Shown: positions 1 through 64,000, numbered from the stretch's first letter. The stretch: 64,000 bases of DNA from Nitratiruptor tergarcus DSM 16512 (GCF_027946175.1 NZ_AP026671.1:1488001-1552000); one strand, 5' to 3'. Notes: generated from the letters alone by a model not told the origin. A program made the numbers and translations.

Positions 1-71
1 AGATCATTTATTTTATAAAAAAGTCAGCATAAAAAAGAAGAAAGTTGTCTTATTTTTAAGTTTAGATCAAT

Positions 72-77
72 TATAAT
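72..77 (+). promoter_or_regulatory. -10 box (TATAAT) before the first operon
   Basis: A perfect TATAAT lies 25 bp before the ATG at 103, with a GGAAGGGAG ribosome site between them. The upstream bases are T/A-rich without a clear -35, as is usual for Campylobacterota housekeeping promoters. It probably drives the three genes from 103 to 3009. Confidence 0.6.
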
Positions 78-102
78 CTAGACAATAAAGGAAGGGAGAA
101 AA

Positions 103-651
103 ATGAAAAAGTTAGCATTTCTTTTTTCAATTATACTTTTTCTTGCATTTGAGGGATGTTCTCAAAAGTCTTTTACAGAATTTAAAACAAATATCAAAAA
201 TATTTTCACAAGCAAAAAAGCGAAAAAAAATCCTTATCTGATAAATTTTAAAAAATATTTTCCAAAAACTGTTTACCTGGGAAGACCAATACCAAAAGAG
301 TCAGTTATTGATCTCAATACTCCTATTGTTCCCAAAGAGTGCAAACCAGTAGGATGGATAAGTGTTCTTTTCCCTAAAGGACTTAATGTTAAGAGCATCA
401 TTTTTAAAGAGATATATGAAACAAAAAAAAGGGAGATGACAGCACTGAAAAAAAAGGCTGCCTCACATGGAATACGTTATATAAACTCCTATTTCGACAC
501 ATCTCACAGCCGTTTTGTAAAGGTATATGATCCTTATCTAAAAAAGACGCTCAACGCACAAATTACGCCTTTTAAACATATTATTATTGATAATGGAAAA
601 CTTTATCGGGAATCCGTCAGAGCATATAGATGTAAAAAGACAATAAAATAA
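103..651 (+). CDS. Hypothetical lipoprotein
   Basis: 182 aa. A hydrophobic N-terminus ends in a lipobox-like AFEGC, giving a predicted lipidated Cys19, so the product should be a membrane-anchored lipoprotein. The mature part is Lys-rich and has no domain I recognise. The ATG follows a GGAAGGGAG ribosome site. It is the first gene of a three-gene run, 22 bp before the transglutaminase-like gene, and may work with it. Export is well supported by the sequence. Function is unknown. Confidence 0.75.
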   Translation: MKKLAFLFSIILFLAFEGCSQKSFTEFKTNIKNIFTSKKAKKNPYLINFKKYFPKTVYLGRPIPKESVIDLNTPIVPKECKPVGWISVLFPKGLNVKSIIFKEIYETKKREMTALKKKAASHGIRYINSYFDTSHSRFVKVYDPYLKKTLNAQITPFKHIIIDNGKLYRESVRAYRCKKTIK

Positions 652-673
652 AATCGAGTAATAAAGGAAATAA

Positions 674-2377
674 ATGAAAAAGAAATTACTTATTGCTAGT
701 GGAGCATTAGCATTATTAGGTATTATCTTACTTATTTTAGGCCTTACCTATTTCAAAAATCGTGGAGAACTTGAATCGAAAATATATGTAAGAGATGCAA
801 TTATGCCTATGGCTTACAAGGTATATGGAAATCCTGAAGTAGAAAATGGAAAATATTATCTTGCAAAAGTGGTTTTTCATAATAGTGGAAAAGGTTATAT
901 CAAAAATTTAAAAATCTCTTACCGTGTACCTAAATTTATAGAGTGGACAACTCCAATGGAGTATGGGGAAGTTCTACCTGATCAAACAGTAGTGGATCTT
1001 TTCTATCCCCAATTTCCAGAAAAGATACTCAATATTTTAAATGCTACTCCAGCAAAATTAGAAATCAAATATAGTTATAATGACGGGGTAAAAAATTATG
1101 AATTTGTCAAAAGGAAAAATTTCCAAATTAGAGGAAGAAACGAGCTCATTTATACAGATACTCCTCCTGAAGAGATCTCTTCTGTATATGATCTTTATAC
1201 AAATGACAAACTCATTAGCTGTTTCGTTACACCAGAAGATCCCGTCATTAAATATTTTACACAACAACTGCAAAAAAATGTATTGCAAGGTTCTACTGCT
1301 GGCGCAGGTGCAGGAACACAAGAGGTTCTACGTTTTATGGAAGCTCTTTATAACTTTGAAAGAGCTGCAGGCATTGTGTATGGGGGTACACTTGGACTGC
1401 CAGAGAAGATAGGCGATAAGATTACAATAGTACAACATGTTCGTCTTCCAAGAGAAGTATTAACTGGGGGAGCAGGACTATGTATAGAACTTAGTACACT
1501 TTTTTGTAGTGTTGCAGAATCTGCCGGATTAGACACGGTAATATTTACAACAGAAAATCATGCCTTTCCTGGTGTAATTGTTGGAAACCAAATCATCGCT
1601 ATCGAAGCTACGGGTGTAGGGGGAGCGGGACTTGGAGGAAGCTTGAGTTTTCAACAAGCTGTTGAAGTTGGAATGAAAAATGTACAAAATTTTATGAGTG
1701 GTATGCCCATAAATGGCGCACGTCCAATTTCAATGCTCCATATAAATGACCTTCATAGAAAAGGATATAGACCTCCTGATCTTCAAGATGATCCAACACT
1801 TCGAAAAAAGATAGATGAAATATTTAATAAATTGATTGTGGGACCAGCACCGTCACCGTCACCAGCACCAATGCCTTCGCCAGCACCATCGCCTTCACCA
1901 GCGCCAATGCCGACACCTTCACCGGTACCAACGCCAGCACCTTCAGCTCAAATATATCAGGATCCTTCTGGACTTTTTAGTTTTCAATATCCCTCTAACT
2001 GGCAAATATTGCCTACACCAAATCCCTATGTTCCTTATCTTAAAGTTTTAGCAGTAGACCCTCAAGGTATACAAGACGCAGAAGTCTATATATTTAACAA
2101 TACCCAAAATATAGATCAGGCATTTTCTATGCTCTACAATTTAACGATACAAATGGGTGGACAAATGAACTATCAACCAGCAGGAGAAGTAAATATTAAT
2201 GGAAAAGTATATAAGCGTTATGCTGGCATAAAAAGTTCAAGGGAAATGCAAGTGAATTGGGTAGGATACTTTACGCATTCAAGTCAAGGAGTAGTTGGAT
2301 TTGTATTGAGCTCTACTTCAAATCAGCTCAATACTCCGGAGTTGATTTTAATAAAAAATAGTTTTAAGGTGCGATAA
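674..2377 (+). CDS. Membrane-anchored transglutaminase-like protein with Pro-rich linker
   Basis: 567 aa. One N-terminal membrane segment (about residues 5-27) is followed by an immunoglobulin-like stretch. A transglutaminase-like core follows: GGAGLCIEL carries the likely catalytic Cys (about residue 270), ENHAF the His (about 296), and an acidic residue follows in IAIEATG. This fold includes cysteine proteases and amide-bond enzymes, so the substrate is open. Residues about 393-425 are a Pro/Ala/Ser/Met linker of PxPSPAP type. The C-terminal ~145 residues (from about DPSGLFSFQYPSNW) resemble PsbP/DUF1795-like domains. The stop overlaps the next start by one base (TAATG). Fold call is fairly sure, activity is not. 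Confidence 0.75.
   Translation: MKKKLLIASGALALLGIILLILGLTYFKNRGELESKIYVRDAIMPMAYKVYGNPEVENGKYYLAKVVFHNSGKGYIKNLKISYRVPKFIEWTTPMEYGEVLPDQTVVDLFYPQFPEKILNILNATPAKLEIKYSYNDGVKNYEFVKRKNFQIRGRNELIYTDTPPEEISSVYDLYTNDKLISCFVTPEDPVIKYFTQQLQKNVLQGSTAGAGAGTQEVLRFMEALYNFERAAGIVYGGTLGLPEKIGDKITIVQHVRLPREVLTGGAGLCIELSTLFCSVAESAGLDTVIFTTENHAFPGVIVGNQIIAIEATGVGGAGLGGSLSFQQAVEVGMKNVQNFMSGMPINGARPISMLHINDLHRKGYRPPDLQDDPTLRKKIDEIFNKLIVGPAPSPSPAPMPSPAPSPSPAPMPTPSPVPTPAPSAQIYQDPSGLFSFQYPSNWQILPTPNPYVPYLKVLAVDPQGIQDAEVYIFNNTQNIDQAFSMLYNLTIQMGGQMNYQPAGEVNINGKVYKRYAGIKSSREMQVNWVGYFTHSSQGVVGFVLSSTSNQLNTPELILIKNSFKVR
1846..1950 (+). repeat. Degenerate Pro-rich coding repeat
   Basis: An in-frame, locally GC-rich tract of repeated CCA/CCG/CCT with GCA/TCG/TCA codons encodes a PAPSP/PAPMP linker. 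It joins the transglutaminase-like core to the C-terminal domain. Such linkers often span peptidoglycan or separate domains. Confidence 0.8.
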
Positions 2378-3009
2378 TGAAAAAGATATTTGTTTTAATC
2401 CTGCTAACACTTTCTTTATTTGCTGAAAAGATTATTATTCAATTAGATGTGAATGTTAATGAATGTGGAGACGCAAAAATTACATGGACGCAAAAAGCGA
2501 CTGCTTTTCAATGGAAAATGCTCGTTCAAAAGTATGGAAACAACCCTGCACTTCTTAAAAGAGAAATTATAGCCTCTCTACCAGGATATGAACTTACCAA
2601 TTTTTCATTCAAACGCAATGATATCGAGAGGACAATGATATTCTCATTCGACGCAAAAGGAGTTGTAAAATATAAAGGCAATGGTATTTGGCATTTCAAA
2701 TATGAAAAGAAATTCACCCCAAGAAAAATCTCGCCTACCGAGTGGTTTTTTACTGATACAGAAAACGAAGGAAATATTTTAGCAGAGTATGACATCTCAT
2801 TAAAACTTCCTCAAAGAGCAAAAAAAGCTCATTTAACAACTAATGAGTTTGACGAAAAAGTTTTAGAGTACTTTCTTAAACCAACCATTTTTCAACGAAT
2901 TTCTATAGTAACCTATATAGGAATCGGTTTAATTTTTATCGCTCTTGTATTAGCGCTCATTGCACTATTTTACAAAGAAAAGCCACAAAAGATAGAAAAT
3001 CAAAAATAG
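2377..3009 (+). CDS. Exported protein with C-terminal membrane anchor, unknown function
   Basis: 210 aa. It has a cleavable signal peptide (ending LSLFAEK), a mature part beginning with a beta-rich IIIQLDVNVNECGDAKITW segment, and one C-terminal membrane helix (about residues 175-200) followed by a short Lys-rich tail. The bulk would therefore sit in the periplasm, tethered to the inner membrane. The start overlaps the transglutaminase-like stop by one base, so the two are translationally coupled. The N-terminal part loosely recalls the exposed domain of DUF2207 proteins, but I do not claim homology. Confidence 0.7.
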   Translation: MKKIFVLILLTLSLFAEKIIIQLDVNVNECGDAKITWTQKATAFQWKMLVQKYGNNPALLKREIIASLPGYELTNFSFKRNDIERTMIFSFDAKGVVKYKGNGIWHFKYEKKFTPRKISPTEWFFTDTENEGNILAEYDISLKLPQRAKKAHLTTNEFDEKVLEYFLKPTIFQRISIVTYIGIGLIFIALVLALIALFYKEKPQKIENQK

Positions 3010-3015
3010 TTTTAT

Positions 3016-3058
3016 CTATACTCTCTATGGAGTATAGAACTCCCATCTCAACTTTTTT
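3016..3058 (+). terminator. Probable terminator after the first operon
   Basis: An 8-bp perfect stem (CTATACTC / GAGTATAG, 3016-3023 and 3030-3037) with a six-base loop is followed 15 bases later by a run of six T. The T-run is further away than in a textbook intrinsic terminator, so confidence is moderate. Confidence 0.4.
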
Positions 3059-3129
3059 GAAATGTGTCGAATAGTTTGTTATCACTAAAATATTAAATAT
3101 ATTACACTTTCATATTGAAGAAAAAAATC

Positions 3130-5427
3130 TTATTTACAAACTATATCGCCAACATTTATAAAGGGCTCTTTTGACTCAGGCACAAAGAGAGTAAATCTAC
3201 ACTCCTTTCCGTCTTTAAAAATATGGGCAGGATATCTACCACTTTTAAGACCCTCAATATAGAAAAAGCCTTTTTCACCTGTAACACTCTCTATTTTTTT
3301 ACCTTCTACATTTATATCAAGGCCTGCAAACTCTACAGGTACTTTTTTCTCTTTTTCTATCCAAAATATTTTTCCTTCAACTGCATTCAATCTCCCTATC
3401 TCAAATTTTACAATTCCTCCACTTCTGTAATAAGGAGCAACGTGTTTTGTAGATTCCTTTAGGGTAAATTCCATAGGCAGGTCATTTGCGGATATTGAAA
3501 TAGGATTGTCATAATAAGATACAAGGCCAGGAACAACAAGTTTGCCACTCTCTGAAGTCTCCCCCATAAATTGTCCACCAAGTCTCACCTTTGCACCTTT
3601 CAACCCTGTATCTACAAGAGCAAAACCGTCATAGATAGGTGCAGAAGGATGCACCTCTCCTCCCGCTACTACAAGGGCACCTCTTGCCCCAAGGCTTATA
3701 GAACCTAAATTCTCTGTCTTTTGATATTCGCCTATAAGATGCCCAAACTCATGATGATATTCGACTCTTCCATAGCCACGCCATTCTCCACTGCTATCAT
3801 GTTGATTTCTATTAACCTGCAGTCTATATCCAACACCAGGACCTCTTGGCGGATTCTTAGAGAGTGAAAGAGTGCTGTTTTGCTGTCCAACCCTTGAGGT
3901 ATGTTGAAGAGACGCGTAGCGACTTTTACCAAGAGGTAGGAGTATGCCAAAAGTAAAGATATCTTCTGTTTTGGAAGTTAACCACTGCCTTTGAAAGGTT
4001 AGAAAAATATTTCCTACTTTTAAAAAAGGTCTGTGGTAGTGGATAGAAAGAGCTTTTGTCTTTGAATTATCATGATTCTTGTTCCATGAAAAGACCGAAG
4101 AAATGCTCCCTTGTGGACCAACACTAAAACTAACTCTTACTGCCCAGTTAAGAGATGAATTATTTGTTTCTAAAAGATCTGTATACTCTTTAGAGAATTT
4201 TCTCAAAGTAAAACCAAGACTTATTCTTTTTTGAGTGGGAATGTTTATGCCCAAAGAGCCCGCATAGCCTGCCTCTCCCTCTTTTTGGCTCAAAGCAGTT
4301 GAGAATCTCATCTCTGCTTTTGAAAAGAGTGAAGTAGTTGCTTCTACTCCCGCATTTGCAATCTCATCATCTACTTCCGCACGCAAACCCATAGTTAGAT
4401 AATCTGTAAGGCCTCGTCTCATATATCCCAATAGGGCAGCCCTGCCATAATGGAAATTTTCTTTTCCAATATCTTCTCTCCTAAAACCAAATGCAAGACT
4501 ATACTCTGTAACTCCCTGCCCGAGCATACGCGATGGTATATAAAATGGTCTTTCAATAACAGTTTCCTTCCCAAGGGCATCTCTTATAATCAGAGTGATT
4601 TTGCCACTACCTGGCATTGCAGGTAGGTTCTCTATTCTAAATGGACCAGGTGGTAATTCAAGCCTTTGATAGAGTGCACCATTAAGATAAACCTCTACCG
4701 TTGAAGGTGTCTCAAGAACCCCTTCTATACCTAAATTTGGATAGCGAAGAAGATAGGGATTGAGAGAAAAATTTCGTTCTATTTTCACTCCTCCAAGCAA
4801 AAGATTGCTTCCAAGTTCTCCCGAAGTAGCACTGAAGTCCCCTATCACTACTCTGTGCAACTTATCTGGCTTGTCAATTGTAATACTGCTTGAGAGCCTA
4901 TGGAGGCTATTCACACTCTCTGACTTAGCATAAGATAGATCCGAATAAAAAAGCAATTCTTCTAATCTCAAAGCTGCCTCAAAGTTGCCATTAAATGTTT
5001 CATTATTCAAATGATCATCCGCATAGTATCTCAGATAGTAATTGAGGTAAAAAGCATTATCCTTCAAATACTCTAACTCATGAATTTCTCTTTTTCTCTT
5101 GATGGCAACATTTGTGGGAGTCAGTAGTCTTGGATCAACTGTAATTTCCAAGAGTGCCTTCTTTTCATTTACACTAAAATTCAAATCCTTAATGGAATTA
5201 AGTGAAATTAAACCTGTCTTTTTCTTTGCCCTGAAGGGTTTTTTGAGTCCAATACTTCTAAGAAAATCTTCTGTGACCAAGATATCTTTGTCTGGAGTGA
5301 TGGAGACTATAAAATCTCCTTTTACCTGCCCATTTACTACAACCCTTAAGACAGCCTCTATATTTAAAGATGCGAAACATACATAAACAAAGATAAAAAT
5401 ATAGAAAAACCATCCCAATTTTCGCAT
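3130..5427 (-). CDS. Fimbrial outer-membrane usher (FimD/PapC/CsuD type)
   Basis: 765 aa. After a signal peptide, an N-terminal domain (VVVNGQVKGDFIVSITPD, then a TEDFLRSIGLK-like segment) is the usher N-domain type. The segment VEVYLNGALYQRLELPPGPF with IENLPAMPGSGKITLIIRD is a hallmark of ushers. The long Ser/Arg-rich middle would form the beta-barrel. The C-terminus (GFFYIEGLKSGRYPA) is a small beta domain. The usher is the outer-membrane pore through which chaperone-bound subunits are assembled. It lies 1 bp downstream of the chaperone gene and is co-transcribed with it. It is on the short side for ushers, closer to the Csu/spore-coat-U branch. Confidence 0.9.
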   Translation of the reverse strand: MRKLGWFFYIFIFVYVCFASLNIEAVLRVVVNGQVKGDFIVSITPDKDILVTEDFLRSIGLKKPFRAKKKTGLISLNSIKDLNFSVNEKKALLEITVDPRLLTPTNVAIKRKREIHELEYLKDNAFYLNYYLRYYADDHLNNETFNGNFEAALRLEELLFYSDLSYAKSESVNSLHRLSSSITIDKPDKLHRVVIGDFSATSGELGSNLLLGGVKIERNFSLNPYLLRYPNLGIEGVLETPSTVEVYLNGALYQRLELPPGPFRIENLPAMPGSGKITLIIRDALGKETVIERPFYIPSRMLGQGVTEYSLAFGFRREDIGKENFHYGRAALLGYMRRGLTDYLTMGLRAEVDDEIANAGVEATTSLFSKAEMRFSTALSQKEGEAGYAGSLGINIPTQKRISLGFTLRKFSKEYTDLLETNNSSLNWAVRVSFSVGPQGSISSVFSWNKNHDNSKTKALSIHYHRPFLKVGNIFLTFQRQWLTSKTEDIFTFGILLPLGKSRYASLQHTSRVGQQNSTLSLSKNPPRGPGVGYRLQVNRNQHDSSGEWRGYGRVEYHHEFGHLIGEYQKTENLGSISLGARGALVVAGGEVHPSAPIYDGFALVDTGLKGAKVRLGGQFMGETSESGKLVVPGLVSYYDNPISISANDLPMEFTLKESTKHVAPYYRSGGIVKFEIGRLNAVEGKIFWIEKEKKVPVEFAGLDINVEGKKIESVTGEKGFFYIEGLKSGRYPAHIFKDGKECRFTLFVPESKEPFINVGDIVCK

Positions 5428-5428
5428 A

Positions 5429-6172
5429 TTACTGACTGCAAACCCTTTTTTTAGGTAAACTGAAAATAGATGACTTTTCTATTTTTTCTGTTTTTACTTT
5501 TACCTCAAGAGATGTCGTCCTTTTACACTCTTTGCTGCCTATGTTAATCACATAGCGCTTCTTAGCACCAGGTAGAATATACCACCCTCGTATGTTTTTA
5601 TGAAAAGTCTCTTTTTGGTTCCGATCAAAACCTCTCCAGGAGATCTCCTTCACCATAATATGGACACTTCCGCTATTCTTAACATCTACGCTCATTTTTC
5701 CACTCTCTACTTTCAAGTCCTTAATCTCAAAGGAGCGTTTAATATTTTCTGGAGCCACAAACACTGGTAAATCTATCTTTAAAGCAATCGTAATTTTCTT
5801 ATCTCCAGGCTTTGAAACAGGTATCTCCCTTACAAAGATTCTATAGGTCCTCTCAACCTTTAGCTTCTCTCCCTTGTAAGCAATCCTTATCACTCTTTCA
5901 CTTTTAGGTTCAAGTTTTAGCATTTTTGGAAAAAACACGAGACCTTTAGGCTCGCTATAAATGGGTTTTCCATTCTTATTCTGCTCCCATGAGTAACCGC
6001 CAACTTGGATATATATAGATCTCTTTTGGGGATTATAGACCCTGATCTCACCACTTTTTTTCTTGGAATCGAGGTATATCTTAACTGGATAAACCATGAA
6101 GGAACCAGCCCAACCTTGCAAGGAAAAGAAGAGAAGGAAGAGAAAAAGAAAACCATTTTTAAAATCTCTCAT
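5429..6172 (-). CDS. Periplasmic fimbrial chaperone (PapD-like)
   Basis: About 247 aa. It carries a signal peptide and the two immunoglobulin-like domains of PapD-type chaperones: an N-terminal FMVYPVKIYLDSKKKSGEI strand, RSIYIQVGGYSWEQN, then FFPKMLKLEPKSERVIRIA and YRIFVREIPV, all in the family order. It would bind the SCPU subunit by donor-strand complementation and deliver it to the usher. A GTG at 6178 also opens the frame, but the ATG at 6172 has an AAGGA at better spacing, so I prefer 6172. Confidence 0.88.
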   Translation of the reverse strand: MRDFKNGFLFLFLLFFSLQGWAGSFMVYPVKIYLDSKKKSGEIRVYNPQKRSIYIQVGGYSWEQNKNGKPIYSEPKGLVFFPKMLKLEPKSERVIRIAYKGEKLKVERTYRIFVREIPVSKPGDKKITIALKIDLPVFVAPENIKRSFEIKDLKVESGKMSVDVKNSGSVHIMVKEISWRGFDRNQKETFHKNIRGWYILPGAKKRYVINIGSKECKRTTSLEVKVKTEKIEKSSIFSLPKKRVCSQ

Positions 6173-6215
6173 ATTCACAGATCCTTATTGTATAACAGGG
6201 CAAAGCCCTGCTCCG

Positions 6216-6704
6216 TCAATAGACGACTGTTACAGTAAGTGTATCTGTATAGGTGCCGGCAGGCACAAGAGAGGGGATCCCGAATAGTTTACCATACACC
6301 GTGTATGTCTGAGCACTACCCGTACCTGTACCATTCACACATGTCCCGCTATGTGTGCCCGCACTGGTACAAGAATCCCCCCATAACTGGGTGTATGCAT
6401 CATCCTGATACAACTCATACTCTAATAAGCAACTTCCTCCTGTATTAAAGCATCGTGAATCTGGTTGACCATTACTACTACCTATCCCTATCAGATAATT
6501 CAGTCCATTTGCAACAGTTACTTCAATGGTTGTTGTTGCTGTAGTTTCCTGTGTATAACTTCCTGTTCCAAAGTCAAGGTTATGTGCTGTTATAGTCACT
6601 GCCTCCGGGACTGTTGCACTCACTTGCAGTGTGGTAGTAGTTTCAGCTGCCAAAAGAATAGAGCCTGATATGACCAATCCAGCCATTAAAGCTAATCTTT
6701 TCAT
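6216..6704 (-). CDS. Spore-coat-U (SCPU) family fimbrial subunit
   Basis: 162 aa. Signal peptide ending LLAAE, then a Thr-rich beta domain. The C-terminal half is typical of SCPU: LEYELYQDDAYTQLWGD, YTVYGKLFG and AGTYTDTLTVTVVY. Four Cys could form disulfides. It is the first gene of a subunit-chaperone-usher run on the minus strand and has a strong AGGAGGTGGG ribosome site, which fits high expression of a pilin. Only one subunit gene is visible and no separate tip adhesin. Confidence 0.88.
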   Translation of the reverse strand: MKRLALMAGLVISGSILLAAETTTTLQVSATVPEAVTITAHNLDFGTGSYTQETTATTTIEVTVANGLNYLIGIGSSNGQPDSRCFNTGGSCLLEYELYQDDAYTQLWGDSCTSAGTHSGTCVNGTGTGSAQTYTVYGKLFGIPSLVPAGTYTDTLTVTVVY

Positions 6705-6733
6705 AACCCACCTCCTATTAATGAGTTATATTT

Positions 6734-6739
6734 ATTATA
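6734..6739 (-). promoter_or_regulatory. Candidate -10 of the fimbrial operon
   Basis: TATAAT on the minus strand, 30 bp before the pilin ATG. It is immediately preceded, in the direction of transcription, by a 7-bp tandem repeat that fills the -10/-35 spacer region. Confidence 0.45.
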
Positions 6740-6740
6740 T

Positions 6741-6767
6741 TAAATAATAAATAATAAATAATAAATA
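6741..6767. repeat. 7-bp tandem repeat (TAAATAA, ~4 copies) in the fimbrial promoter
   Basis: Three perfect TAAATAA units (6741-6761) plus a partial fourth. The tract sits directly upstream of the predicted -10 box of the fimbrial subunit gene, where a change in copy number would change promoter spacing. It is seen directly in the sequence. A role in phase variation is inference. Confidence 0.8.
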
Positions 6768-7025
6768 TTATCAAGTATATAACTTATTTTTTTCAGATAT
6801 AATATATTTATATTCATAATTATAAAAATATAATATTTTAATTGTCGTACAAGAAGAAAAGAAGAAATATATTGATAGCTTTTTATTTTTATTGAAAAAG
6901 TGGAAGATAAATACAACTTCTAAAGAAGAAATATAAATAATCTTTGTCTTTTATATAAGCTTTTTAATATATTTTATATAATTTCATGATTTTATACTAT
7001 CCAATTACTAACAATATGCACTATT

Positions 7026-8126
7026 TTAATGCACTAAAGTACCTGTTGTCATACCTCCAAATATTTTGTTTTGAAATGAAAAAACCAAACCAGTTCTTGG
7101 ATCAACTGTAGCTACACCCCATATTACACCATTCCAAGAAACTGATACTTGATTGCCTTTTGCTACCATTGTAACACCTATGCCAGGCAATGAAAGAGTA
7201 TAGCCATGTAAAAGCACAGGATGATAATAGTGAGGGCCCATAAAACGGAGCCCCCATGCTTCTTTGGAATTTAGCGGTGCGCTACTATTATCCATAGTTG
7301 TAATATTAAATCTGGCTAGTTCTCCATCATTGCCCATAGGTTGTACCTGAATGCGCCCAGTTGGAACTGCCATTCCTGTATATTGCTCAACTGTCTGTAA
7401 TTGATAAAGAGCACTCATCCTAGCAGCTGCTGGAAGTGATGGCAATGAAGGAAGCTGCACACTACCTTTTTGCAAAAACGATACTTTAGTTACAGTTGAG
7501 CCGGCGGTTTCAACTCCACTCCATGAAACAGTTTCAAAATCTAGCACAAGACCAGATCTCACATCATATTTAATAACTTGCTTCGTCACCCCTTTTCCAC
7601 GAGGTGCATATTCAAAGATGACAAGTCCAGGCTGTCCACTAATGGCAATACCTTGACGTCTTGCCTGCTCAATTGATTGAGGGGAAAGCATTGCTGCCAT
7701 TCTTTGAGGATCTACCCAAAAAAGACCATCGCCTCTTTTACCTAAAACTTTAGGAATTAACGAAACACCCATTTTGCTTGCCTGCACTTCTATTCCAAGA
7801 ACTCTATTTGGTTCCACAGCACAAACCACATATGCAGTCGACATTACTAGATAACTAGCAGAACCTCCACCTCGGTTTCCACCTTCACTTCTATAGTAGA
7901 CTACTAATCCAGGCTTTATCCAAGAAGGCAGTTGTCCTTGAGAGAATAACCCAAATCCCATGCCGAAATGTGGTCCATTACTTAATGGTCCTATTCCTTT
8001 TCTAAAATCTTGACCTTGAGCCGTAAAGGCAAATAAAAAGAAAAAAAATAGATAAGGTAGTAAAAATAGTCTTTTTAGTTGCCTAAAACTATGATCTTTC
8101 TTTAAAGCTACTACTATATTTTTCAT
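7026..8126 (-). CDS. Exported protein of unknown function
   Basis: 366 aa. Basic N-terminus and a Phe/Leu-rich hydrophobic segment ending FAFTAQGQ, a plausible Sec signal. The mature protein is Gly/Ser-rich with many short beta-like stretches (for example YRSEGGNRGGGSASYLVM and VIKYDVRSGLVLDFETV), so a periplasmic or surface beta protein is plausible. An AAAGGA ribosome site precedes the ATG. I recognise no family. Its composition is less Lys-rich than its neighbours. It may be transcribed alone, since intergenic spacers of 234 and 321 bp flank it. Confidence 0.7.
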   Translation of the reverse strand: MKNIVVALKKDHSFRQLKRLFLLPYLFFFFLFAFTAQGQDFRKGIGPLSNGPHFGMGFGLFSQGQLPSWIKPGLVVYYRSEGGNRGGGSASYLVMSTAYVVCAVEPNRVLGIEVQASKMGVSLIPKVLGKRGDGLFWVDPQRMAAMLSPQSIEQARRQGIAISGQPGLVIFEYAPRGKGVTKQVIKYDVRSGLVLDFETVSWSGVETAGSTVTKVSFLQKGSVQLPSLPSLPAAARMSALYQLQTVEQYTGMAVPTGRIQVQPMGNDGELARFNITTMDNSSAPLNSKEAWGLRFMGPHYYHPVLLHGYTLSLPGIGVTMVAKGNQVSVSWNGVIWGVATVDPRTGLVFSFQNKIFGGMTTGTLVH

Positions 8127-8360
8127 TTTTAATCCTTTTTAATATTTTATAGTTAAATAAATTATATTACATTTTATGATTAAAATGCAAAAAGATAATT
8201 ATTTATTCCAAGAAAATAGGAATGGCTAGTTTCTAAGATTTACATTTGTCGCATTTCATTAATATAGCAGCCAAAGAAGCGAATATTGACAAGTCTTAAA
8301 ATTATTTTAAAAATTATTTTAATATACATTATATTCAGCAAAAATCTATTTAGTAATAAT

Positions 8361-10187
8361 TTACCAAGATCCGCCGCCTCCTCCACCAGATCCACCGCCA
8401 CTAAAGCTCCCTCCACCACCTACAGAATTCGATGGAGCATATGCAGCTACTGCAGATGTATTCTCACTAAATTCTTGCATATGATAAAAATTGCCGTGAT
8501 ACCAAGAGGGTTGGGCAGAATGAAACTGCTCATAAAATTTGAGCCAGTGTTTTGTCAGATCAAATAGCATTGCAAAAGGAAGCAATTTATCAAGAAAGTA
8601 GGGATCTTCTTGTAAAAAGTAGTTTATTTGTGCTGCTTTTGCCCTTTGAATAAACTCTTTAAGACCTAGTAAATCTCGATAAACTTTTACTCCTTTTGGC
8701 GTATAAAGACCAATATGACGATAGATATAAAAAATAGCTCCCACTCCTATGAGAATAAAAGGGATAGGAGAAAGCAAAATATCTTGCCATGAGAAAGATG
8801 CAATAAAACCGATCATAACAGCTCCACCTATGAAGATAAACCAAAGACCCAAAAAGCGCTCTAATCCCCTCCCCCGAAAAAGCCTCCATACTCCTATGCC
8901 AACAAACAGAGCCGGTATACCAATAGAAAATAGAAGAGGGATATCCGTCATGCGATGTGTCACAAGAACTATTACAATAAATATTACAAACAGCAAAAAA
9001 ATGGAAAAGGCAAGAAATTTTATTCTAAGCTTTTGTGGATTTTCTTGGAAATAGCCCTCTTTAACACTCCAATCATAAAGAAGCTGATTTATTGATTGAA
9101 AACCACTCCGTATTCGTTGTGCAATATCCTCATCTTTTTTGAGAATAAATGTATCGCCATAAGGAAAAAGAATCTGAAAATAGAGAATATTTTGCGCAGG
9201 GGTGAGATTTTGCGGTTTTTTTGCAGTCTTTTTAATAAGAGTCTCTCTGTTTGCAAAAAATCCTTCTTGATCTCTTTCTTCAATACTCACAAATCCTTTT
9301 ACTGCAAGTTCTATTACTGAAGCTGGGAAATCTTTTGTCTCAGCGAATCGATCATAAAGAAGTCCCGCTTCCAAGACACCTATATCTTTGGGAGGTTTAT
9401 ATACTGGATGAATAGAAAAAGAAAATGAAGTTGCATGATCTTTATAAAAAAAGAAGAGATAGAGCAGAAATAAAAGCAATAGAGGATATTGTATGAATGC
9501 TTTGGCATAATCCAATAATCCCATACGCTGATTTTCTAATCCGCTTTGACCCAGCAGACCTCTTGGAAACGCTATTTCTACAGTTAAGCCTTCATGAGGA
9601 TCGAATTTCGAAGCCTCTACTTCAAAGGTATGATCATCAAGCCACTGCAAAGAGGCGGTGTTTTTTGTTGAACCATATCTTCCCAAAAATGTACGCACTT
9701 GAATACTACTTTTTGAAAGAATCGGTGGAAGGTGTACGGTGACTTTTGCATAACTGATTGGTACTCTCCACTCTGTTCCGATGGCGTTCCAACGTACAGC
9801 ATCATGCATCTCATCTTGATAGAGCACCCCTTTTGCTACATTGTAGCTGATGGTATAGTGATGTTTTCCAGTAATTGTTCTGTTTGGATCGCCGATCTTT
9901 ATTCTAATGGCTTGCTGCATATGAATAATTTCAAAAGGACTCTCTTGTCCATCTACCAAAACTTTGAAATCCCATAGCCCTATATCTTTTGGTAAAAAGT
10001 CTGTTTTTATAGCATTTGGTATATCTCTATAGATACCATGGCGATAGAGCGAACCAAAATTGTAAACAATATCTTCTTGTACATGGAGTGATCCATCGGG
10101 ATAGATTGTAAGATCGACTTTAAAATTTTCTATATGCTCTGCCCAACTGATAACAAAAGCGATGAAAAAGAGGAGGATTTTTTTCAT
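8361..10187 (-). CDS. DUF2207 family membrane protein
   Basis: 608 aa. Signal peptide, then a periplasmic beta domain (HIENFKVDLTIYPDGSLHV, YRHGIYRDIP, AVRWNAIG) typical of DUF2207. Membrane segments follow near residues 235-250 and 400-490, with a cytosolic region between, and the protein ends in a Gly/Ser-rich tail (GGGSGGGGGGSW) seen in many family members. Its start overlaps the lemA stop by 4 bp (ATGA), so the pair is translationally coupled. LemA/DUF2207 pairs are common. The biochemical role is unknown, probably envelope-related. Confidence 0.85.
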   Translation of the reverse strand: MKKILLFFIAFVISWAEHIENFKVDLTIYPDGSLHVQEDIVYNFGSLYRHGIYRDIPNAIKTDFLPKDIGLWDFKVLVDGQESPFEIIHMQQAIRIKIGDPNRTITGKHHYTISYNVAKGVLYQDEMHDAVRWNAIGTEWRVPISYAKVTVHLPPILSKSSIQVRTFLGRYGSTKNTASLQWLDDHTFEVEASKFDPHEGLTVEIAFPRGLLGQSGLENQRMGLLDYAKAFIQYPLLLLFLLYLFFFYKDHATSFSFSIHPVYKPPKDIGVLEAGLLYDRFAETKDFPASVIELAVKGFVSIEERDQEGFFANRETLIKKTAKKPQNLTPAQNILYFQILFPYGDTFILKKDEDIAQRIRSGFQSINQLLYDWSVKEGYFQENPQKLRIKFLAFSIFLLFVIFIVIVLVTHRMTDIPLLFSIGIPALFVGIGVWRLFRGRGLERFLGLWFIFIGGAVMIGFIASFSWQDILLSPIPFILIGVGAIFYIYRHIGLYTPKGVKVYRDLLGLKEFIQRAKAAQINYFLQEDPYFLDKLLPFAMLFDLTKHWLKFYEQFHSAQPSWYHGNFYHMQEFSENTSAVAAYAPSNSVGGGGSFSGGGSGGGGGGSW

Positions 10188-10735
10188 AACTCTATTTTTG
10201 GCATCTCTTTTGCTTTTGCATCTTCAAGCTCAAAGTACTCTTTTGGAGTAAAACCATATCTTTTGGCTATAAGCATATCTGGAAAACTATCAATCTTAGC
10301 ATTGTAATCTCTCACAACCGCGTTATAGTAGCGCCTTGCATTTTGAAGCGCCTCTTCTATATTGGAGAGCTCTTGCTGGAGTTGGAGAAATGTTGTATTT
10401 GCTTTGAGTTCGGGATAGCTCTCAGCTAATGCAAAAATATGCCCTAATGCGCTTGAAAGATGCTCTTCAGCATCAGCTTTTTCTTTGAGTGAGGTTGCTT
10501 TTTGGCTTTGGTTTCTCGCTTCAATCACCTCTTTAAGCGTCGATTTTTCATAATCCATATACCCTTTGACTGTGTCAACAAGCGCAGGGATGAGATCGTG
10601 ACGCCTTTTGAGCTGCACATCGATATCGCTCCAAGCAGCCTCAGCCCTTTCTCTTAGCGCAACAAGTCCATTATAAATGCCGATGAAATAGACAATAATA
10701 CCTGCTACAATAGCTAGAAAAATCCAAAAAGCCAT
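10184..10735 (-). CDS. LemA family protein
   Basis: 183 aa. One N-terminal membrane helix, then a long helical domain with the family signature: ERAEAAWSDIDVQLKRRHDL, IPALVDTVKGYM and ARRYYNAVVRDYNAKI. LemA proteins sit in the inner membrane and their function is poorly defined. The gene follows an AAAGGA ribosome site and overlaps the DUF2207 gene by 4 bp. Confidence 0.92.
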   Translation of the reverse strand: MAFWIFLAIVAGIIVYFIGIYNGLVALRERAEAAWSDIDVQLKRRHDLIPALVDTVKGYMDYEKSTLKEVIEARNQSQKATSLKEKADAEEHLSSALGHIFALAESYPELKANTTFLQLQQELSNIEEALQNARRYYNAVVRDYNAKIDSFPDMLIAKRYGFTPKEYFELEDAKAKEMPKIEL

Positions 10736-11071
10736 TATATATCCTTTGCAATTTTCTTATACTATTGTAACTAAATTGTATATATTTTTAAGAAAATATA
10801 ATCATCCACATCTATATTTTCATTGACATCAAATCTTTAATATTTTTATACAACTCTATCGGTTGAGAATAACTTTAGCAATATTTTTATGACAATCCTT
10901 ACTTTTTATAGTAACCCCATACTAAATCCCCACACTTCATATCTATACAATAGATTCTTTTTTATTTATAAGCTAGAAGATTATTACAATTTACTCTGCA
11001 ATGAGATAATTCTTTCATTAAAATATTAAGAAAAGCTCTGTATATTTTTCGTGTGCAATGAAATGATTGTG
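10736..11071. other. Intergenic region between lemA and copB
   Basis: About 336 bp, AT-rich. A TATAAG-like -10 on the minus strand about 20 bp before lemA is the only element I can suggest. I see no ORF with a ribosome site and no RNA structure. Confidence 0.5.
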
Positions 11072-11755
11072 CTAAAACCAAAACCTCACTCCTCCTACGA
11101 AATAGGCTTCATCTAAAGGTGAATACTTTCTTGTATTTCCAAAATTCTTACTCCACTCTATTCCTATATAGGGTGCGAACTCCCTTTTGATCTCATATCT
11201 CAGCCTCGCTCCTATAGTGAGGTTAGAAAGCCCTGCACCATACCCCATGCGGGGTTCATCTTTTGTATATGCCTCAGTACTCACTTTTGGAGTTAGTATC
11301 AATTTTTGTGTCAAAAGTGCTTCATACTCAAGATCGATTCTAAGCCCCATATTTCCATTCCCACCAACCAAAAGTGCAGCTCTTGTTTCAAAAAAGTAAG
11401 GTGCCAACCCCGCAAGGGCAACAACAGTCCATGATTTATATTTTTCGTTTGCTCTATCTAAACCCACTCCTATTTGTACATCCCAAAAAGGTGCGATTGC
11501 ACGAGAATAGAGAAGCTGGTTTTCGCTATTGACACTTTCTCCATGAGGCTTTTCACCTTCACTGTAAAAATAGAATTTATTAATATCATAGCCGATATAT
11601 CCGTACGTGTCCCAATATATTGCTCTCTCATCATTTGCCTGGTACTCAAGACTATCTGCTGTAAAAGTTGCTCGCAATATATCTCCTCCCCCACCAGCCA
11701 ATGCAGAGCTTATGAGTGTAGCAAAAAGCAGCAATTGTAAAAATAGATTTTTCAT
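11072..11755 (-). CDS. copB: CopB family outer-membrane copper resistance protein
   Basis: 227 aa. Signal peptide (ISSALAGG), then an outer-membrane beta-barrel-like domain matching the CopB family: YWDTYGYIGYDINKFYFYSEGE, AIAPFWDVQIGVGLD, and a C-terminal APYIGIEWSKNFG ending in the aromatic FWF. The N-terminal Met/His-rich extension of Pseudomonas CopB is missing, so this is the short form. It starts 9 bp after copA with an AAGGAGAAG ribosome site. Together they make a periplasmic/outer-membrane copper detoxification pair. Confidence 0.88.
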   Translation of the reverse strand: MKNLFLQLLLFATLISSALAGGGGDILRATFTADSLEYQANDERAIYWDTYGYIGYDINKFYFYSEGEKPHGESVNSENQLLYSRAIAPFWDVQIGVGLDRANEKYKSWTVVALAGLAPYFFETRAALLVGGNGNMGLRIDLEYEALLTQKLILTPKVSTEAYTKDEPRMGYGAGLSNLTIGARLRYEIKREFAPYIGIEWSKNFGNTRKYSPLDEAYFVGGVRFWF

Positions 11756-11764
11756 ATCTTCTCC

Positions 11765-13462
11765 TTATGTAACTACCACTTTTCTAAACATATCCTTCAT
11801 GTGATAGAGAAGATGGCAGTGATATGCCCAAGCACCTTTGGCATCTGCTGTAACGCGGAAGCTAATTTTTGATCCAGGCTGTGAGATGATAGTATGTTTT
11901 CTTACCAGATGATTCTCATCCCCCGTCTCCAAATCACTCCACATTCCATGCAGATGCATTGGGTGATTCATCATCGTATCGTTAATGTAAGTAATACGTA
12001 CTCTCTCTCCATATCGAAACCTGATAGGCTCTGCCTCATGGTATGGAATACCGTTTATCGACCACATGTAGCGTTCCATATTCCCGGTCAAATGCAAGAT
12101 GATCTCTCTATCTGGATATTTGTCATCTTTTGTAGAACGTAGTGAGCGCAAATCTGCATAGGTTAGTACTCTTCTACCGTTATTGCGCAGCCCAACTCCT
12201 GGATCATTGAGCCTGTATTGGGGATTCTTTGCCCGCATTGTTGTCCCCACACCCCACCTTATTGGCAGTTGTGTAATAGGAATAGGCTTTTTGAGAGCAT
12301 ATTTATTGTGTTTCATTGGCATCTTTTTCATACTTGACATATGCATATCCATTCCCATATCTGCCATGGTTAATGGCTGAGGTTTATCAAGTTTTGGCAC
12401 TTTTGCGTAGTTCTTTGGATTTGTTGTGAGATTGCCCAGAGCATAACCACTTCTATCCATTGCCTGAGCAAAGATTGCATGCGCCCGAGAATCTTTTGGT
12501 TCAACAATCACATCGTACGTCTCAGCAACACCCAGGCGTATTTCATCAACCTCAACTGGCTGAATATTATTGCCATCTGCTGCAACTACACGCATTTTCA
12601 ATCCAGGAATGCGAACATCAAAAAATGTCATTGAAGAGGCATTAATCAAGCGGAGTCTCACTATTTCGCCAGCGCGATACAATGCTTGAAATGGCTTGGA
12701 TGGACTATGCCCATTCATCAAAAAAGTGTAGGTATATCCCGTAACATCTGATAAATCCCTATCTGACATGCGCATTTGATTCCACATCTTTCTTGCTTGC
12801 CAAGCTTCCCAAAATCCTTTCTCCTTTACCTCAGCAAAAAAATCACCCACCGTTCTTTGATTGAAATTGTAGTAATCTGATAAAATTTTAAGTTTTCTAT
12901 AGATTATGGAAGGCTTTTCGTCTGAATAATCTGAAAGTACTACAATATACTCTCTATCATAAGCAAAAGGCTCTTTCTCTTTTGGCTCAATTATTATAGC
13001 TCCATACACTCCGGTCTGCTCTTGGAATCCTGAGTGAGAGTGATACCAAAATGTCCCACTCTGTTGCACTCTAAAGGTATAGGTAAAAGTCTCACCCAGT
13101 GCAATCCCATCAAAACTAATACCTGGAACTCCATCCATCTGGTAAGGAAGAATTATGCCGTGCCAGTGAATCGAGGAGGGCTCATCGAGATAATTTGTGA
13201 CATGTATTGTAACTATATCTCCCTCTCTCCATCGCAGAGTCGGACCTTGTAGCATTCCATTGATTGTAGTTGCTATTGAGGGATAACCTGTCACATTGAC
13301 AAGAGTTTTATTGATTGTAAGATGAAACACATTACCGCTTAGCTCAGTAGTCTCTTTTCTCTCAATAAGATCATAACTCTTTGCATGTACATTGATGCTC
13401 GATAATGCTAATCCTGAAGCAGCTACACCTTTCAAAAAATCTCTTCTAGATAGATGATTCAT
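11765..13462 (-). CDS. copA: CopA-type multicopper oxidase
   Basis: About 565 aa. The N-terminus MNHLSRRDFLKG is a twin-arginine signal. Copper ligands are visible as HWHGI and WYHSHSG in the first domain, and HPMHLHGMW with YHCHLLYHMKDM in the last. A Met/His-rich stretch near residue 385 (MADMGMDMHMSSMKKM) is typical of CopA/CueO oxidases that oxidise Cu(I). A GTG at 13468 extends the frame by two residues, but the ATG at 13462 has the better AGAGGA spacing. Confidence 0.92.
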   Translation of the reverse strand: MNHLSRRDFLKGVAASGLALSSINVHAKSYDLIERKETTELSGNVFHLTINKTLVNVTGYPSIATTINGMLQGPTLRWREGDIVTIHVTNYLDEPSSIHWHGIILPYQMDGVPGISFDGIALGETFTYTFRVQQSGTFWYHSHSGFQEQTGVYGAIIIEPKEKEPFAYDREYIVVLSDYSDEKPSIIYRKLKILSDYYNFNQRTVGDFFAEVKEKGFWEAWQARKMWNQMRMSDRDLSDVTGYTYTFLMNGHSPSKPFQALYRAGEIVRLRLINASSMTFFDVRIPGLKMRVVAADGNNIQPVEVDEIRLGVAETYDVIVEPKDSRAHAIFAQAMDRSGYALGNLTTNPKNYAKVPKLDKPQPLTMADMGMDMHMSSMKKMPMKHNKYALKKPIPITQLPIRWGVGTTMRAKNPQYRLNDPGVGLRNNGRRVLTYADLRSLRSTKDDKYPDREIILHLTGNMERYMWSINGIPYHEAEPIRFRYGERVRITYINDTMMNHPMHLHGMWSDLETGDENHLVRKHTIISQPGSKISFRVTADAKGAWAYHCHLLYHMKDMFRKVVVT

Positions 13463-13495
13463 GATCACAATCCTCTTTGTCTTTATATTACATCT

Positions 13496-13501
13496 ATTAT
13501 A
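13496..13501 (-). promoter_or_regulatory. -10 box of copAB
   Basis: TATAAT on the minus strand, about 34 bp before the copA ATG. No clear copper-regulator operator is recognised nearby. Confidence 0.5.
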
Positions 13502-13563
13502 GAGATAAAATGTGCAAGATTTGTGGAAGGAAAGAGGAGAAAAAGTTTGGAGTTTAGAGGAGT

Positions 13564-15903
13564 TTACCTCCTCTTTCTACGTATAAGCCAATAGATGAAA
13601 CCTATAAGAACTAAAGCTCCTCCAATTTGCACCCATGCACTCAACAGCAAATTTTTATGCAAGATGTTTTTGTGCATTTTATTATCTATCTTGATATTTG
13701 CTGCATGGGCTACATGCACCATCAAACTCACTGCCAAATCTTTATCAGGAATTGTCTGGTGGCAGCTCATACAGACTCCTCGACGATCAAGCTTGCTTAG
13801 CTCTTCTTGATTTAAAGCTCGTGAGAGACTCCAGTGATGCCCAACTGTAACAAGTTGGGTATAGTTTTCATCTATTATACGACTCCAATCAAAATGCAGA
13901 TTTTTAATACCCGGTTTTTGAATCGTAATCTTTTTAGGAATCACTTTGCCATCAGCCGTCATGAGATCGACGATGAGTGGTTTACTCGGATCTCCAAAGA
14001 CTTTGCCATCATCTATCCCAAATCCCATAGATTTTGGATTATTATGGCAGCTCTCACAGCTTCTTGCCTCTTTTTGTACTGTGTGTGAGTGCACTGGTGC
14101 CATATCGATTGCTAGTACATCTTGGTTATTATCTTTTGTTTTAAAAATATGGTTTTGCAAAATTGCCTTCCCATCTTTTCTAATTACCGTCACACTCACT
14201 TGACACCCTGGTATTGCAGGAGCGATACGTCCTTCACCATTGCGCACCAAAATTGGATCTTCCCATCGCAAATAGCTTCTCGTCTCTGTTACCTCACCAT
14301 CAATAAGATAATCTTTGAGATTTTTGCGCTTGGCTGCATCGGTTCCGTGGATATCGTGTGCATGTGCGACTGCTAGCCAGTCTACATTTTTCTTGCCTTC
14401 ACTATAGTCCACCTTCACATGGCATCCATAGCACTGAGGCGCCCAGGTGTCATGGCATGCATAGCACTCCATCTCATCTAAGTGCTTACCAATCTGCACC
14501 ATCGCTACTTCACCCGCTTGGGAGAGCTTATGCTCTTTAGCTAGTTTTTTGAGTGGCTGGAGCTTTAGATCTTTGCCGCTTGCAAGATGCACTACTACCT
14601 CATCTCTGACTTTCACAACATTTGGCAGTGGATTGCCTCTGGCACTGAGCAAATATCCATCTTTTGGCTCATAGTATGTTCCCTTTTTGAGGTATGCTGC
14701 TAGAGTTTTTGTCACACCACGAGGTTTATTAGAGAGCTTCTCTCCAAATTCATCCCCATATCCTAAAGGCAATTCCCAAGGATACTTTGATGGTGTACCA
14801 TGGCAGTCTTGACACTCTATCTCCACTGGAGCTAAGGTACTTCCTGCAATTTTGCCATCTCCATGCATATCGATTGATGTATGGCAATCTTGGCAGAGCA
14901 TTCCCTTTTTGTAGTGTACATCCTCGCTCATGTGAAGATAATGTTTAGTATGGAGTTTTGGCTGTCCTTTGCCATGCTTATCAAATGTAGGATTGTAGGC
15001 TGTCTCCATGAGTCCTTGGTAGCTCACGCCTATGCGTTTACCACGATTGTGGCAGGTAGTACAGGTCTCTACTGGAATACCACTAAAGGTAAGTCCATGT
15101 ATATGGACTTTGGCATCCCGTGTACCTTGGATCTGATGCACAAGCATGTGTCCTGGCTCATTTTTAGGAATTGTAGGGTCTTTTCCTTCATAGTATCCAT
15201 CATTGGAGTATGGTATATGGCAACTACTACATCCCATCCCGCGAAAATCGCCTCTACGGCTACGGCCTTTGCTCGCAGTATGGCAGCGTAAGCACTCTTG
15301 GCGCAGATAGGTAATGGCAGCTAGTTTTGGATTCTTTTCAACTTCTTCAGCAGTAGGTGCGGGCGGAAGTTCTATTGTTTTTTTCACATAGACTTGCGAC
15401 TCTTTTTGAGAAAGGCGCTTCATATAGTTTTGATATGTTTTTGAACCTAATCTTTTATGCAGATTTGTAAGATTATAGTTCGCGAATTTGTGCTCTCTTA
15501 TGTTCCATCCAAATCCCCACAAAGCCCCTTGAATCTTTCCTTGCTCAGTATTCATGAGGTTGTTCATTTGGGTACTAACTTGCTCTTTATGACACATCCC
15601 GCAGGTGTTTTTATTGATCCATGCGCTTCCAGGATCGGGATAGAACTCTTTAGGACCTTCATGCTTTAAAAAGTAGGCAATAGTCCCCTGGTGTGCCTCC
15701 TCTTTTGTGATTGCCAGAGGATTTCCACCATGACAGACGATACAGCTATTACCATCAAAACCAGCCTCCACTGCCTTCTTGGCGATAGCCTTTGCCATAC
15801 CGCTATGAGGGTCACGAATATCTTCGATTCCTTTGTGGCACTCAAGACAGTTATTTGCCCAGCCAAGCACGCTTACAATAGCAAAAGCCAAAAGCTTTTT
15901 CAT
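13564..15903 (-). CDS. Membrane-anchored dodecaheme cytochrome c
   Basis: 779 aa with a Sec signal peptide and twelve CxxCH heme c motifs, in order CLECH, CIVCH, CGMCH, CLRCH, CSSCH, CTTCH, CQDCH, CQDCH, CYACH, CYGCH, CESCH and CMSCH. A C-terminal membrane helix (about residues 752-772) ends in RRKRR, so the heme domain should lie in the periplasm, anchored to the inner membrane. It likely carries electrons between the quinone pool and a periplasmic acceptor, or is itself a reductase or oxidase. I cannot assign a substrate. It lies about 100 bp upstream of copA and may be transcribed with it. Confidence 0.9.
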   Translation of the reverse strand: MKKLLAFAIVSVLGWANNCLECHKGIEDIRDPHSGMAKAIAKKAVEAGFDGNSCIVCHGGNPLAITKEEAHQGTIAYFLKHEGPKEFYPDPGSAWINKNTCGMCHKEQVSTQMNNLMNTEQGKIQGALWGFGWNIREHKFANYNLTNLHKRLGSKTYQNYMKRLSQKESQVYVKKTIELPPAPTAEEVEKNPKLAAITYLRQECLRCHTASKGRSRRGDFRGMGCSSCHIPYSNDGYYEGKDPTIPKNEPGHMLVHQIQGTRDAKVHIHGLTFSGIPVETCTTCHNRGKRIGVSYQGLMETAYNPTFDKHGKGQPKLHTKHYLHMSEDVHYKKGMLCQDCHTSIDMHGDGKIAGSTLAPVEIECQDCHGTPSKYPWELPLGYGDEFGEKLSNKPRGVTKTLAAYLKKGTYYEPKDGYLLSARGNPLPNVVKVRDEVVVHLASGKDLKLQPLKKLAKEHKLSQAGEVAMVQIGKHLDEMECYACHDTWAPQCYGCHVKVDYSEGKKNVDWLAVAHAHDIHGTDAAKRKNLKDYLIDGEVTETRSYLRWEDPILVRNGEGRIAPAIPGCQVSVTVIRKDGKAILQNHIFKTKDNNQDVLAIDMAPVHSHTVQKEARSCESCHNNPKSMGFGIDDGKVFGDPSKPLIVDLMTADGKVIPKKITIQKPGIKNLHFDWSRIIDENYTQLVTVGHHWSLSRALNQEELSKLDRRGVCMSCHQTIPDKDLAVSLMVHVAHAANIKIDNKMHKNILHKNLLLSAWVQIGGALVLIGFIYWLIRRKRR

Positions 15904-15955
15904 AAATAATCCTTATAGCTTTTTCTCTATTATCACCCTTTGAAGCTTAAAAGCG

Positions 15956-15961
15956 TATAAT
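15956..15961 (+). promoter_or_regulatory. -10 box before the methyltransferase operon
   Basis: TATAAT 22 bp before the ATG at 15984, with AAAAGGAG between. It likely drives the plus-strand run through 20232. Confidence 0.55.
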
Positions 15962-15983
15962 AATAGAAGCAAAAGGAGTTGCA

Positions 15984-16619
15984 ATGCCAAAAGAGAAGCT
16001 TTTTGAAAAAAATTTCGAGTATTATGACAGATGGTTTGATGAACATGATAAGATTTATCAAACAGAACTCAAAGCAATCAAAAAAATTCTTCCTCCTTTT
16101 AAAAAAGCAGTTGAAATTGGTGTAGGGACAGGACGCTTTGCAGCGCCACTTGGTATTACGCTGGGCGTAGAGCCATCACACAATATGGCGCACATTGCCA
16201 AGCAAAGAGGTATCGAAGTCATAGAAGCACAAGCTGAAGACCTCCCTTTTGCAGATAAGAGCTTTGATCTTGTGCTTATGGTAACAACTATCTGCTTTGT
16301 AGATGATATCGACAAAACCCTCCAAGAGGCTAAACGTATCCTCACAGATGATGGATATCTGCTCATCGCTTTTGTAGATCGCGATTCAGAATTAGGCAAA
16401 ATGTATGAGAAAAACAAAGATAAGAGCCGTTTTTATAAAGAGGCAACATTTTTTAGCAAAAAAGAGATTTTGAAGCTTCTCAAAAAGCATGGATTTATTG
16501 TAGAAAAGTGTACAGAAGCCCTCTTTGGATCAGATCTTAAGCATTTAAATTTTGAAATATATGATGGCTGTAAAAAAGGAGGTGCGTTTTTGAGTCTACT
16601 TGCAAGGAAGAAGCTATGA
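15984..16619 (+). CDS. Class I SAM-dependent methyltransferase
   Basis: 211 aa. The Rossmann methyltransferase core is clear: motif I VEIGVGTGRFAAPL, an acidic EPSHNM after strand 2, AQAEDLPFADKSFDLVLM, and EAKRILTDDGYLLIAFVDRD. It resembles UbiE/methyltransferase-11 proteins acting on small molecules. The substrate is unknown. It is the first gene of the operon, and its stop overlaps the next start by 4 bp. Confidence 0.88.
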   Translation: MPKEKLFEKNFEYYDRWFDEHDKIYQTELKAIKKILPPFKKAVEIGVGTGRFAAPLGITLGVEPSHNMAHIAKQRGIEVIEAQAEDLPFADKSFDLVLMVTTICFVDDIDKTLQEAKRILTDDGYLLIAFVDRDSELGKMYEKNKDKSRFYKEATFFSKKEILKLLKKHGFIVEKCTEALFGSDLKHLNFEIYDGCKKGGAFLSLLARKKL

Positions 16620-17269
16620 ATCTCACACAAGAGATGAGCAAAGTAGAGGTCAAAGGATTTGAGGCAAAATTTTACGATAGGCTCATGGATATTATCACCT
16701 TTGGTTACTACCCCTTCTTCATCCGCAAAGCTATAAAAGATCTCAACCTTCAAAAGGGACAAAGAATACTTGATTTTGGAGCAGGTACAGGGAGAAATGC
16801 CCTACTTATGCACCGATATGTAGGAGATGAGGGGGAGATAGTAGGACTTGAAATTGGCAAGGAGATGCAAGAGCAGTTTTTACGTAACTGCAACGCTTAT
16901 CAAAATATTAAGCTAGAAAATCTTCGCATAGACTCCCCTTTACCATTCAACGAAGAGTTTGATGTAGTCTTTATCTCTTTTGTACTCCATGGATTTATCC
17001 AAGACAAAAGAGATATCATCATACAAAACGCCTACAATGCTCTCAAACCTCATGGAACTTTTGCTATACTTGATTATGCCAATTTTGATGTGGACAAAGC
17101 TCCTTGGTATGTCCGTTTTCCTATCCAAAAAGTAGAGTGTCCCCTAGCCCAAGACTTTATAGAGCGTGATACGAAAAAGATGCTAGAATCTTTTGGGTTT
17201 GAAAATTTTGAAGAGAGTTTCTATTTTGGTGGATATGTAAGACTCCTCAAAGCAAAAAGATGGAAGTAA
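16616..17269 (+). CDS. Class I SAM-dependent methyltransferase (UbiE-like)
   Basis: 217 aa. Motif I is ILDFGAGTGRNALLM, followed by VGLEIGKEM, FDVVFISFVLHGF and ALKPHGTFAILDYANF. Some Campylobacterota proteins of this type act on quinones or lipids, but the substrate cannot be read from the sequence. It overlaps the upstream methyltransferase by ATGA and the downstream ORF by 10 bp. Confidence 0.87.
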   Translation: MNLTQEMSKVEVKGFEAKFYDRLMDIITFGYYPFFIRKAIKDLNLQKGQRILDFGAGTGRNALLMHRYVGDEGEIVGLEIGKEMQEQFLRNCNAYQNIKLENLRIDSPLPFNEEFDVVFISFVLHGFIQDKRDIIIQNAYNALKPHGTFAILDYANFDVDKAPWYVRFPIQKVECPLAQDFIERDTKKMLESFGFENFEESFYFGGYVRLLKAKRWK

Positions 17270-17736
17270 AAAACTACGTTCAAATTTTTCGCCATTTTAC
17301 ACTTCTTGATAAGAAGATTGTACAAAACCTCAGCAAAATTAATCAAAATAGCTTTGTACGCCTCTGGATTAGCCAAAAAGATTACTTCAAACATCTCAAA
17401 AAGCGCCTCAAGCACAAAGATATCAAAAATCGCAAAGACTATTTTCAAAAGACTTTGCAAACCATTTGCAGTCCTGATACTATTTACTATTTTAAAGGAA
17501 AAAATCCATCTATAAAAGATAAAGTTCTTTTTATACAAAAAGGATGGGTAGTAATTTTCTTTGACAATGCAAAAATTATAACCTCTTTTCCTCTCAAAAT
17601 ATCGCTACAAGACCTTTTAGAAGATAGAAAAAACAAAAACTATCTACAAATACAAATCCCTCTATCCCAACATAATGTAAAAAAAGTTATAATTTGTCAA
17701 AAAAAGGAGTCCCATGCAACTCACAACCCCCCTTAA
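17260..17736 (+). CDS. Hypothetical Lys-rich protein
   Basis: 158 aa, strongly basic, no signal peptide and no membrane helix. The middle segment ([19 protein letters not shown], then [18 protein letters not shown]) reads as a beta-rich domain. It loosely recalls small RelE/barnase-type nuclease folds, but the similarity is too weak to call. It overlaps the methyltransferase by 10 bp and purT by 23 bp, so it lies inside the operon. Confidence 0.6.
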
Positions 17737-18880
17737 ACACAACTCCATAAAATTCTTGCTTCTTGGCAGTGGTGAGCTTGGCAAAGAGGTGGCTATCGAA
17801 GCGCAGCGGCTAGGCATTGAAGTGGTAGCAGTGGATCGCTATGCAAATGCTCCAGCACATCAGGTAGCTCATCGCAGTTACATTATCGATATGAAAGACA
17901 AAGCGCAAGTTTTAGAAGTAATTTTACGAGAAAAACCAACATATATCCTCCCAGAAATCGAAGCTATTAATATTGATGCTCTCTTTGAAGCTGAAAAACT
18001 GGGCTTTAGAGTTATTCCAAATGCTGAAGCTGTGAATAAGACAATGAATCGCAAAAATATCCGTAAATTTGCAGCTGAAGAGCTTAGACTCAAAACCAGC
18101 GCATACCAGTTTGTTAAAAGTTTTGCAGAGCTCGAAGCTGCAGCAAAAGAGCTTGGCTTTCCATGCGTCATCAAACCTGTCATGAGCTCTTCAGGACATG
18201 GACAAAGCATCGCTAGAAGCGAAGCCGATCTTGCAAAATCGTGGGAGACTGCCAAAGAGGCACGAGGGGATGCGAGTGAGCTCATTGTAGAGGAGTTTAT
18301 TCACTTTGATTATGAAATTACACTGCTTACAGCAAGAAACGAAACTGGCACTGTTTTTTGCCCACCTATTGGCCATATTCAAAAAGATGGAGACTACATC
18401 TTTAGCTGGCAACCTATGGAGATGAGTGAAGTTGCGTTACAAAAAGCACAAAACATAGCTAAAAAAATAACTGATGGATTGGGTGGTAGAGGAATTTTTG
18501 GAGTGGAGCTCTTTATCCAAGGAGATGAGGTCTTCTTTAGTGAAGTCTCCCCTCGCCCACACGATACAGGAATGGTAACAATGATTACACAAAGCCAAAG
18601 CGAGTTTGCTTTGCATGTACGTGCAGTCCTGGGACTTCCTCTAAATTTTCATTTTTACACTCCAGGAGCAAGTGCAGCATACAAAGCCAAAAATGAGAGC
18701 TTTGCACCTGTTTTTGAGGTAGATGAGAGCCTCTTTGACGAGAAGAGTTTTTTACGCATATTTGGTAAACCAGAGTCTCACGAAGGGCGCCGCATGGCTG
18801 TAGTACTTACAATGAATAATACAAGTAATAAAGCCTTACAAAAAGCAAAAGAACTTATCAAGAAAGTGAGTGATGCATGA
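17714..18880 (+). CDS. purT: Formate-dependent phosphoribosylglycinamide formyltransferase 2 (PurT)
   Basis: 388 aa, normal length for PurT. It converts GAR to formyl-GAR with formate and ATP in purine synthesis, in the cytosol. The N-terminal [19 protein letters not shown] and [19 protein letters not shown] are diagnostic, followed by the ATP-grasp core ([40 protein letters not shown]). AAAGGAG precedes the ATG. The 3' end overlaps the yjbQ-like start by 4 bp. Confidence 0.95.
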
Positions 18881-19299
18881 AAATAGCACAAAAACTCATT
18901 ACCCTCAAAGCTCGTCCAAGGGGGTTTCACCTCATTACAAATGAGATACTAGAGCACTTGCCCGAACTTTCTGATTTTCATGCTGGTATTGCGCATCTAT
19001 TTTTAATGCATACAAGTGCAAGCCTTACTATCAATGAAAACGCTGATCCAAACGTTCGCAACGATTTTTTTGCATTTACTCAAAGACTCGTACCAGAAAA
19101 TGAGCCCTACTACACTCATACATTAGAGGGAAGTGAAGATATGCCTGCACATATCAAAAGCAGCCTCTATGGAAATTTTCTTGCAATCCCTATCAATACA
19201 GGCCGTTTTGTACTTGGAACATGGCAAGGGATCTACCTTGGTGAGCATCGTGACTTTGCAGGTAATAGAAAAATCTATGTTACATTGATGGGAGAGTAG
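18877..19299 (+). CDS. YjbQ family protein (secondary thiamine-phosphate synthase family)
   Basis: 140 aa, the usual size. The family signature is seen as [33 protein letters not shown] and [14 protein letters not shown], with conserved His and Glu at the putative active site. YjbQ proteins show weak thiamine-phosphate synthase activity, and the physiological role is unsettled. It overlaps purT by ATGA and abuts the dehydrogenase gene. Confidence 0.93.
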
Positions 19300-20232
19300 A
19301 TGAAAATCGTGGTTTTAGACGCTAAAACACTTGGAGAGGTTGATTTCTCTTTGCTCAATCGCTTTGGCGAAGTCACAGTATATCCTACGACCTCAGACCA
19401 ACAGAAGCTTCAAAGAATCAAAGATGCCAATATTATCATTACCAATAAAGTAGTTATCGATAAAGAAGCTATCGATATTGCGAAAAATCTACAACTCATC
19501 TGCATTGCCGCAACAGGAATGAATAATGTAGACCTTGATTATGCCAAGCAAAAAGGCATAACAGTTAAAAACGTAGTTGGCTACTCAACTGAGAGTGTCG
19601 TACAGCATACTTTTGCAATGGCTTTTTACCTCATAGAGCACCTTCCCTACTATGATACCTATGTCAAAAGTGGTAAATGGAGCGAATCTGGGATCTTTAC
19701 CTGCCTGGATAAGCCCTTTTTTGAAATTTTCAATAAGCGATGGGGCATTATTGGGATGGGAGCAATTGGTAAAAGAGTAGCCCAGGTAGCACAAAGTTTT
19801 GGATGTGAGGTGGTCTATCACTCAACAAGCGGGAAAAACCTTGATCATCCCTACACACATCTCGATCTCGATACGCTTCTAGCTACAAGCGATATTATCT
19901 CTATTCATGCTCCTTTGAATGAAAAGACAAAAAATCTCATCCAAAAAGAGCAGCTCCTTAAACTCAAAGATAAAGCCATTCTGCTCAATCTCGGTAGAGG
20001 TGGTATTATCAATGAAAAAGCACTTGCAACCGTTATAGATCAAAAAGAGATCTATGTGGGACTCGATGTAACCCAAAAGGAGCCGCTCCCAAAAGATTCG
20101 CCTCTACTGCAAATAGAAAATAGAGATCGACTCCTCATCACACCCCATATCGCCTGGACAAGCATAGAAGCGAGAGAGAGACTCTTTGCTTCTATCATCA
20201 AAAACATAGAGGAGTTTTTAAGTAGTAATTAG
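19300..20232 (+). CDS. D-isomer-specific 2-hydroxyacid dehydrogenase
   Basis: 310 aa. NAD-binding Rossmann motif GIIGMGAIGKRVA, catalytic region LLNLGRGGIINEKAL, and ITPHIAWTS with the catalytic His. It would reduce a 2-keto acid to the D-hydroxy acid with NAD(P)H, probably glyoxylate, hydroxypyruvate or a similar compound. It begins right after the yjbQ-like stop and overlaps the convergent phosphoesterase gene by 15 bp. Confidence 0.92.
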   Translation: MKIVVLDAKTLGEVDFSLLNRFGEVTVYPTTSDQQKLQRIKDANIIITNKVVIDKEAIDIAKNLQLICIAATGMNNVDLDYAKQKGITVKNVVGYSTESVVQHTFAMAFYLIEHLPYYDTYVKSGKWSESGIFTCLDKPFFEIFNKRWGIIGMGAIGKRVAQVAQSFGCEVVYHSTSGKNLDHPYTHLDLDTLLATSDIISIHAPLNEKTKNLIQKEQLLKLKDKAILLNLGRGGIINEKALATVIDQKEIYVGLDVTQKEPLPKDSPLLQIENRDRLLITPHIAWTSIEARERLFASIIKNIEEFLSSN

Positions 20233-21039
20233 TTTTTCTTTTATGCCTCCTCTACCAATCTTGATATAGCGCATTGGGTTTTGGTAGAGGATCTGAGCAG
20301 CTTTGAAAGCACGTGAAGCAATTGCTGTCACGTGACCTATGCGACTTACATTATCTATATGCTTATGGCCAGAGAGAGTTAAAATAAGATTAGGATACCT
20401 AAAAAGCTGCTCTTGCACCTCTTTTGTATTTTGCAAAACATACTTATGTATATCTTTTGGATCGGTTCCATGCCAATAGTTAAGATATGGATGATGATTT
20501 AATATAATGGTAGGCTTACCTTTGTTCAGAGCCTTTTTTGCAAAAGCAATTGTCTCTTTTGTATAGATACCAGCTCCACTATGCTCAATTGTACTATCAA
20601 GCCCTAAAATCAGATATCCTTTATGCTCCACCATCCAGTCCCTGCCAGAGACTCTCATCCCTTTTTGATCAAAAAAGAGTCTTGCAAATTCACCAGCATC
20701 AATACTATTATCACCTTTTGGAGAGGACTCCTTATTGCCTCTTACACAGTAGCATGGTACTTTCATCTTCTCTATAAAAGCTTTAAATATTTTTGCATCT
20801 TTATCACCAGGAACCGTATTATTAAAGTTATCTCCACCAAAGAGAACAAAATCTATATGAGAAAAGCGAGTATTGACAACATCAGCCAGATGCTCCATCG
20901 CCTTAACAGTATGAGGCATACTCAGATCCATGTGAGAATCGGTAATGTGAAGAAAGCGAAGCTTTTCATCTTCTTTTGCAAATAATGGAAATGCAAGAGG
21001 GAGTGTCAATGTAGCTTTGAGAAAGTCTCTACGTTGCAT
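20218..21039 (-). CDS. Exported metallophosphoesterase (Tat signal)
   Basis: About 273 aa. The calcineurin-like phosphoesterase motifs are all present: FLHITDSHMD, FGGDNFNN, RGNKES, LNHHPYLNYW and LSGHKH. MQRRDFLKATLTLPLAFPLF is a twin-arginine signal, so the enzyme should work in the periplasm. The frame opens further upstream (21183), but that part would translate the SRP RNA gene. The ATG at 21039 has AAGGAAG at the right distance and gives the Tat signal. Confidence 0.9.
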   Translation of the reverse strand: MQRRDFLKATLTLPLAFPLFAKEDEKLRFLHITDSHMDLSMPHTVKAMEHLADVVNTRFSHIDFVLFGGDNFNNTVPGDKDAKIFKAFIEKMKVPCYCVRGNKESSPKGDNSIDAGEFARLFFDQKGMRVSGRDWMVEHKGYLILGLDSTIEHSGAGIYTKETIAFAKKALNKGKPTIILNHHPYLNYWHGTDPKDIHKYVLQNTKEVQEQLFRYPNLILTLSGHKHIDNVSRIGHVTAIASRAFKAAQILYQNPMRYIKIGRGGIKEKLITT

Positions 21040-21061
21040 AGCTGCTTCCTTTTTAGGAAGC

Positions 21062-21067
21062 ATTATA
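21062..21067 (-). promoter_or_regulatory. -10 box before the phosphoesterase gene
   Basis: TATAAT on the minus strand between the SRP RNA gene and the phosphoesterase ATG at 21039. It supports a start at 21039 rather than the upstream frame opening. Confidence 0.45.
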
Positions 21068-21074
21068 CCACAAG

Positions 21075-21177
21075 ACCCCACCCAGATACCCGCGGCGCCC
21101 GGACAGCTGCGGTGCTCTGCTGCGTTCCCGCCCTGAAGCTTTGCCGCAACTGTCCGTCGCACGGGTCTGAGCGGAGC
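21075..21177 (-). ncRNA. ffs: Signal recognition particle RNA (4.5S type)
   Basis: On the minus strand the apical domain-IV motif is plain: CAGG, then GCG-GGAA-CGC (tetraloop at 21125-21128), then AGCAG. The flanking arms pair as GGACAGTTGCGG with CCGCAGCTGTCC. An outer helix with G-U pairs extends to about 21177 and 21075, giving a single long hairpin of about 103 nt, as in E. coli 4.5S RNA. The segment is clearly GC-richer than its surroundings. The exact ends are inferred from pairing. Confidence 0.9.
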
Positions 21178-21221
21178 GTTCAAAGTAGCAGACTACTCTC
21201 AGCGCTCCGCTTGGAAAAGGT

Positions 21222-21227
21222 ATTATA
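21222..21227 (-). promoter_or_regulatory. -10 box upstream of the SRP RNA
   Basis: TATAAT on the minus strand between tRNA-Ser(GGA) and the SRP RNA. A start 7 bp downstream would give a leader of roughly 38 nt before the mature RNA. Confidence 0.5.
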
Positions 21228-21238
21228 CCATAAATCCA

Positions 21239-21329
21239 TGGCGGAGAGAGAGGGATTCGAACCCTCGAGGGGCTGTTAACCCCTACACGCGTTCCAGGCG
21301 TGCGCCTTCAACCACTCGGCCATCTCCCC
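21239..21329 (-). tRNA. tRNA-Ser (anticodon GGA)
   Basis: Read on the minus strand: a 7-bp acceptor stem (GGGGAGA / TCTCTCC), TGGCCGAG D-arm, anticodon loop CTGGAAC, a long variable arm (GGGGTTAACAGCCCC), GGTTCGAATCC T-arm and encoded CCA. 91 nt including CCA. Confidence 0.97.
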
Positions 21330-21363
21330 ATCAACTTTATGGTAAGCTCGTGATTTTAATTCA

Positions 21364-21455
21364 TGGCGGGGAGGGTGGGATTCGAACCCACGGTAGGCTC
21401 ATCACCTACGCCGGTTTTCAAGACCGGTGCGTTCAACCAGCTCCGCCACCTCCCC
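21364..21455 (-). tRNA. tRNA-Ser (anticodon UGA)
   Basis: Minus strand. Acceptor GGGGAGG / CCTCCCC, anticodon loop CTTGAAA between ACCGG arms, a long variable arm (GTAGGTGATGAGCCTAC), T-arm GGTTCGAATCC and encoded CCA. 92 nt. Confidence 0.97.
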
Positions 21456-21470
21456 AGAGGCAGCAATAAG

Positions 21471-21545
21471 TGGAGGCGCCACCCGGATTCGAACCGGGGA
21501 TCAGAGCTTTGCAGGCTCCTGCCTTAGCCACTTGGCTATGGCGCC
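21471..21545 (-). tRNA. tRNA-Cys (anticodon GCA)
   Basis: Minus strand. Acceptor GGCGCCA / TGGCGCC, anticodon loop CTGCAAA in a GGAGC/GCTCT stem, T-arm GGTTCGAATCC and encoded CCA. 75 nt. A TATAAT at 21562-21567 lies just upstream. Confidence 0.97.
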
Positions 21546-21561
21546 GAAAATTGCAGAAGAA

Positions 21562-21567
21562 ATTATA
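21562..21567 (-). promoter_or_regulatory. -10 box of the Cys/Ser tRNA group
   Basis: TATAAT on the minus strand 17 bp before the 5' end of tRNA-Cys, preceded by an A/T tract. It probably serves tRNA-Cys and the two downstream tRNA-Ser genes. Confidence 0.5.
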
Positions 21568-21593
21568 CACAAAAAAAATTTAATTTTCTATTA

Positions 21594-21681
21594 TGGTGCC
21601 CGAGGCCGGACTTGAACCGGCACGGAGAAAACCTCCGAGGGATTTTAAGTCCCTTGCGTCTACCAATTCCGCCACCCGGGC
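21594..21681 (-). tRNA. tRNA-Leu (anticodon UAA)
   Basis: Minus strand. Acceptor GCCCGGG / CTCGGGC, anticodon loop CTTAAAA between GGGA and TCCC arms, a long variable arm (CGGAGGTTTTCTCCG), GGTTCAAGTCC T-arm and encoded CCA. 88 nt. Confidence 0.97.
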
Positions 21682-21758
21682 AGCATAAATCTCTCCACAA
21701 CATCTATTGGTCTTCACAATGGATGCAGGGCGTGATTTGCTATATCCATGAGAGTTTA

Positions 21759-21834
<76 letters not shown>

Positions 21835-21849
21835 AAATGTTGGAATGAA

Positions 21850-21855
21850 ATTATA
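21850..21855 (-). promoter_or_regulatory. -10 box of tRNA-Gly
   Basis: TATAAT on the minus strand 16 bp upstream of the tRNA-Gly 5' end. Confidence 0.5.
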
Positions 21856-21893
21856 GCTAAAAAAGTGCTCTTTGTAAATATGTGGGGGTGTAG

Positions 21894-21899
21894 TATAAT
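21894..21899 (+). promoter_or_regulatory. -10 box of ilvD
   Basis: TATAAT on the plus strand 27 bp before the ilvD ATG, with TTAGGAGAAG as ribosome site in between. No attenuator or leader peptide is seen. Confidence 0.55.
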
Positions 21900-21926
21900 T
21901 ATCAAAACAAAAAGTTAGGAGAAGTT

Positions 21927-23621
21927 ATGCGAAGTGATGAGATAAAAAAGGGGTATCAACGTGCTCCACACAGAAGTCTTTTACGTGCTGTTGGTCTCAA
22001 AGATGAAGATTTTGACAAACCCTTTATCGGTGTTGCCAACTCCTTTATAGAGATAATTCCAGGCCACTTTTTTCTCAATAAATATGCTCAGATTATTAAA
22101 GATGAGATCCGCAAGAATGGATGTGTTCCTTTTGAGTTTAATACTATCGGTGTAGATGATGGGATTGCGATGGGGCATGACGGTATGCTCTACTCTCTTC
22201 CTAGTCGTGAAATTATCGCTAACTCTATTGAAACAGTTATGAATGCCCATAAGCTTGATGCGATGATTGCAATTCCAAATTGTGACAAGATTACTCCGGG
22301 GATGATAATGGGGGCTTTGAGGGTCAATGTCCCTACTATTTTTGTAAGTGGCGGTCCTATGCAAGCAGGACACCTCAGCGATGGCACCCCAATAGATCTA
22401 GCAACTGCTTTTGAAGCGGTAGGAAAAGTAGCGCAAGGAGAGATGAGTGAAGAGCAGCTTTATGAGATCGAGTGTGAAGCGTGCCCAAGTGGAGGAAGTT
22501 GCTCAGGAATGTTTACAGCAAACTCAATGAATACACTTATGGAAGCGATGGGAATTGCTCTTAAAGGAAACGGTACCATCCTTGCACTCACGCCTGAGCG
22601 AGAAGAGCTTTTGCGTCAAGCTGCAAGACGCATCTGCGAAATAACCAAAGACGAGAGTCTCACCGAAAAGTATCGCATCCGCAACATCATCAACGAAAAA
22701 GCTGTACACAACGCTTTTGTTGTCGATATGGCCATGGGTGGAAGTACTAACACTGTTTTGCATATGATGGCTATCGCTAAAGAGGCGGGAGTCGATTTTG
22801 ATCTTGCAAAACTCAATGAAATTAGCAAGCATGTTGCTCACATTGCAAAAATCTCTCCAAGCCTCCAGACAGTACACATGGAAGATATTCATAAAGCTGG
22901 TGGGGTGAGTGCAGTGATGAAAGAAGCCAGCAAACGCAGCGATACAGTACTCTACCTCGATAATCCCGTTATTGAAGGAGGCACTGTAGCTGATAGAATC
23001 AAAGATGCAAAAGTTCTTGATACCTCTATTATTCACCCTGTTGAAAACCCTTACAGCGAAGTGGGAGGTCTTGCAATTCTTTTTGGAAATCTTGCGCAGG
23101 AAGGAGCAGTAGTTAAAACAGCTGGCATAGATCCTAACATGCGAGAGTTTACTGGGAAAGCTATTTGCTTTGATAGTCAGCAAGAGGCTATTGATGGTAT
23201 TATTGGAGGCAAAGTCAAACCTGGCCATGTAGTAGTAATCCGCTATGAAGGTCCCAAAGGAGGGCCTGGTATGCAAGAGATGCTAGCTCCCACAAGTCTT
23301 ATAGCCGGTATGAATCTTGGTGATAAAGTTGCTCTCATCACTGATGGACGCTTTAGCGGAGCTACAAGAGGGGCAAGTATCGGCCATGTAAGTCCAGAAG
23401 CTGCAGAAGGAGGCGTTATAGGACTCTTGCAAGATGGAGATGAGATCTATATCAACGTAGATACCTATACACTTGAAGTCAAACTCAGTGATAAAGAGCT
23501 AGAAGAGCGTCGCAAAAACTTCAAGCCAAAAGTAAAAGATATAAAAGGAAGATGGCTTCGCCAATATAGATCTCTTGTTACAAATGCAGCCCATGGGGCT
23601 ATTTTAAAAGATGAGTGCTAA
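21927..23621 (+). CDS. ilvD: Dihydroxy-acid dehydratase (IlvD)
   Basis: 564 aa, normal length. It dehydrates 2,3-dihydroxy-3-methylbutanoate and 2,3-dihydroxy-3-methylpentanoate in Val/Ile synthesis, using an Fe-S cluster and Mg. Seen: [11 protein letters not shown] and [20 protein letters not shown] (cluster cysteines), [33 protein letters not shown] and [11 protein letters not shown]. It overlaps rsgA by 11 bp. Confidence 0.97.
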
Positions 23622-24489
23622 GGCTCTTGTAACCTATCGCAGCGCCGCTGCGAGCAGGGTTACACTTCTCGATTCTCTTAAAACCTATCCTTCCATATTG
23701 CGAAAAAAAATTAAAAAACAAAAACTCTATGCAGGAGACTTTGTTGAAGGCGAAATTATTGGTGATCAATTTGTTATCGAAAAGATTGAACCTCGCAAAA
23801 ATCTCTTAGTTCGTCCCCCTGTCGCCAATGTAGATAATGTTCTTGTAGTCATGGCTATGAGGAGCCCCAATTTTGATAGTTATCTTTTAGATAATTTTTT
23901 AGCAGTGTATGAATATAAAAAGATTGAGCCTATCATCATTTTCAATAAAATAGATCTTTTGGAAGATAAGAGAGAGCTTGAAACATGGATAGATCTCTAC
24001 CAAAACATTGGCTATGAAGTAGTTGCTCTTAGTGCCATGCAAGAGGATGGGATAAAAAAGATAAAAAAATATATTCAAGGTGATATCACTATTGTAGCCG
24101 GCCCTAGTGGTGCTGGAAAATCGACACTTCTCTCTAAACTTCTTGGAATAGATCTTAAAACAGGCGAGGTCAACCATAAGCTGGGACGAGGGCGCCACAC
24201 GACAACTGCTGTAACACTCTATCCATTTAATCATAACTCCTTTATTGCAGATACTCCTGGATTTAGTAAAGTAGAAGCTACATACTTTATAGACAAAAGA
24301 GAAGTACACCGCTACTTTAGAGAGTTTTTGCGCTATCAATGTAAGTTTCCTGACTGTACACATACAAATGAGCCTGGATGTGCTGTCGAAGAAGCTGTGA
24401 AAAAAGGTGAAATAAGTTGCAATCGATTCAAAAATTATTTAAAAATTATGCAATTTTTTTGGAAAGAATTCGATACTATATGTAAATAA
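23611..24489 (+). CDS. rsgA: Small ribosomal subunit biogenesis GTPase RsgA
   Basis: 292 aa. Circularly permuted GTPase: the G4 motif FNKIDLL comes before the P-loop [12 protein letters not shown] and G3 DTPGFS. An N-terminal OB-fold and a C-terminal zinc knuckle ([13 protein letters not shown]) complete the family pattern. It acts in late 30S maturation. The ATG lies within the last codons of ilvD (11-bp overlap). Confidence 0.95.
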
Positions 24490-24501
24490 TGAAGGAAAAA
24501 G

Positions 24502-25827
24502 ATGCGCCCCTCACCTAAAAATATTGAATCACCATTTAATATTGAAGATGTCTTTTTTTCTAAAACCGATGCTCACGGTAAAATCATCTACGGAAATAGA
24601 GTATTTTACAATATTGCAAAATACTCGCCCAAAGAACTGAGAGGAAAACCTCACAATATCATTCGCCATCCCGATATGCCCCGGGCTGTATTTTACTATC
24701 TTTGGGATTTCATAAAACATAACAAACCTTTTGCAGGATATGTGAAAAATATGGCGAAAGATGGTAGTTACTATTGGGTTTTTGCAATCGTTTTTCCAAT
24801 TATAGAGCATGGTAAAAAAAGTGGCTACCTCTCTGTCCGTATTAAGCCTACCACCAAATTTTTTCCAATAGCACGAGAGCTCTACCATGAACTTCAAACT
24901 ATTGAAAAACAAGAGGGTATGGAAATCTCAAAAAAGGTTTTTTTACAAAAGATTAAAGATTTAGGCTTTGCTAGTTATGAAGAGTTCATGATAACTGCTC
25001 TATTAGAAGAGTTTCGTTCTAAAGAGGACTATTTTCAACTCTCAATCGATCCAGATAAACTTGCTGATATTCCTCGCCTCAAACATATTTACGAAATGGC
25101 AAAAGTTATAGAGCATATCTATAGTGCTCTAAAAAATAGACTCTACTTTTTTATTGATTTGGGAAATGAACTAGAAAAAAAGTTTCGTGATATTTTTGAA
25201 ATCACTGATGAACTCTCTCTCATTGCCCTCAACTCATCAGTAGAGAGCCATAAAATAGGTTCAATCGGTGCATCTTTTGCTGTAGTTTCTAATGAGATCA
25301 AGAAAGATGCTGAACGTATAGGCAAACATATTGTTGTCTTGCGCAAAAACACGCAAAAGCTCTATGGCCTAATCCAAAACACCATTTTACATCTTCTTTC
25401 ACTCAATATCGAGATATTTGCGATTCTATACTACCTCAAAGAGACCATTGAATATGACAGTTGCAATGAAGGTGAGTGCATAGACAAATTGGAAGATTTT
25501 GTAAAAGTTCTGCAATCTTCAACTATGGAAGTCACAAAGGAGTCTAACATTCTTAAAAACCATATTGAAGAGACACTTCTTTTTATCAACAAAATAGAGC
25601 GCCTTATTAAAGAGCTTCACTATATTCAAATAAATGGTTTGATAGAAGCATCTAAGCTCGAAGATATAAAATTTACTATTATTTTTCAGCAGGTACAAAA
25701 TCTGGTTGAAAATACTAATAAGACCCTAGAAGAGATAGCTCCATCTATGAACACTGCTCTCAAATACACCTGCGATATTGAAGAAAATATTAAAGAGGTG
25801 GATTTATATCTTAAGCATCTGCTTTAA
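24502..25827 (+). CDS. PAS-domain, chemoreceptor-like cytosolic protein
   Basis: 441 aa, no membrane segment. Residues about 10-120 are a PAS domain of the Aer type (FFSKTDAHGKIIYGNRVFY, GKPHNIIRHPDMP, KDGSYYWVFAIVFPI). The rest is helical. Near residue 248 a segment, LSLIALNSSVESHKIG followed by FAVVSNEIKKDAERIG, mirrors the chemoreceptor hairpin tip (LLALNAAIEAARAG, FAVVADEVRKLA) with changed residues. This suggests energy or redox sensing through a diverged signalling tip. The 3' end overlaps the convergent FAH gene by 17 bp. Confidence 0.8.
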   Translation: MRPSPKNIESPFNIEDVFFSKTDAHGKIIYGNRVFYNIAKYSPKELRGKPHNIIRHPDMPRAVFYYLWDFIKHNKPFAGYVKNMAKDGSYYWVFAIVFPIIEHGKKSGYLSVRIKPTTKFFPIARELYHELQTIEKQEGMEISKKVFLQKIKDLGFASYEEFMITALLEEFRSKEDYFQLSIDPDKLADIPRLKHIYEMAKVIEHIYSALKNRLYFFIDLGNELEKKFRDIFEITDELSLIALNSSVESHKIGSIGASFAVVSNEIKKDAERIGKHIVVLRKNTQKLYGLIQNTILHLLSLNIEIFAILYYLKETIEYDSCNEGECIDKLEDFVKVLQSSTMEVTKESNILKNHIEETLLFINKIERLIKELHYIQINGLIEASKLEDIKFTIIFQQVQNLVENTNKTLEEIAPSMNTALKYTCDIEENIKEVDLYLKHLL

Positions 25828-26416
25828 AAATTGCTCTTATAAGTTGCCTACTGTTTTGATAAATCTCTCCTACAAAAATATCCCCTCTCTTTACACTTCC
25901 AACACCTTTTGGAGTACCGCTCATGATGATATCGCCATCATCAAGACCAAAAATTGTATCTATATCTTTTACCAAAAAATCTGGTTTATAAATCATGAGT
26001 TCTACTCCACCTTTTTGAACAAGTTCGCCATTTTTATACAGTACTACTTCCACTCCATGCCAATCTTTAATCGCTACAAACTTACTAAAAAGAGCAGAAT
26101 TTTTAAAAGCTTTTGCTCTCTCCCACGGAAGCCCTTTTTGTTTTAATTTTGACTGGAGATCTCTTAAAGTCAAATCAAACCCAAATCCAACGCCAGCTAT
26201 TTGTCTGTTTTGTATCAAAAAGCAAATCTCTGCTTCATAATGAATCCCATCTCTTGCTATAAGCCTATCACCAATTGCAGAATTTGGCTTGATGAAATAG
26301 ACCGGTTCATCTGGAATTTTATTATTTAGCTCTTTGATATGTTCAACATAGTTTCTCCCAATACAGACAATTTTGCAAGGAGTGATTGCTTGATTATCAA
26401 AAATTATAGTTTTCAT
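25811..26416 (-). CDS. Fumarylacetoacetate hydrolase (FAH) family protein
   Basis: 201 aa, compact FAH type. Seen: CIGRNYVEHIKEL, the metal ligands in HYEAEICFLI and GFDLTLRDLQ, and MSGTPKGVG. Members hydrolyse acylpyruvates or decarboxylate oxaloacetate, and the substrate here is unknown. The start overlaps the upstream ATPase stop as ATGA, so it is coupled to the last gene of the defence-like operon, though the family itself has no defence role I know of. Confidence 0.9.
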   Translation of the reverse strand: MKTIIFDNQAITPCKIVCIGRNYVEHIKELNNKIPDEPVYFIKPNSAIGDRLIARDGIHYEAEICFLIQNRQIAGVGFGFDLTLRDLQSKLKQKGLPWERAKAFKNSALFSKFVAIKDWHGVEVVLYKNGELVQKGGVELMIYKPDFLVKDIDTIFGLDDGDIIMSGTPKGVGSVKRGDIFVGEIYQNSRQLIRAIFKADA

Positions 26417-28431
26417 AATTGTTTTTTATGATTAAGTAAGATTTTTTTAAACTCTTCAATAATTTCTATCGATTTTTCAAGTTCTCGTTTATATAAAGGT
26501 TTAAAATAATCATCATGCGATTGTGGATGCAAGATACTTTTTAATATAAGCTTTACATCTTCGAATTCTTCAAAATGCATTTTTTCTTCAATGTAATTAT
26601 GTAAAGAACTAATTGTTTTAATCACTTGTTCCGAAAATTCTTTACATTTTTGAGCTTGTATATTTGTAGGAATTTTTTCACAATGTCTAAACTGTTGTAA
26701 CACTTTTAGTAATTTTTTCAAATCTTTTTGAATATCAAAAATTATATGCTCATTTTCTTTTAATTTTGCAAGTTTTATTTTTTCATCAAGTTTATCGATA
26801 TCTAGAAATATATCAAACTGTCTTTCCACCTCTTTTCTCAAATAATTTGCACAAGCTGGATAATCTTTATCGTTAAAATGTTCTTTTGCTCTATCAATAT
26901 AAGTATATTTTTCTCCATATTCTTTAATATAAGGAATTTCGATATTATTGTCACAATCTCTATCTACATACATTTCAAAATATTTCCATGTATTTTTTTG
27001 CATATAATTAAACTTTTGTTTAGCTATTTCAAAAAATGCCTTATCATGAGTTAAAAAGATGATTTGAAAATTTGAAAAATAGTCTCTTAAAATTTCCAAA
27101 ACAATATCTCTGTTTGACATATCAAGACTAATCAATAGGTCATCTAAGATAAGTAGTTTTAGCTCTCTGAGTTCTGCATATGTCTTTATGATAGCAATAT
27201 AAAATGCAAGATTGATTGACGATATTTTTGCTTCATTTAAAAATTTTGTGTATCTATGTGGTAAATCTTCATCTGCTATTGACATTTTGTATCTAAGAGG
27301 CTCAAATTTATCAAGATTATTTATATTGAATTGTAGATAATCTACAGGATGAAAATCTATCTTTATATTACTTTTGAAATACTTTTCTAATAACTCATTA
27401 ATAAAATGTATTTGGATCTCAACCTTTCTATTCAAATCATCATTAATCTCTTTTGAGAGATTTTGAGCAGTTTGATATTTATCGACAATTTCAAAAATAT
27501 CTTGAAAATAACTATTTATGGTCTCTATCTGTTCTATGGTTTCTATTGGCTCAAAGTCGGTAACAAAAATTTTTTCTTCTTCCATAAGTCTATGATAATA
27601 GCTCTCTGACTTTTCTTCAAAAACTTCTTTTATATCGTCTATAGTGTTTAAAAAAGTATCCAATTCATTACTTTGTAGCACAAACTCATTTTGAAGTATC
27701 TCAAGCTTGGATTGAATATTGTTCAGCTCTGAAAGCAAACTATCTGGAATATAATAGATTGTTTCATAAAAAGGAGTTAATGGTTTATTCTCTTCTTTAT
27801 CCCATTTGGGAATATCTTCATAGTCATCTAATACATTATCCCAAAAATTTTGAATATAATGCTCTTCATCAAAGCTTTTAAAAAGCTCTTTAAAGTCACA
27901 GAGCTTCTTTTGAAGCTCTTGTTTAAACTTTTTTCTCAAGCTATTATATCTATCAATTTTTTCACCCAGAGACTCCCCATATAAAATTTTTAATATATGG
28001 ATAAAACGTTCAATAGAGGTTTTTTTAGTAAATAGTTCATTGATGAGAAAAATGCTTTCGTATGTAAGAAAGGTTTTGATTTTTGTGAGTCTTTGAAACT
28101 CCTCTTTTAGATTGTTATCAATATCTATGCCTATATTTTCATTATAAATAAATTTTTGATGATTATCAAAAGTCATTTCAATTTTCATAGGTTGTTCATC
28201 TTTTTTTGCAAAAACATTTTTATATTTTTGTAAAATATTCTCATGACTCAAAGTTAGTACATGATGCAAAACCCAATATAATGAACTTTTGCCACTACCA
28301 TTTTCTCCATAGATTAAAATATTTTTTGCTCGACCATCTTCACCTAAAAAATCAAATATATATTCATACCCATACCCATCTTTACTATAAAAAGCTTTAA
28401 AATTTTGAACCTGAATCGTTGCTATTTTCAT
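26413..28431 (-). CDS. SMC/RecF-like AAA ATPase of the defence-like operon
   Basis: 672 aa. The N-terminus is RecF/SMC-like: IQVQNFKAF, then Walker A LIYGENGSGKSSLYWVL (near residue 40). Walker B LKLLILDDLLISLDMSNRD lies near residue 425, with a charged, largely helical insert between. The QIIFLTHDKAFFEIA switch follows. The last ~170 residues (ANYLRKEVERQFDIF, LHPQSHDDYFKPLYKREL) resemble the tails of ATPases that accompany restriction loci. It may act as sensor or effector motor. It overlaps the methyltransferase and FAH genes by 4 bp each. It does not match PrrC/RloC closely enough to name. Confidence 0.82.
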   Translation of the reverse strand: MKIATIQVQNFKAFYSKDGYGYEYIFDFLGEDGRAKNILIYGENGSGKSSLYWVLHHVLTLSHENILQKYKNVFAKKDEQPMKIEMTFDNHQKFIYNENIGIDIDNNLKEEFQRLTKIKTFLTYESIFLINELFTKKTSIERFIHILKILYGESLGEKIDRYNSLRKKFKQELQKKLCDFKELFKSFDEEHYIQNFWDNVLDDYEDIPKWDKEENKPLTPFYETIYYIPDSLLSELNNIQSKLEILQNEFVLQSNELDTFLNTIDDIKEVFEEKSESYYHRLMEEEKIFVTDFEPIETIEQIETINSYFQDIFEIVDKYQTAQNLSKEINDDLNRKVEIQIHFINELLEKYFKSNIKIDFHPVDYLQFNINNLDKFEPLRYKMSIADEDLPHRYTKFLNEAKISSINLAFYIAIIKTYAELRELKLLILDDLLISLDMSNRDIVLEILRDYFSNFQIIFLTHDKAFFEIAKQKFNYMQKNTWKYFEMYVDRDCDNNIEIPYIKEYGEKYTYIDRAKEHFNDKDYPACANYLRKEVERQFDIFLDIDKLDEKIKLAKLKENEHIIFDIQKDLKKLLKVLQQFRHCEKIPTNIQAQKCKEFSEQVIKTISSLHNYIEEKMHFEEFEDVKLILKSILHPQSHDDYFKPLYKRELEKSIEIIEEFKKILLNHKKQL

Positions 28432-31400
28432 AGAGATTCCTCTACAGTTTTTACAACTTCTACACTATCGATAAAGTCTATGTTGTATTTCACAGGGTGT
28501 TTGGGGTCATTCCATTTTGTGTATAGTTCATCTGCACTAAGTTTAAGCGAGATTTCTTTTTCGACAATATCGATGATACCAAAACCTTTCTCTTTGAGCT
28601 CTTTTTCAAAGTATAGTTCATAGACCATTACATCAATGACTTTTTCAAAAAATGATGCTTTTGGATTGGAAGATTTTTTATAATTCAAAATAATCTCGAC
28701 TATAGACTCAAAAGATTGTCGTTTTGTTTCTTTGATTTTTGGAACAGGCAGTTTTTCTACAAACTGATTAGATAAAAGATAACCAGTTTTACCATACTGA
28801 TGTGTTATTTTATCAATATAAAAATACATTAACTTACTATTTAATACAGATAATAAATATCTGTTGTATTTAGATGTAATAAATGCCATACTATCAAGTA
28901 TATAAATTTGTTTATCAGCAAGACAAAATGTTGGAACTTTTGTAACCCTTTGCCAAACAATTTTTTCTTTTTCAAATTCATTCCAATATGCAATTTGGTC
29001 TTGGGTTTCAAACCATTTATTTTTTGTTTTCTTTCTGCAACCTTTTTCTCCACTTTGTTCTAATCTTTTGCCAAAACTTTGTAAATATTTTTTTATTGCT
29101 GGATATTCATCAATATTGAGATGTTTTGCAGGAAAAGTTGCTATAAGCCAAAGGTTTGCCCATTCATAAATGTATTTTTTTATATCTTTACCTCTCAGAA
29201 GTGGCTTTATGATTTCAGCACTTTTAGGATCTTGTTTGATTAATTCATTTTTTATTTTTGTATCTATAATAAAAGCTTCATTAAATCCTGTTAAAATCCC
29301 TCTATATATTTTAATATTCCACAGTTTTAGTGGGACTCCAACTTCTTCAATCCTCTTTTTAATGGCAAGCTCTTTGGGAGTTGCAAAAGTAAAGCTATCT
29401 AAATTTAAATCTTCTTGAGAATACTCAAAGCCATGCGTTGAGACAAATTCGTATAAACTTTCTCCTTTTTTATAATCTTTGTTTACATCACAATATATAA
29501 ATCGATTATTTGTAGAAAAAGTTTTTTTAAAGCTTAAAATTGCAGTATCTACCGTAGCACTTTCAAAAACTTTTACACCATTAAAATCTATATATTCAAC
29601 TATTTGGGTATTTTCAAGGATAAATTTTCTAAACTTCTCTCCATACTTAGCACGGGTATATTTGTTGGAAGTTATAAAACTTAAAAGGGCATTTTCTTTT
29701 AAAAGTCTATATCCTTTTTCAAAAAAGTAAATATATATGTCTGCTGTAGCAGTAAAACACTCATACTTTTCAATTTTTTTAGAAATAGGATTATAAAATC
29801 TCTCAAGTTGGAGTCTTTTTTTTAAATCTTTAATCTTTTCTTGTCTAATATATGGTGGATTGCCAATAACAACATCAAATCCTTTGTTATTAAGCACTTC
29901 GGCAAAATATATCTTATAAAAAAATAGCTCCGTAGTAGGGCGCTTTTTGATATGTTCGATGATATATTTTTTCTCTTGTGCAAACTCTATTTGCTCTTGC
30001 TGTTTTTTATTAAGTCCTGTGAAAATATTGATATTTTTTAATTGGCTTTTGATGATATCTTCTTGTTCTTTTAGTTTCTTTTCAAGAATCTCATTGATTG
30101 TAGTTTCTATTTGTTCTTTAAGATTTTCTTTTTTCTTTTGCTCGTTGGTATTAAAAAATTTATGAAGTAGTTTTTGAATATACTCTATTTTTTTCTCATT
30201 ATCATCAAAAAGAGAATTGTTATCTTTTGCAAGTGGATCATTTCCTAAAATACTTTCTAATAAACTATTGCCAACCATAATTTTATAGTAAAGATTTGGT
30301 AGAGGAGTAGGTATATCTTCATCTACAACCAACGAGAGCCAAAAACGAAGTTTTGCAATCTCTACTGCTGATGTATCAATATCAATACCATAAATGGAGT
30401 TTTCTATGATAGCTCTTTTGAGTTTGGCAATTTCTTTAGAACTTTTTGTTTTATCAAGATGGATTAAAAGAGTTACTATTTCATGAAGCATTCCCATCGG
30501 AAAAGCACCTGAACCGATGGCAGGGTCAAGAATTTTTATAGATAGAAGTCTTTTTTCTATATCTTTGCCATATTTTAAAAAATAATCATCATCTGTTATT
30601 TTTTTGACGACAAAATTGGCAATTTTCCCTTTATCGGGAAAGTAGTTTAAAAGATATTGAATAATAGTTTGTTGACACATATAGTGAACAATCTCTCTTG
30701 GAGTATAAAAAGCACCTTTTCCTTTGCGATAGTTTTCTTCAAGAAAATTTTCAAAAACTCTTCCCATCATTTCAGGATCTATTGCAACCTCTTTGTCGTC
30801 AGGACTATCTTCTATTATGGTAAAGTTATATTCATTAAATGTTTGAAATATCTTTTCAAAAAGTCTATCTTCGAGATAAAGCCCTTCAATCTTATCGTTT
30901 TCATCTTTTTCAAACAATCCACCGTTTAAGAATGGCAATTTATTTCCTGTTAATTTAAAATAATCATTTTCTCTTTTTGTATTAAGGGCTTCAAAGAAAA
31001 TTTTCTTTAAAAAATCATCAAAATAGTTTGAATATTTTTTTGATTTTAATGCATTGAAAAGAAATTTTTTATCACCTTCACCCCACTGTTTATTTTTTTC
31101 TACGCCCAACCAACCCTTTTTTTGTAAAAAATATAAAAATACAATTCGTCCAAGCAGTTTTTTTGTAAAAGAGTGAAGTCTTTTCTCATCTCTATCAAAA
31201 TAGTTAAATTGCCCATTTTTTAAGTAATCATTTAACATTTCAAAAAGAGATCTATATTTTTCATAAAACTCTTTTGTAACTCTCTCTACCCCAAAAGCTT
31301 CAAGCAAATCTTCAAATGTAGGATATTTTAAATTTTTTAACTGTATATATGCGGTTTTAATTGGAATATTTTCACCTAAAACATAGGTATATCTTTTGAG

Positions 31401-31793
31401 ATTGGTTACTTTTGCTTTTCCCTCATCAAATTCAAATCCAACAAAAGAGAGTCTCCAAGCATCACTTTGTGGATGGTAAAATGAAGCGATTGCACCATCA
31501 AGTCCATACTCATTGGCAAGTTTTTTTAAAATTGCATTATATCCTACTCGTTTATTTTCGATATTGGAGCTTTTTGATTGAAATTCAAAAAAGCCAAGCT
31601 CTTTTCCATCCTCAAGCTCGACACTTCCTAAATAGCGGTAGCTTTTTATATGTTTTCTTTCACTCTCATTTAAATCTTCATCTGTTTCATTTGAAAAACT
31701 TTGTTCAAATCCATAAAATATATTACTTATAAATTGAATAAAGCTATTTAAGCTATATTTACTTGATAAAAACTCTTTTAAATTCATTTGCAT
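28428..31793 (-). CDS. Eco57I/PglX-like N6-adenine DNA methyltransferase (possible type IIG)
   Basis: 1121 aa. Motif I ILDPAIGSGAFPMGML is near residue 424 and the catalytic NPPYIRQEKIKDL near residue 644, so this is a gamma-type adenine methyltransferase. The C-terminal part (GKDIKKYIYEW, YLLSVLNSKLMYFYI, GYLLSNQFVEKLPVP) looks like a TaqI-type target recognition domain. An N-terminal block (SVELEDGKELGFFEFQSKS) could be a PD-(D/E)xK-like remnant, which would make it type IIG, but this is uncertain. The start follows AGGA. It lies 35 bp downstream of the helicase and overlaps the ATPase by ATGA. Confidence 0.87.
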   Translation of the reverse strand: MQMNLKEFLSSKYSLNSFIQFISNIFYGFEQSFSNETDEDLNESERKHIKSYRYLGSVELEDGKELGFFEFQSKSSNIENKRVGYNAILKKLANEYGLDGAIASFYHPQSDAWRLSFVGFEFDEGKAKVTNLKRYTYVLGENIPIKTAYIQLKNLKYPTFEDLLEAFGVERVTKEFYEKYRSLFEMLNDYLKNGQFNYFDRDEKRLHSFTKKLLGRIVFLYFLQKKGWLGVEKNKQWGEGDKKFLFNALKSKKYSNYFDDFLKKIFFEALNTKRENDYFKLTGNKLPFLNGGLFEKDENDKIEGLYLEDRLFEKIFQTFNEYNFTIIEDSPDDKEVAIDPEMMGRVFENFLEENYRKGKGAFYTPREIVHYMCQQTIIQYLLNYFPDKGKIANFVVKKITDDDYFLKYGKDIEKRLLSIKILDPAIGSGAFPMGMLHEIVTLLIHLDKTKSSKEIAKLKRAIIENSIYGIDIDTSAVEIAKLRFWLSLVVDEDIPTPLPNLYYKIMVGNSLLESILGNDPLAKDNNSLFDDNEKKIEYIQKLLHKFFNTNEQKKKENLKEQIETTINEILEKKLKEQEDIIKSQLKNINIFTGLNKKQQEQIEFAQEKKYIIEHIKKRPTTELFFYKIYFAEVLNNKGFDVVIGNPPYIRQEKIKDLKKRLQLERFYNPISKKIEKYECFTATADIYIYFFEKGYRLLKENALLSFITSNKYTRAKYGEKFRKFILENTQIVEYIDFNGVKVFESATVDTAILSFKKTFSTNNRFIYCDVNKDYKKGESLYEFVSTHGFEYSQEDLNLDSFTFATPKELAIKKRIEEVGVPLKLWNIKIYRGILTGFNEAFIIDTKIKNELIKQDPKSAEIIKPLLRGKDIKKYIYEWANLWLIATFPAKHLNIDEYPAIKKYLQSFGKRLEQSGEKGCRKKTKNKWFETQDQIAYWNEFEKEKIVWQRVTKVPTFCLADKQIYILDSMAFITSKYNRYLLSVLNSKLMYFYIDKITHQYGKTGYLLSNQFVEKLPVPKIKETKRQSFESIVEIILNYKKSSNPKASFFEKVIDVMVYELYFEKELKEKGFGIIDIVEKEISLKLSADELYTKWNDPKHPVKYNIDFIDSVEVVKTVEESL

Positions 31794-31828
31794 TATTTTT
31801 TTCCTAATTCAAAGTCATATTTTAAATT

Positions 31829-34800
31829 TTATACAAATGTCTCTGATAAAATTATTTTAGCATTAAGTGATATTTTTTTGTCATTTTTGTTTTGTGTATT
31901 ATCAAGATTATATTTTAAAATCAACTCTTCGATTTTATTTGATATATTTGAAACATTTTCTTTTTCAAGTTTTTTTATCTCTTTTGAGAGATTTTGGTAT
32001 CTTCCAGTCTCTAAAAGTTCTTTAAACTGTTTATATCTGTTTATATCTATATAACCTTTATCTCGCCAGCTTTTAAGAAGTCTTAAAGCCTTTTTATCAG
32101 TAGCGTTGCTAATTTTTGTCCAATTTGTAGTTGTGATGATTTTATTGATACTTTCTTTATAAAAGTCTATGGCTTTTTTTACATGCTCATAATGTATACT
32201 ACTTATTGGCAGTATTGATTTTGTTTTTTGTGAAGTTTTAAGTTGCTTTGCCATCTCAAGAAAATTTACTGCTTTACATAGTTTACTATCTACCAAAAAA
32301 TAACTTTTAGAGTTGTTATTTTTTATAAAAACAAATGATGTGTTTTTAGGCTCTTTTTCTCTTTGTACTCGAATTTTCGGAGGATAGTTTTTGATAATTT
32401 CAAATTTTTTAGGATAGGCTTTTTTAAACTCTCTAATCTCTTCTAAATATTTTAATTCCTCATCTACCTCATCAATTGTTTCTTCAAAAAGTTTTACACT
32501 TCCTACTTCTTCTTCAGTTGAATATATTTGACTATCTTCGCCAAATGTTGAGTGAAAAGTTTGTAGTTTTACAAAAGCTTTTTTTGAAAGCTCAATTAAA
32601 GCATCACTTTTTGCAGTTGGAATGAAGTTATAAATATAAATCTTATCAAACTTTGTACCTATCCTATTAATACGCCCAATCCTTTGCATTAATTTTGTCG
32701 AGTTCCAAGGGATGTCATAGTTATAAATAATATTGCTTCTATGAAGGTTAACGCTTTCACTTAAAGTATCGGTAGTAATGATAATATTAAAATCGTTTTT
32801 TTGTTTTTTAATATCAAAATTTGCATCAAAGTTTTCTCTAATAATCTCTTTTAGTTTTTCTCTATTGCCTCCATGAATACATAATATTTTAAAATTTTTA
32901 AGCTCTCTTTCTAAATAACAAGCTGTCTCTTTAGATTCAGTAAAAACAACTATTTTTTTGTCTTTTTGCTCTTTTAGAACTTGCTTAAATTGCTCCAATT
33001 TAGGGTCATCATTGAGATCTTGCCAAAGTTTGATAAGCCTAGTAAATATCTTTAGTTCCTCTTTTAGTTTTGGTAGATATTCTTTTTCAAAATCATCAGG
33101 ATTAAACTCTTTTATTTTTCCGCTTTCAAGCATAGTATCTATTTTTTCATCCACATCTTCAAGATCAAGCAAATCGTAAATATCTATTTTAGAGCCTATA
33201 AGAATTCTACCTTCTTCAAACATTGCAATAAGTTTTTCCAAATTCCTTTTTTGTCTGTATAAAGAGGATTTAAAAGCATAAAATGAGCTTTCAAATCTTT
33301 TAACAAGTAAAAGCTGCATTAAACTAGCTAACTGTAAAGCACCTTTTTCAAAAATATTTTCACTCACTTTGCCAAATTTAGCTCTTGCTTCTGGTTTTAA
33401 ATAATAAAGCAACTTATATCGTTCATATTGAAGCTTTTGGGTTAGGATAGTTACAGTTTCATCAAAAGCTTTGGTCAATGAATCACTCATTTTATATTCT
33501 ATTTCTTTAACCGGCTCGACTATTGGAATATTTAGTCCTTGTTTTTGCAAATCTTTTGCATACATAGGATGAGTTAATATATCTAAACGAGTTCTTCTTA
33601 CCATTACTTCTCGTAAAATATTATCTCTAATTTTTTGCGCTAATTCTTTCAGCTTTCTCTTTTGTTCAATTGTTAATTTTGTTCCTTCTTTTAAAATCTC
33701 TTTGTATTGTCTGCTTATATCACCAAAAAAGCTCTCCAAGTTTGGATAAGAAGGTATTGTTGAGTTTCTTTTATCTTGAAAGAGATAAAGTTGATTTGCT
33801 ATATCCATTGGTCTATTATTTAAAGGTGTAGCAGAAATGAGAATAACTTTTTTTTGATACTTTACTCTCTCTTTACAAATTCTCTCAAGCTCTTTGTAAC
33901 GGCTTGTATCATAATTTTTAAATTTATGCGATTCGTCAATTATTATAAGTTCATAATTTTGAGTATCTTGGATTTGCTCTAACTTTCCTATAGAGATTAT
34001 GTCATAATGTCTAAATGAACCTATATCAAATCGTTTAAATGTTTCCTTCCACTCTTTTTGTATTGAAGGAGGAGCTATAACTAAAACCTCTCCTTTGATT
34101 TCAAAAAGAAGTTTTTTTACAATCATAGCAGTTGTTACAGTTTTGCCAAGTCCAACCACATCAGATAAGAAAAAACCGTTATGTTTTTTAATTTTTGAGA
34201 TTCCTTCATTAACAGCATCTATTTGATAAGCAAGTTTCATATAGCCTTTAGGAAGTGTTGAAGCAAAGCTCGGATCATATTCAATTCTATCCTCAAAATG
34301 CTCTATTAAAAATTTTATATACAATTCATAAGGAGTAATCTCTTTTAAATAGGATCTATTTTTAATCTCTTGAATATCATCCTCTTTTAATTCAACTGCA
34401 CTACTCCAAAGATTTTCAAACTCTTTTAAAGCAAAAGCAATATCATCACTATCTTTTAACTCTACATTAAATTCAAAATTGGATTGTAATCCGTTTGCAG
34501 TAAGGTTTGATGAGCCTGTTATTACTGAACCTATATATTCTATAGTTCCATCATGTCTAATAATCTCTTTTTGTCTTAAAATATAGATTTTAGAATGAAT
34601 ATTTTTATTTGGTGAAATTCGAATTTCAAGTTTTTTATTTGCAAGGTAAGAGGCTAAAAGATTGATACTTTCTTCTATTTCTTTTTCATAAGGCTCACTG
34701 TTTAATCCTTCATATTCTATAACTCCTATGGAGTTTTTTTCAATTTGACCATTAAGTTGTTCTTGAATAAACCTATCAATAATTTGCAAATTATCAAAAA

Positions 34801-35035
34801 TATTTGCCTCTTTTCCTCTCTCTTTGGCTTCATATATCCATCTATCAACATTGATACCAACAAGTATTCTTGCTTTTTCTATATCTTTTAAAAGTTTTGC
34901 AATTTTTATAAAACCGCTAATGCGGAAATATCCTATGAGAAATTCTAAGTATTTAATATTGTGATGTTTTAATATATCAATTAATCGATTTTGAAGTGTA
35001 TTGTTATCTCTATTAGTAAAAAATTTTGAATTCAT
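31829..35035 (-). CDS. PLD nuclease-SNF2 helicase fusion
   Basis: 1068 aa. Residues about 1-210 form a phospholipase-D-type domain: YLEFLIGYFRISGF, NIHSKIYILRQ (HxK), and TGSSNLTANGLQSNFEFNV. Then an SNF2 helicase: Walker A FFLSDVVGLGKTVT (about residue 290), IIIDESHKFKN (about 366), LISATPLNNRP (about 399), FTESKETACYLERELKNF, and MQRIGRINRIG (about 783). A Lys/Glu-rich C-terminal segment follows. PLD and SNF2 parts occur as separate proteins (DrmC, DrmD) in DISARM, here as one chain. It overlaps the Uma2 gene by ATGA. Confidence 0.88.
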   Translation of the reverse strand: MNSKFFTNRDNNTLQNRLIDILKHHNIKYLEFLIGYFRISGFIKIAKLLKDIEKARILVGINVDRWIYEAKERGKEANIFDNLQIIDRFIQEQLNGQIEKNSIGVIEYEGLNSEPYEKEIEESINLLASYLANKKLEIRISPNKNIHSKIYILRQKEIIRHDGTIEYIGSVITGSSNLTANGLQSNFEFNVELKDSDDIAFALKEFENLWSSAVELKEDDIQEIKNRSYLKEITPYELYIKFLIEHFEDRIEYDPSFASTLPKGYMKLAYQIDAVNEGISKIKKHNGFFLSDVVGLGKTVTTAMIVKKLLFEIKGEVLVIAPPSIQKEWKETFKRFDIGSFRHYDIISIGKLEQIQDTQNYELIIIDESHKFKNYDTSRYKELERICKERVKYQKKVILISATPLNNRPMDIANQLYLFQDKRNSTIPSYPNLESFFGDISRQYKEILKEGTKLTIEQKRKLKELAQKIRDNILREVMVRRTRLDILTHPMYAKDLQKQGLNIPIVEPVKEIEYKMSDSLTKAFDETVTILTQKLQYERYKLLYYLKPEARAKFGKVSENIFEKGALQLASLMQLLLVKRFESSFYAFKSSLYRQKRNLEKLIAMFEEGRILIGSKIDIYDLLDLEDVDEKIDTMLESGKIKEFNPDDFEKEYLPKLKEELKIFTRLIKLWQDLNDDPKLEQFKQVLKEQKDKKIVVFTESKETACYLERELKNFKILCIHGGNREKLKEIIRENFDANFDIKKQKNDFNIIITTDTLSESVNLHRSNIIYNYDIPWNSTKLMQRIGRINRIGTKFDKIYIYNFIPTAKSDALIELSKKAFVKLQTFHSTFGEDSQIYSTEEEVGSVKLFEETIDEVDEELKYLEEIREFKKAYPKKFEIIKNYPPKIRVQREKEPKNTSFVFIKNNNSKSYFLVDSKLCKAVNFLEMAKQLKTSQKTKSILPISSIHYEHVKKAIDFYKESINKIITTTNWTKISNATDKKALRLLKSWRDKGYIDINRYKQFKELLETGRYQNLSKEIKKLEKENVSNISNKIEELILKYNLDNTQNKNDKKISLNAKIILSETFV

Positions 35036-35580
35036 ATTTTTCTATATTTTTTAAATACTCTCTTAAAATCTATTTTTGCAGGACATTTGCTCTCAGTAAA
35101 CTCATAAGTTTCATGGGAAAAGTCACCCTCTTTAATAAATCGCTCGCCATTATGCTTAAATATTTTTGCACGCAAATCATCCATATATATAAGTACATAG
35201 TATTTTACTCCCTCTGTCTCATAGAGAGAAAATTTTACTACCTCATCACGCCTTGCAGTTTTGGGAGAGATTATCTCTACAATTATGAGTGGTGCTTTTG
35301 CTATGTAATTTTCATTCTCATCATCACATACCACTGCAATATCTGGACGTACAACTGTATCTTCAGCAATCTTATAATCTTCTTCTACCAATACTTCACA
35401 CTCACCACAATCTTCAAACCACTCTTCCAATTGCGTAGAAATTTTTACAGTCAAACTCTGATGACGCTTTACTGGAGATGGAGCCATGGTATAGGCTACT
35501 CCATCAATCAGCTCCCAATCACCTTCCCACAGCTTATAATCTTCATATGTGTAATGTTCTAGATTTTCAAGTGCTCCCAT
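35032..35580 (-). CDS. Uma2 family (DUF820) PD-(D/E)xK endonuclease-like protein
   Basis: 182 aa. The family pattern is clear: YEDYKLWEGDWELIDGVAY, PSPVKRHQSLTVKI, the active-site pair VRPDIAVVC and IIVEIISPKTARRD, then KFSLYETEGVKYYVLI. The product is a small cytosolic restriction-like nuclease of unknown target. An AGGAG ribosome site precedes the ATG. The stop overlaps the helicase ATG by 4 bp, so it is coupled to the defence-like operon. It starts 11 bp after nnrS. Confidence 0.88.
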   Translation of the reverse strand: MGALENLEHYTYEDYKLWEGDWELIDGVAYTMAPSPVKRHQSLTVKISTQLEEWFEDCGECEVLVEEDYKIAEDTVVRPDIAVVCDDENENYIAKAPLIIVEIISPKTARRDEVVKFSLYETEGVKYYVLIYMDDLRAKIFKHNGERFIKEGDFSHETYEFTESKCPAKIDFKRVFKKYRKI

Positions 35581-35591
35581 GAAGTACTCCT

Positions 35592-36788
35592 CTACTTCAT
35601 TGTACCAAGTTTCTCTCCAAAAGCTAAAATCTTAAAATATTTCCCCAACCACCAAATAAAAAGTACTAAAAAAAGTGCAGCACTTATATCAAAAAATGGA
35701 AAAACTTTTCCTTGTGCGGCAAAAAGGCTAAATAGAACTCTTCCTAACACAACAATTTGCGTAAAATAGAAGATCCATACTGTCACCCTATCTACTCGCA
35801 GCATATTACCACTATGTCCCAATGTCACCCGTGTACCAAATCCTATAAGGATAGTAGTCAAAAATCCTAAGAGCAAAAGATGCAAAGGGAGCGCAAAACT
35901 ATAGACTCCCGAAAAACGCTCATACGCCTCTATCAGTGAACCAAGTATTAATCCACCAGCTAGCCAAAAAAAGGCTATATGCAAAATCCAAAGTAGAGGC
36001 TCTTTGTTTGGAAAAGGAAGGGCAATCTTTTTGAGTTCCCATGCTATTAAAAGACCAGCGAGAAGATCTACTACAAAAACTCCAGCAGGATAGAGACCAT
36101 GCAAGAACGAATGGAGCAAAAAGAGCACAAAAATCTCTAAATGTAAAAATCTACTCCTTTTCCAATCCATAACATGGCTAAAAAACGGCACCATACGCAG
36201 AGCTACCACAAAAGCTAAAAATATCATATAAAGATAGACACCAAAATTGACTGCAGTATCGAAAAAAACTCGGGTATTACAACGACACGATATTTGTGAA
36301 AGCAAAAAGAGAATATCACTCATAACTCCTACACCCAAAGCTACAATTATCCAATATTGATCCTTTTTAGGAAGCTGGCAGGATTTATAAATCCCATAAA
36401 ATGTACGTAAAGTAAGAGCAAATCCAGCTGCGACAAAAAGAGCTGCTGCAAAGAAGGCAAAAGGAAGCCATATTGATACCAAAAAACTAAGAGTTGCTAT
36501 TAACTGCAGGAGAAAAACAGTTAAATAAATTCTTGCATCTATTGGCATAGTTCCGGAAAATCGCGGAAAAGTGGTATATAAAAACCCATAAAAGAAATTG
36601 GTAAATACTAAAAAAATCATGGAGTAACTATGAAAAAACTTAGCATCAATATCAAAGACACCTCTATATGCAAGGATAAAAAGTCCCATAAAAATAATTG
36701 CATTTACTACTCCTAAAACAAAAAAAGGCTGATGGGGCTGGGAAAAAAAGTAGTCACGTCTAGAGAGCTTTTGCTGCGTAAATTGCAT
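35592..36788 (-). CDS. nnrS: NnrS family membrane protein
   Basis: 398 aa with about 12 hydrophobic segments. The start (FFSQPHQPFFVLGVVNAIIF) and FHSYSMIFLVFTNFFYGFLY are typical of NnrS, a heme- and copper-containing membrane protein linked to nitric-oxide tolerance and denitrification. His residues such as HSY and LGHSGNML fit metal binding. The ribosome site is AAAAGGAG. An FNR-type box lies upstream. The gene could be co-transcribed with the defence-like genes below it. Confidence 0.9.
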   Translation of the reverse strand: MQFTQQKLSRRDYFFSQPHQPFFVLGVVNAIIFMGLFILAYRGVFDIDAKFFHSYSMIFLVFTNFFYGFLYTTFPRFSGTMPIDARIYLTVFLLQLIATLSFLVSIWLPFAFFAAALFVAAGFALTLRTFYGIYKSCQLPKKDQYWIIVALGVGVMSDILFLLSQISCRCNTRVFFDTAVNFGVYLYMIFLAFVVALRMVPFFSHVMDWKRSRFLHLEIFVLFLLHSFLHGLYPAGVFVVDLLAGLLIAWELKKIALPFPNKEPLLWILHIAFFWLAGGLILGSLIEAYERFSGVYSFALPLHLLLLGFLTTILIGFGTRVTLGHSGNMLRVDRVTVWIFYFTQIVVLGRVLFSLFAAQGKVFPFFDISAALFLVLFIWWLGKYFKILAFGEKLGTMK

Positions 36789-36807
36789 ATATCTCCTTTT
36801 TTTAAAA

Positions 36808-36813
36808 AGTATA
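36808..36813 (-). promoter_or_regulatory. -10 box of nnrS
   Basis: TATACT on the minus strand, 20 bp before the nnrS ATG. A start near 36802 puts the FNR-type box centre at about -41.5. Confidence 0.45.
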
Positions 36814-36836
36814 TCCTATCCTCTTATTATGTTGCA

Positions 36837-36850
36837 TTGATATAAAACAA
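36837..36850. promoter_or_regulatory. FNR/CRP-type operator upstream of nnrS
   Basis: TTGATATAAAACAA fits TTGAT-N4-ATCAA with one mismatch. Its centre (36843.5) is 41.5 bp from the predicted start, the class II activator position. Known nnrS genes are controlled by FNR-family NO/oxygen sensors. Confidence 0.5.
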
Positions 36851-36952
36851 CTTGTTCTTTATCAGAGATTTTTCTGTTTTCTTTCCTTAATAAAAACTGT
36901 TTTTTTCAACAGGTTTTATACAAAAAAAAGAAAGAGTAAGATTCAATTAAGT

Positions 36953-36958
36953 TATATT
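36953..36958 (+). promoter_or_regulatory. Candidate -10 of the efflux operon
   Basis: TATATT, followed within 15 bp by the palindrome at 36969, so a repressor there would block transcription. Confidence 0.35.
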
Positions 36959-36968
36959 TTGTTACTAT

Positions 36969-36986
36969 TTACTTAACAATCAGTAA
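36969..36986. promoter_or_regulatory. Palindromic operator candidate for the TetR regulator
   Basis: TTACTTA-ACAA-TCAGTAA, 6 of 7 half-site bases symmetric. It lies between the candidate -10 and the start of the tetR-like gene, overlapping its AAGGA ribosome site. The position fits autoregulation by the TetR-family protein encoded next to it. Confidence 0.5.
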
Positions 36987-36995
36987 GGACAATAA

Positions 36996-37601
36996 ATGAG
37001 CAAAAAAGAGGAGATTCTTACAATTGCTGCAAAGCATTTTGCTACCTATGGCTATACAGGAATCTCTTTGGATAAAATCGCCAAAGAGGCTGGTATTACA
37101 AAGCCAGCAATCTATTACCATTTCACCAACAAAGATGAACTCTATGAGGCGGTACTACTTTTTCGATTTGATAGGCTTTTGAGTCATTTGAATGATAAAG
37201 TTGTAGCAAAAAAACCGGTAGAAAAATTAGTGCAATATATTGAAGGTTTTGGAGAGTTTTTGCAACAAAACTCCTGTTTTGCAGCGATTTTGGCTCATGA
37301 ATTTGCCGATAACGGGAAGCATATGAGTGATGTTGCTGCACGATATCTTTCAAAAACTCTCAATTTACTCACATCGATTCTCAATGAAGGAATCGAAAAA
37401 GAGGAGTTTGCGATAGAAAATCCCATGGTGGTGCAGATGATGATCGTAAGCTCGCTCATTATGCATCAAACGACCAAAGAGCTTCGTAAGCGTGTGGCGA
37501 GTTTTGTAGAAGGGTATGAGGTAATGCCTGAACCAAATATAGAGGATTTTGCAAAACTGTTAGCTAGAAAAATGATTAAACTAGTAAGGAAAGTTCCATG
37601 A
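36996..37601 (+). CDS. TetR/AcrR family regulator
   Basis: 201 aa. The N-terminal helix-turn-helix is classic: AAKHFATYGYTGISLDKIA, KEAGITKPAIYYHFTNKDEL. The C-terminal ligand domain is divergent, as usual. It is the first gene of a tetR-tolC-adaptor-pump operon, with a 4-bp overlap to the tolC-like gene, so it very likely represses that efflux system. Confidence 0.93.
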   Translation: MSKKEEILTIAAKHFATYGYTGISLDKIAKEAGITKPAIYYHFTNKDELYEAVLLFRFDRLLSHLNDKVVAKKPVEKLVQYIEGFGEFLQQNSCFAAILAHEFADNGKHMSDVAARYLSKTLNLLTSILNEGIEKEEFAIENPMVVQMMIVSSLIMHQTTKELRKRVASFVEGYEVMPEPNIEDFAKLLARKMIKLVRKVP

Positions 37602-38869
37602 AAAAAATGTTTGTCTTGTCGGTAGCTGCATTTGTTACTTTGCAGGCATCCCAGCTGCAAGAGCTTTTTAAAGCTCTAAAAACGAAGCCTGTTACTGAAG
37701 TGGACAGGATCGCCATAGATATTGTGAGACTGCAAAAGCAAAAAGTACAGGATAGTCTCTATCCAGAGTTCAACCTCTTTGCCAGTTATGAATACTATAA
37801 CCGTGATACAAACCTAAGACCCGTTCCTCCTCCGGAAGCCAACAGGCGCATAGCCAAAAAAGAGCCTCTCCCCTTTGCTAAAAATATCCAGCGAATTGGT
37901 GGGATGTTTTCTATGCCTTTGTTTGTCAAAAAGCTTTTTACCCTGCAAAAAAAGCTTGATTTCTTGATAGAAGCAGCTAAGCTCAAAAAAGATTTGGATA
38001 TTTATAAAAACGAAGCAATTCTGCTTGCAAGCTATGCAAATCTAAACTATTTGAAAGATCTCAAAAGAGCGCTCAAAGCCAGAAAAGCATCGCTTCTTAA
38101 AACCTATGAAGATGTGAAGATAAAGGTTGAAAGTGGCAGAGCCGCGCCGATTGCTTTGGACAAGATCGAGTCTGTACTTGATAGTTTAGACATTGCTTTG
38201 GAAAATGTCAAAGCAAATGAAGCCAAAGCAAAAGAAGCAATTGAAAGCCTTACCGGAGTTGCGGTATCACAGATTGAGCCTATAGTGCAAAAAAATGCAA
38301 TTGAAAAAAATGACCTTTTTGTATTGAAGCTTTTTGATCAAAAGATCAAAGCACAAAGAAAAGATGTAGAAGCTAGCAAAGATGAGTTTGTTCCAAAGCT
38401 TATTTTGCAAGGAAGTTATACGAAAGATTATGCTCAAGATGATGTGATGTTCGATAAAAGTATCGATACCGATTATGGAAGTTTGGCGCTCAAACTTATT
38501 ATACCGCTTTCAAAAGCGAATCTCACGCAAATCGAAATTGCAAAAACCGCTCTTTTAAAGGAGCAAAAACAAAAAGCTCAAACAAAACTTGAGCTTCAGG
38601 CCCAGGCAAAATCACTCCAAAAACAGCTTGCTTTCAATGAAAGAGCACAAAAACTTGCACAAAAAAAAGTCCGCCATCAAGAAGAGCTTTTGCGCTATGC
38701 AAAAACGGCATATGATGTAGGAAGACTTACCCAAGAGGAGTACTTAAGATATGAAGAAGCGCTATTAGATGCTGAAGCAAATCTAGCTTCGCTCAAAGCA
38801 AAAAAATGGCAGATTGTTGGAAAACTTGCCGTAATCTATGGAAATGATTTAGAAAGGATTGTCAAATGA
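37598..38869 (+). CDS. TolC family outer-membrane efflux protein
   Basis: 423 aa. Signal peptide, then the long Ala/Lys/Glu-rich helices of the TolC family (two repeats: residues ~130-230 and ~330-415). It forms the outer-membrane exit duct for the RND pump encoded two genes on. It overlaps the regulator and the adaptor genes by 4 bp each. Confidence 0.9.
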   Translation: MKKMFVLSVAAFVTLQASQLQELFKALKTKPVTEVDRIAIDIVRLQKQKVQDSLYPEFNLFASYEYYNRDTNLRPVPPPEANRRIAKKEPLPFAKNIQRIGGMFSMPLFVKKLFTLQKKLDFLIEAAKLKKDLDIYKNEAILLASYANLNYLKDLKRALKARKASLLKTYEDVKIKVESGRAAPIALDKIESVLDSLDIALENVKANEAKAKEAIESLTGVAVSQIEPIVQKNAIEKNDLFVLKLFDQKIKAQRKDVEASKDEFVPKLILQGSYTKDYAQDDVMFDKSIDTDYGSLALKLIIPLSKANLTQIEIAKTALLKEQKQKAQTKLELQAQAKSLQKQLAFNERAQKLAQKKVRHQEELLRYAKTAYDVGRLTQEEYLRYEEALLDAEANLASLKAKKWQIVGKLAVIYGNDLERIVK

Positions 38870-39960
38870 AAAAGTGGATTAAACTCCTTATCTTCTTACT
38901 GATTGTAGTGTTACTCATTATAGGTGCTGTAAGGCTTGTGAAAAAGAGAAAAGCCCAAGAAGCCGCGATTCCTATTGCAAAAGAGTATACGGTATTGGTA
39001 CACACACTGCAGCCAAAAACGAAGCATGTGACTCTAACAGCTGATGCGATAGCGGTAGTACAAAATGATGCAAACATAAAGATAGCTTCAAAATATCCAG
39101 GCCGAATTATTGCGTTAGCAAAAGTTGGAGCAAAGGTTAAAAAAGGGGATATTGTTGCCTGGCTTGATGATACTCCTTTGCAATCAAAACTGACAAGTCT
39201 CAAAGCACAAAAAGAGGCTGTAGCGCAAAGCATTGCCTCAACAAAAGTAGTTCTTAGAAATTTAAATAAAATCCATGCAAGAACCAAAAAGCTTTTGGCA
39301 GTTAAAGGTGCTTCTATTGAGCAGTATGAAAAAGAGCAAAATCAAATTAGCGCTACAAAAGCACAACTTGCAAGCCTAAGAGCGAAATTGGCTTCTTTAA
39401 AAGAGAGTATAAAAGAGATTCAAAATGAGCTTACCTATACAACTTTACGCTCAAATGTCGATGGTGTTGTTGCAAAACGATTTGCTAATGAAGGTGATAT
39501 GGCGATGCCAGGGAAACCAATTATTGCAATCAATACCAACACAGATAGTTATTTGGCAGTGAGACTGCCAAAAGATATGCCTGTTTTTGGTGTTGTTTAC
39601 AATAACAAGGTCTATCTGGTTACGCCGTTACAATCAACATTCCACTCATTGGCTGAGTATAAGGTTGATGTCAAAGATCCAGCTTTAATTGCAGGTGAGA
39701 GAGTTAATGTTGCAGTGGTGACTTTTCAAGGAAAAGGGGTGCTTTTACCGCATGATGCGATTTTGAATCGCAATGGTAAAAGCTATGTTCTGGTTATAAA
39801 GGGCAATAGCGCTGAGGCAAAAGAGGTACATATCATAGAAAATGCCAATCAAGGTGTTGTTGTAAAAGAGAGTCTTAATGGCAAAAAAATCGTTGTTGCA
39901 AAACCAGATATCATGCTTAAACTCTTAAGTGGAATAAAGCTTAAAGAGATAAAAGGATAG
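38866..39960 (+). CDS. RND efflux periplasmic adaptor (membrane fusion protein)
   Basis: 364 aa. N-terminal membrane helix (residues 5-23), then half of the lipoyl-like domain (IKIASKYPGRIIALAKVGAK, KKGDIVAWLDDTPLQSKL), a coiled-coil hairpin (about residues 108-190), the second half (YTTLRSNVDGVVAKRFANEGD), and beta-barrel/proximal domains. It bridges the pump and TolC. Confidence 0.93.
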   Translation: MKKWIKLLIFLLIVVLLIIGAVRLVKKRKAQEAAIPIAKEYTVLVHTLQPKTKHVTLTADAIAVVQNDANIKIASKYPGRIIALAKVGAKVKKGDIVAWLDDTPLQSKLTSLKAQKEAVAQSIASTKVVLRNLNKIHARTKKLLAVKGASIEQYEKEQNQISATKAQLASLRAKLASLKESIKEIQNELTYTTLRSNVDGVVAKRFANEGDMAMPGKPIIAINTNTDSYLAVRLPKDMPVFGVVYNNKVYLVTPLQSTFHSLAEYKVDVKDPALIAGERVNVAVVTFQGKGVLLPHDAILNRNGKSYVLVIKGNSAEAKEVHIIENANQGVVVKESLNGKKIVVAKPDIMLKLLSGIKLKEIKG

Positions 39961-39963
39961 CGT

Positions 39964-42900
39964 ATGTTTGAATATTTTTATAAACGGCCCTATCTGCTCT
40001 TTAGTTTGATAGTTGGCTTTTTTGCGATGGGGATTATTGGATTGAAAGCACTTCCAAAAAATCTTTTCCCTGATGCCAACAGACCTCAAGTCGTGGTCAT
40101 TACATCAGTTCCGGGAGCAACGGCCGAGGTTGCAGCAAATACAGTAAGCAAGCCGATAGAAGAAGAGATTAGCCGAATCAGTCTCGTTCGCGATGTAAGC
40201 AGTGTCAATGTGGCAAATTTTTCTATTGTCAAGGCTGAGTTTGAGTATGAAAAGGGACTAGAAGCTGCGGCTGTAGATGTGGCGAATGCTTTGTCGATTG
40301 CTAAAGGCAAGCTTCCAAAAAACGCCAATCCTTCAGTCTATACGGTAGGGGACTTTACGCTTCCTGTTGAGGTTGTGGCGCTGAGTCCTAAAAACAAAAA
40401 TATCAGTTTGGCTGAAATTAGAAAAATTGCCGAATCGCATATCAAGCCATACCTTTTAGCAAATCCTCATATTGGAAATGTTGAGGTTTTTGGAGGATAT
40501 CAAAGTGCCATAAATATCGAAGTCGATCCATTTAAAGCCAAAAAGTATGGAGTCGATTTTGACACATTGGCAAAAGCGTTGTTTGCTCTTAATAAAGATA
40601 TTCCAATAGGGTTTACCAAAAGCAAAGAGAGCTTTTATACTATTACTTACTATGGCGAAAAAGACAATATTGAAAAGCTCAAAAATCTTCATATCTTGCC
40701 AAATGTAAAATTGAGCGATATTGCAAAGGTATCTTGGAGCTATAAAAAACGAACAAGCGGCTATCTTGGAAACGGTAAAAATGCGATTGCTTTGTCAATT
40801 CAGCGAGCGCCAGGTGGGAGTGTATTGGATGTAAGTGATGCTGCAAGAGCGGAAATTGAAAAACTCAAAAAACTCTATCCAAATATCGATTTTGAGATTG
40901 CCGATACGCAACGAACACTCATTGAAACAGCCAATGAAAATATGCTAGAAGCCCTAAGAGATGCGATTGTCTACACCCTTTTGGTGCTGCTTTTCTTTCT
41001 TGGAAACTTTCGAGCGATTTTGGCTGCTGGTATCTCGATCCCGCTTGTCTTTTTTGGAACGATTGCAATTATTTGGCTGGGTGGAGGAGAGCTCAATATC
41101 GTAATCTATACAGCCATTATTTTGGCCTTAGGGATGCTGGTTGATGATGCGGTTGTTGTACTGGAAAACATCGAAAGACATTTAGAGCTCAATGAAGATA
41201 TGCAAACCGCAATCATCAATGGTACCAAAGAGGTTTTGGGACCAGTCTTTGCGGGAACCGCTGGAACGATTGCTATCATTTTTCCACTCATGTTTGTAGG
41301 CGATTTTCCAGAGCATATCTTCAGACCCCTTATTTCAACGCTTATTATTGCACTGCTTGTGAGCTACTTTTTATCCATTACCTTTATTCCACGCTTTTCA
41401 GCAGTGCTTTACAAAAACGGAACAGGTAAAACAAAGGTTGAAAGGTGGTTCGAGGATGTCTACAAATATACTATTGGACGACTGATTGGTCCCTATGTAA
41501 GTGTTTTGAAGTTTTCCAATGGAAAATGGTGGGCACTTAGGCGAATGATGCTTACTGCTGCTGTTGTATTGACATTTGTCTTGAGCCTCAAAAATGTTAT
41601 GCCTTTAATTGGAAAAGATGTGATGCCTCCAATGGATACGGGGATTATCAAAGCGCAAGTTGCTTTTAGTGCCAATGAGACTGTCGATAGTGCTGAGAAA
41701 AAACTGCACAAATTTTTGGTATGGCTTCATAAACAGCCGTGGGTAAAATCAAGCTCCGTTGCCTTTGGGAGCGAGTCCGGAGTGTTGAGTCTTGGAAGCG
41801 GAAATTTGCCTAGTGAAGCGACTATTACAATTAATGCAGTTGATCGATTCCACAGAAAAAAAACGATTTGGGAACTTGAAAATATTATTCGAGATAAAAT
41901 CGCCCAGCTTCCAGGTGTCAAAAAAAACGATGTCTTTGATTTTGGTGCTACTGCCCTTTCAACCATTAAAGCACCTCTTGATATAAGAATTAAAGCCGCT
42001 GATTATGAGAAACTACCTGATAAGGCAAAAGAGGTCATTGATGCGATACGAAATGTCAAAGGGCTTACCTCTATCAGTCAAAGCTGGGATAAAGATTTTC
42101 AAGAAGTGGTCATTAATATCGACAAAAACAAAGCACTTTCCTATGGTGTCACACCATATCAGATTGCTATGCAAATACCAATCAAGGGGCAAATTGTCTC
42201 ACTTGCAGCCGATATGGCTACGATGAATACGCAGTTTGTGCGAATGTATCTCAAAGGCAAATTCAATGAAAATATCCAAAACCTCAAGCTTTTGCCAATC
42301 AAAACAAAATTTGGCGAAATTCCTTTAAGCGAATTTGCAAAAATCTCTTATCAACTGACTCCAGCAAAAATTGAAAGAGATAAACTGCTTTATAGCATTG
42401 ATGTGAATGGATACAGAGCAAAAAGACCGGTTACACACATCACAGATGATGCCGATAAAGCGTTGCAAAAAGTTGATACAACAGGCTTTGTCGTAACACA
42501 AGAAGGAGATATCGCTCAGCTCCATGATAGCTTCAAGCGAATGATAAAAGCGATCGCCATTGGAGTAATTATTCTTATAATGACTCTTGTAGCTATTTAT
42601 GAATCTGTCAGGCTTGCAATCATTATGATTTTGGTATTGCCATTATCTATGATTGGCGCAGCGTGGGGAATGCTCATTTTCCATAAACCGAGCTGTATGC
42701 CAAGTATGGTAGGGTTACTGCTTTTATTTGGAATTATCATTAAAAATGCAGTCCTTTTAATTGACTTTTACAAAGAGTACGAAAAAGAAGGAAAATCTCC
42801 ATTTGAAGCGGCGATTGAGAGTGTTAAGGTGCGATTTCGCCCTGTTATGATGACAGCATTTGGAACGATTGCCGGGATGATTCCAATTGCTTTAGAGCAA

Positions 42901-43065
42901 GCGGTCGGGTTAGAACGACTCAGTCCTTTGGCAGATGTGGCAATCGGCGGGCTTTTGGTAGGAACGCTTTTGACACTTATTTATGTGCCAATGTATGCAT
43001 ATATCACAGATCCTAGAAACAAAAAGACAAATCCGATAGAAAAAGTTGAAGAGTCACTTTCATGA
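39964..43065 (+). CDS. RND efflux pump (AcrB/HAE-type permease)
   Basis: 1033 aa, full length. The first membrane helix and large periplasmic loop are followed by the proton-relay motif ALGMLVDDAVVVLENIERH with paired Asp. A second half repeats the layout (GLLLLFGIIIKNAVLLIDFY, RFRPVMMTAFGTIAGMIP). It exports drugs, bile-like compounds or solvents using the proton gradient. It starts 3 bp after the adaptor stop. Confidence 0.95.
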   Translation: MFEYFYKRPYLLFSLIVGFFAMGIIGLKALPKNLFPDANRPQVVVITSVPGATAEVAANTVSKPIEEEISRISLVRDVSSVNVANFSIVKAEFEYEKGLEAAAVDVANALSIAKGKLPKNANPSVYTVGDFTLPVEVVALSPKNKNISLAEIRKIAESHIKPYLLANPHIGNVEVFGGYQSAINIEVDPFKAKKYGVDFDTLAKALFALNKDIPIGFTKSKESFYTITYYGEKDNIEKLKNLHILPNVKLSDIAKVSWSYKKRTSGYLGNGKNAIALSIQRAPGGSVLDVSDAARAEIEKLKKLYPNIDFEIADTQRTLIETANENMLEALRDAIVYTLLVLLFFLGNFRAILAAGISIPLVFFGTIAIIWLGGGELNIVIYTAIILALGMLVDDAVVVLENIERHLELNEDMQTAIINGTKEVLGPVFAGTAGTIAIIFPLMFVGDFPEHIFRPLISTLIIALLVSYFLSITFIPRFSAVLYKNGTGKTKVERWFEDVYKYTIGRLIGPYVSVLKFSNGKWWALRRMMLTAAVVLTFVLSLKNVMPLIGKDVMPPMDTGIIKAQVAFSANETVDSAEKKLHKFLVWLHKQPWVKSSSVAFGSESGVLSLGSGNLPSEATITINAVDRFHRKKTIWELENIIRDKIAQLPGVKKNDVFDFGATALSTIKAPLDIRIKAADYEKLPDKAKEVIDAIRNVKGLTSISQSWDKDFQEVVINIDKNKALSYGVTPYQIAMQIPIKGQIVSLAADMATMNTQFVRMYLKGKFNENIQNLKLLPIKTKFGEIPLSEFAKISYQLTPAKIERDKLLYSIDVNGYRAKRPVTHITDDADKALQKVDTTGFVVTQEGDIAQLHDSFKRMIKAIAIGVIILIMTLVAIYESVRLAIIMILVLPLSMIGAAWGMLIFHKPSCMPSMVGLLLLFGIIIKNAVLLIDFYKEYEKEGKSPFEAAIESVKVRFRPVMMTAFGTIAGMIPIALEQAVGLERLSPLADVAIGGLLVGTLLTLIYVPMYAYITDPRNKKTNPIEKVEESLS

Positions 43066-43792
43066 GCTATATAGCGTACTTTCTCCTTACTCTTGTACTC
43101 TCCACCCTCTTTGCTATGGGTGGAGTGGGTAGTGCGATTGCTTTGGTGCCTATACTACACTTTTTTGGATTGGAGTTTAATCTCTCAAAAGCTATCGGGC
43201 TTTTTGTCAATACCTCAACAACCATAACTGCAACGATAATGAATATAAAAAGAAGGGTTTTAGATGTTCGGTTTGCTTTTCCTCTGGCTATCTCTTTAGC
43301 ATTGTTTGCACCTATTGGAGCATATTTTTCAAAAGTGGTTCCAGAAAATCTTGTAAAGAGTATCTTTATCGTTTTTTTGTTTTTGCTGGAAGTATGCTTC
43401 TTTTTGGAAAAAAAGATCAGAAATTTCATTATGAAAAGGTGTGGGTTTTAATAGTCTTGGGAGCTTTTGTTGGTATTGTAAGCGGTCTTTTGGGTGTTGG
43501 TGGAGGAAGCTTGCTTATGCCTCTTTTGATTTTGCTTGGATTTGATGCTAAAAAAGTGGCAATTGCTATGAGTTTTGTTATCCCTTTTTCAACGTTTAGT
43601 GCATTTTTAACATATCTGAGTTTTGTACAAATCGATTGGTTACTATTGGGTATTGTTACAGCTGCAGCAATTTTAGGTGGATATATAGGTAATTATGTAA
43701 TGCATTTTCATTTAAATCAAAAACATATTAAAAAAATCATTGGCCTTTTATTGTATGGTATAGGAATGAAAATGGTATTGAGTTTGACATAG
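43062..43792 (+). pseudogene. TauE/SafE family sulfite/anion exporter, frameshifted
   Basis: Two overlapping frames (43062-43451 and 43394-43792) together make one ~240-aa TauE/SafE protein. Frame 1 covers GGVGSAIALVPILHFFGL and stops after an out-of-family tail. The second frame continues GSMLLFGKKDQKFHYEK then GIVSGLLGVGGGSLLMPLL, the second family repeat. The break falls in the T-rich stretch at 43370-43395 (a run of seven T, then G, then five T), so a one-base slip is likely. It may be a true pseudogene, a phase-variable switch, or a sequencing error. The start overlaps the pump stop by 4 bp. Confidence 0.82.
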
Positions 43793-43801
43793 AGGAAGCA
43801 G

Positions 43802-44215
43802 ATGCCTGATGCACTTTATAAATCTTTCAAGACTCTTTTGAAAATATTACCTATGCTTTTAGGAGTGATTGGAATAGTCGGCATTTTCAAAGTCTTTATA
43901 ACCCCTGATCTGCTTGCATCTCTTTTTACCAAAAACCCTTTTTATGATACATTCATCGGCCTTTTTGCCGGAGCCATTGCAGTAGGCCAGGCGATTATAA
44001 GCTACATTGTAGGTGGGGAGCTTCTTAGCAGCGGCGTTTCAATGTATGGAGTAACAGCGTTTATTTTGGCTTGGGTTACTCTTGGAATTGTGCAGTTGCC
44101 ACTGGAAGCAAGTGTGCTGGGCATTCGATTTACCATTCTTAGAAACATTTTGGCTTTTGTTTTTACCTTCTTGATCACCATCGCAACTGTTTGGACGCTG
44201 GAGCTTTTGGGATGA
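43802..44215 (+). CDS. Permease half (ArsP/DUF318-like), N-terminal part
   Basis: 137 aa with about four membrane segments (KILPMLLGVIGIVGIFKVFI, FIGLFAGAIAVGQAIISYIV, and two more). It looks like one half of a two-repeat permease of the predicted-permease/ArsP type. The matching half is encoded next, overlapping by 4 bp, so both are probably made together and pair in the membrane. An AGAGGAAG ribosome site precedes the ATG. Substrate unknown. Confidence 0.72.
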   Translation: MPDALYKSFKTLLKILPMLLGVIGIVGIFKVFITPDLLASLFTKNPFYDTFIGLFAGAIAVGQAIISYIVGGELLSSGVSMYGVTAFILAWVTLGIVQLPLEASVLGIRFTILRNILAFVFTFLITIATVWTLELLG

Positions 44216-44691
44216 GGGGAAAATGGTTTTTGCTCATCGTCATTGCAAGCTATATCGCTCTTTTTTTCTTTTACCCTCAAAAAGCTTCTTTGGCTTTGCA
44301 GGAGTCTTTTTATCTTTTGATCAAGATTGCACCTATTTTAGCCGTTGTCGTTTTAATCAATGCCCTTATCAACTTTTTTATCGACCCGAAAACATTGGCA
44401 AAACATCTAAGCCGTGAGGGTGGGATAAAAGCATGGATCATAGCACTGTTTGCCGGGATTCTAAGTCACGGTCCTATGTATGCATGGTATCCGCTGATAG
44501 AAGATTTAAAGAAAAAAGGGCTAAGGGATTCTTTAATAGCCCTCTTTTTTTATGCAAGGGCTGTGAAGCTACCACTGCTTCCTTTGATGGTACACTATTT
44601 TGGATTAACATTTACAATAGTGTTGAATATATACATAATCATAGGAGCCCTATTGCAAGGGATGATTGTCGAAAAGATGGAAAATGAGTGA
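44212..44691 (+). CDS. Permease half (ArsP/DUF318-like), C-terminal part
   Basis: 159 aa from the ATG at 44212, which overlaps the stop of the previous half as ATGA. A longer opening at 44191 exists but lies inside the upstream gene. Segments FAGILSHGPMYAWYPLIEDL, KGLRDSLIALFFYARAVKLP and FTIVLNIYIIIGALLQG align in layout with the first half. The product should be an inner-membrane protein. Function inferred only from the family. Confidence 0.72.
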   Translation: MRGKWFLLIVIASYIALFFFYPQKASLALQESFYLLIKIAPILAVVVLINALINFFIDPKTLAKHLSREGGIKAWIIALFAGILSHGPMYAWYPLIEDLKKKGLRDSLIALFFYARAVKLPLLPLMVHYFGLTFTIVLNIYIIIGALLQGMIVEKMENE

Positions 44692-45895
44692 TAAAACAGT
44701 AAGCCGAAAAGAGACTCCGACCCTTTGGCAGCTTTGTTGGGCATATTTTCTTTTAGGCTTGAGTGCATACAGTATGGCGATGCTGCATCAGTTAAACGAC
44801 CTTATCGTAAGAAAAGGATGGCTGAGTCAAGAAGAGATAGATGAGGGGCTGGCTATGGTGCAGCTCTATCCTGGACCCATCTTTGTCAATCTGGCTACCT
44901 ATTCAGCCTATCATATTAAAGGATTTTTTGGTGCTGTTTTGGCTACTTTTCTTTTTATTTTGCCATCTTATCTATTGATGCTGCTCTTGTCGTGGCTCTA
45001 TTTTCGATATGGTCATATCGGATGGGTTCATCCGATCTTTATTGCCATAGAGGCGATGGTAGTAGGGATTGTTTTGGAAGTAACGATCAATTTTTCCAGC
45101 CGATATATTGATGAAGGCAAAACTGCACTGATAGCCGGTATCGCGCTTATATTGATGCTGTATGGTATGAATGCCTTTTGGGTTATCATAGTTGCCGCAG
45201 TACTTGGACTTTTCTTTTTTTCTTCAAAAACTTCTCAAAAGGATTATGAAAACACAAAAGAGTATGAAGTGGTATTTCCTGGTAAATGGCAGTGGCGTAT
45301 GGTAGCTATTTTTCTTGCAGGTTCCATTTTTGTACTGCTTTTTGCAGTAGGATATATATGGCATACCGAGTCTGGGGAGCTGCTCTTTTCTATGTTCAAA
45401 GTGGGAGCAGTGGCTTTTGGCAACGGAATGACCATAATGCCGCTGCTGCAGCAAGAAGCGGTAGTTTCGCATCACTGGCTGACATTGAAAGAGTTTGCAG
45501 ACGCAATAGCTTTTGGTCAGATTACACCAGGACCCTTCCTCATTACCGCCACTTTCATCGGTTATAAAGTCAGTGGAGTTTTGGGAAGTGCTTTAGCTAC
45601 AATTGGCATATTCTACCCTTCTTTCTTTTATACCCTTGTTATGAGTGAAGTGTATGAAAAGATTAAAAACTTTGCTCTAATTCGCAGTGCTTTAAAAGGG
45701 ATCTTGGCAGCTTTTACCGGTATGCTCATCTTTGTTTTGCTAAGTCTTGGCAAAATTGCTCTTGTAACTCCTGCAACATATTTCTGGGCGATTGGAGCTT
45801 TCATAGCGGTACGTTACTGGAAAATAAATATTGTATGGATCTTTTTGGTGGGCATTGCAGCGAAGCTTGTGCTCTACTTTACGGGCATGGAATAA
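44684..45895 (+). CDS. chrA: Chromate transporter family protein (ChrA)
   Basis: About 403 aa. Two CHR-type halves: the first with DEGLAMVQLYPGPIFVNLAT, the second with FGNGMTIMPLLQQEAV and ADAIAFGQITPGPFLITATF. It has about ten membrane segments. The family exports chromate or takes up sulfate-like anions. The ATG at 44684 overlaps the upstream stop, and I prefer it to the opening at 44666. Confidence 0.9.
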   Translation: MSDKTVSRKETPTLWQLCWAYFLLGLSAYSMAMLHQLNDLIVRKGWLSQEEIDEGLAMVQLYPGPIFVNLATYSAYHIKGFFGAVLATFLFILPSYLLMLLLSWLYFRYGHIGWVHPIFIAIEAMVVGIVLEVTINFSSRYIDEGKTALIAGIALILMLYGMNAFWVIIVAAVLGLFFFSSKTSQKDYENTKEYEVVFPGKWQWRMVAIFLAGSIFVLLFAVGYIWHTESGELLFSMFKVGAVAFGNGMTIMPLLQQEAVVSHHWLTLKEFADAIAFGQITPGPFLITATFIGYKVSGVLGSALATIGIFYPSFFYTLVMSEVYEKIKNFALIRSALKGILAAFTGMLIFVLLSLGKIALVTPATYFWAIGAFIAVRYWKINIVWIFLVGIAAKLVLYFTGME

Positions 45896-45936
45896 ATGAT
45901 GAAATATTCTATAATATAAAAAATTTAAGGATTAGT

Positions 45937-46254
45937 ATGAGTTTGGAATATTGCTATCCATTACAAGAGGGGGAAATGCTTCATGCAGAGCACGAAGAGT
46001 GGCCTTTGTTTGATGTAACGATCCATGGAAGTGATACAGAGCGGGTAAAGCTTGCCAAAAGGCTTGTCTGCTCTGTCAAACATTTGCCGCTTCGATTAAA
46101 GATTCACTATGAAAAGGATGCGATGAAATCGATCGAAAAGGGTGTGGCAAAAGATCCAACCCTAGAGTGGCAAGGCAAAATCTTGGCTGATGGGCTCGTG
46201 AGTGCAGAGGAGCTGACACAGATTTTTGAAAGGCTTATAGAAGATGAGAGATAA
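45937..46254 (+). CDS. Small hypothetical protein
   Basis: About 105 aa from the ATG at 45937, preceded by AAGGA. The longer opening at 45835 lies within the chromate-transporter gene and is unlikely. The protein reads as a small alpha/beta domain (LQEGEMLHAEHEEWPLFDVT, LEWQGKILADGLVSAEELTQ) that recalls thioredoxin-like folds without a CxxC. It overlaps the permease gene by 11 bp. Confidence 0.65.
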   Translation: MSLEYCYPLQEGEMLHAEHEEWPLFDVTIHGSDTERVKLAKRLVCSVKHLPLRLKIHYEKDAMKSIEKGVAKDPTLEWQGKILADGLVSAEELTQIFERLIEDER

Positions 46255-47527
46255 GCTTGGTCTTAAGGAGCTTGTAGCCATCGGCATAGGGAGTATGATC
46301 GGTGGCGGGATCTTTTCAGTCATGGGTGTTGCTGATGAGATTGCAGGGCATGCAACAGTTTTAGTCTTTGTAATTGGAGGTATCATTGCTCTTTTTGCAG
46401 GATACAACTATGCAAAATTGGCACTTGCGTACAAAGTTGACGGTGCAAGCTACATCTATCTGAAATACGCTTTTCCGAAAACTCCAGCTATTGCAGCAAT
46501 TACAGGTTGGAGTGTGATAGTAGGATATATTGGTACACTAGCACTTTATGCTTATACTTTCGGATCATATGGAGCTGCAATGCTTGGATATGCTGACAAC
46601 TATCTTGTACGCTCACTTCTTGCTTTTGGAATCTTGACGCTTTTTTTGTGGATCAATCTTCTGGGTATCAAAGAGATGGGAGAGAGCGAAGATGTTATCG
46701 TCTTTTTTAAAGTGGCCATTATGATGACAATGGGAATAATTGGCCTTTTTTATCTCAATCCTTCCCATTTCCAACCCTTATTTGATAAAAGCTTTAGTGG
46801 AGTCCTTCTAAGTGCAGCTTTGGTTTTTGTGGCATTTGAAGGTTTTCAGCTTATTACCAATTCTGTGGCTGAGACCGAAAATCCCGATCGCAATACACCA
46901 CTTTCTATCTATCTTTCTATCATTATTGTCACTCTCATCTATGTGGTTTTAGCTATAGCCGTTATTGGAATCTTAACACCACAGGAGATAAAAGCTGCAA
47001 AAGAGTACGCGATAGCTGAAGCACTTAAACCAATTCTTGGCGAATGGGGATTTGTTCTAGCCTCCATCGCAGCGATGCTGGCAACCAGCAGCGCTATCAA
47101 TGGTACACTTTTTGGAGCTAGTCGCATGATGGCAGATATCGCAAAAGATGGGATCTTCCCCTCAATACTCTCATATAAAAATGCTAAAACAATTCCATCC
47201 CATGCCCTTTTGGCTATGTATGTTTTAGCTACACTCTTTGTGCTCTATGGGAGTTTGGATAGCATCATTGCATTTTCAAGTATGACTTTTTTACTTGTTT
47301 CTCTGGCTGTAGCCATCGCAAATACAAAACTCTATAGACAAACAAACTCTTCTTTAATAATCATTTTGCTTTCCATTACTTTGATGAGTATTACAGTGAG
47401 TCTCATGATCTATTATCTTTTTGAAAATGAGCCAAAAACACTTTTTGATATTGCAATGATATATGGGCTTATCATTGTAAGTTTTACATTTTATTACATT
47501 TTACAAAGAAAGCGACTAAAAAGATAA
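46244..47527 (+). CDS. APC family amino-acid permease
   Basis: 427 aa with about 12 membrane segments. The N-terminus KELVAIGIGSMIGGGIFSVMG is the APC substrate-binding signature, and SAALVFVAFEGFQLITNSVAE the second. It likely imports an amino acid or amine with protons. Partner and substrate unknown. Confidence 0.9.
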   Translation: MRDKLGLKELVAIGIGSMIGGGIFSVMGVADEIAGHATVLVFVIGGIIALFAGYNYAKLALAYKVDGASYIYLKYAFPKTPAIAAITGWSVIVGYIGTLALYAYTFGSYGAAMLGYADNYLVRSLLAFGILTLFLWINLLGIKEMGESEDVIVFFKVAIMMTMGIIGLFYLNPSHFQPLFDKSFSGVLLSAALVFVAFEGFQLITNSVAETENPDRNTPLSIYLSIIIVTLIYVVLAIAVIGILTPQEIKAAKEYAIAEALKPILGEWGFVLASIAAMLATSSAINGTLFGASRMMADIAKDGIFPSILSYKNAKTIPSHALLAMYVLATLFVLYGSLDSIIAFSSMTFLLVSLAVAIANTKLYRQTNSSLIIILLSITLMSITVSLMIYYLFENEPKTLFDIAMIYGLIIVSFTFYYILQRKRLKR

Positions 47528-47916
47528 AATAAGGTCTTAGCATCATTTAAGTAGTGAAACATCTTTGCTTGAGCGAATAGATTGTAGATATAGCTATTTA
47601 TCCCTTCTCATCCTTTTTTGCCAAAGATCTTTTAACATTGCTTTTGATTAATACTACTTTTTAACTTTCCATATTTATTCATATAATGAATAAATTAAAT
47701 TATAATTTATTTATTAGTACTTCAATGTTTTTCGTTAGACTTTTATATACTAAAATTTTATTTATTATAAAGAAACAAGATGGATGCTACAAAACTTATC
47801 ACTTTCTGCTTTGCTATTAAATAACTGTATAAATTTTTTAAGTTAGTATAATATTATTTTTGTATACTATAATTTAAGATAACAAGCTTTCAATAATAGC
47901 ACTCAAAAGGAATTGC
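47528..47916. other. AT-rich intergenic region before the curli-like locus
   Basis: About 389 bp. It holds several TATAAT-like boxes (for example in AAATTATAATTTAT near 47700 and GTATAATATT near 47848) and a palindromic AAATTATAATTT. No ORF with a ribosome site and no recognisable RNA. It is the natural place for the promoter of the 47917 gene. Confidence 0.5.
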
Positions 47917-49308
47917 ATGTTTCATAAAAAAGTAGTTTTGCTCCCTACCATTATAATCTTAATCCTTTTTACAGGATGTGCTCCTAGTGTAAAAAATCTT
48001 GGAAAATCATCTGCTCATATGCAGGAGACAAAGCACGTTGCAACTCAATTAGAATATAAAAAGCTTTTTGATAAATATCTCGATGAAAATAAAACAGATG
48101 ATCTTCTTTGGGATTATGAAGCTGGCACAGTAGGATATTATGTTAAAGAGTACAAAGATAGTGTCTTTTACTTCGATAAAGCAGAGGATTTAATAAAAAA
48201 ATATGATGAAGAGATCTTAGCTTCAAAAGTACTAAGTAATGTAGGAGCAGCTCTCACAAATGATACCTTTATGAACTATCGCCCAAAAATCTATGAAAAA
48301 ATCATGGTTAACACGTATAAAGCTATCAATTTTATTAATATGGGAGATTTTCAAAATGCCAGAATAGAATTTAATAGAGCTTTAGTAAGAGAAGATAGAG
48401 CAAAAGAGTTTTTTGCAAAAGAGATCGGAAAAGAGAAAGAAAAACTCCAGCAAGAACAAAAGAAAAAGCTTCAAAATGTTAAAATCAAAAAGGAAACGAC
48501 TAGTCCAATTGAAAAAAAATACTCCAATCTTTTTGCCTTTAAACCTTATAGAGATTTTACAAATCCATTCACCAGCTATCTTGCAGGTATATACTTCCTC
48601 AGTATTGGAGACTATGACAAAGCTACAGATCTTCTAAAAGAGTGCTACGGAATGATAAAAGGTCTGGACGCAGGTGCTGATTATGTCAAAGCAGATTTTG
48701 AATTAGCTGATAAAATGAAAGGTTCTTTGACACAAAGAGCTAAACATTATACATGGGTTATCTTTTCGAACGGACTTGCTCCAAAAAAAGAGGAGTGGAA
48801 AATCGATGTCCCTGTTTTTTTAGTATCAGATAAAGTACTGTATACAGGTATTGCTTTGCCAACATTAAAAATGAGACCGAAAGCATATAGGTATCTTGAA
48901 ATCACAACACCCTATGGGACAAAAAAGACAAAAGAGATAGCAACTATGGATAGAGTTATCAAACTAGAATTTAAAAAACGCTTTCCTGTTATTATGACAC
49001 GGGCACTGACTAGAACAATTGTTCAAACTGTCATTCAAAAACAGCTTCATGATAAGTATGGTTTCTTTGGCGGGCTAGTAGGTGCAGCTTATCAAGGCAT
49101 CATGAATAAAGCAGATACAAGAATGTGGGAACGACTACCAAAAGAGTTTCAAGTAGCAAGACTCCGCACTCCTGAAAAACTTGATATTTTTACTCCAGAT
49201 AAAAAACACATTGTTTCAATTCTTACAAATAGTGCAAAAAATTATATTGTATTTATCACAATTCCTTCTAAATCGAGTGAACCCATAGTATCGTATCAAG
49301 CTTTTTGA
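47917..49308 (+). CDS. COG3014-type lipoprotein with TPR-like helices
   Basis: 463 aa. Lipobox FTGCAPS (Cys21), then a helical region (DDLLWDYEAGTVGYY, VNTYKAINFINMGDFQNARI, YLAGIYFLSIGDYDKATDLL) with TPR-like repeats, a charged coiled-coil near residues 165-190, and a beta-rich C-terminus. This matches conserved envelope lipoproteins of the COG3014 group, which in gamma-proteobacteria often sit with YcfL and LpoB relatives, as they do here. Role unknown, probably envelope assembly or secretion. Confidence 0.8.
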   Translation: MFHKKVVLLPTIIILILFTGCAPSVKNLGKSSAHMQETKHVATQLEYKKLFDKYLDENKTDDLLWDYEAGTVGYYVKEYKDSVFYFDKAEDLIKKYDEEILASKVLSNVGAALTNDTFMNYRPKIYEKIMVNTYKAINFINMGDFQNARIEFNRALVREDRAKEFFAKEIGKEKEKLQQEQKKKLQNVKIKKETTSPIEKKYSNLFAFKPYRDFTNPFTSYLAGIYFLSIGDYDKATDLLKECYGMIKGLDAGADYVKADFELADKMKGSLTQRAKHYTWVIFSNGLAPKKEEWKIDVPVFLVSDKVLYTGIALPTLKMRPKAYRYLEITTPYGTKKTKEIATMDRVIKLEFKKRFPVIMTRALTRTIVQTVIQKQLHDKYGFFGGLVGAAYQGIMNKADTRMWERLPKEFQVARLRTPEKLDIFTPDKKHIVSILTNSAKNYIVFITIPSKSSEPIVSYQAF

Positions 49309-49314
49309 GAGAGA

Positions 49315-49989
49315 TTATTTTCTCTCTCCTAAATGAATATCAATATTTCCTGTATTTTTACTGCCCTTTATAATATGCGAACTCTCTATATGAGAATTAT
49401 GCTTTTTTTTGGTCTTCTCTCGAAGCTTTTCAAAAAATTTTTTATGTTTTTGCTTCTGTTTTTCAAAATCCTCATTAAAATTATCATAATCTATCCACTC
49501 TTGATTATTTTCTGTACCAAATGATCGTAAGAGATCCACAACATTTTTATCGTTCCTTTTCGCGGCAATTTCTAAGGGCGTGAGATTGTCTCCATTTTTT
49601 AATTTTAATGCTATCGCAAAAGATGGAGAAAGCATTAAAAGTTTTATCGCATAAGTATCTCTATTCATGACTGCTAAATGTAGAGGTGTATTGCCGGCAC
49701 CATCTTGTATTGCGATATTCTTTTTTTGATCGATTAAAAATCTCAATAATCTATATTTTTTATATAAAACTGCATAGTGCAAAAGATTTCTTCTATTGAT
49801 ATCATATTTATCTAAAACAAAAAGGTGACTTTTTACATACTGCAATATACTATTTTCATTGTCATATCTTACTCTATAAAAAATAGAGGTATTTTGATCA
49901 CTATTAATATTCACATCTATATTATCACTAAAAGCAAAGAGGTTTGCTGATAAGAATATCATTAAAAGCAAACAGCATTTATATTTCAT
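49315..49989 (-). CDS. Exported ankyrin-repeat protein with fibre-like C-terminal motif
   Basis: 224 aa. Signal peptide (LSANLFAFSD), then ankyrin repeats: NRRNLLHYAVLYKKYRLL, GNTPLHLAVMNRDTYAIKLL and NLTPLEIAAKRNDKNVVDLL. The Lys-rich C-terminus ends in IIKGSKNTGNIDIHLGERK, close to the GNAGI repeats of the adjacent plus-strand gene. It is the only gene here on the minus strand. It likely binds or anchors fibre components at the envelope. That role is an inference. Confidence 0.78.
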   Translation of the reverse strand: MKYKCCLLLMIFLSANLFAFSDNIDVNINSDQNTSIFYRVRYDNENSILQYVKSHLFVLDKYDINRRNLLHYAVLYKKYRLLRFLIDQKKNIAIQDGAGNTPLHLAVMNRDTYAIKLLMLSPSFAIALKLKNGDNLTPLEIAAKRNDKNVVDLLRSFGTENNQEWIDYDNFNEDFEKQKQKHKKFFEKLREKTKKKHNSHIESSHIIKGSKNTGNIDIHLGERK

Positions 49990-50126
49990 CTTAGAACTTT
50001 CTATAAAAAATAATATTTATTTCAGAAATATTGCATCCCTTATAAAATTTTATTCATTTAATCTTTAATTAACATAAAATGTTTTATAATATTTATGAAG
50101 AGCCAATAAAACAAAAGGAGAAAAAA

Positions 50127-50861
50127 ATGAAAAAGTTAGTTCTTGGAATAGTAAGTGTAAGTTTAATTACATCTTCGCTATTGGCTTTAAGCAATAAAGT
50201 TGAGGTGAAAAACTCTACAATTTTGAATAAAACAAAAATTCTTAATTCAACTAATCGTGGAAATGCAGGTATTGAAGTAAAAGGAAAAAATGTCAAGATA
50301 AAAGATTCCACAATTAAAAATGAAACAACAATAAGAGATAGATCAACAAACACTGGAAACGCAGGTATTTCGGTAAAAGGGAAAAATGTTAAGATAAAAA
50401 AATCCACAATTAAAAATGAAACAACAATGAGAAATAGATCAACAAATACAGGAAACGCTGGTATTGAAGTGAAAGGTAGAGGAAATGTAAAAATAACGAA
50501 TAAATCAAAACTTTTAAACAAAACAGAGATGATTCGTTCAACAAACACTGGAAATGCTGGTATTTCAGTAAAAGGGAAAAATATTAAGATAAAAAAATCC
50601 ACAATTAAAAATGATACAACAATGGTCAATTCTCAAAATTATGGTGGAAATGCAGGTATCTCAGCTAAGGGTGGAAATGTTGGAATAACAAAGTCAAAAC
50701 TTTTAAATAAAACAATGATGATTAACTCAGAAAATCGTGGGAATGCCGGCATCTCAGCAAAAGGGAGAAATGTAAATATAAAAAATTCCACAATAAAAAA
50801 TGATACAACATTAGTCAATTCAAAAAATCGTGGGAATGCAGGAGTCAAACTGGGAGACTAA
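50127..50861 (+). CDS. Exported Asn/Gly repeat protein, candidate fibre subunit
   Basis: About 244 aa. I start at the ATG at 50127 (AAAAGGAG before it, then a signal peptide ending SLLALS) rather than 50079. The mature protein is six tandem repeats of about 32 residues, each opening NAGI(E/S)(V/A)KG, running through NVKIKKSTIKN and ending in an STNTG-like turn. A final NAGVKLGD caps it. It is rich in Asn, Thr, Gly and Lys and has no Cys. The period suggests a beta-solenoid or functional amyloid, analogous to CsgA, though the repeat itself is unlike curlin. It lies at the head of the exported gene run and is likely abundant. Confidence 0.82.
   Translation: MKKLVLGIVSVSLITSSLLALSNKVEVKNSTILNKTKILNSTNRGNAGIEVKGKNVKIKDSTIKNETTIRDRSTNTGNAGISVKGKNVKIKKSTIKNETTMRNRSTNTGNAGIEVKGRGNVKITNKSKLLNKTEMIRSTNTGNAGISVKGKNIKIKKSTIKNDTTMVNSQNYGGNAGISAKGGNVGITKSKLLNKTMMINSENRGNAGISAKGRNVNIKNSTIKNDTTLVNSKNRGNAGVKLGD
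50262..50858 (+). repeat. In-frame ~96-bp tandem repeats encoding GNAGI units
   Basis: Six units of 93-99 bp and a short last one, starting at AATGCAGGTATT-like positions. Units share long identical stretches (for example AAAAAATCCACAATTAAAAA). Units 1, 2, 4 and 6 carry STIKN, units 3 and 5 KLLNK, a mixed pattern that suggests duplication of repeat blocks. Recombination could change copy number. Confidence 0.85.
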
Positions 50862-50865
50862 AATA

Positions 50866-50887
50866 GAAGGTGGATTCTTCCACCTTT
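50866..50887 (+). terminator. Stem-loop between the repeat protein and the next gene
   Basis: AAGGTGGA-TTCT-TCCACCTT, an 8-bp perfect stem with a tetraloop, 5 bp after the stop codon at 50861. There is no T-run. It could be a partial terminator or an RNA-stabilising hairpin that raises expression of the repeat protein over the downstream genes. Confidence 0.5.
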
Positions 50888-50903
50888 ATGGAGAAAGGAA
50901 AAG

Positions 50904-51503
50904 ATGAAAAAACTCAATCTTTTAATAGTATCAGGTTTTTCCTTTTTTTGTTTTGCTTTTAGTGAAGCAACAATTTCACAACAAAATCCTACATCTTATA
51001 ACACAAACAATAAACCTTCAGAAATTATAAAACAAATGGGGGCAGAAGCATCTTCGCATCCCCAAGTTCAATATGGCAAAAGCTTTAACGATGAATTTGA
51101 AAATTTTGGAAAAGATAAAAAAATCAATAAACTCTATTATAGAAATATGATAAAGCAAAGAGCAAAGAGGAATCCTAAAAAATATAAATTTAAAATTATT
51201 AGAAAAAGAAGTGATCTACAAAAAGTAGGAGTAGAAGTAAAAGATAAAAAAAGAGTGAGAGAAGTCTATAACTATACTGAAATCAAAAATATCACTTCTA
51301 CATCTTTACATGACAATAAGGAAAAAAATGTTGGTGTTGTTATTGATAAAAAAGCAAAATTGAGAAAAGTTGTTAATATTGTCGATATTAAAAATGTTCA
51401 TACAAATGAGAAATTAAATAGCGGTGTTGAAATTAAATCAAAAAAACTTCCATCAAAAATTATAAATAGTGTTCAAATAAAAAATAGCAAAATTGGAGAG
51501 TAA
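50904..51503 (+). CDS. Exported protein with related repeats, candidate minor fibre subunit
   Basis: 199 aa. Signal peptide (FFCFAFSEA), a low-complexity Asn/Gln/Ser-rich N-terminus, then three ~30-residue repeats: VGVEVKDKKRVREV...EIKN, VGVVIDKKAKLRKV...DIKN and SGVEIKSKKLPSKI...QIKN. The G(V/I)EVK opening and IKN ending match the GNAGI repeats of the upstream gene. By analogy with CsgA/CsgB this could be the minor or nucleating subunit. It has a GAGAAAGGAAA ribosome site and lies 3 bp before the CsgG-like gene. Confidence 0.75.
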   Translation: MKKLNLLIVSGFSFFCFAFSEATISQQNPTSYNTNNKPSEIIKQMGAEASSHPQVQYGKSFNDEFENFGKDKKINKLYYRNMIKQRAKRNPKKYKFKIIRKRSDLQKVGVEVKDKKRVREVYNYTEIKNITSTSLHDNKEKNVGVVIDKKAKLRKVVNIVDIKNVHTNEKLNSGVEIKSKKLPSKIINSVQIKNSKIGE

Positions 51504-51506
51504 ACA

Positions 51507-52550
51507 GTGAAAAAGCTAGCATGGTATCTCAGTCTGGGTTTAGCAATAATGTTACTAAGTGGCTGTGGAATTGCAGCTGCTAAAAAAAGAATTCCAAAAC
51601 TTGAAAAGCCGAAGCAAGAGGTAACAACTAATGAAACTAAATATAGTGTCTCCCTGCAGACAATAGGCGACATGCTCTATGAGATAGAAGATCCAGATAT
51701 CTACATCTATATTCAGCCTATAACGAATAAAACAACAGGAATAGGAAAAGTTCCAGAGGATATTGCCGGTATGCTCAAAAGTTCTTTTATGAATATGGGA
51801 TACAAAGTGCATGTTGTCTCCAATCCTGACTTTATCCCAAAAGGAGCAGAAGCTTTTGTTATTGAAGGTGAAATTAGTGAGTTTGATGCAATCAAAAGCG
51901 AAAATGCAAATTACAATCTTGGACTCTACTTTGGAAAAGGACAAGGGGAAACGGACATAAGCAAACAAGCTGATTATGGATACCAAGAAATTAAACTGGG
52001 AGTCGATTTACGAGCTATAAATTTAAATACACTAGAGTATGTACCTTTTGCTTTCGCAAAAAACAAAGTTATTATAAAACGACTTACCGACTCAAATGAA
52101 GTAGGCTTCAATATAGCCGGAAGTGGTTATGCTCTAACAGGAAGCGCAAGTGTACAAAATGGTGTGCATGAATCCCTCCGACTTTTAGCAGAAGCAAGCA
52201 GCGTAGAGTTATTAGGAAAACTGCGACTCCTTCCATATTGGTTAGCAATTCCAGGAGCAATGCCAGAATATCAGGTAATCAACAATTATAAAAGAAAATT
52301 TCGTTCACTTCCACCGGAAAAAAAGGCTATATATGTCTACTATTTACTAGGAAAATTTTATCCAGATATGAATGAAAACAATTTTTACAACTACATAATT
52401 AGATTTAAAAAAGAGTATGGCATATACCCACCAGATGATACAATCACACCGGAGCTTTTTGTAAAACTCTTGATCAATTTACCAAATACACAGGTAAAAA
52501 GAAAAATAGAGTATAAACGAAAAAAACTTTTAAAATCAATTTTGGAGTAA
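51507..52550 (+). CDS. CsgG-like outer-membrane secretion lipoprotein
   Basis: 347 aa, GTG start with GGAGAG before it. Lipobox LLSGC (Cys20). The body follows CsgG: IYIYIQPITNKTTGIGKVPE, a regulatory-looking MLKSSFMNMGYKVHVV, AFVIEGEISEFDAIKSENAN, then a hydrophobic amphipathic stretch, EIKLGVDLRAINLNTLEYVP, and ASVQNGVHESLRLLAEASSV near the C-terminal part. CsgG forms a nine-fold channel that exports curlin. The extra ~90-residue C-terminal tail (LPPEKKAIYVYYLLGKFYPD onward) is not part of curli CsgG. It lies 3 bp after the minor repeat gene and 3 bp before the next. Confidence 0.78.
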   Translation: MKKLAWYLSLGLAIMLLSGCGIAAAKKRIPKLEKPKQEVTTNETKYSVSLQTIGDMLYEIEDPDIYIYIQPITNKTTGIGKVPEDIAGMLKSSFMNMGYKVHVVSNPDFIPKGAEAFVIEGEISEFDAIKSENANYNLGLYFGKGQGETDISKQADYGYQEIKLGVDLRAINLNTLEYVPFAFAKNKVIIKRLTDSNEVGFNIAGSGYALTGSASVQNGVHESLRLLAEASSVELLGKLRLLPYWLAIPGAMPEYQVINNYKRKFRSLPPEKKAIYVYYLLGKFYPDMNENNFYNYIIRFKKEYGIYPPDDTITPELFVKLLINLPNTQVKRKIEYKRKKLLKSILE

Positions 52551-52553
52551 AGC

Positions 52554-53747
52554 ATGAGAATACTCCTTTATATATTGCTATTATCAGCTGTTCTTTTTGC
52601 AGATAAAATCGCTACGAGTTACCAAGGTACATCTGATTATAATGTCATTAGCAACAGCATTCTCAATACATATTTCACTATCGAAGAGACAAAAGGCGAT
52701 ATTCAAAGCTTGCGCTCTCTTCTAAAAAATCCCGCTACTTCATTAGCAGTTGTCCAAGAAGATATTATCAAAGATGTGATAAGAGAAGATTTTGCGCTCA
52801 AAGAAAGATTAAAAATTGTCTCTCCTCTTTATAGAGCAGCTATACTCATAATTACTCCTAAAAATAGTGAAATAAAAAATCTCAAAGACCTCTCCAATAG
52901 AAGAGTGATAGTTGATAGTGAAGGGAGTGGAGATTTTTATACCTTCCTCAATCTCCAAGAAAAATATACCATAACGCCAGAAATTTTTAATATCAAGAAG
53001 AATGAAGCTATAAAATATTTAAAACGAAGCAAAGCTGATGCCTTTTTCTATATAGGCAACATCAAAGATATTGCTTATCTCTACCCTTCTTACAATTTTA
53101 TTCCTGTAGTAGACAGCAATTATAAGCTGGGCTTTTTCGATATTGATAATAACAATAGCATAAGAACTGCATATCTAGATAAATTTTTACTCTCAACTAC
53201 ACAGAAAGAAAAGAGACTTCCAAAAACGGATCTCCACAAGCTCCTTGCAACACTTTTAGTAAAAGGAGAGAGAGAATATCTTTGTGGGTTTACAAGAAAT
53301 ACTCCAGTGCAGCTTGAAGATTATATCTATTTTGTCTGTGCTGAACATATTACACCACAACAAAAATCTCCTAGTATCACTCATGCTAAACATAAAAAGA
53401 AAATAGCAAAAAAACTTTATTACGATGATATAGAAGATATTACAATTTATCCTATAGCATTAAAAAACAAAAATTTTGACAATTATGGTACAAGTTATAT
53501 TGTCGAAAAAACTAAATTGGACAATGCTATAAAACTCATAAAAAAAGAGATTAAAGAGGATCCATCTTGCAAAATCGTCATTATTAGCAAAGGCAATGAA
53601 GCTGAAGCTATTGAGCATGCAAAACTTATTAACAGATATTTCAAAAAAGCCCACATTAAAAGAAAATATATTATTAATAAGGTTTTACCTATTCCATGTA
53701 ATGACAACTGTTTTTACAGCACAACCATAACATTTAAACAGTTATAA
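52554..53747 (+). CDS. Exported TAXI/NMT1-like binding protein
   Basis: 397 aa. Signal peptide, then a periplasmic-binding domain of TAXI type: SLAVVQEDIIKDVI, IVSPLYRAAILIITPKNSEI, LKDLSNRRVIVDSEGSGDF. No membrane transporter partner is in the operon. Residues about 270-397 are a second domain ending in a helix-sheet unit (EAEAIEHAKLINRYFKKAHI) that recalls OmpA-like peptidoglycan-binding ends, weakly. Its ligand is unknown, perhaps a fibre or peptidoglycan component. Encoded 3 bp after the CsgG-like gene. Confidence 0.68.
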   Translation: MRILLYILLLSAVLFADKIATSYQGTSDYNVISNSILNTYFTIEETKGDIQSLRSLLKNPATSLAVVQEDIIKDVIREDFALKERLKIVSPLYRAAILIITPKNSEIKNLKDLSNRRVIVDSEGSGDFYTFLNLQEKYTITPEIFNIKKNEAIKYLKRSKADAFFYIGNIKDIAYLYPSYNFIPVVDSNYKLGFFDIDNNNSIRTAYLDKFLLSTTQKEKRLPKTDLHKLLATLLVKGEREYLCGFTRNTPVQLEDYIYFVCAEHITPQQKSPSITHAKHKKKIAKKLYYDDIEDITIYPIALKNKNFDNYGTSYIVEKTKLDNAIKLIKKEIKEDPSCKIVIISKGNEAEAIEHAKLINRYFKKAHIKRKYIINKVLPIPCNDNCFYSTTITFKQL

Positions 53748-53749
53748 CG

Positions 53750-54286
53750 ATGTTTACAAATACTTTTATACTCTTTTTTCTCATATCGTCGTCTCTCTTT
53801 GGGTATGTTTTTGAAACGAATCCTATTAATAATAAAATAGATCAATTCAAAAAACAGCTTTTAGATACAAGAACTATCTCTAACAAAATATTCCGTGATC
53901 AGGTATTTAATAAAAAGGATTTTAAAAATTACAAATTTGAAAAAGTAGAGTTTATTCATTGTAATTTTAATGCAACCAATTTTCGCAATAGTAAATTTAA
54001 CAAAGTAGTTTTTAAAAACTGCACCATTTACAATAGTGACTTTAGATTGACTCTCATAAAATTTAGCAAATTTATAAAAAGTGAAATAAAGGTTTCCTAT
54101 TTCAATAATGCAAAATTACATTTTATAGACTTTATCTATTCAAAGTTACCAGGAACCAGTTTTGTACAAGCAACATTACATAATTGCAGATTTATAAAAA
54201 GCGATTTATCTTCAGCTATTTGGCCCAATGGGGAAAAATGTATGAAAGGAAGTTTTGAAAAATGTATCTATTTACAAAAAAGATAA
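53750..54286 (+). CDS. Exported pentapeptide-repeat protein
   Basis: 178 aa. Signal peptide (LFGYVFETN), then pentapeptide-repeat units A(D/N)LXX-like: NFNATNFRNSKF, NSDFRLTLIKFSKF and HNCRFIKSDLSSA. These form a right-handed quadrilateral beta-helix. It starts 2 bp after the binding-protein gene and overlaps the next gene by 25 bp. Exported pentapeptide-repeat proteins are not common, and here it sits among other predicted repeat or beta-helix proteins. Confidence 0.78.
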   Translation: MFTNTFILFFLISSSLFGYVFETNPINNKIDQFKKQLLDTRTISNKIFRDQVFNKKDFKNYKFEKVEFIHCNFNATNFRNSKFNKVVFKNCTIYNSDFRLTLIKFSKFIKSEIKVSYFNNAKLHFIDFIYSKLPGTSFVQATLHNCRFIKSDLSSAIWPNGEKCMKGSFEKCIYLQKR

Positions 54287-55002
54287 ACTTACTTGCAATT
54301 TTTTTGTTATTCATCGGAAATACACTCCTCTTTGCTGATAGCAACATCATCTCAAACAAGACAATAATATCTCCTGGTAGCGTTGTACATGGCAATACAG
54401 GAATCATTATTAACGGGAAAAAAGTATCGGCTCCTCATAAACAAGACTTAGCAAAAAGGATCGCAAAAAATATTCAATGCAGTTTTGACAAAGTAGTATT
54501 CAAAATAGATGGAATGACTCTTCATATACAAAATGGAGACAAAGAGTGCAAAATCATATATCCGCAAATACTAAAAAACGGGCTCAAAATAGCAAAGAAA
54601 ACTTTGGAGTTGAAAGACTCAAAAGAGATTGCTTATGGTGCGCCAATAGATTTATATATTCACAGTATTCATACCATTTCTCTTATTGGTGATATTTTTT
54701 TAAAAGTTGATAAAAAAATCGATACACTCAATCTTACAGTTCAAGGTGATGCAGACATTGAATTTAAAAATGCAGTTAATACCATTTCTTTAGATATAAT
54801 TGGAGATGCTCAAATTAAATTGCAAGATGTTCAAAAAGCTACTATTAACTACAGTGGGGATCTGTTTTTGGAAATAGAAAAGATTAAAACCTTAATATTA
54901 AAAGGGACAGGGGATGTGATTATCAGACCAGGAGATGAACATTTTACATTGATAAAATCTATAAATGGTGATTTACACATCATAAAAAAGGAGAAAAAGT
55001 GA
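54262..55002 (+). CDS. Exported DUF2807-like putative adhesin with GNTGI motif
   Basis: 246 aa. Signal peptide (NTLLFADS), then GSVVHGNTGIIINGKKV, which matches the GNAGI repeats two to four genes away. The C-terminal ~100 residues (IDTLNLTVQGDADIEFKNAV, SLDIIGDAQIKLQDV, TLILKGTGDVII) show the repeated short beta-strands of the DUF2807/head-GIN fold, found in surface adhesins. It overlaps the pentapeptide gene by 25 bp and the next by 4 bp. Confidence 0.75.
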   Translation: MYLFTKKINLLAIFLLFIGNTLLFADSNIISNKTIISPGSVVHGNTGIIINGKKVSAPHKQDLAKRIAKNIQCSFDKVVFKIDGMTLHIQNGDKECKIIYPQILKNGLKIAKKTLELKDSKEIAYGAPIDLYIHSIHTISLIGDIFLKVDKKIDTLNLTVQGDADIEFKNAVNTISLDIIGDAQIKLQDVQKATINYSGDLFLEIEKIKTLILKGTGDVIIRPGDEHFTLIKSINGDLHIIKKEKK

Positions 55003-55409
55003 ACATAAAGACTTTGAAAATATGGAGTATTATTGCGGTGCTCATTCTTTCAACCGGATGTGCCCCCTCTACATACCCTGCACACAAAAGTGCAAGCAAC
55101 GTTTTAAAAAGTATAAGCAATGAGTATATTATCAACAATATTCCATTAGATTATAAAGTCTCTATTGTCAGCTATAACTCCAAGTATACTAATGACCTTT
55201 TACATGTCTCTGTTGACATCAAAAATCATAAACAGGAGCAATATGAGCTAGAGTATCGATTTAGATGGTTCGATGATACCGGATTTGAAGTTGATGCAAC
55301 ACCTTGGCTGCCTCTTACACTCAATGCTATGGAGTATAAAACAATTCAAGGAATTGCTCATAGCCCTCAAGTCGAGTCTTTCAAATTTTATATAAGAGTA
55401 AAACAGTAA
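54999..55409 (+). CDS. YcfL family lipoprotein (DUF1425-like)
   Basis: 136 aa, GTG start after AAAAAGGAG. Lipobox LSTGCAPS (Cys21). The conserved core VDIKNHKQEQYELEYRFRWFDDTGFEV is the YcfL signature. YcfL lies upstream of LpoB in E. coli, as this gene does here (7-bp gap). Its role is unknown. The 5' end overlaps the DUF2807-like gene by 4 bp. Confidence 0.83.
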   Translation: MNIKTLKIWSIIAVLILSTGCAPSTYPAHKSASNVLKSISNEYIINNIPLDYKVSIVSYNSKYTNDLLHVSVDIKNHKQEQYELEYRFRWFDDTGFEVDATPWLPLTLNAMEYKTIQGIAHSPQVESFKFYIRVKQ

Positions 55410-55416
55410 AGGAGCG

Positions 55417-56064
55417 ATGATGAAAAGAAAAACCATTTATATATCTCTTATAATAGCAAGCATATTTGTTTCTGGATGTGCAGTAAGTAGTCAACCCCAC
55501 TATATTGATAAAGAAAAATTAGGCACATCTACACCGACAACTCTTGGTCTTGATTATGAAGATATTGAAAGAGCTTCACTGAAACTTGTAGATTCTATGC
55601 TACGCTCTCCCTACCTCAACAGAATGTATGAGACAAAAATGAAAAAAGAGGGAAAACCTCTTATTATGATGATTAGTGATTTTACGAACGATACCACACA
55701 GCGCCTCGATATTGACCAGATAGTCAAAAAAATACGTATAGCTCTTCTTAATAGTGGTAAATTTATTGTAACAACTGCTCTTAGAGCTGGAGGCCCGGAA
55801 GATAGAGCGACATTAGAGCTGAGAAAGCTTAGAAAAAATAAAGAGTTTAATCAAAAAACAATTGCAAAAAAAGGAACAGTTGTTGCTCCAGATTTAAGTT
55901 TATCTGGCAAAATCATTCAACGAGTCTCAAAACTGCCAAATGGTGAGCAACGAGTTGATTACTATATCCAAATGAGTCTTACTGATGTAACAAGTGGTTT
56001 GGCTTTTTGGGAAGGTGAAGAGGTTATTAGTAAAGCTGGTAGCTCTAAATCTGCACCATGGTAA
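55417..56064 (+). CDS. LpoB-like outer-membrane lipoprotein
   Basis: 215 aa. Lipobox VSGCAVSS. The mature region contains PLIMMISDFTNDTTQRLDID, LRAGGPEDRATLELRKLRKN, VAPDLSLSGKIIQRV and VDYYIQMSLTDVTSGLAFWEGEE, the LpoB/CsgG-like core. E. coli LpoB activates the peptidoglycan synthase PBP1B from the outer membrane. Without a PBP in view, a direct role in the secretion machine is equally possible. Confidence 0.83.
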   Translation: MMKRKTIYISLIIASIFVSGCAVSSQPHYIDKEKLGTSTPTTLGLDYEDIERASLKLVDSMLRSPYLNRMYETKMKKEGKPLIMMISDFTNDTTQRLDIDQIVKKIRIALLNSGKFIVTTALRAGGPEDRATLELRKLRKNKEFNQKTIAKKGTVVAPDLSLSGKIIQRVSKLPNGEQRVDYYIQMSLTDVTSGLAFWEGEEVISKAGSSKSAPW

Positions 56065-56078
56065 GAAAGGAGAATACC

Positions 56079-57443
56079 TTGAAAATATATAAAATTCTAT
56101 TACATTCTTTAATAACTAGTTCACTTCTTGTATCAATATCTTCAGCCAATGCATCACAAAATAGTATCAATCAGCAAGATATACAAGAGCAAAACAGCTT
56201 ATCTCAACCTATAGTTCCAACAGCCTCAGAGAAAATAGACGACTGGGCTGATGCATTTTTACAAAAAGTAGGAATTCCCTCTTTTGGGGAAGTAAATGGA
56301 AAATTTTTCTATTATGCACAAGAAGCAGTATCAATTCCTGCAACAGATCCCCAGTTTGGAAATGCTTTAGTCAATGCATATGATAAAGCTTTCTTTGCTA
56401 TTATGGAACAGTATGCAAAAGATATGTATGGTAGAGAAACAGTTAATGAAATAAGACATTTTTTTTCGGACTCTTCGACAAATGCAGCGAAAATTGAGTT
56501 ACCAAACAATTACACAAGAGGTTTTTGGGGAAAAATTCTAACAATTTTGGATAAAAATCTAGATGTAATTGATAAAACTCTCGATAAAAAGCTCATTGAA
56601 CTTGGAGTAGATCCTAAAGAATTGCAACACATGTCTCCAAAACAGAAAAAAGATCTCTTCAAAGATAAATTTATAAAAAATGTAATTACCAAAGCAAGCG
56701 GCGATGTTTCTGGTATTTTTACAATTCAATCAGCGTGGGCATCAGATAAAAATGGTAATTATGTAGTAGGTGTTATCGCTGTCGTCAGCCCTAAAACTAA
56801 ACAGATTGCAAAAGATATTAAATACCATAGAAAATCTCTCATTAAGGGCAAAGGAAGAGATATACAATCTTTAATTCCACACTCTCCACAAGAACTATCA
56901 AAAACACTAGGTACACGTCTTGTATATGATATCGATGGAACTCCAGCAATAATTTCTTATGGAATACAAAGCTATATTCCAAATAAAGATCACTATATCA
57001 ATGTGAGACTCAAACAAAATGCAAGAGAGGGTGCAATATCAAATGCTGATGCACAAATTGCAATGCTAGTAAATGGTTATCTAAGTACAAAAACATCAAG
57101 ACAAACAGGTGAAGAGATTAGAAAATATGTAGAACGAGAACTTAAACCAGACAGCGATACGATTGAAAAAACAATTAAAAATATAATCGATATTACAAAT
57201 AAACAAGCTCAAGCTCATGCATCCATGAATTTACAAGGAGTCAGTACAGTAAAAACATGGAGATATACTCTTCCAACAGGACAAAAATTGGTAGGTGCTG
57301 TGAGAGTCTGGAGATACGCGACACTGCAAAAAATTAATCAATTTAAAAAAGGGTACAAACAAACAAGTAAACATACAACAAACAAAAGTGGTAAAAGTGG
57401 ATTTGGAGAAAGCCAAATTGTAAATGATATCAATGATTTTTAA
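56079..57443 (+). CDS. Exported protein of unknown function
   Basis: About 454 aa. An ATG at 56058 opens the frame inside the LpoB-like gene, but a TTG at 56079 has GGAGAATACC at good spacing and gives a compact signal peptide (SLLVSISSANAS), so I prefer it. The body is mixed alpha/beta (FALVNAYDKAFF-like helices, NGNYVVGVIAVVSPKTKQIA, LGTRLVYDIDGTPAIISYG) with Lys/Ser-rich ends and a C-terminal VRVWRYATLQKINQF. I recognise no family. Tight spacing ties it to the operon. Confidence 0.7.
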   Translation: MKIYKILLHSLITSSLLVSISSANASQNSINQQDIQEQNSLSQPIVPTASEKIDDWADAFLQKVGIPSFGEVNGKFFYYAQEAVSIPATDPQFGNALVNAYDKAFFAIMEQYAKDMYGRETVNEIRHFFSDSSTNAAKIELPNNYTRGFWGKILTILDKNLDVIDKTLDKKLIELGVDPKELQHMSPKQKKDLFKDKFIKNVITKASGDVSGIFTIQSAWASDKNGNYVVGVIAVVSPKTKQIAKDIKYHRKSLIKGKGRDIQSLIPHSPQELSKTLGTRLVYDIDGTPAIISYGIQSYIPNKDHYINVRLKQNAREGAISNADAQIAMLVNGYLSTKTSRQTGEEIRKYVERELKPDSDTIEKTIKNIIDITNKQAQAHASMNLQGVSTVKTWRYTLPTGQKLVGAVRVWRYATLQKINQFKKGYKQTSKHTTNKSGKSGFGESQIVNDINDF

Positions 57444-57452
57444 AGGCTAACA

Positions 57453-58688
57453 ATGAAAAAATTCATAGTGCTTATTCTATTTTCTCTTTCCCTATTTGCA
57501 GGAATCAAAACAATTAGTGTCATAGCCCAAGGCTATGGTACTACTTATGATGAAGCTGTCAAAAATGCTTTGATTAATGCAGTTGGGCAAGTCAAAGGAA
57601 TAGCAATTTCAGCACGAAAAAGATTGCAGCGAAAAATTCACGAAGCTCATATATCTGTCAATGATTCGTATAAGGCATCAATTAAAGTTGCTGATAGGAC
57701 ATCCAATAGCATTTATAGTTCAACTGGGGGATTTATCAATAGCTATAAAATCATTTACGTTAAAAAAATCTCTCCTAAAGAGTATAAAGCAAAAGTCAAA
57801 GCCTACTTTGCAAAATATAGATCCCCCGGGCTCAATCCTCGCAATCGCCGCTCCTTAGCAGTGCTTCCTTTTGAATACAAAAAAAATTACACCCTCTATG
57901 GTATTTCAATCAATGGTAAAGCATTGTCTGATCGCATAACACAATCTATTGTCAATAAGATCACACAAACAAGAAAATTTACAGTGCTTGATAGACAAAA
58001 TAGCAAATATTACCAAGTGGAAAAAGATTTACTTACAAGTGGGGATAGCGATCCGGTTGAGCTTGCAAGACTTGGTAAAAGACTTGGAGCTGACTATTTT
58101 GTCATTGGCCAGATATTGGATTTTGGGGTAAATAAAAATATAGAAAGCAACTACTACACAGGAGAAAGTAGTTCAAAAAATGAAGCCTACGCTACCATAG
58201 CTTATAGGATATTAAATATACCAACCCAACAGATTAAATGGTCTGATACTATTGACATTGAGTTTGAACTTCCTCCTGCAAGAAGAGCGGAAAGTATCGT
58301 AGTAAAAGCAGGAGATAAAATTGCCCAGGTTTTAGTCGAGCAGATCATTTTTAATATCTATCCCCCTAAAATAGTAAGTATTAGTAGAGATAGAGTAGTG
58401 GTCAACATGGGTGGAAATTTTATACATACGGGGGAAAAATATGAAGTATATAAACTTGGTAAAAGACTATACGATCCCTACACAAAAGAGTCACTTGGAA
58501 GAGAAGAGATAAAAATTGGAACAGTGAAAATCACAAAAGTGCTTCCAAAAATCTCCTATGCAAAAGTAGTTGAAGGAAAAGTAAGAAAAGGTGCAATACT
58601 TAAAAAAATATCTACCCCAAAAGAAGATGATTCCAACAGTCAAAATGTGGGCAAAGAATCTATGTTTGATGAGATGTTTCACAAATAA
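57453..58688 (+). CDS. FlgT/CsgG-like periplasmic protein
   Basis: 411 aa. Signal peptide (SLSLFAGI). Residues about 20-125 match FlgT N-terminal/LPP20-type domains (IAQGYGTTYDEAVKNALINA, VGQVKGIAISARK). A TolB/CsgG-like middle follows (RSLAVLPFEYKKNYTLYG, GADYFVIGQILDFGV). The C-terminal domain with LYDPYTKESLGREEIKIGTV is FlgT_C-like. FlgT stabilises the flagellar outer ring in vibrios, but no flagellar genes lie here. It ends the exported operon 9 bp after the previous gene. Confidence 0.8.
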   Translation: MKKFIVLILFSLSLFAGIKTISVIAQGYGTTYDEAVKNALINAVGQVKGIAISARKRLQRKIHEAHISVNDSYKASIKVADRTSNSIYSSTGGFINSYKIIYVKKISPKEYKAKVKAYFAKYRSPGLNPRNRRSLAVLPFEYKKNYTLYGISINGKALSDRITQSIVNKITQTRKFTVLDRQNSKYYQVEKDLLTSGDSDPVELARLGKRLGADYFVIGQILDFGVNKNIESNYYTGESSSKNEAYATIAYRILNIPTQQIKWSDTIDIEFELPPARRAESIVVKAGDKIAQVLVEQIIFNIYPPKIVSISRDRVVVNMGGNFIHTGEKYEVYKLGKRLYDPYTKESLGREEIKIGTVKITKVLPKISYAKVVEGKVRKGAILKKISTPKEDDSNSQNVGKESMFDEMFHK

Positions 58689-58783
58689 TTGATACTCAAG
58701 TTGTTGATTTGAAAAGTTTCTTTTTGCCTACCCTTGGAGGATAAAAAAATGTAGATAGTTCTTCTCAATTTTTTCTTACACCA

Positions 58784-59371
58784 TTACCTATATGCGGGAA
58801 GATCCTCTTTTTTCACATCTCTCCATACATAAATGGTAGCTACAATAATAACAAATCCCAACAAGAAAAGCGATCCAACAGCTGCAGCACTCTTTGCTCT
58901 ACTTCCCTCTCCAAAAATATAGCCCACAAGAAGCATAAAACCTACCCAAATAATGTTGGCACTCAATGTAAAAGGGATAAAGTAACGCAAAGGCATGTGA
59001 GAAATTCCTGCTGGGATCGAAATATATTGCCCAAGTCCCGGAGTTAAAGGCGCTAAAAAAACCGATATTTTTCCATGGCGTGCAAAAAATTTAATCACTT
59101 TTTGAAAAAGTGCTTTTTGTCGATACTTCTTCACAAGCCATTTAGCCAAAAAGTAGTTTATGAGTGCGCCACTAAGAGATCCCAATGCTCCACTAAAAAG
59201 CAGCAGAAAAAAACTTTTTTTACCAATGGAAGCAAGATATCCTGTAGGAATGAGAACTATCTCACTTGGAACAGGAATAAAAGTTCCTACAAGCAACATA
59301 TAAAAATAGACTCCGACATATCCTAAACTATCAGCAAAATTTACAAGGAGTTGAATAATATGCTCTATCAA
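58784..59371 (-). CDS. DedA family membrane protein
   Basis: 195 aa. Five or so membrane segments, with the family motif FIPVPSEIVLIPTGYLAS and LAPLTPGLGQYISIPAG near the middle. DedA/UPF0056 proteins act as phospholipid flippases or affect envelope proton balance. A TTG start at 59371 overlaps the VIT stop (TTGA), and no in-frame ATG is closer. Confidence 0.88.
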   Translation of the reverse strand: MIEHIIQLLVNFADSLGYVGVYFYMLLVGTFIPVPSEIVLIPTGYLASIGKKSFFLLLFSGALGSLSGALINYFLAKWLVKKYRQKALFQKVIKFFARHGKISVFLAPLTPGLGQYISIPAGISHMPLRYFIPFTLSANIIWVGFMLLVGYIFGEGSRAKSAAAVGSLFLLGFVIIVATIYVWRDVKKEDLPAYR

Positions 59372-60219
59372 ATCTCTATCCCGAAATATCTATTGACAAC
59401 ATATCCAATTACAAATGATATGAGCGCTACACCAAATGTAATAACAAACATTTCCCTTACACGCTTGCTAAAATCCTCATCTTTTGCAACTGCAATGTAA
59501 AAATTATAGATAATTATCGCAAGAGTCGCAGACAAAAACATAAATGCAAGCCCTACTTTTGCCTTTACTACAAAGAAAAAAGGCGTTACGAGAAAAACTG
59601 TTGTAAGAATATATGCAAATCCCGTGTAGAGGGCATATTTTGAAGGTTTAATCCCACTATCTTGATTTTCTCTCGCTTCCAAATAGGCACTACCAGCCAT
59701 GGAAAGAGATGCTGCAACTCCCATTATTATTCCAGTTATACCAACATATTGAGCATTATTAAAAGCTAACGCAATACCTGTAAGCGTTCCAGTTAGCTCT
59801 ACGAGCGCATCATTCATCCCTAAAACTACTGCACCAGCATAGCGTAGTTTACTATCATTAAGGAGCGAGAGGAGTTTAGCTTCGTGCATATTCTCTTCAT
59901 CAAATATCTTTTTTGCTTCAGGATATTTCATAATAAGGCGTCTATAGAATGCTTGTGCTCTCTCCTCTCCTCTCTCCATCAACTTCAAAGCAAAACTGAG
60001 TCCAAAAAGTCTGGCTAAAAAAACATACCAAAGCACTACAAACTTTTGCGGTTTGAGATCTTTTCCTGTGATGTTTTTCCAAAATGTATAGTGCTCTTTC
60101 TCTTGCAATGCAATCTCTTGGAGAATCTTCTTGTTGTGAGGATCTTTTTGGAGTTTACTTAGCTCCATATAGATAAAAAACTCATTAATTTCATTTTGTT
60201 GCTGTTTGAGTGCCTCCAT
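59368..60219 (-). CDS. VIT1/CCC1 family transporter with ferritin-like domain
   Basis: About 283 aa. Residues about 1-80 form a ferritin-like helical pair (NEINEFFIYMELSKL, IALQEKEHYTFWKNI) with Glu and His ligands. The rest is the VIT1/CCC1 membrane part (LGMNDALVELTGTLTGIALA, GIIMGVAASLSMAGSAYLEA). Similar MbfA-like proteins move Fe or Mn across the inner membrane. A TTG opens the frame at 60222, but the ATG at 60219 has AAAGGAG at good spacing. The 5' end overlaps the sirtuin gene by 29 bp. Confidence 0.88.
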   Translation of the reverse strand: MEALKQQQNEINEFFIYMELSKLQKDPHNKKILQEIALQEKEHYTFWKNITGKDLKPQKFVVLWYVFLARLFGLSFALKLMERGEERAQAFYRRLIMKYPEAKKIFDEENMHEAKLLSLLNDSKLRYAGAVVLGMNDALVELTGTLTGIALAFNNAQYVGITGIIMGVAASLSMAGSAYLEARENQDSGIKPSKYALYTGFAYILTTVFLVTPFFFVVKAKVGLAFMFLSATLAIIIYNFYIAVAKDEDFSKRVREMFVITFGVALISFVIGYVVNRYFGIEI

Positions 60220-60898
60220 CAATCTCCTTTAATAAAATATCCAATGTATCAATTGCAGTTACTATATCTTCTTGAATAAAATAGCTAAAGTATTCATCTA
60301 TATACGTATCAAACTCTCCAAACATTGTTGTGCGTTTACGACGCTTTGGATCTATAAGAATTGATACTGGAAACTGCTGTGCTATGTCAGCTATATCAAT
60401 AACTGCTCCACTTGTACCTACAGCAATGAAAACGTCCGCTTTTGTTGTATAGAGATACCTATAGTTTGGTGCAACTTCACCAAATAGTATAACATTTGGC
60501 CGTACGCTTTTGCTGCCACAAAAGTGGCAAAGGTGAGGTTGCGGAGTATATCCAATGTCCCATATACTTTTACATTTATCACACCGCACCTCTGTGAGTT
60601 TACCATGCAAATGCACAGTCTCCTGCCCTGCTCTTTCACACAAGTCATCAACATTTTGTGTCAAATGCACACAATTTTGAAGCTTTGCAAAGTAATAATG
60701 GGCAGCATTTGGCTTATAACAAGCTAGCTCTTGACGTTTTTTATCAAAAAATGCGATAACCTTTTGAGGATTGCGAAGCCATGCATCATGCGTAGCTACC
60801 TCCTCAATTGCTACCTCATCCCATAGCCCATCATCTCTGTATGTTGGAATTCCACTTGGAGCACTGAGGCCTGCTCCACTTAAAAGATATATTTTCAT
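60191..60898 (-). CDS. cobB: Sir2 family NAD-dependent protein deacylase
   Basis: 235 aa. NAD-binding LLSGAGLSAPSGIPTYRD, catalytic TQNVDDL and VHLHGKL, and two zinc CxxC pairs (RCDKCKS, LCHFCGS). It removes acyl groups from protein Lys using NAD. It overlaps the VIT gene by 29 bp and is divergent from 60919 by only 20 bp. Confidence 0.95.
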   Translation of the reverse strand: MKIYLLSGAGLSAPSGIPTYRDDGLWDEVAIEEVATHDAWLRNPQKVIAFFDKKRQELACYKPNAAHYYFAKLQNCVHLTQNVDDLCERAGQETVHLHGKLTEVRCDKCKSIWDIGYTPQPHLCHFCGSKSVRPNVILFGEVAPNYRYLYTTKADVFIAVGTSGAVIDIADIAQQFPVSILIDPKRRKRTTMFGEFDTYIDEYFSYFIQEDIVTAIDTLDILLKEIDGGTQTATK

Positions 60899-60904
60899 AA
60901 ATAT

Positions 60905-60912
60905 ATTATAAT
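60905..60912. promoter_or_regulatory. Overlapping divergent -10 boxes
   Basis: ATTATAAT contains TATAAT on both strands (60907-60912 plus, 60905-60910 minus). The two start codons (60898 minus, 60919 plus) lie 7 bp from their boxes and lack Shine-Dalgarno sites, so leaderless mRNAs are possible. Confidence 0.35.
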
Positions 60913-60918
60913 TGAGTT

Positions 60919-61554
60919 ATGAACAAAATTGCAAAATATCTCACAATTTTGATTATTGGCATTGCTGTTATCTTTGGAGCCATCAAGCTTGCCAAAAAAG
61001 AGGAACTGCAATTTATAAAGCCCCAAAAAATAAGTGTGACGCCATCTGTAGATAGTTTTGCACATAAAAAAGATCGCAATACTATACAAAATGGTGATAC
61101 AAAAACAAAAATTGCTCTCTTTGCATCAAACTACCTAGTAGTAAAGGTACCAAAAAATACTTTACCCCAAAAACTCATCTATAACAACCATAGCTATCCC
61201 CTTCATAAAGTAAAAGAAGAAAAAAACTTCATTCTCCTTGCAACTCCTATTATAAAAACACCTATAAAGCAAAAACATGTACCTGTAAAACTCCTATACA
61301 AGAAAAAGTCTGCATATATCGTACCTTTGGATGCGCTTATAACCTATAGCAATAAAAACTATTTGCTTGTCAAAAACGGTAAGCTGCAGATAGTAGAAGC
61401 AAACATTATAAAAATAGAGAAACAGAAAAACTATGCAGTTGTAAAAAATAATCTAGAAGGTAATGAGATTGCAATAGGCTCGCAAGAAAGGTTAAGGCAA
61501 GAGCTGCAAAAACTCTTGCATACTCCTACAAAAAGCCAAGTTCAGCTAAAATAG
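60919..61554 (+). CDS. Adaptor-like protein lacking lipoyl and hairpin domains
   Basis: 211 aa. One N-terminal membrane helix, then a periplasmic part. Its C-terminal half (AYIVPLDALITYSNKNYLLV, LQIVEANIIKIEKQKNYAVV, NNLEGNEIAIGS) is laid out like the beta-barrel/proximal end of membrane fusion proteins such as that at 38866, but the lipoyl and coiled-coil parts are missing. It is therefore a reduced adaptor relative or a remnant. No pump gene is adjacent. It overlaps the convergent small gene by 29 bp. Confidence 0.68.
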   Translation: MNKIAKYLTILIIGIAVIFGAIKLAKKEELQFIKPQKISVTPSVDSFAHKKDRNTIQNGDTKTKIALFASNYLVVKVPKNTLPQKLIYNNHSYPLHKVKEEKNFILLATPIIKTPIKQKHVPVKLLYKKKSAYIVPLDALITYSNKNYLLVKNGKLQIVEANIIKIEKQKNYAVVKNNLEGNEIAIGSQERLRQELQKLLHTPTKSQVQLK

Positions 61555-61747
61555 GCTCTATCTTTGCACTGATTTCAAGGAGTTTCTCTTTAAGCTTACT
61601 CCACACATACTGGTCAGCTTGATCCTCAATATACCACTCTTCAATATGCTTGAGTGCATTTGATTTCTCTTCTTCGCTTAAATTCTCACTTTTTTTAATA
61701 GCATCTTTGAGACGTTCAAGCTTTTCATGATGTTTATGATGTGGCAT
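61526..61747 (-). CDS. Small helical protein (DUF4404-like)
   Basis: 73 aa, His/Lys/Glu-rich. It starts MPHHKHHEKLERLKDAIKK and is probably all helical. A good AAAGGAG precedes the ATG. It resembles short DUF4404-type proteins, whose function is not known. It overlaps the gene at 60919 tail-to-tail. Confidence 0.68.
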   Translation of the reverse strand: MPHHKHHEKLERLKDAIKKSENLSEEEKSNALKHIEEWYIEDQADQYVWSKLKEKLLEISAKIEPILAELGFL

Positions 61748-61844
61748 ATATGCTCCTTTTTTACAAAATTATACCCTAAATAAATTAAGAGTAATTTTAT
61801 CTTATTTAGGTTATATTAAGAAAAATTCATATAAAGGACACATA

Positions 61845-62270
61845 ATGACAATGGAAGAGACAATCAACCAGATTAAAGAGGATTTTGAACTTCTTGGCGA
61901 TCCCAACGCTATTATTGAGTATATTTTGGAGATGGGTGAGCAAAATGAGATGCATCTCCCGCCAGAACTCAAAAATGATGAAACGAAGATTCATGGTTGT
62001 GCAAGTGATGCATGGATGATTGAAGAGTGTAAAGATGGTAAATTGCATTTCACCGTAGAAGGAAGCAGTGAATTAGCAAAAGGGATGATCCCATTGATGC
62101 TCAAAATCTTTAACGACCGCACTCCTGATGAGATTCTCTCTTTTGATCCCCAAAAACTCTATGCCCTAGGATTTGATAAAATTTTGAGTCCTACGAGACT
62201 ACAAGGGATGGAAGCCTTTTTAAAACGTATCTATACAGCTGCCCAGAAGTGTAAAGAGCAAAATATATAG
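61845..62270 (+). CDS. sufE: SufE family Fe-S cluster assembly protein
   Basis: 141 aa, typical SufE size. The sulfur-accepting Cys sits in IHGCASDAWMIEE (GCxSxxW motif). SufE takes persulfide from a cysteine desulfurase and passes it to the Fe-S scaffold. No sufS or nifS is in this window. AAAGGA precedes the ATG. Confidence 0.93.
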   Translation: MTMEETINQIKEDFELLGDPNAIIEYILEMGEQNEMHLPPELKNDETKIHGCASDAWMIEECKDGKLHFTVEGSSELAKGMIPLMLKIFNDRTPDEILSFDPQKLYALGFDKILSPTRLQGMEAFLKRIYTAAQKCKEQNI

Positions 62271-62277
62271 TTTGCGC

Positions 62278-62283
62278 TATAAT
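62278..62283 (+). promoter_or_regulatory. -10 box before the gene at 62307
   Basis: TATAAT 24 bp before the ATG, with AAAAGAGGT as ribosome site. No -35 is clear. Confidence 0.5.
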
Positions 62284-62306
62284 TTTGGCAAAAAAGAGGT
62301 AAGCAG

Positions 62307-63461
62307 ATGAAAAAAATCTCTTTGCTTGTAATAAGCATTACACTCTCTTTTGCCATGGACGCTCCAAGCGGAGATTATCTAGGCTCGCTTATCGATTATT
62401 TAAAGAGTAAAAGTGTGCCTGTAAATGGCACATTTTATCAGTACGATTTTGAAAAAGATGGAAAAATCGATCGCAGCGATTGGCTTTATGTTGCCAATAA
62501 TGCGCAAAAAACTCCTTATCGTCTTATGGGAAAAACACCAACCGACCAAGACGCCTTTGGGTGGTTGTTACTAACTACAATACCCAAAGATCTTAATCTC
62601 AACAACCCTTCAGGATACTTTGTCAAAATTGATTGTCCTAAAGATTATGAACTCTATGGACAAAAACATGCTGGTGCATTTTCATGGGTATACATTGTCA
62701 ATAGTAAAGTGTATAAACTTATGGGAGCAAAGTCAAATCACAATTTTGATTATCTCGATATTAATGGTGACGATAATCCAGATCCTTTACCAAACCTCTC
62801 TGCTTCAATAGATACCTCAATGCAAGTGCATTTCAATACCATAGAGTCACAACAAAGCAGCAGTGCTGAGCAAAAATATACATGTGAAGAGAGAATTGAA
62901 AAAAGCTATCAAGGCAGTCAAGTATCAATGGTGCGATCCTCTTGGTACCAGGGAAACGTGAAATATAATTGCAAATTAAATGCACTCAATCCATGGTCTT
63001 TAGCTGTTGAAACTCTTGCTGTTAACAATATTATAAGAACAGAAAATTACGATATGCAATATGATAGGCACCATCTTCAAGGCACTGCTACATATAACTA
63101 TAAATCTGGAAGTGTCCATATTGTTGGAAGTTATGACAACAAAGCATTTAATTGCTATGAATACTACCGCAAAATAGTACCTCTTACATTGCATAACAAT
63201 AATCCTGACGAGATTGAAAACATAATGGAAGAGTGGGGAGCAGATGGACCTTGTGATGAAAACTTTTTGCGCACTACCTGCCCTGCTTGGTACTATAACG
63301 AGCTCCAAGAGTGTACAGCTACTGGCCAAAAACAATCAACTCCTCTAGGTATTTTAAGTGCCAAAAAATTCAATACCTCTTTTATGAGAGATTTTGCAAT
63401 TTATGAAAATAGTGGGAAAGTAGATCTCGTTCATACTGAAGAGAGCTATAAAAAAGAGTAA
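62307..63461 (+). CDS. Exported Cys-containing protein with EF-hand-like motifs
   Basis: 384 aa. Signal peptide (ITLSFAMDAPS). Two calcium-loop-like segments occur: DFEKDGKIDRSDW and DINGDDNPDPLP. About ten Cys, several paired (for example CPKDYELYG, CEERIEKS, CPAWYYNELQEC), suggest disulfides in the periplasm. Many short aromatic/Gly strands follow. I know no family. It is followed by a strong hairpin shared with the rplT operon. Confidence 0.7.
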   Translation: MKKISLLVISITLSFAMDAPSGDYLGSLIDYLKSKSVPVNGTFYQYDFEKDGKIDRSDWLYVANNAQKTPYRLMGKTPTDQDAFGWLLLTTIPKDLNLNNPSGYFVKIDCPKDYELYGQKHAGAFSWVYIVNSKVYKLMGAKSNHNFDYLDINGDDNPDPLPNLSASIDTSMQVHFNTIESQQSSSAEQKYTCEERIEKSYQGSQVSMVRSSWYQGNVKYNCKLNALNPWSLAVETLAVNNIIRTENYDMQYDRHHLQGTATYNYKSGSVHIVGSYDNKAFNCYEYYRKIVPLTLHNNNPDEIENIMEEWGADGPCDENFLRTTCPAWYYNELQECTATGQKQSTPLGILSAKKFNTSFMRDFAIYENSGKVDLVHTEESYKKE

Positions 63462-63463
63462 CA

Positions 63464-63497
63464 AACACTGGAGCTTTCGCTCCAAGTGTATATTTAA
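63464..63497. terminator. Bidirectional terminator between 62307 gene and rplT
   Basis: ACACTGGAGC-TTTC-GCTCCAAGTGT forms a strong stem with one bulge and TATATTT after it. It sits between the two convergent stop codons (63461 plus, 63494 minus) and can serve both. Confidence 0.75.
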
Positions 63498-63847
63498 GAG
63501 AGGGCAGCCTTTGCTTTTTCTACAACTTTTGCAAAAGCTTCTGGTTCATTCATAGCCATATCTGCCAAGATCTTTCTGTCAAGCTCAATATTTGCCTGCT
63601 TGAGACCATGAATAAATCGTGAATAACTTATATCATTCAGTCTGCATGCTGCATTGATTCTTGTGATCCAAAGTTTTCTAAAATCTCTTTTTTTCTGCTT
63701 TCTATCACGATATGCATAGACAAGACTTCTCTCAAGCTGCTCTTTTGCTTTTCTAAAATGTTTTCTTCTACCGCTGTAGAAACCCTTTGCAAGCTTTAAA
63801 ATCTTTTTGTGTCTTCTTCTTCTAACAACACCTGTTTTTACTCTCAT
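63494..63847 (-). CDS. rplT: 50S ribosomal protein L20
   Basis: 117 aa, normal length. The N-terminal [20 protein letters not shown] and [16 protein letters not shown], then [20 protein letters not shown], are the L20 signature. L20 binds 23S rRNA early in 50S assembly. It follows rpmI in the usual infC-rpmI-rplT order, 76 bp apart. The ATG has GGGAGAAAAC before it. Confidence 0.97.
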
Positions 63848-63923
63848 TGTTTTCTCCCTTTACCTTTGATTTTTTTAGGTGCCGCTTTTGCGGACTTGAC
63901 CCGATATGGGTGGAGTTACTATC

Positions 63924-64000
63924 TTAATATGTAGATATTAACTCTCGTACTCTTGGCTCATCCACTTTGCTTACATAGTGTGGAGCTCTGAGGTGTCTTT
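63924..64000 (-). CDS. rpmI: 50S ribosomal protein L35, C-terminal fragment
   Basis: The last 24 codons and stop of L35 run off the window end on the minus strand: RHLRAPHYVSKVDEPRVREL and a short ISTY end. The match to the L35 C-terminus and the place upstream of rplT make the call secure. The N-terminal part lies beyond 64000. Confidence 0.92.
   Translation of the reverse strand, partial: RHLRAPHYVSKVDEPRVRELISTY

Follow-up and report, generated by a model that had tools for sequence, protein, structure and literature searches.

The twelve adjacent genes at 47917-58688 of the window (the whole 64,000-nucleotide stretch of Nitratiruptor tergarcus DSM 16512 DNA that was analysed) comprise two modules, a five-gene host operon and a seven-gene cassette inside it. 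The cassette encodes an exported tandem-repeat protein (g3) and a lipoprotein whose profile places it with CsgG and HfaB (g5), and it probably represents an export system related to those of curli and the holdfast anchor but so far undescribed. No description of this gene combination was found in the literature searched, which consisted of open-access papers.

Gene content and two-module structure of the locus

The initial annotation described twelve genes, eleven of them on one strand, tightly spaced from 50904 and all with signal peptides or lipoboxes. All twelve ORFs were confirmed, eleven on the plus strand and one, the ankyrin gene (49315-49989), on the minus strand; from 50904 onward they are separated by 2-9 bp or overlap. 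As read from the sequence, each protein has either a signal peptide or a lipobox at its N-terminus, the lipoboxes being those of the genes at 47917, 51507, 54999 and 55417. The features of the locus are listed below.

47917-49308, plus strand: g1, COG3014-like TPR lipoprotein at the head of the five-gene host module; same-genus orthologues match at 1e-246 and lie directly before YcfL.
49309-54998, no strand: cassette of seven genes between g1 and g9, 5.7 kb, delimited by the g1-YcfL overlap in L031/L033 and by GC content.
49315-49989, minus strand: g2, exported ankyrin-repeat protein, cassette (Ank_2, 1.4e-15).
50127-50861, plus strand: g3, exported tandem-repeat protein, cassette; seven units of 31-33 aa, predicted beta-solenoid, proposed surface subunit.
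50867-50886, no strand: 8-bp stem-loop between g3 and g4, found by pattern scan; perfect stem.
50904-51503, plus strand: g4, small exported protein with weak repeats, cassette; between the repeat-protein gene and the proposed pore gene.
51507-52550, plus strand: g5, CsgG/HfaB-type lipoprotein by profile, cassette; degenerate peptidoglycan-binding-like C-terminus, proposed outer-membrane export pore.
52554-53747, plus strand: g6, exported TAXI-type binding domain with an extra C-terminal domain, cassette (TIGR02122, 1.1e-11, below its cut-off).
53750-54286, plus strand: g7, exported pentapeptide-repeat protein, cassette (PF13599, 8.4e-14).
54262-55002, plus strand: g8, exported DUF2807/GIN-domain protein, end of the cassette (PF10988, 4.4e-6; score 27, cut-off 24.2 bits).
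54999-55409, plus strand: g9, YcfL/DUF1425 lipoprotein, host module (PF07233, 4.5e-22).
55417-56064, plus strand: g10, LpoB lipoprotein, host module (PF13036, 6e-41; TIGR02722, 143 bits against a cut-off of 110.55).
56058-57443, plus strand: g11, DUF6844 protein, host module (PF20891, 2.7e-28).
57453-58688, plus strand: g12, CsgG/FlgT-like protein without a lipobox, host module (PF03783, 1.1e-13; FlgT_M, 3.8e-5, below its cut-off).

Domain matches agreed with the LpoB-like (55417), YcfL-like (54999) and CsgG/FlgT-like (57453) proteins of the initial annotation. The TAXI-type (52554), pentapeptide (53750), DUF2807/GIN (54262) and DUF6844 (56058) identities were absent from it. Comparison of the locus with PHROGs gave nothing informative.

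The host module is a conserved envelope operon that is common in Campylobacterota, with DUF6844 present in 42 of 397 genomes and the order COG3014-YcfL-LpoB-DUF6844-CsgG/FlgT-like found in most of the DUF6844 neighbourhoods read (e.g. L031, L032, L033, L035, L036, L037, L039). Two genomes of the same genus (L031, L033) carry this operon without the cassette, and there the g1 stop codon overlaps the next ORF, YcfL. The g5 family profile matched 5 of the 397 Campylobacterota genomes; the six others of this genus gave no match. GC content is 28-33% in the cassette (mostly 28-31%), 33-35% in the host module and ~40% upstream. Because the cassette is rare and low in GC, we read it as having been inserted into the host operon rather than lost in other genomes. 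Direct repeats were not found at the cassette ends, whose longest common word is only 8 A-rich bases, and no tRNA adjoins the insertion, the nearest one ending at 21.8 kb in the window.

In three of the five genomes with the g5 family (G000, G248 and G330, which belong to different families), the modules are joined or adjacent, and the g5-type genes of G248 and G330 lie beside YcfL, LpoB, COG3014 or DUF6844 genes. Such meetings in different families would fit one ancestral twelve-gene system, with LpoB, YcfL and the CsgG/FlgT-like protein as dedicated exporter parts, but we consider this quite unlikely, since in many genomes, the two same-genus ones among them, the five-gene operon occurs alone, and Azospirillum, Arenicella, Rodentibacter, G302 and G392 have the g5 module but not the operon. 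The modules meet oftener than expected, yet each also stands alone, so that the link between them is real but looser than initially proposed. The twelve genes had initially been taken for one conserved system, a view that does not survive the independence of the five-gene operon in many Campylobacterota and the restriction of the 51507 family to 5 of 397 genomes. As for co-occurrence in other genomes, exported repeat proteins were indeed found beside 51507 relatives in other phyla, and the two modules are together in 3 of the 5 genomes. In G248, a gene among those for YcfL and other lipoproteins (L005:15978-17030) encodes a TIR-like protein whose C-terminus is possibly OmpA-like.

The cassette lipoprotein g5 and its relatives

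The lipoprotein g5, which carries the lipobox LLSGC, had no Pfam match at E≤1, the CsgG family PF03783 included, and matched the HfaB equivalog NF037935 weakly (E=0.0013, 17.9 bits), without reaching its cut-off of 300 bits. Despite the missing Pfam match, profile and fold comparisons upheld the initial assignment of 51507 as a CsgG-like lipoprotein. The AF2 model built on 31 sequences (pLDDT 79, pTM 0.73) found its best Foldseek match in CsgG (1.6e-7), and in the VIA comparison it reached Z 13-15 to all eight CsgG entries among the matches listed, the next best being 10.6. The predicted fold of g5 is that of CsgG, and this check of the earlier claim did not refute it.

Results of the family-profile searches pointed the same way. 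Against the PDB, the g5 family profile matched CsgG (E=0.0016) and peptidoglycan-binding domains. In hhalign, HfaB ranked first (98.7%, E=2.4e-16) over 200 columns that take in both hairpin regions; CsgG came second (89%, E=2e-6), and neither LpoB (4%) nor the neighbouring g12 family (0.2%) was matched. Judged by profile, g5 is of the CsgG/HfaB type, closest to HfaB, then to CsgG, and not to LpoB. In 92% of bootstrap trees the g5 family came out as a single group, although its branch support was moderate (90/74); the CsgG clade was separate at 100/100. At the level of sequence, the family is a separate and very divergent branch of the CsgG/HfaB type.

Homology to HfaB and CsgG makes g5 most likely the outer-membrane pore by which g3 would exit. 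Strands 133-139, 151-154 and 199-215 of g5 lie in the regions of the CsgG membrane hairpins, and hydrophobic/small residues alternate along them across 31 homologues. The barrel is not confidently modelled, because the hairpin tip has a pLDDT of 41-52 in the AF2 model; both hairpin regions are aligned and amphipathic by sequence. The C-terminus of g5 is a degenerate peptidoglycan-binding-like domain, and in longer relatives PG_binding_1 and DUF4384 domains follow the core.

That C-terminal domain (PG_binding_1 at 1e-11 in Azospirillum), the OmpA-family neighbours of many g5-type loci and the joining of g5 to the LpoB operon in this genome could also speak for periplasmic scaffold lipoproteins that, like LpoB, Lpp and Pal, tie the outer membrane to peptidoglycan and export nothing, the repeat proteins then being periplasmic or leaving by another route. 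We regard a scaffold as unlikely, since by profile g5 resembles HfaB/CsgG, both hairpin regions included, rather than LpoB, the strands of g5 homologues are amphipathic, and exported repeat proteins recur beside g5-type genes.

Relatives of g5 were gathered stepwise, beginning with G248 (27% identity) and proceeding through G330, G392, G302 and the Azospirillum plasmids to a collection scan, which gave at least 51 g5-type loci, a lower bound because one short peptide pattern was used. The loci belong to six Campylobacterota, about twenty Azospirillum, other Rhodospirillales and Acetobacteraceae, four Arenicella/Arenicellales, two Rodentibacter, one Methylococcaceae, one Rhodobacteraceae and others. 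Exported proteins that look caspase-like by sequence, and DUF4384-type proteins, recurrently adjoin g5-type genes in Campylobacterota, Acetobacteraceae and Methylococcaceae (L044:3824-5296, L047:2268-3602, L066:7437-9962, L092:3261-4964) and are absent from the window; they are possibly processing partners. One alphaproteobacterium (L120, G418:C1:456500-472500) has HfaB-like genes in a tandem series, each with small exported Asn/Ser/Thr-rich neighbours, and a possible HfaD was seen at L118.

Repeat proteins and the other cassette genes

The tandem-repeat protein first seen at 50127 (g3) has a 96-bp repeat in 6.2 copies (score 399) and an internal-repeat z of 25.8 versus shuffles, and the smaller repeat protein at 50904 (g4) was likewise recovered, its repeats being weaker (z = 7.9). 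An AF2 model of g3 from sequence alone (pLDDT 95.2, pTM 0.90) predicted a regular beta-solenoid with three strands per ~32-aa coil. Foldseek against the PDB gave no match for g3 at E≤0.001, and its best VIA matches (Z 13.5) were beta-helix proteins, including the HxuA domain of two-partner secretion, a generic resemblance.

Across phyla, g5-type genes are recurrently paired with exported repeat proteins. With close relatives thinned, repeat proteins numbered 23 among the 106 genes lying no more than 2.5 kb from a g5-type gene and 3 among 100 more distant ones (p=2.9e-5), and 16 of 106 versus 0 of 100 when a signal peptide was required (p=1.3e-5), in a test that counted genes as units, used a simple in-house gene caller and signal-peptide rule, and was run after several loci had been seen. 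The exported repeat proteins mostly have a period of 32-42 residues and reach ~1,600 aa. Three Arenicella loci (L078, L082, L084) encode 468, 1578 and 1629 aa of ~33-aa repeats, and in each the repeat gene is immediately followed by genes for a small exported protein and the putative pore. Other examples occur in Rodentibacter (L090:4179 and 4674), Azospirillum lipoferum (L042:4909-5202), Rhodospirillales (L052, L073, L081) and Dankookia (L066); some g5-type loci, e.g. G392, L046 and L087, had no detectable repeat protein. A g3-only profile found nothing at E<0.05 besides g3. Because repeat proteins of different phyla have no significant sequence match to one another, the link among them is one of architecture and position. 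The giant Arenicella proteins are at L078:4038-5444, L082:234-4970 and L084:270-5159, the first with the motif NAAIGKxNxA..GSV..S.VGGDL.

Several of the remaining cassette genes also have counterparts near g5-type genes. Weak similarity connects g4 with proteins near such genes in L048 and L030. Homology of g4 to the small NVVNVC-type proteins beside the putative pore gene in other phyla was unsupported (0.2%), so its position has equivalents elsewhere by gene order only. Ankyrin proteins like g2 adjoin g5-type genes in G248 and G330, and in L048 they share a contig with such a gene. At its C-terminus, g6 has a domain similar to a 379-aa CsgG-like protein of G248 (2.8e-6); g5-type proteins of G248 and G330 carry this domain as a fusion, a hint that g6 and g5 work together. 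Identification of the domain as OmpA was rejected (hhalign 0.1%), and a repeat motif that by eye seemed common to the ankyrin tail of g2 and the N-terminus of g8 was unsupported (g3-only profile, E>1). The exported protein g6 (52554-53747) contains a TRAP-TAXI-type solute-binding domain, and no transporter genes adjoin it. Like g7 in the window, an exported pentapeptide-repeat protein of Rodentibacter (L090:8155-8694) is encoded beside a g5-type gene. Roles of g2, g4, g7 and g8 as partners or accessory proteins are guesses. Stem-loops are common 3' of highly expressed subunit genes, and the one at 50867-50886 might, speculatively, be an mRNA-stabilising or attenuating element; the number of stem-loop sites in the pattern scan was not above chance.

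Proposed export mechanism and known systems

We think it fairly probable that a g5 pore exports unfolded g3, which then folds on the surface as a coat, fibre or adhesin. On this reading, a surface-protein cassette would have entered a conserved five-gene envelope operon. In the mechanism that we infer, g5, lipidated and peptidoglycan-linked, would oligomerise into an outer-membrane pore by means of its two membrane hairpins, and the pore would be held to the wall by the peptidoglycan-binding-like tail. The client g3 would cross the inner membrane by Sec, pass the g5 pore unfolded and fold outside into stacked beta-coils, which may polymerise on the surface to give a coat, a fibre or an adhesive layer. 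As for g4, it would act as a small accessory protein or as a second subunit, and g6-g8 and g2 would be periplasmic or surface partners.

Two CsgG-type export systems were found described, curli and the holdfast anchor. Chances are about even that g5-type loci represent a third, undescribed CsgG/HfaB-type secretion class, in which long repeat proteins of beta-solenoid type, reaching ~1,600 aa, leave through peptidoglycan-anchored pores in Alpha- and Gammaproteobacteria and Campylobacterota, beside true curli in Azospirillum and coupled in some Campylobacterota to the LpoB/YcfL envelope operon. If this is true, CsgG-type export would be a general route for beta-solenoid surface proteins, since the g5 family comes with clients, partners and a peptidoglycan-binding domain of its own. 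CsgG is in use as a sequencing nanopore, and a new pore branch would be of practical interest. A survey has placed part of the CsgG family outside curli, as likely paralogues (PMC3521004).

Among known systems, the beta-helix adhesins of two-partner secretion provide the best structural match of g3, through the HxuA domain, but no TpsB partner is present in the cassette and the Foldseek threshold was not reached. The envelope proteins LpoB, YcfL and FlgT have distantly related folds, and true LpoB and YcfL are encoded in the adjacent host operon, whereas the g5 family profile matches neither LpoB nor the FlgT-like g12. In Caulobacter, HfaB is needed for surface targeting of the curlin-like HfaA and the adhesin-like HfaD (PMC6707917). 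This HfaABD holdfast anchor contains the closest profile match of g5; however, g5 falls far below the HfaB equivalog cut-off, occupies its own branch and has a peptidoglycan-binding-like domain, and the locus showed no genes for holdfast polysaccharide.

With curli, the locus shares the predicted CsgG fold, the lipobox, the sequence regions aligned with the hairpins and an exported repeat protein in the same operon. The initial annotation had noted the absence of curlin repeats and CsgF, and profile searches of the window genome bore this out for both PF07012 and PF10614, each with a positive E. coli control; CsgE (PF10627) was absent from the locus by Pfam. Among 13 genomes or records searched, curlin repeats were confined to Azospirillum TSO35-2, where two canonical curli loci lie apart from the g5-type locus; CsgF exceeded its cut-off only there, with a sub-threshold match in G392. 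The locus is therefore not curli, curlin repeats and CsgF being absent. That the cassette is genuine curli, only strongly diverged, as the CsgG fold, the repeat subunits and the curlin-like NxxAxxxGxxNxAxQ repeats of some alphaproteobacterial clients might suggest, is very improbable, given the lack of curlin repeats and of above-threshold CsgF in the window genome and 11 of 12 other genomes or records. Also against it, CsgG forms its own clade and g3 is predicted to be a beta-solenoid with three strands per ~32-aa coil; unlike curli, the system described here would couple such a client to a pore bearing an extra peptidoglycan-binding-like domain.
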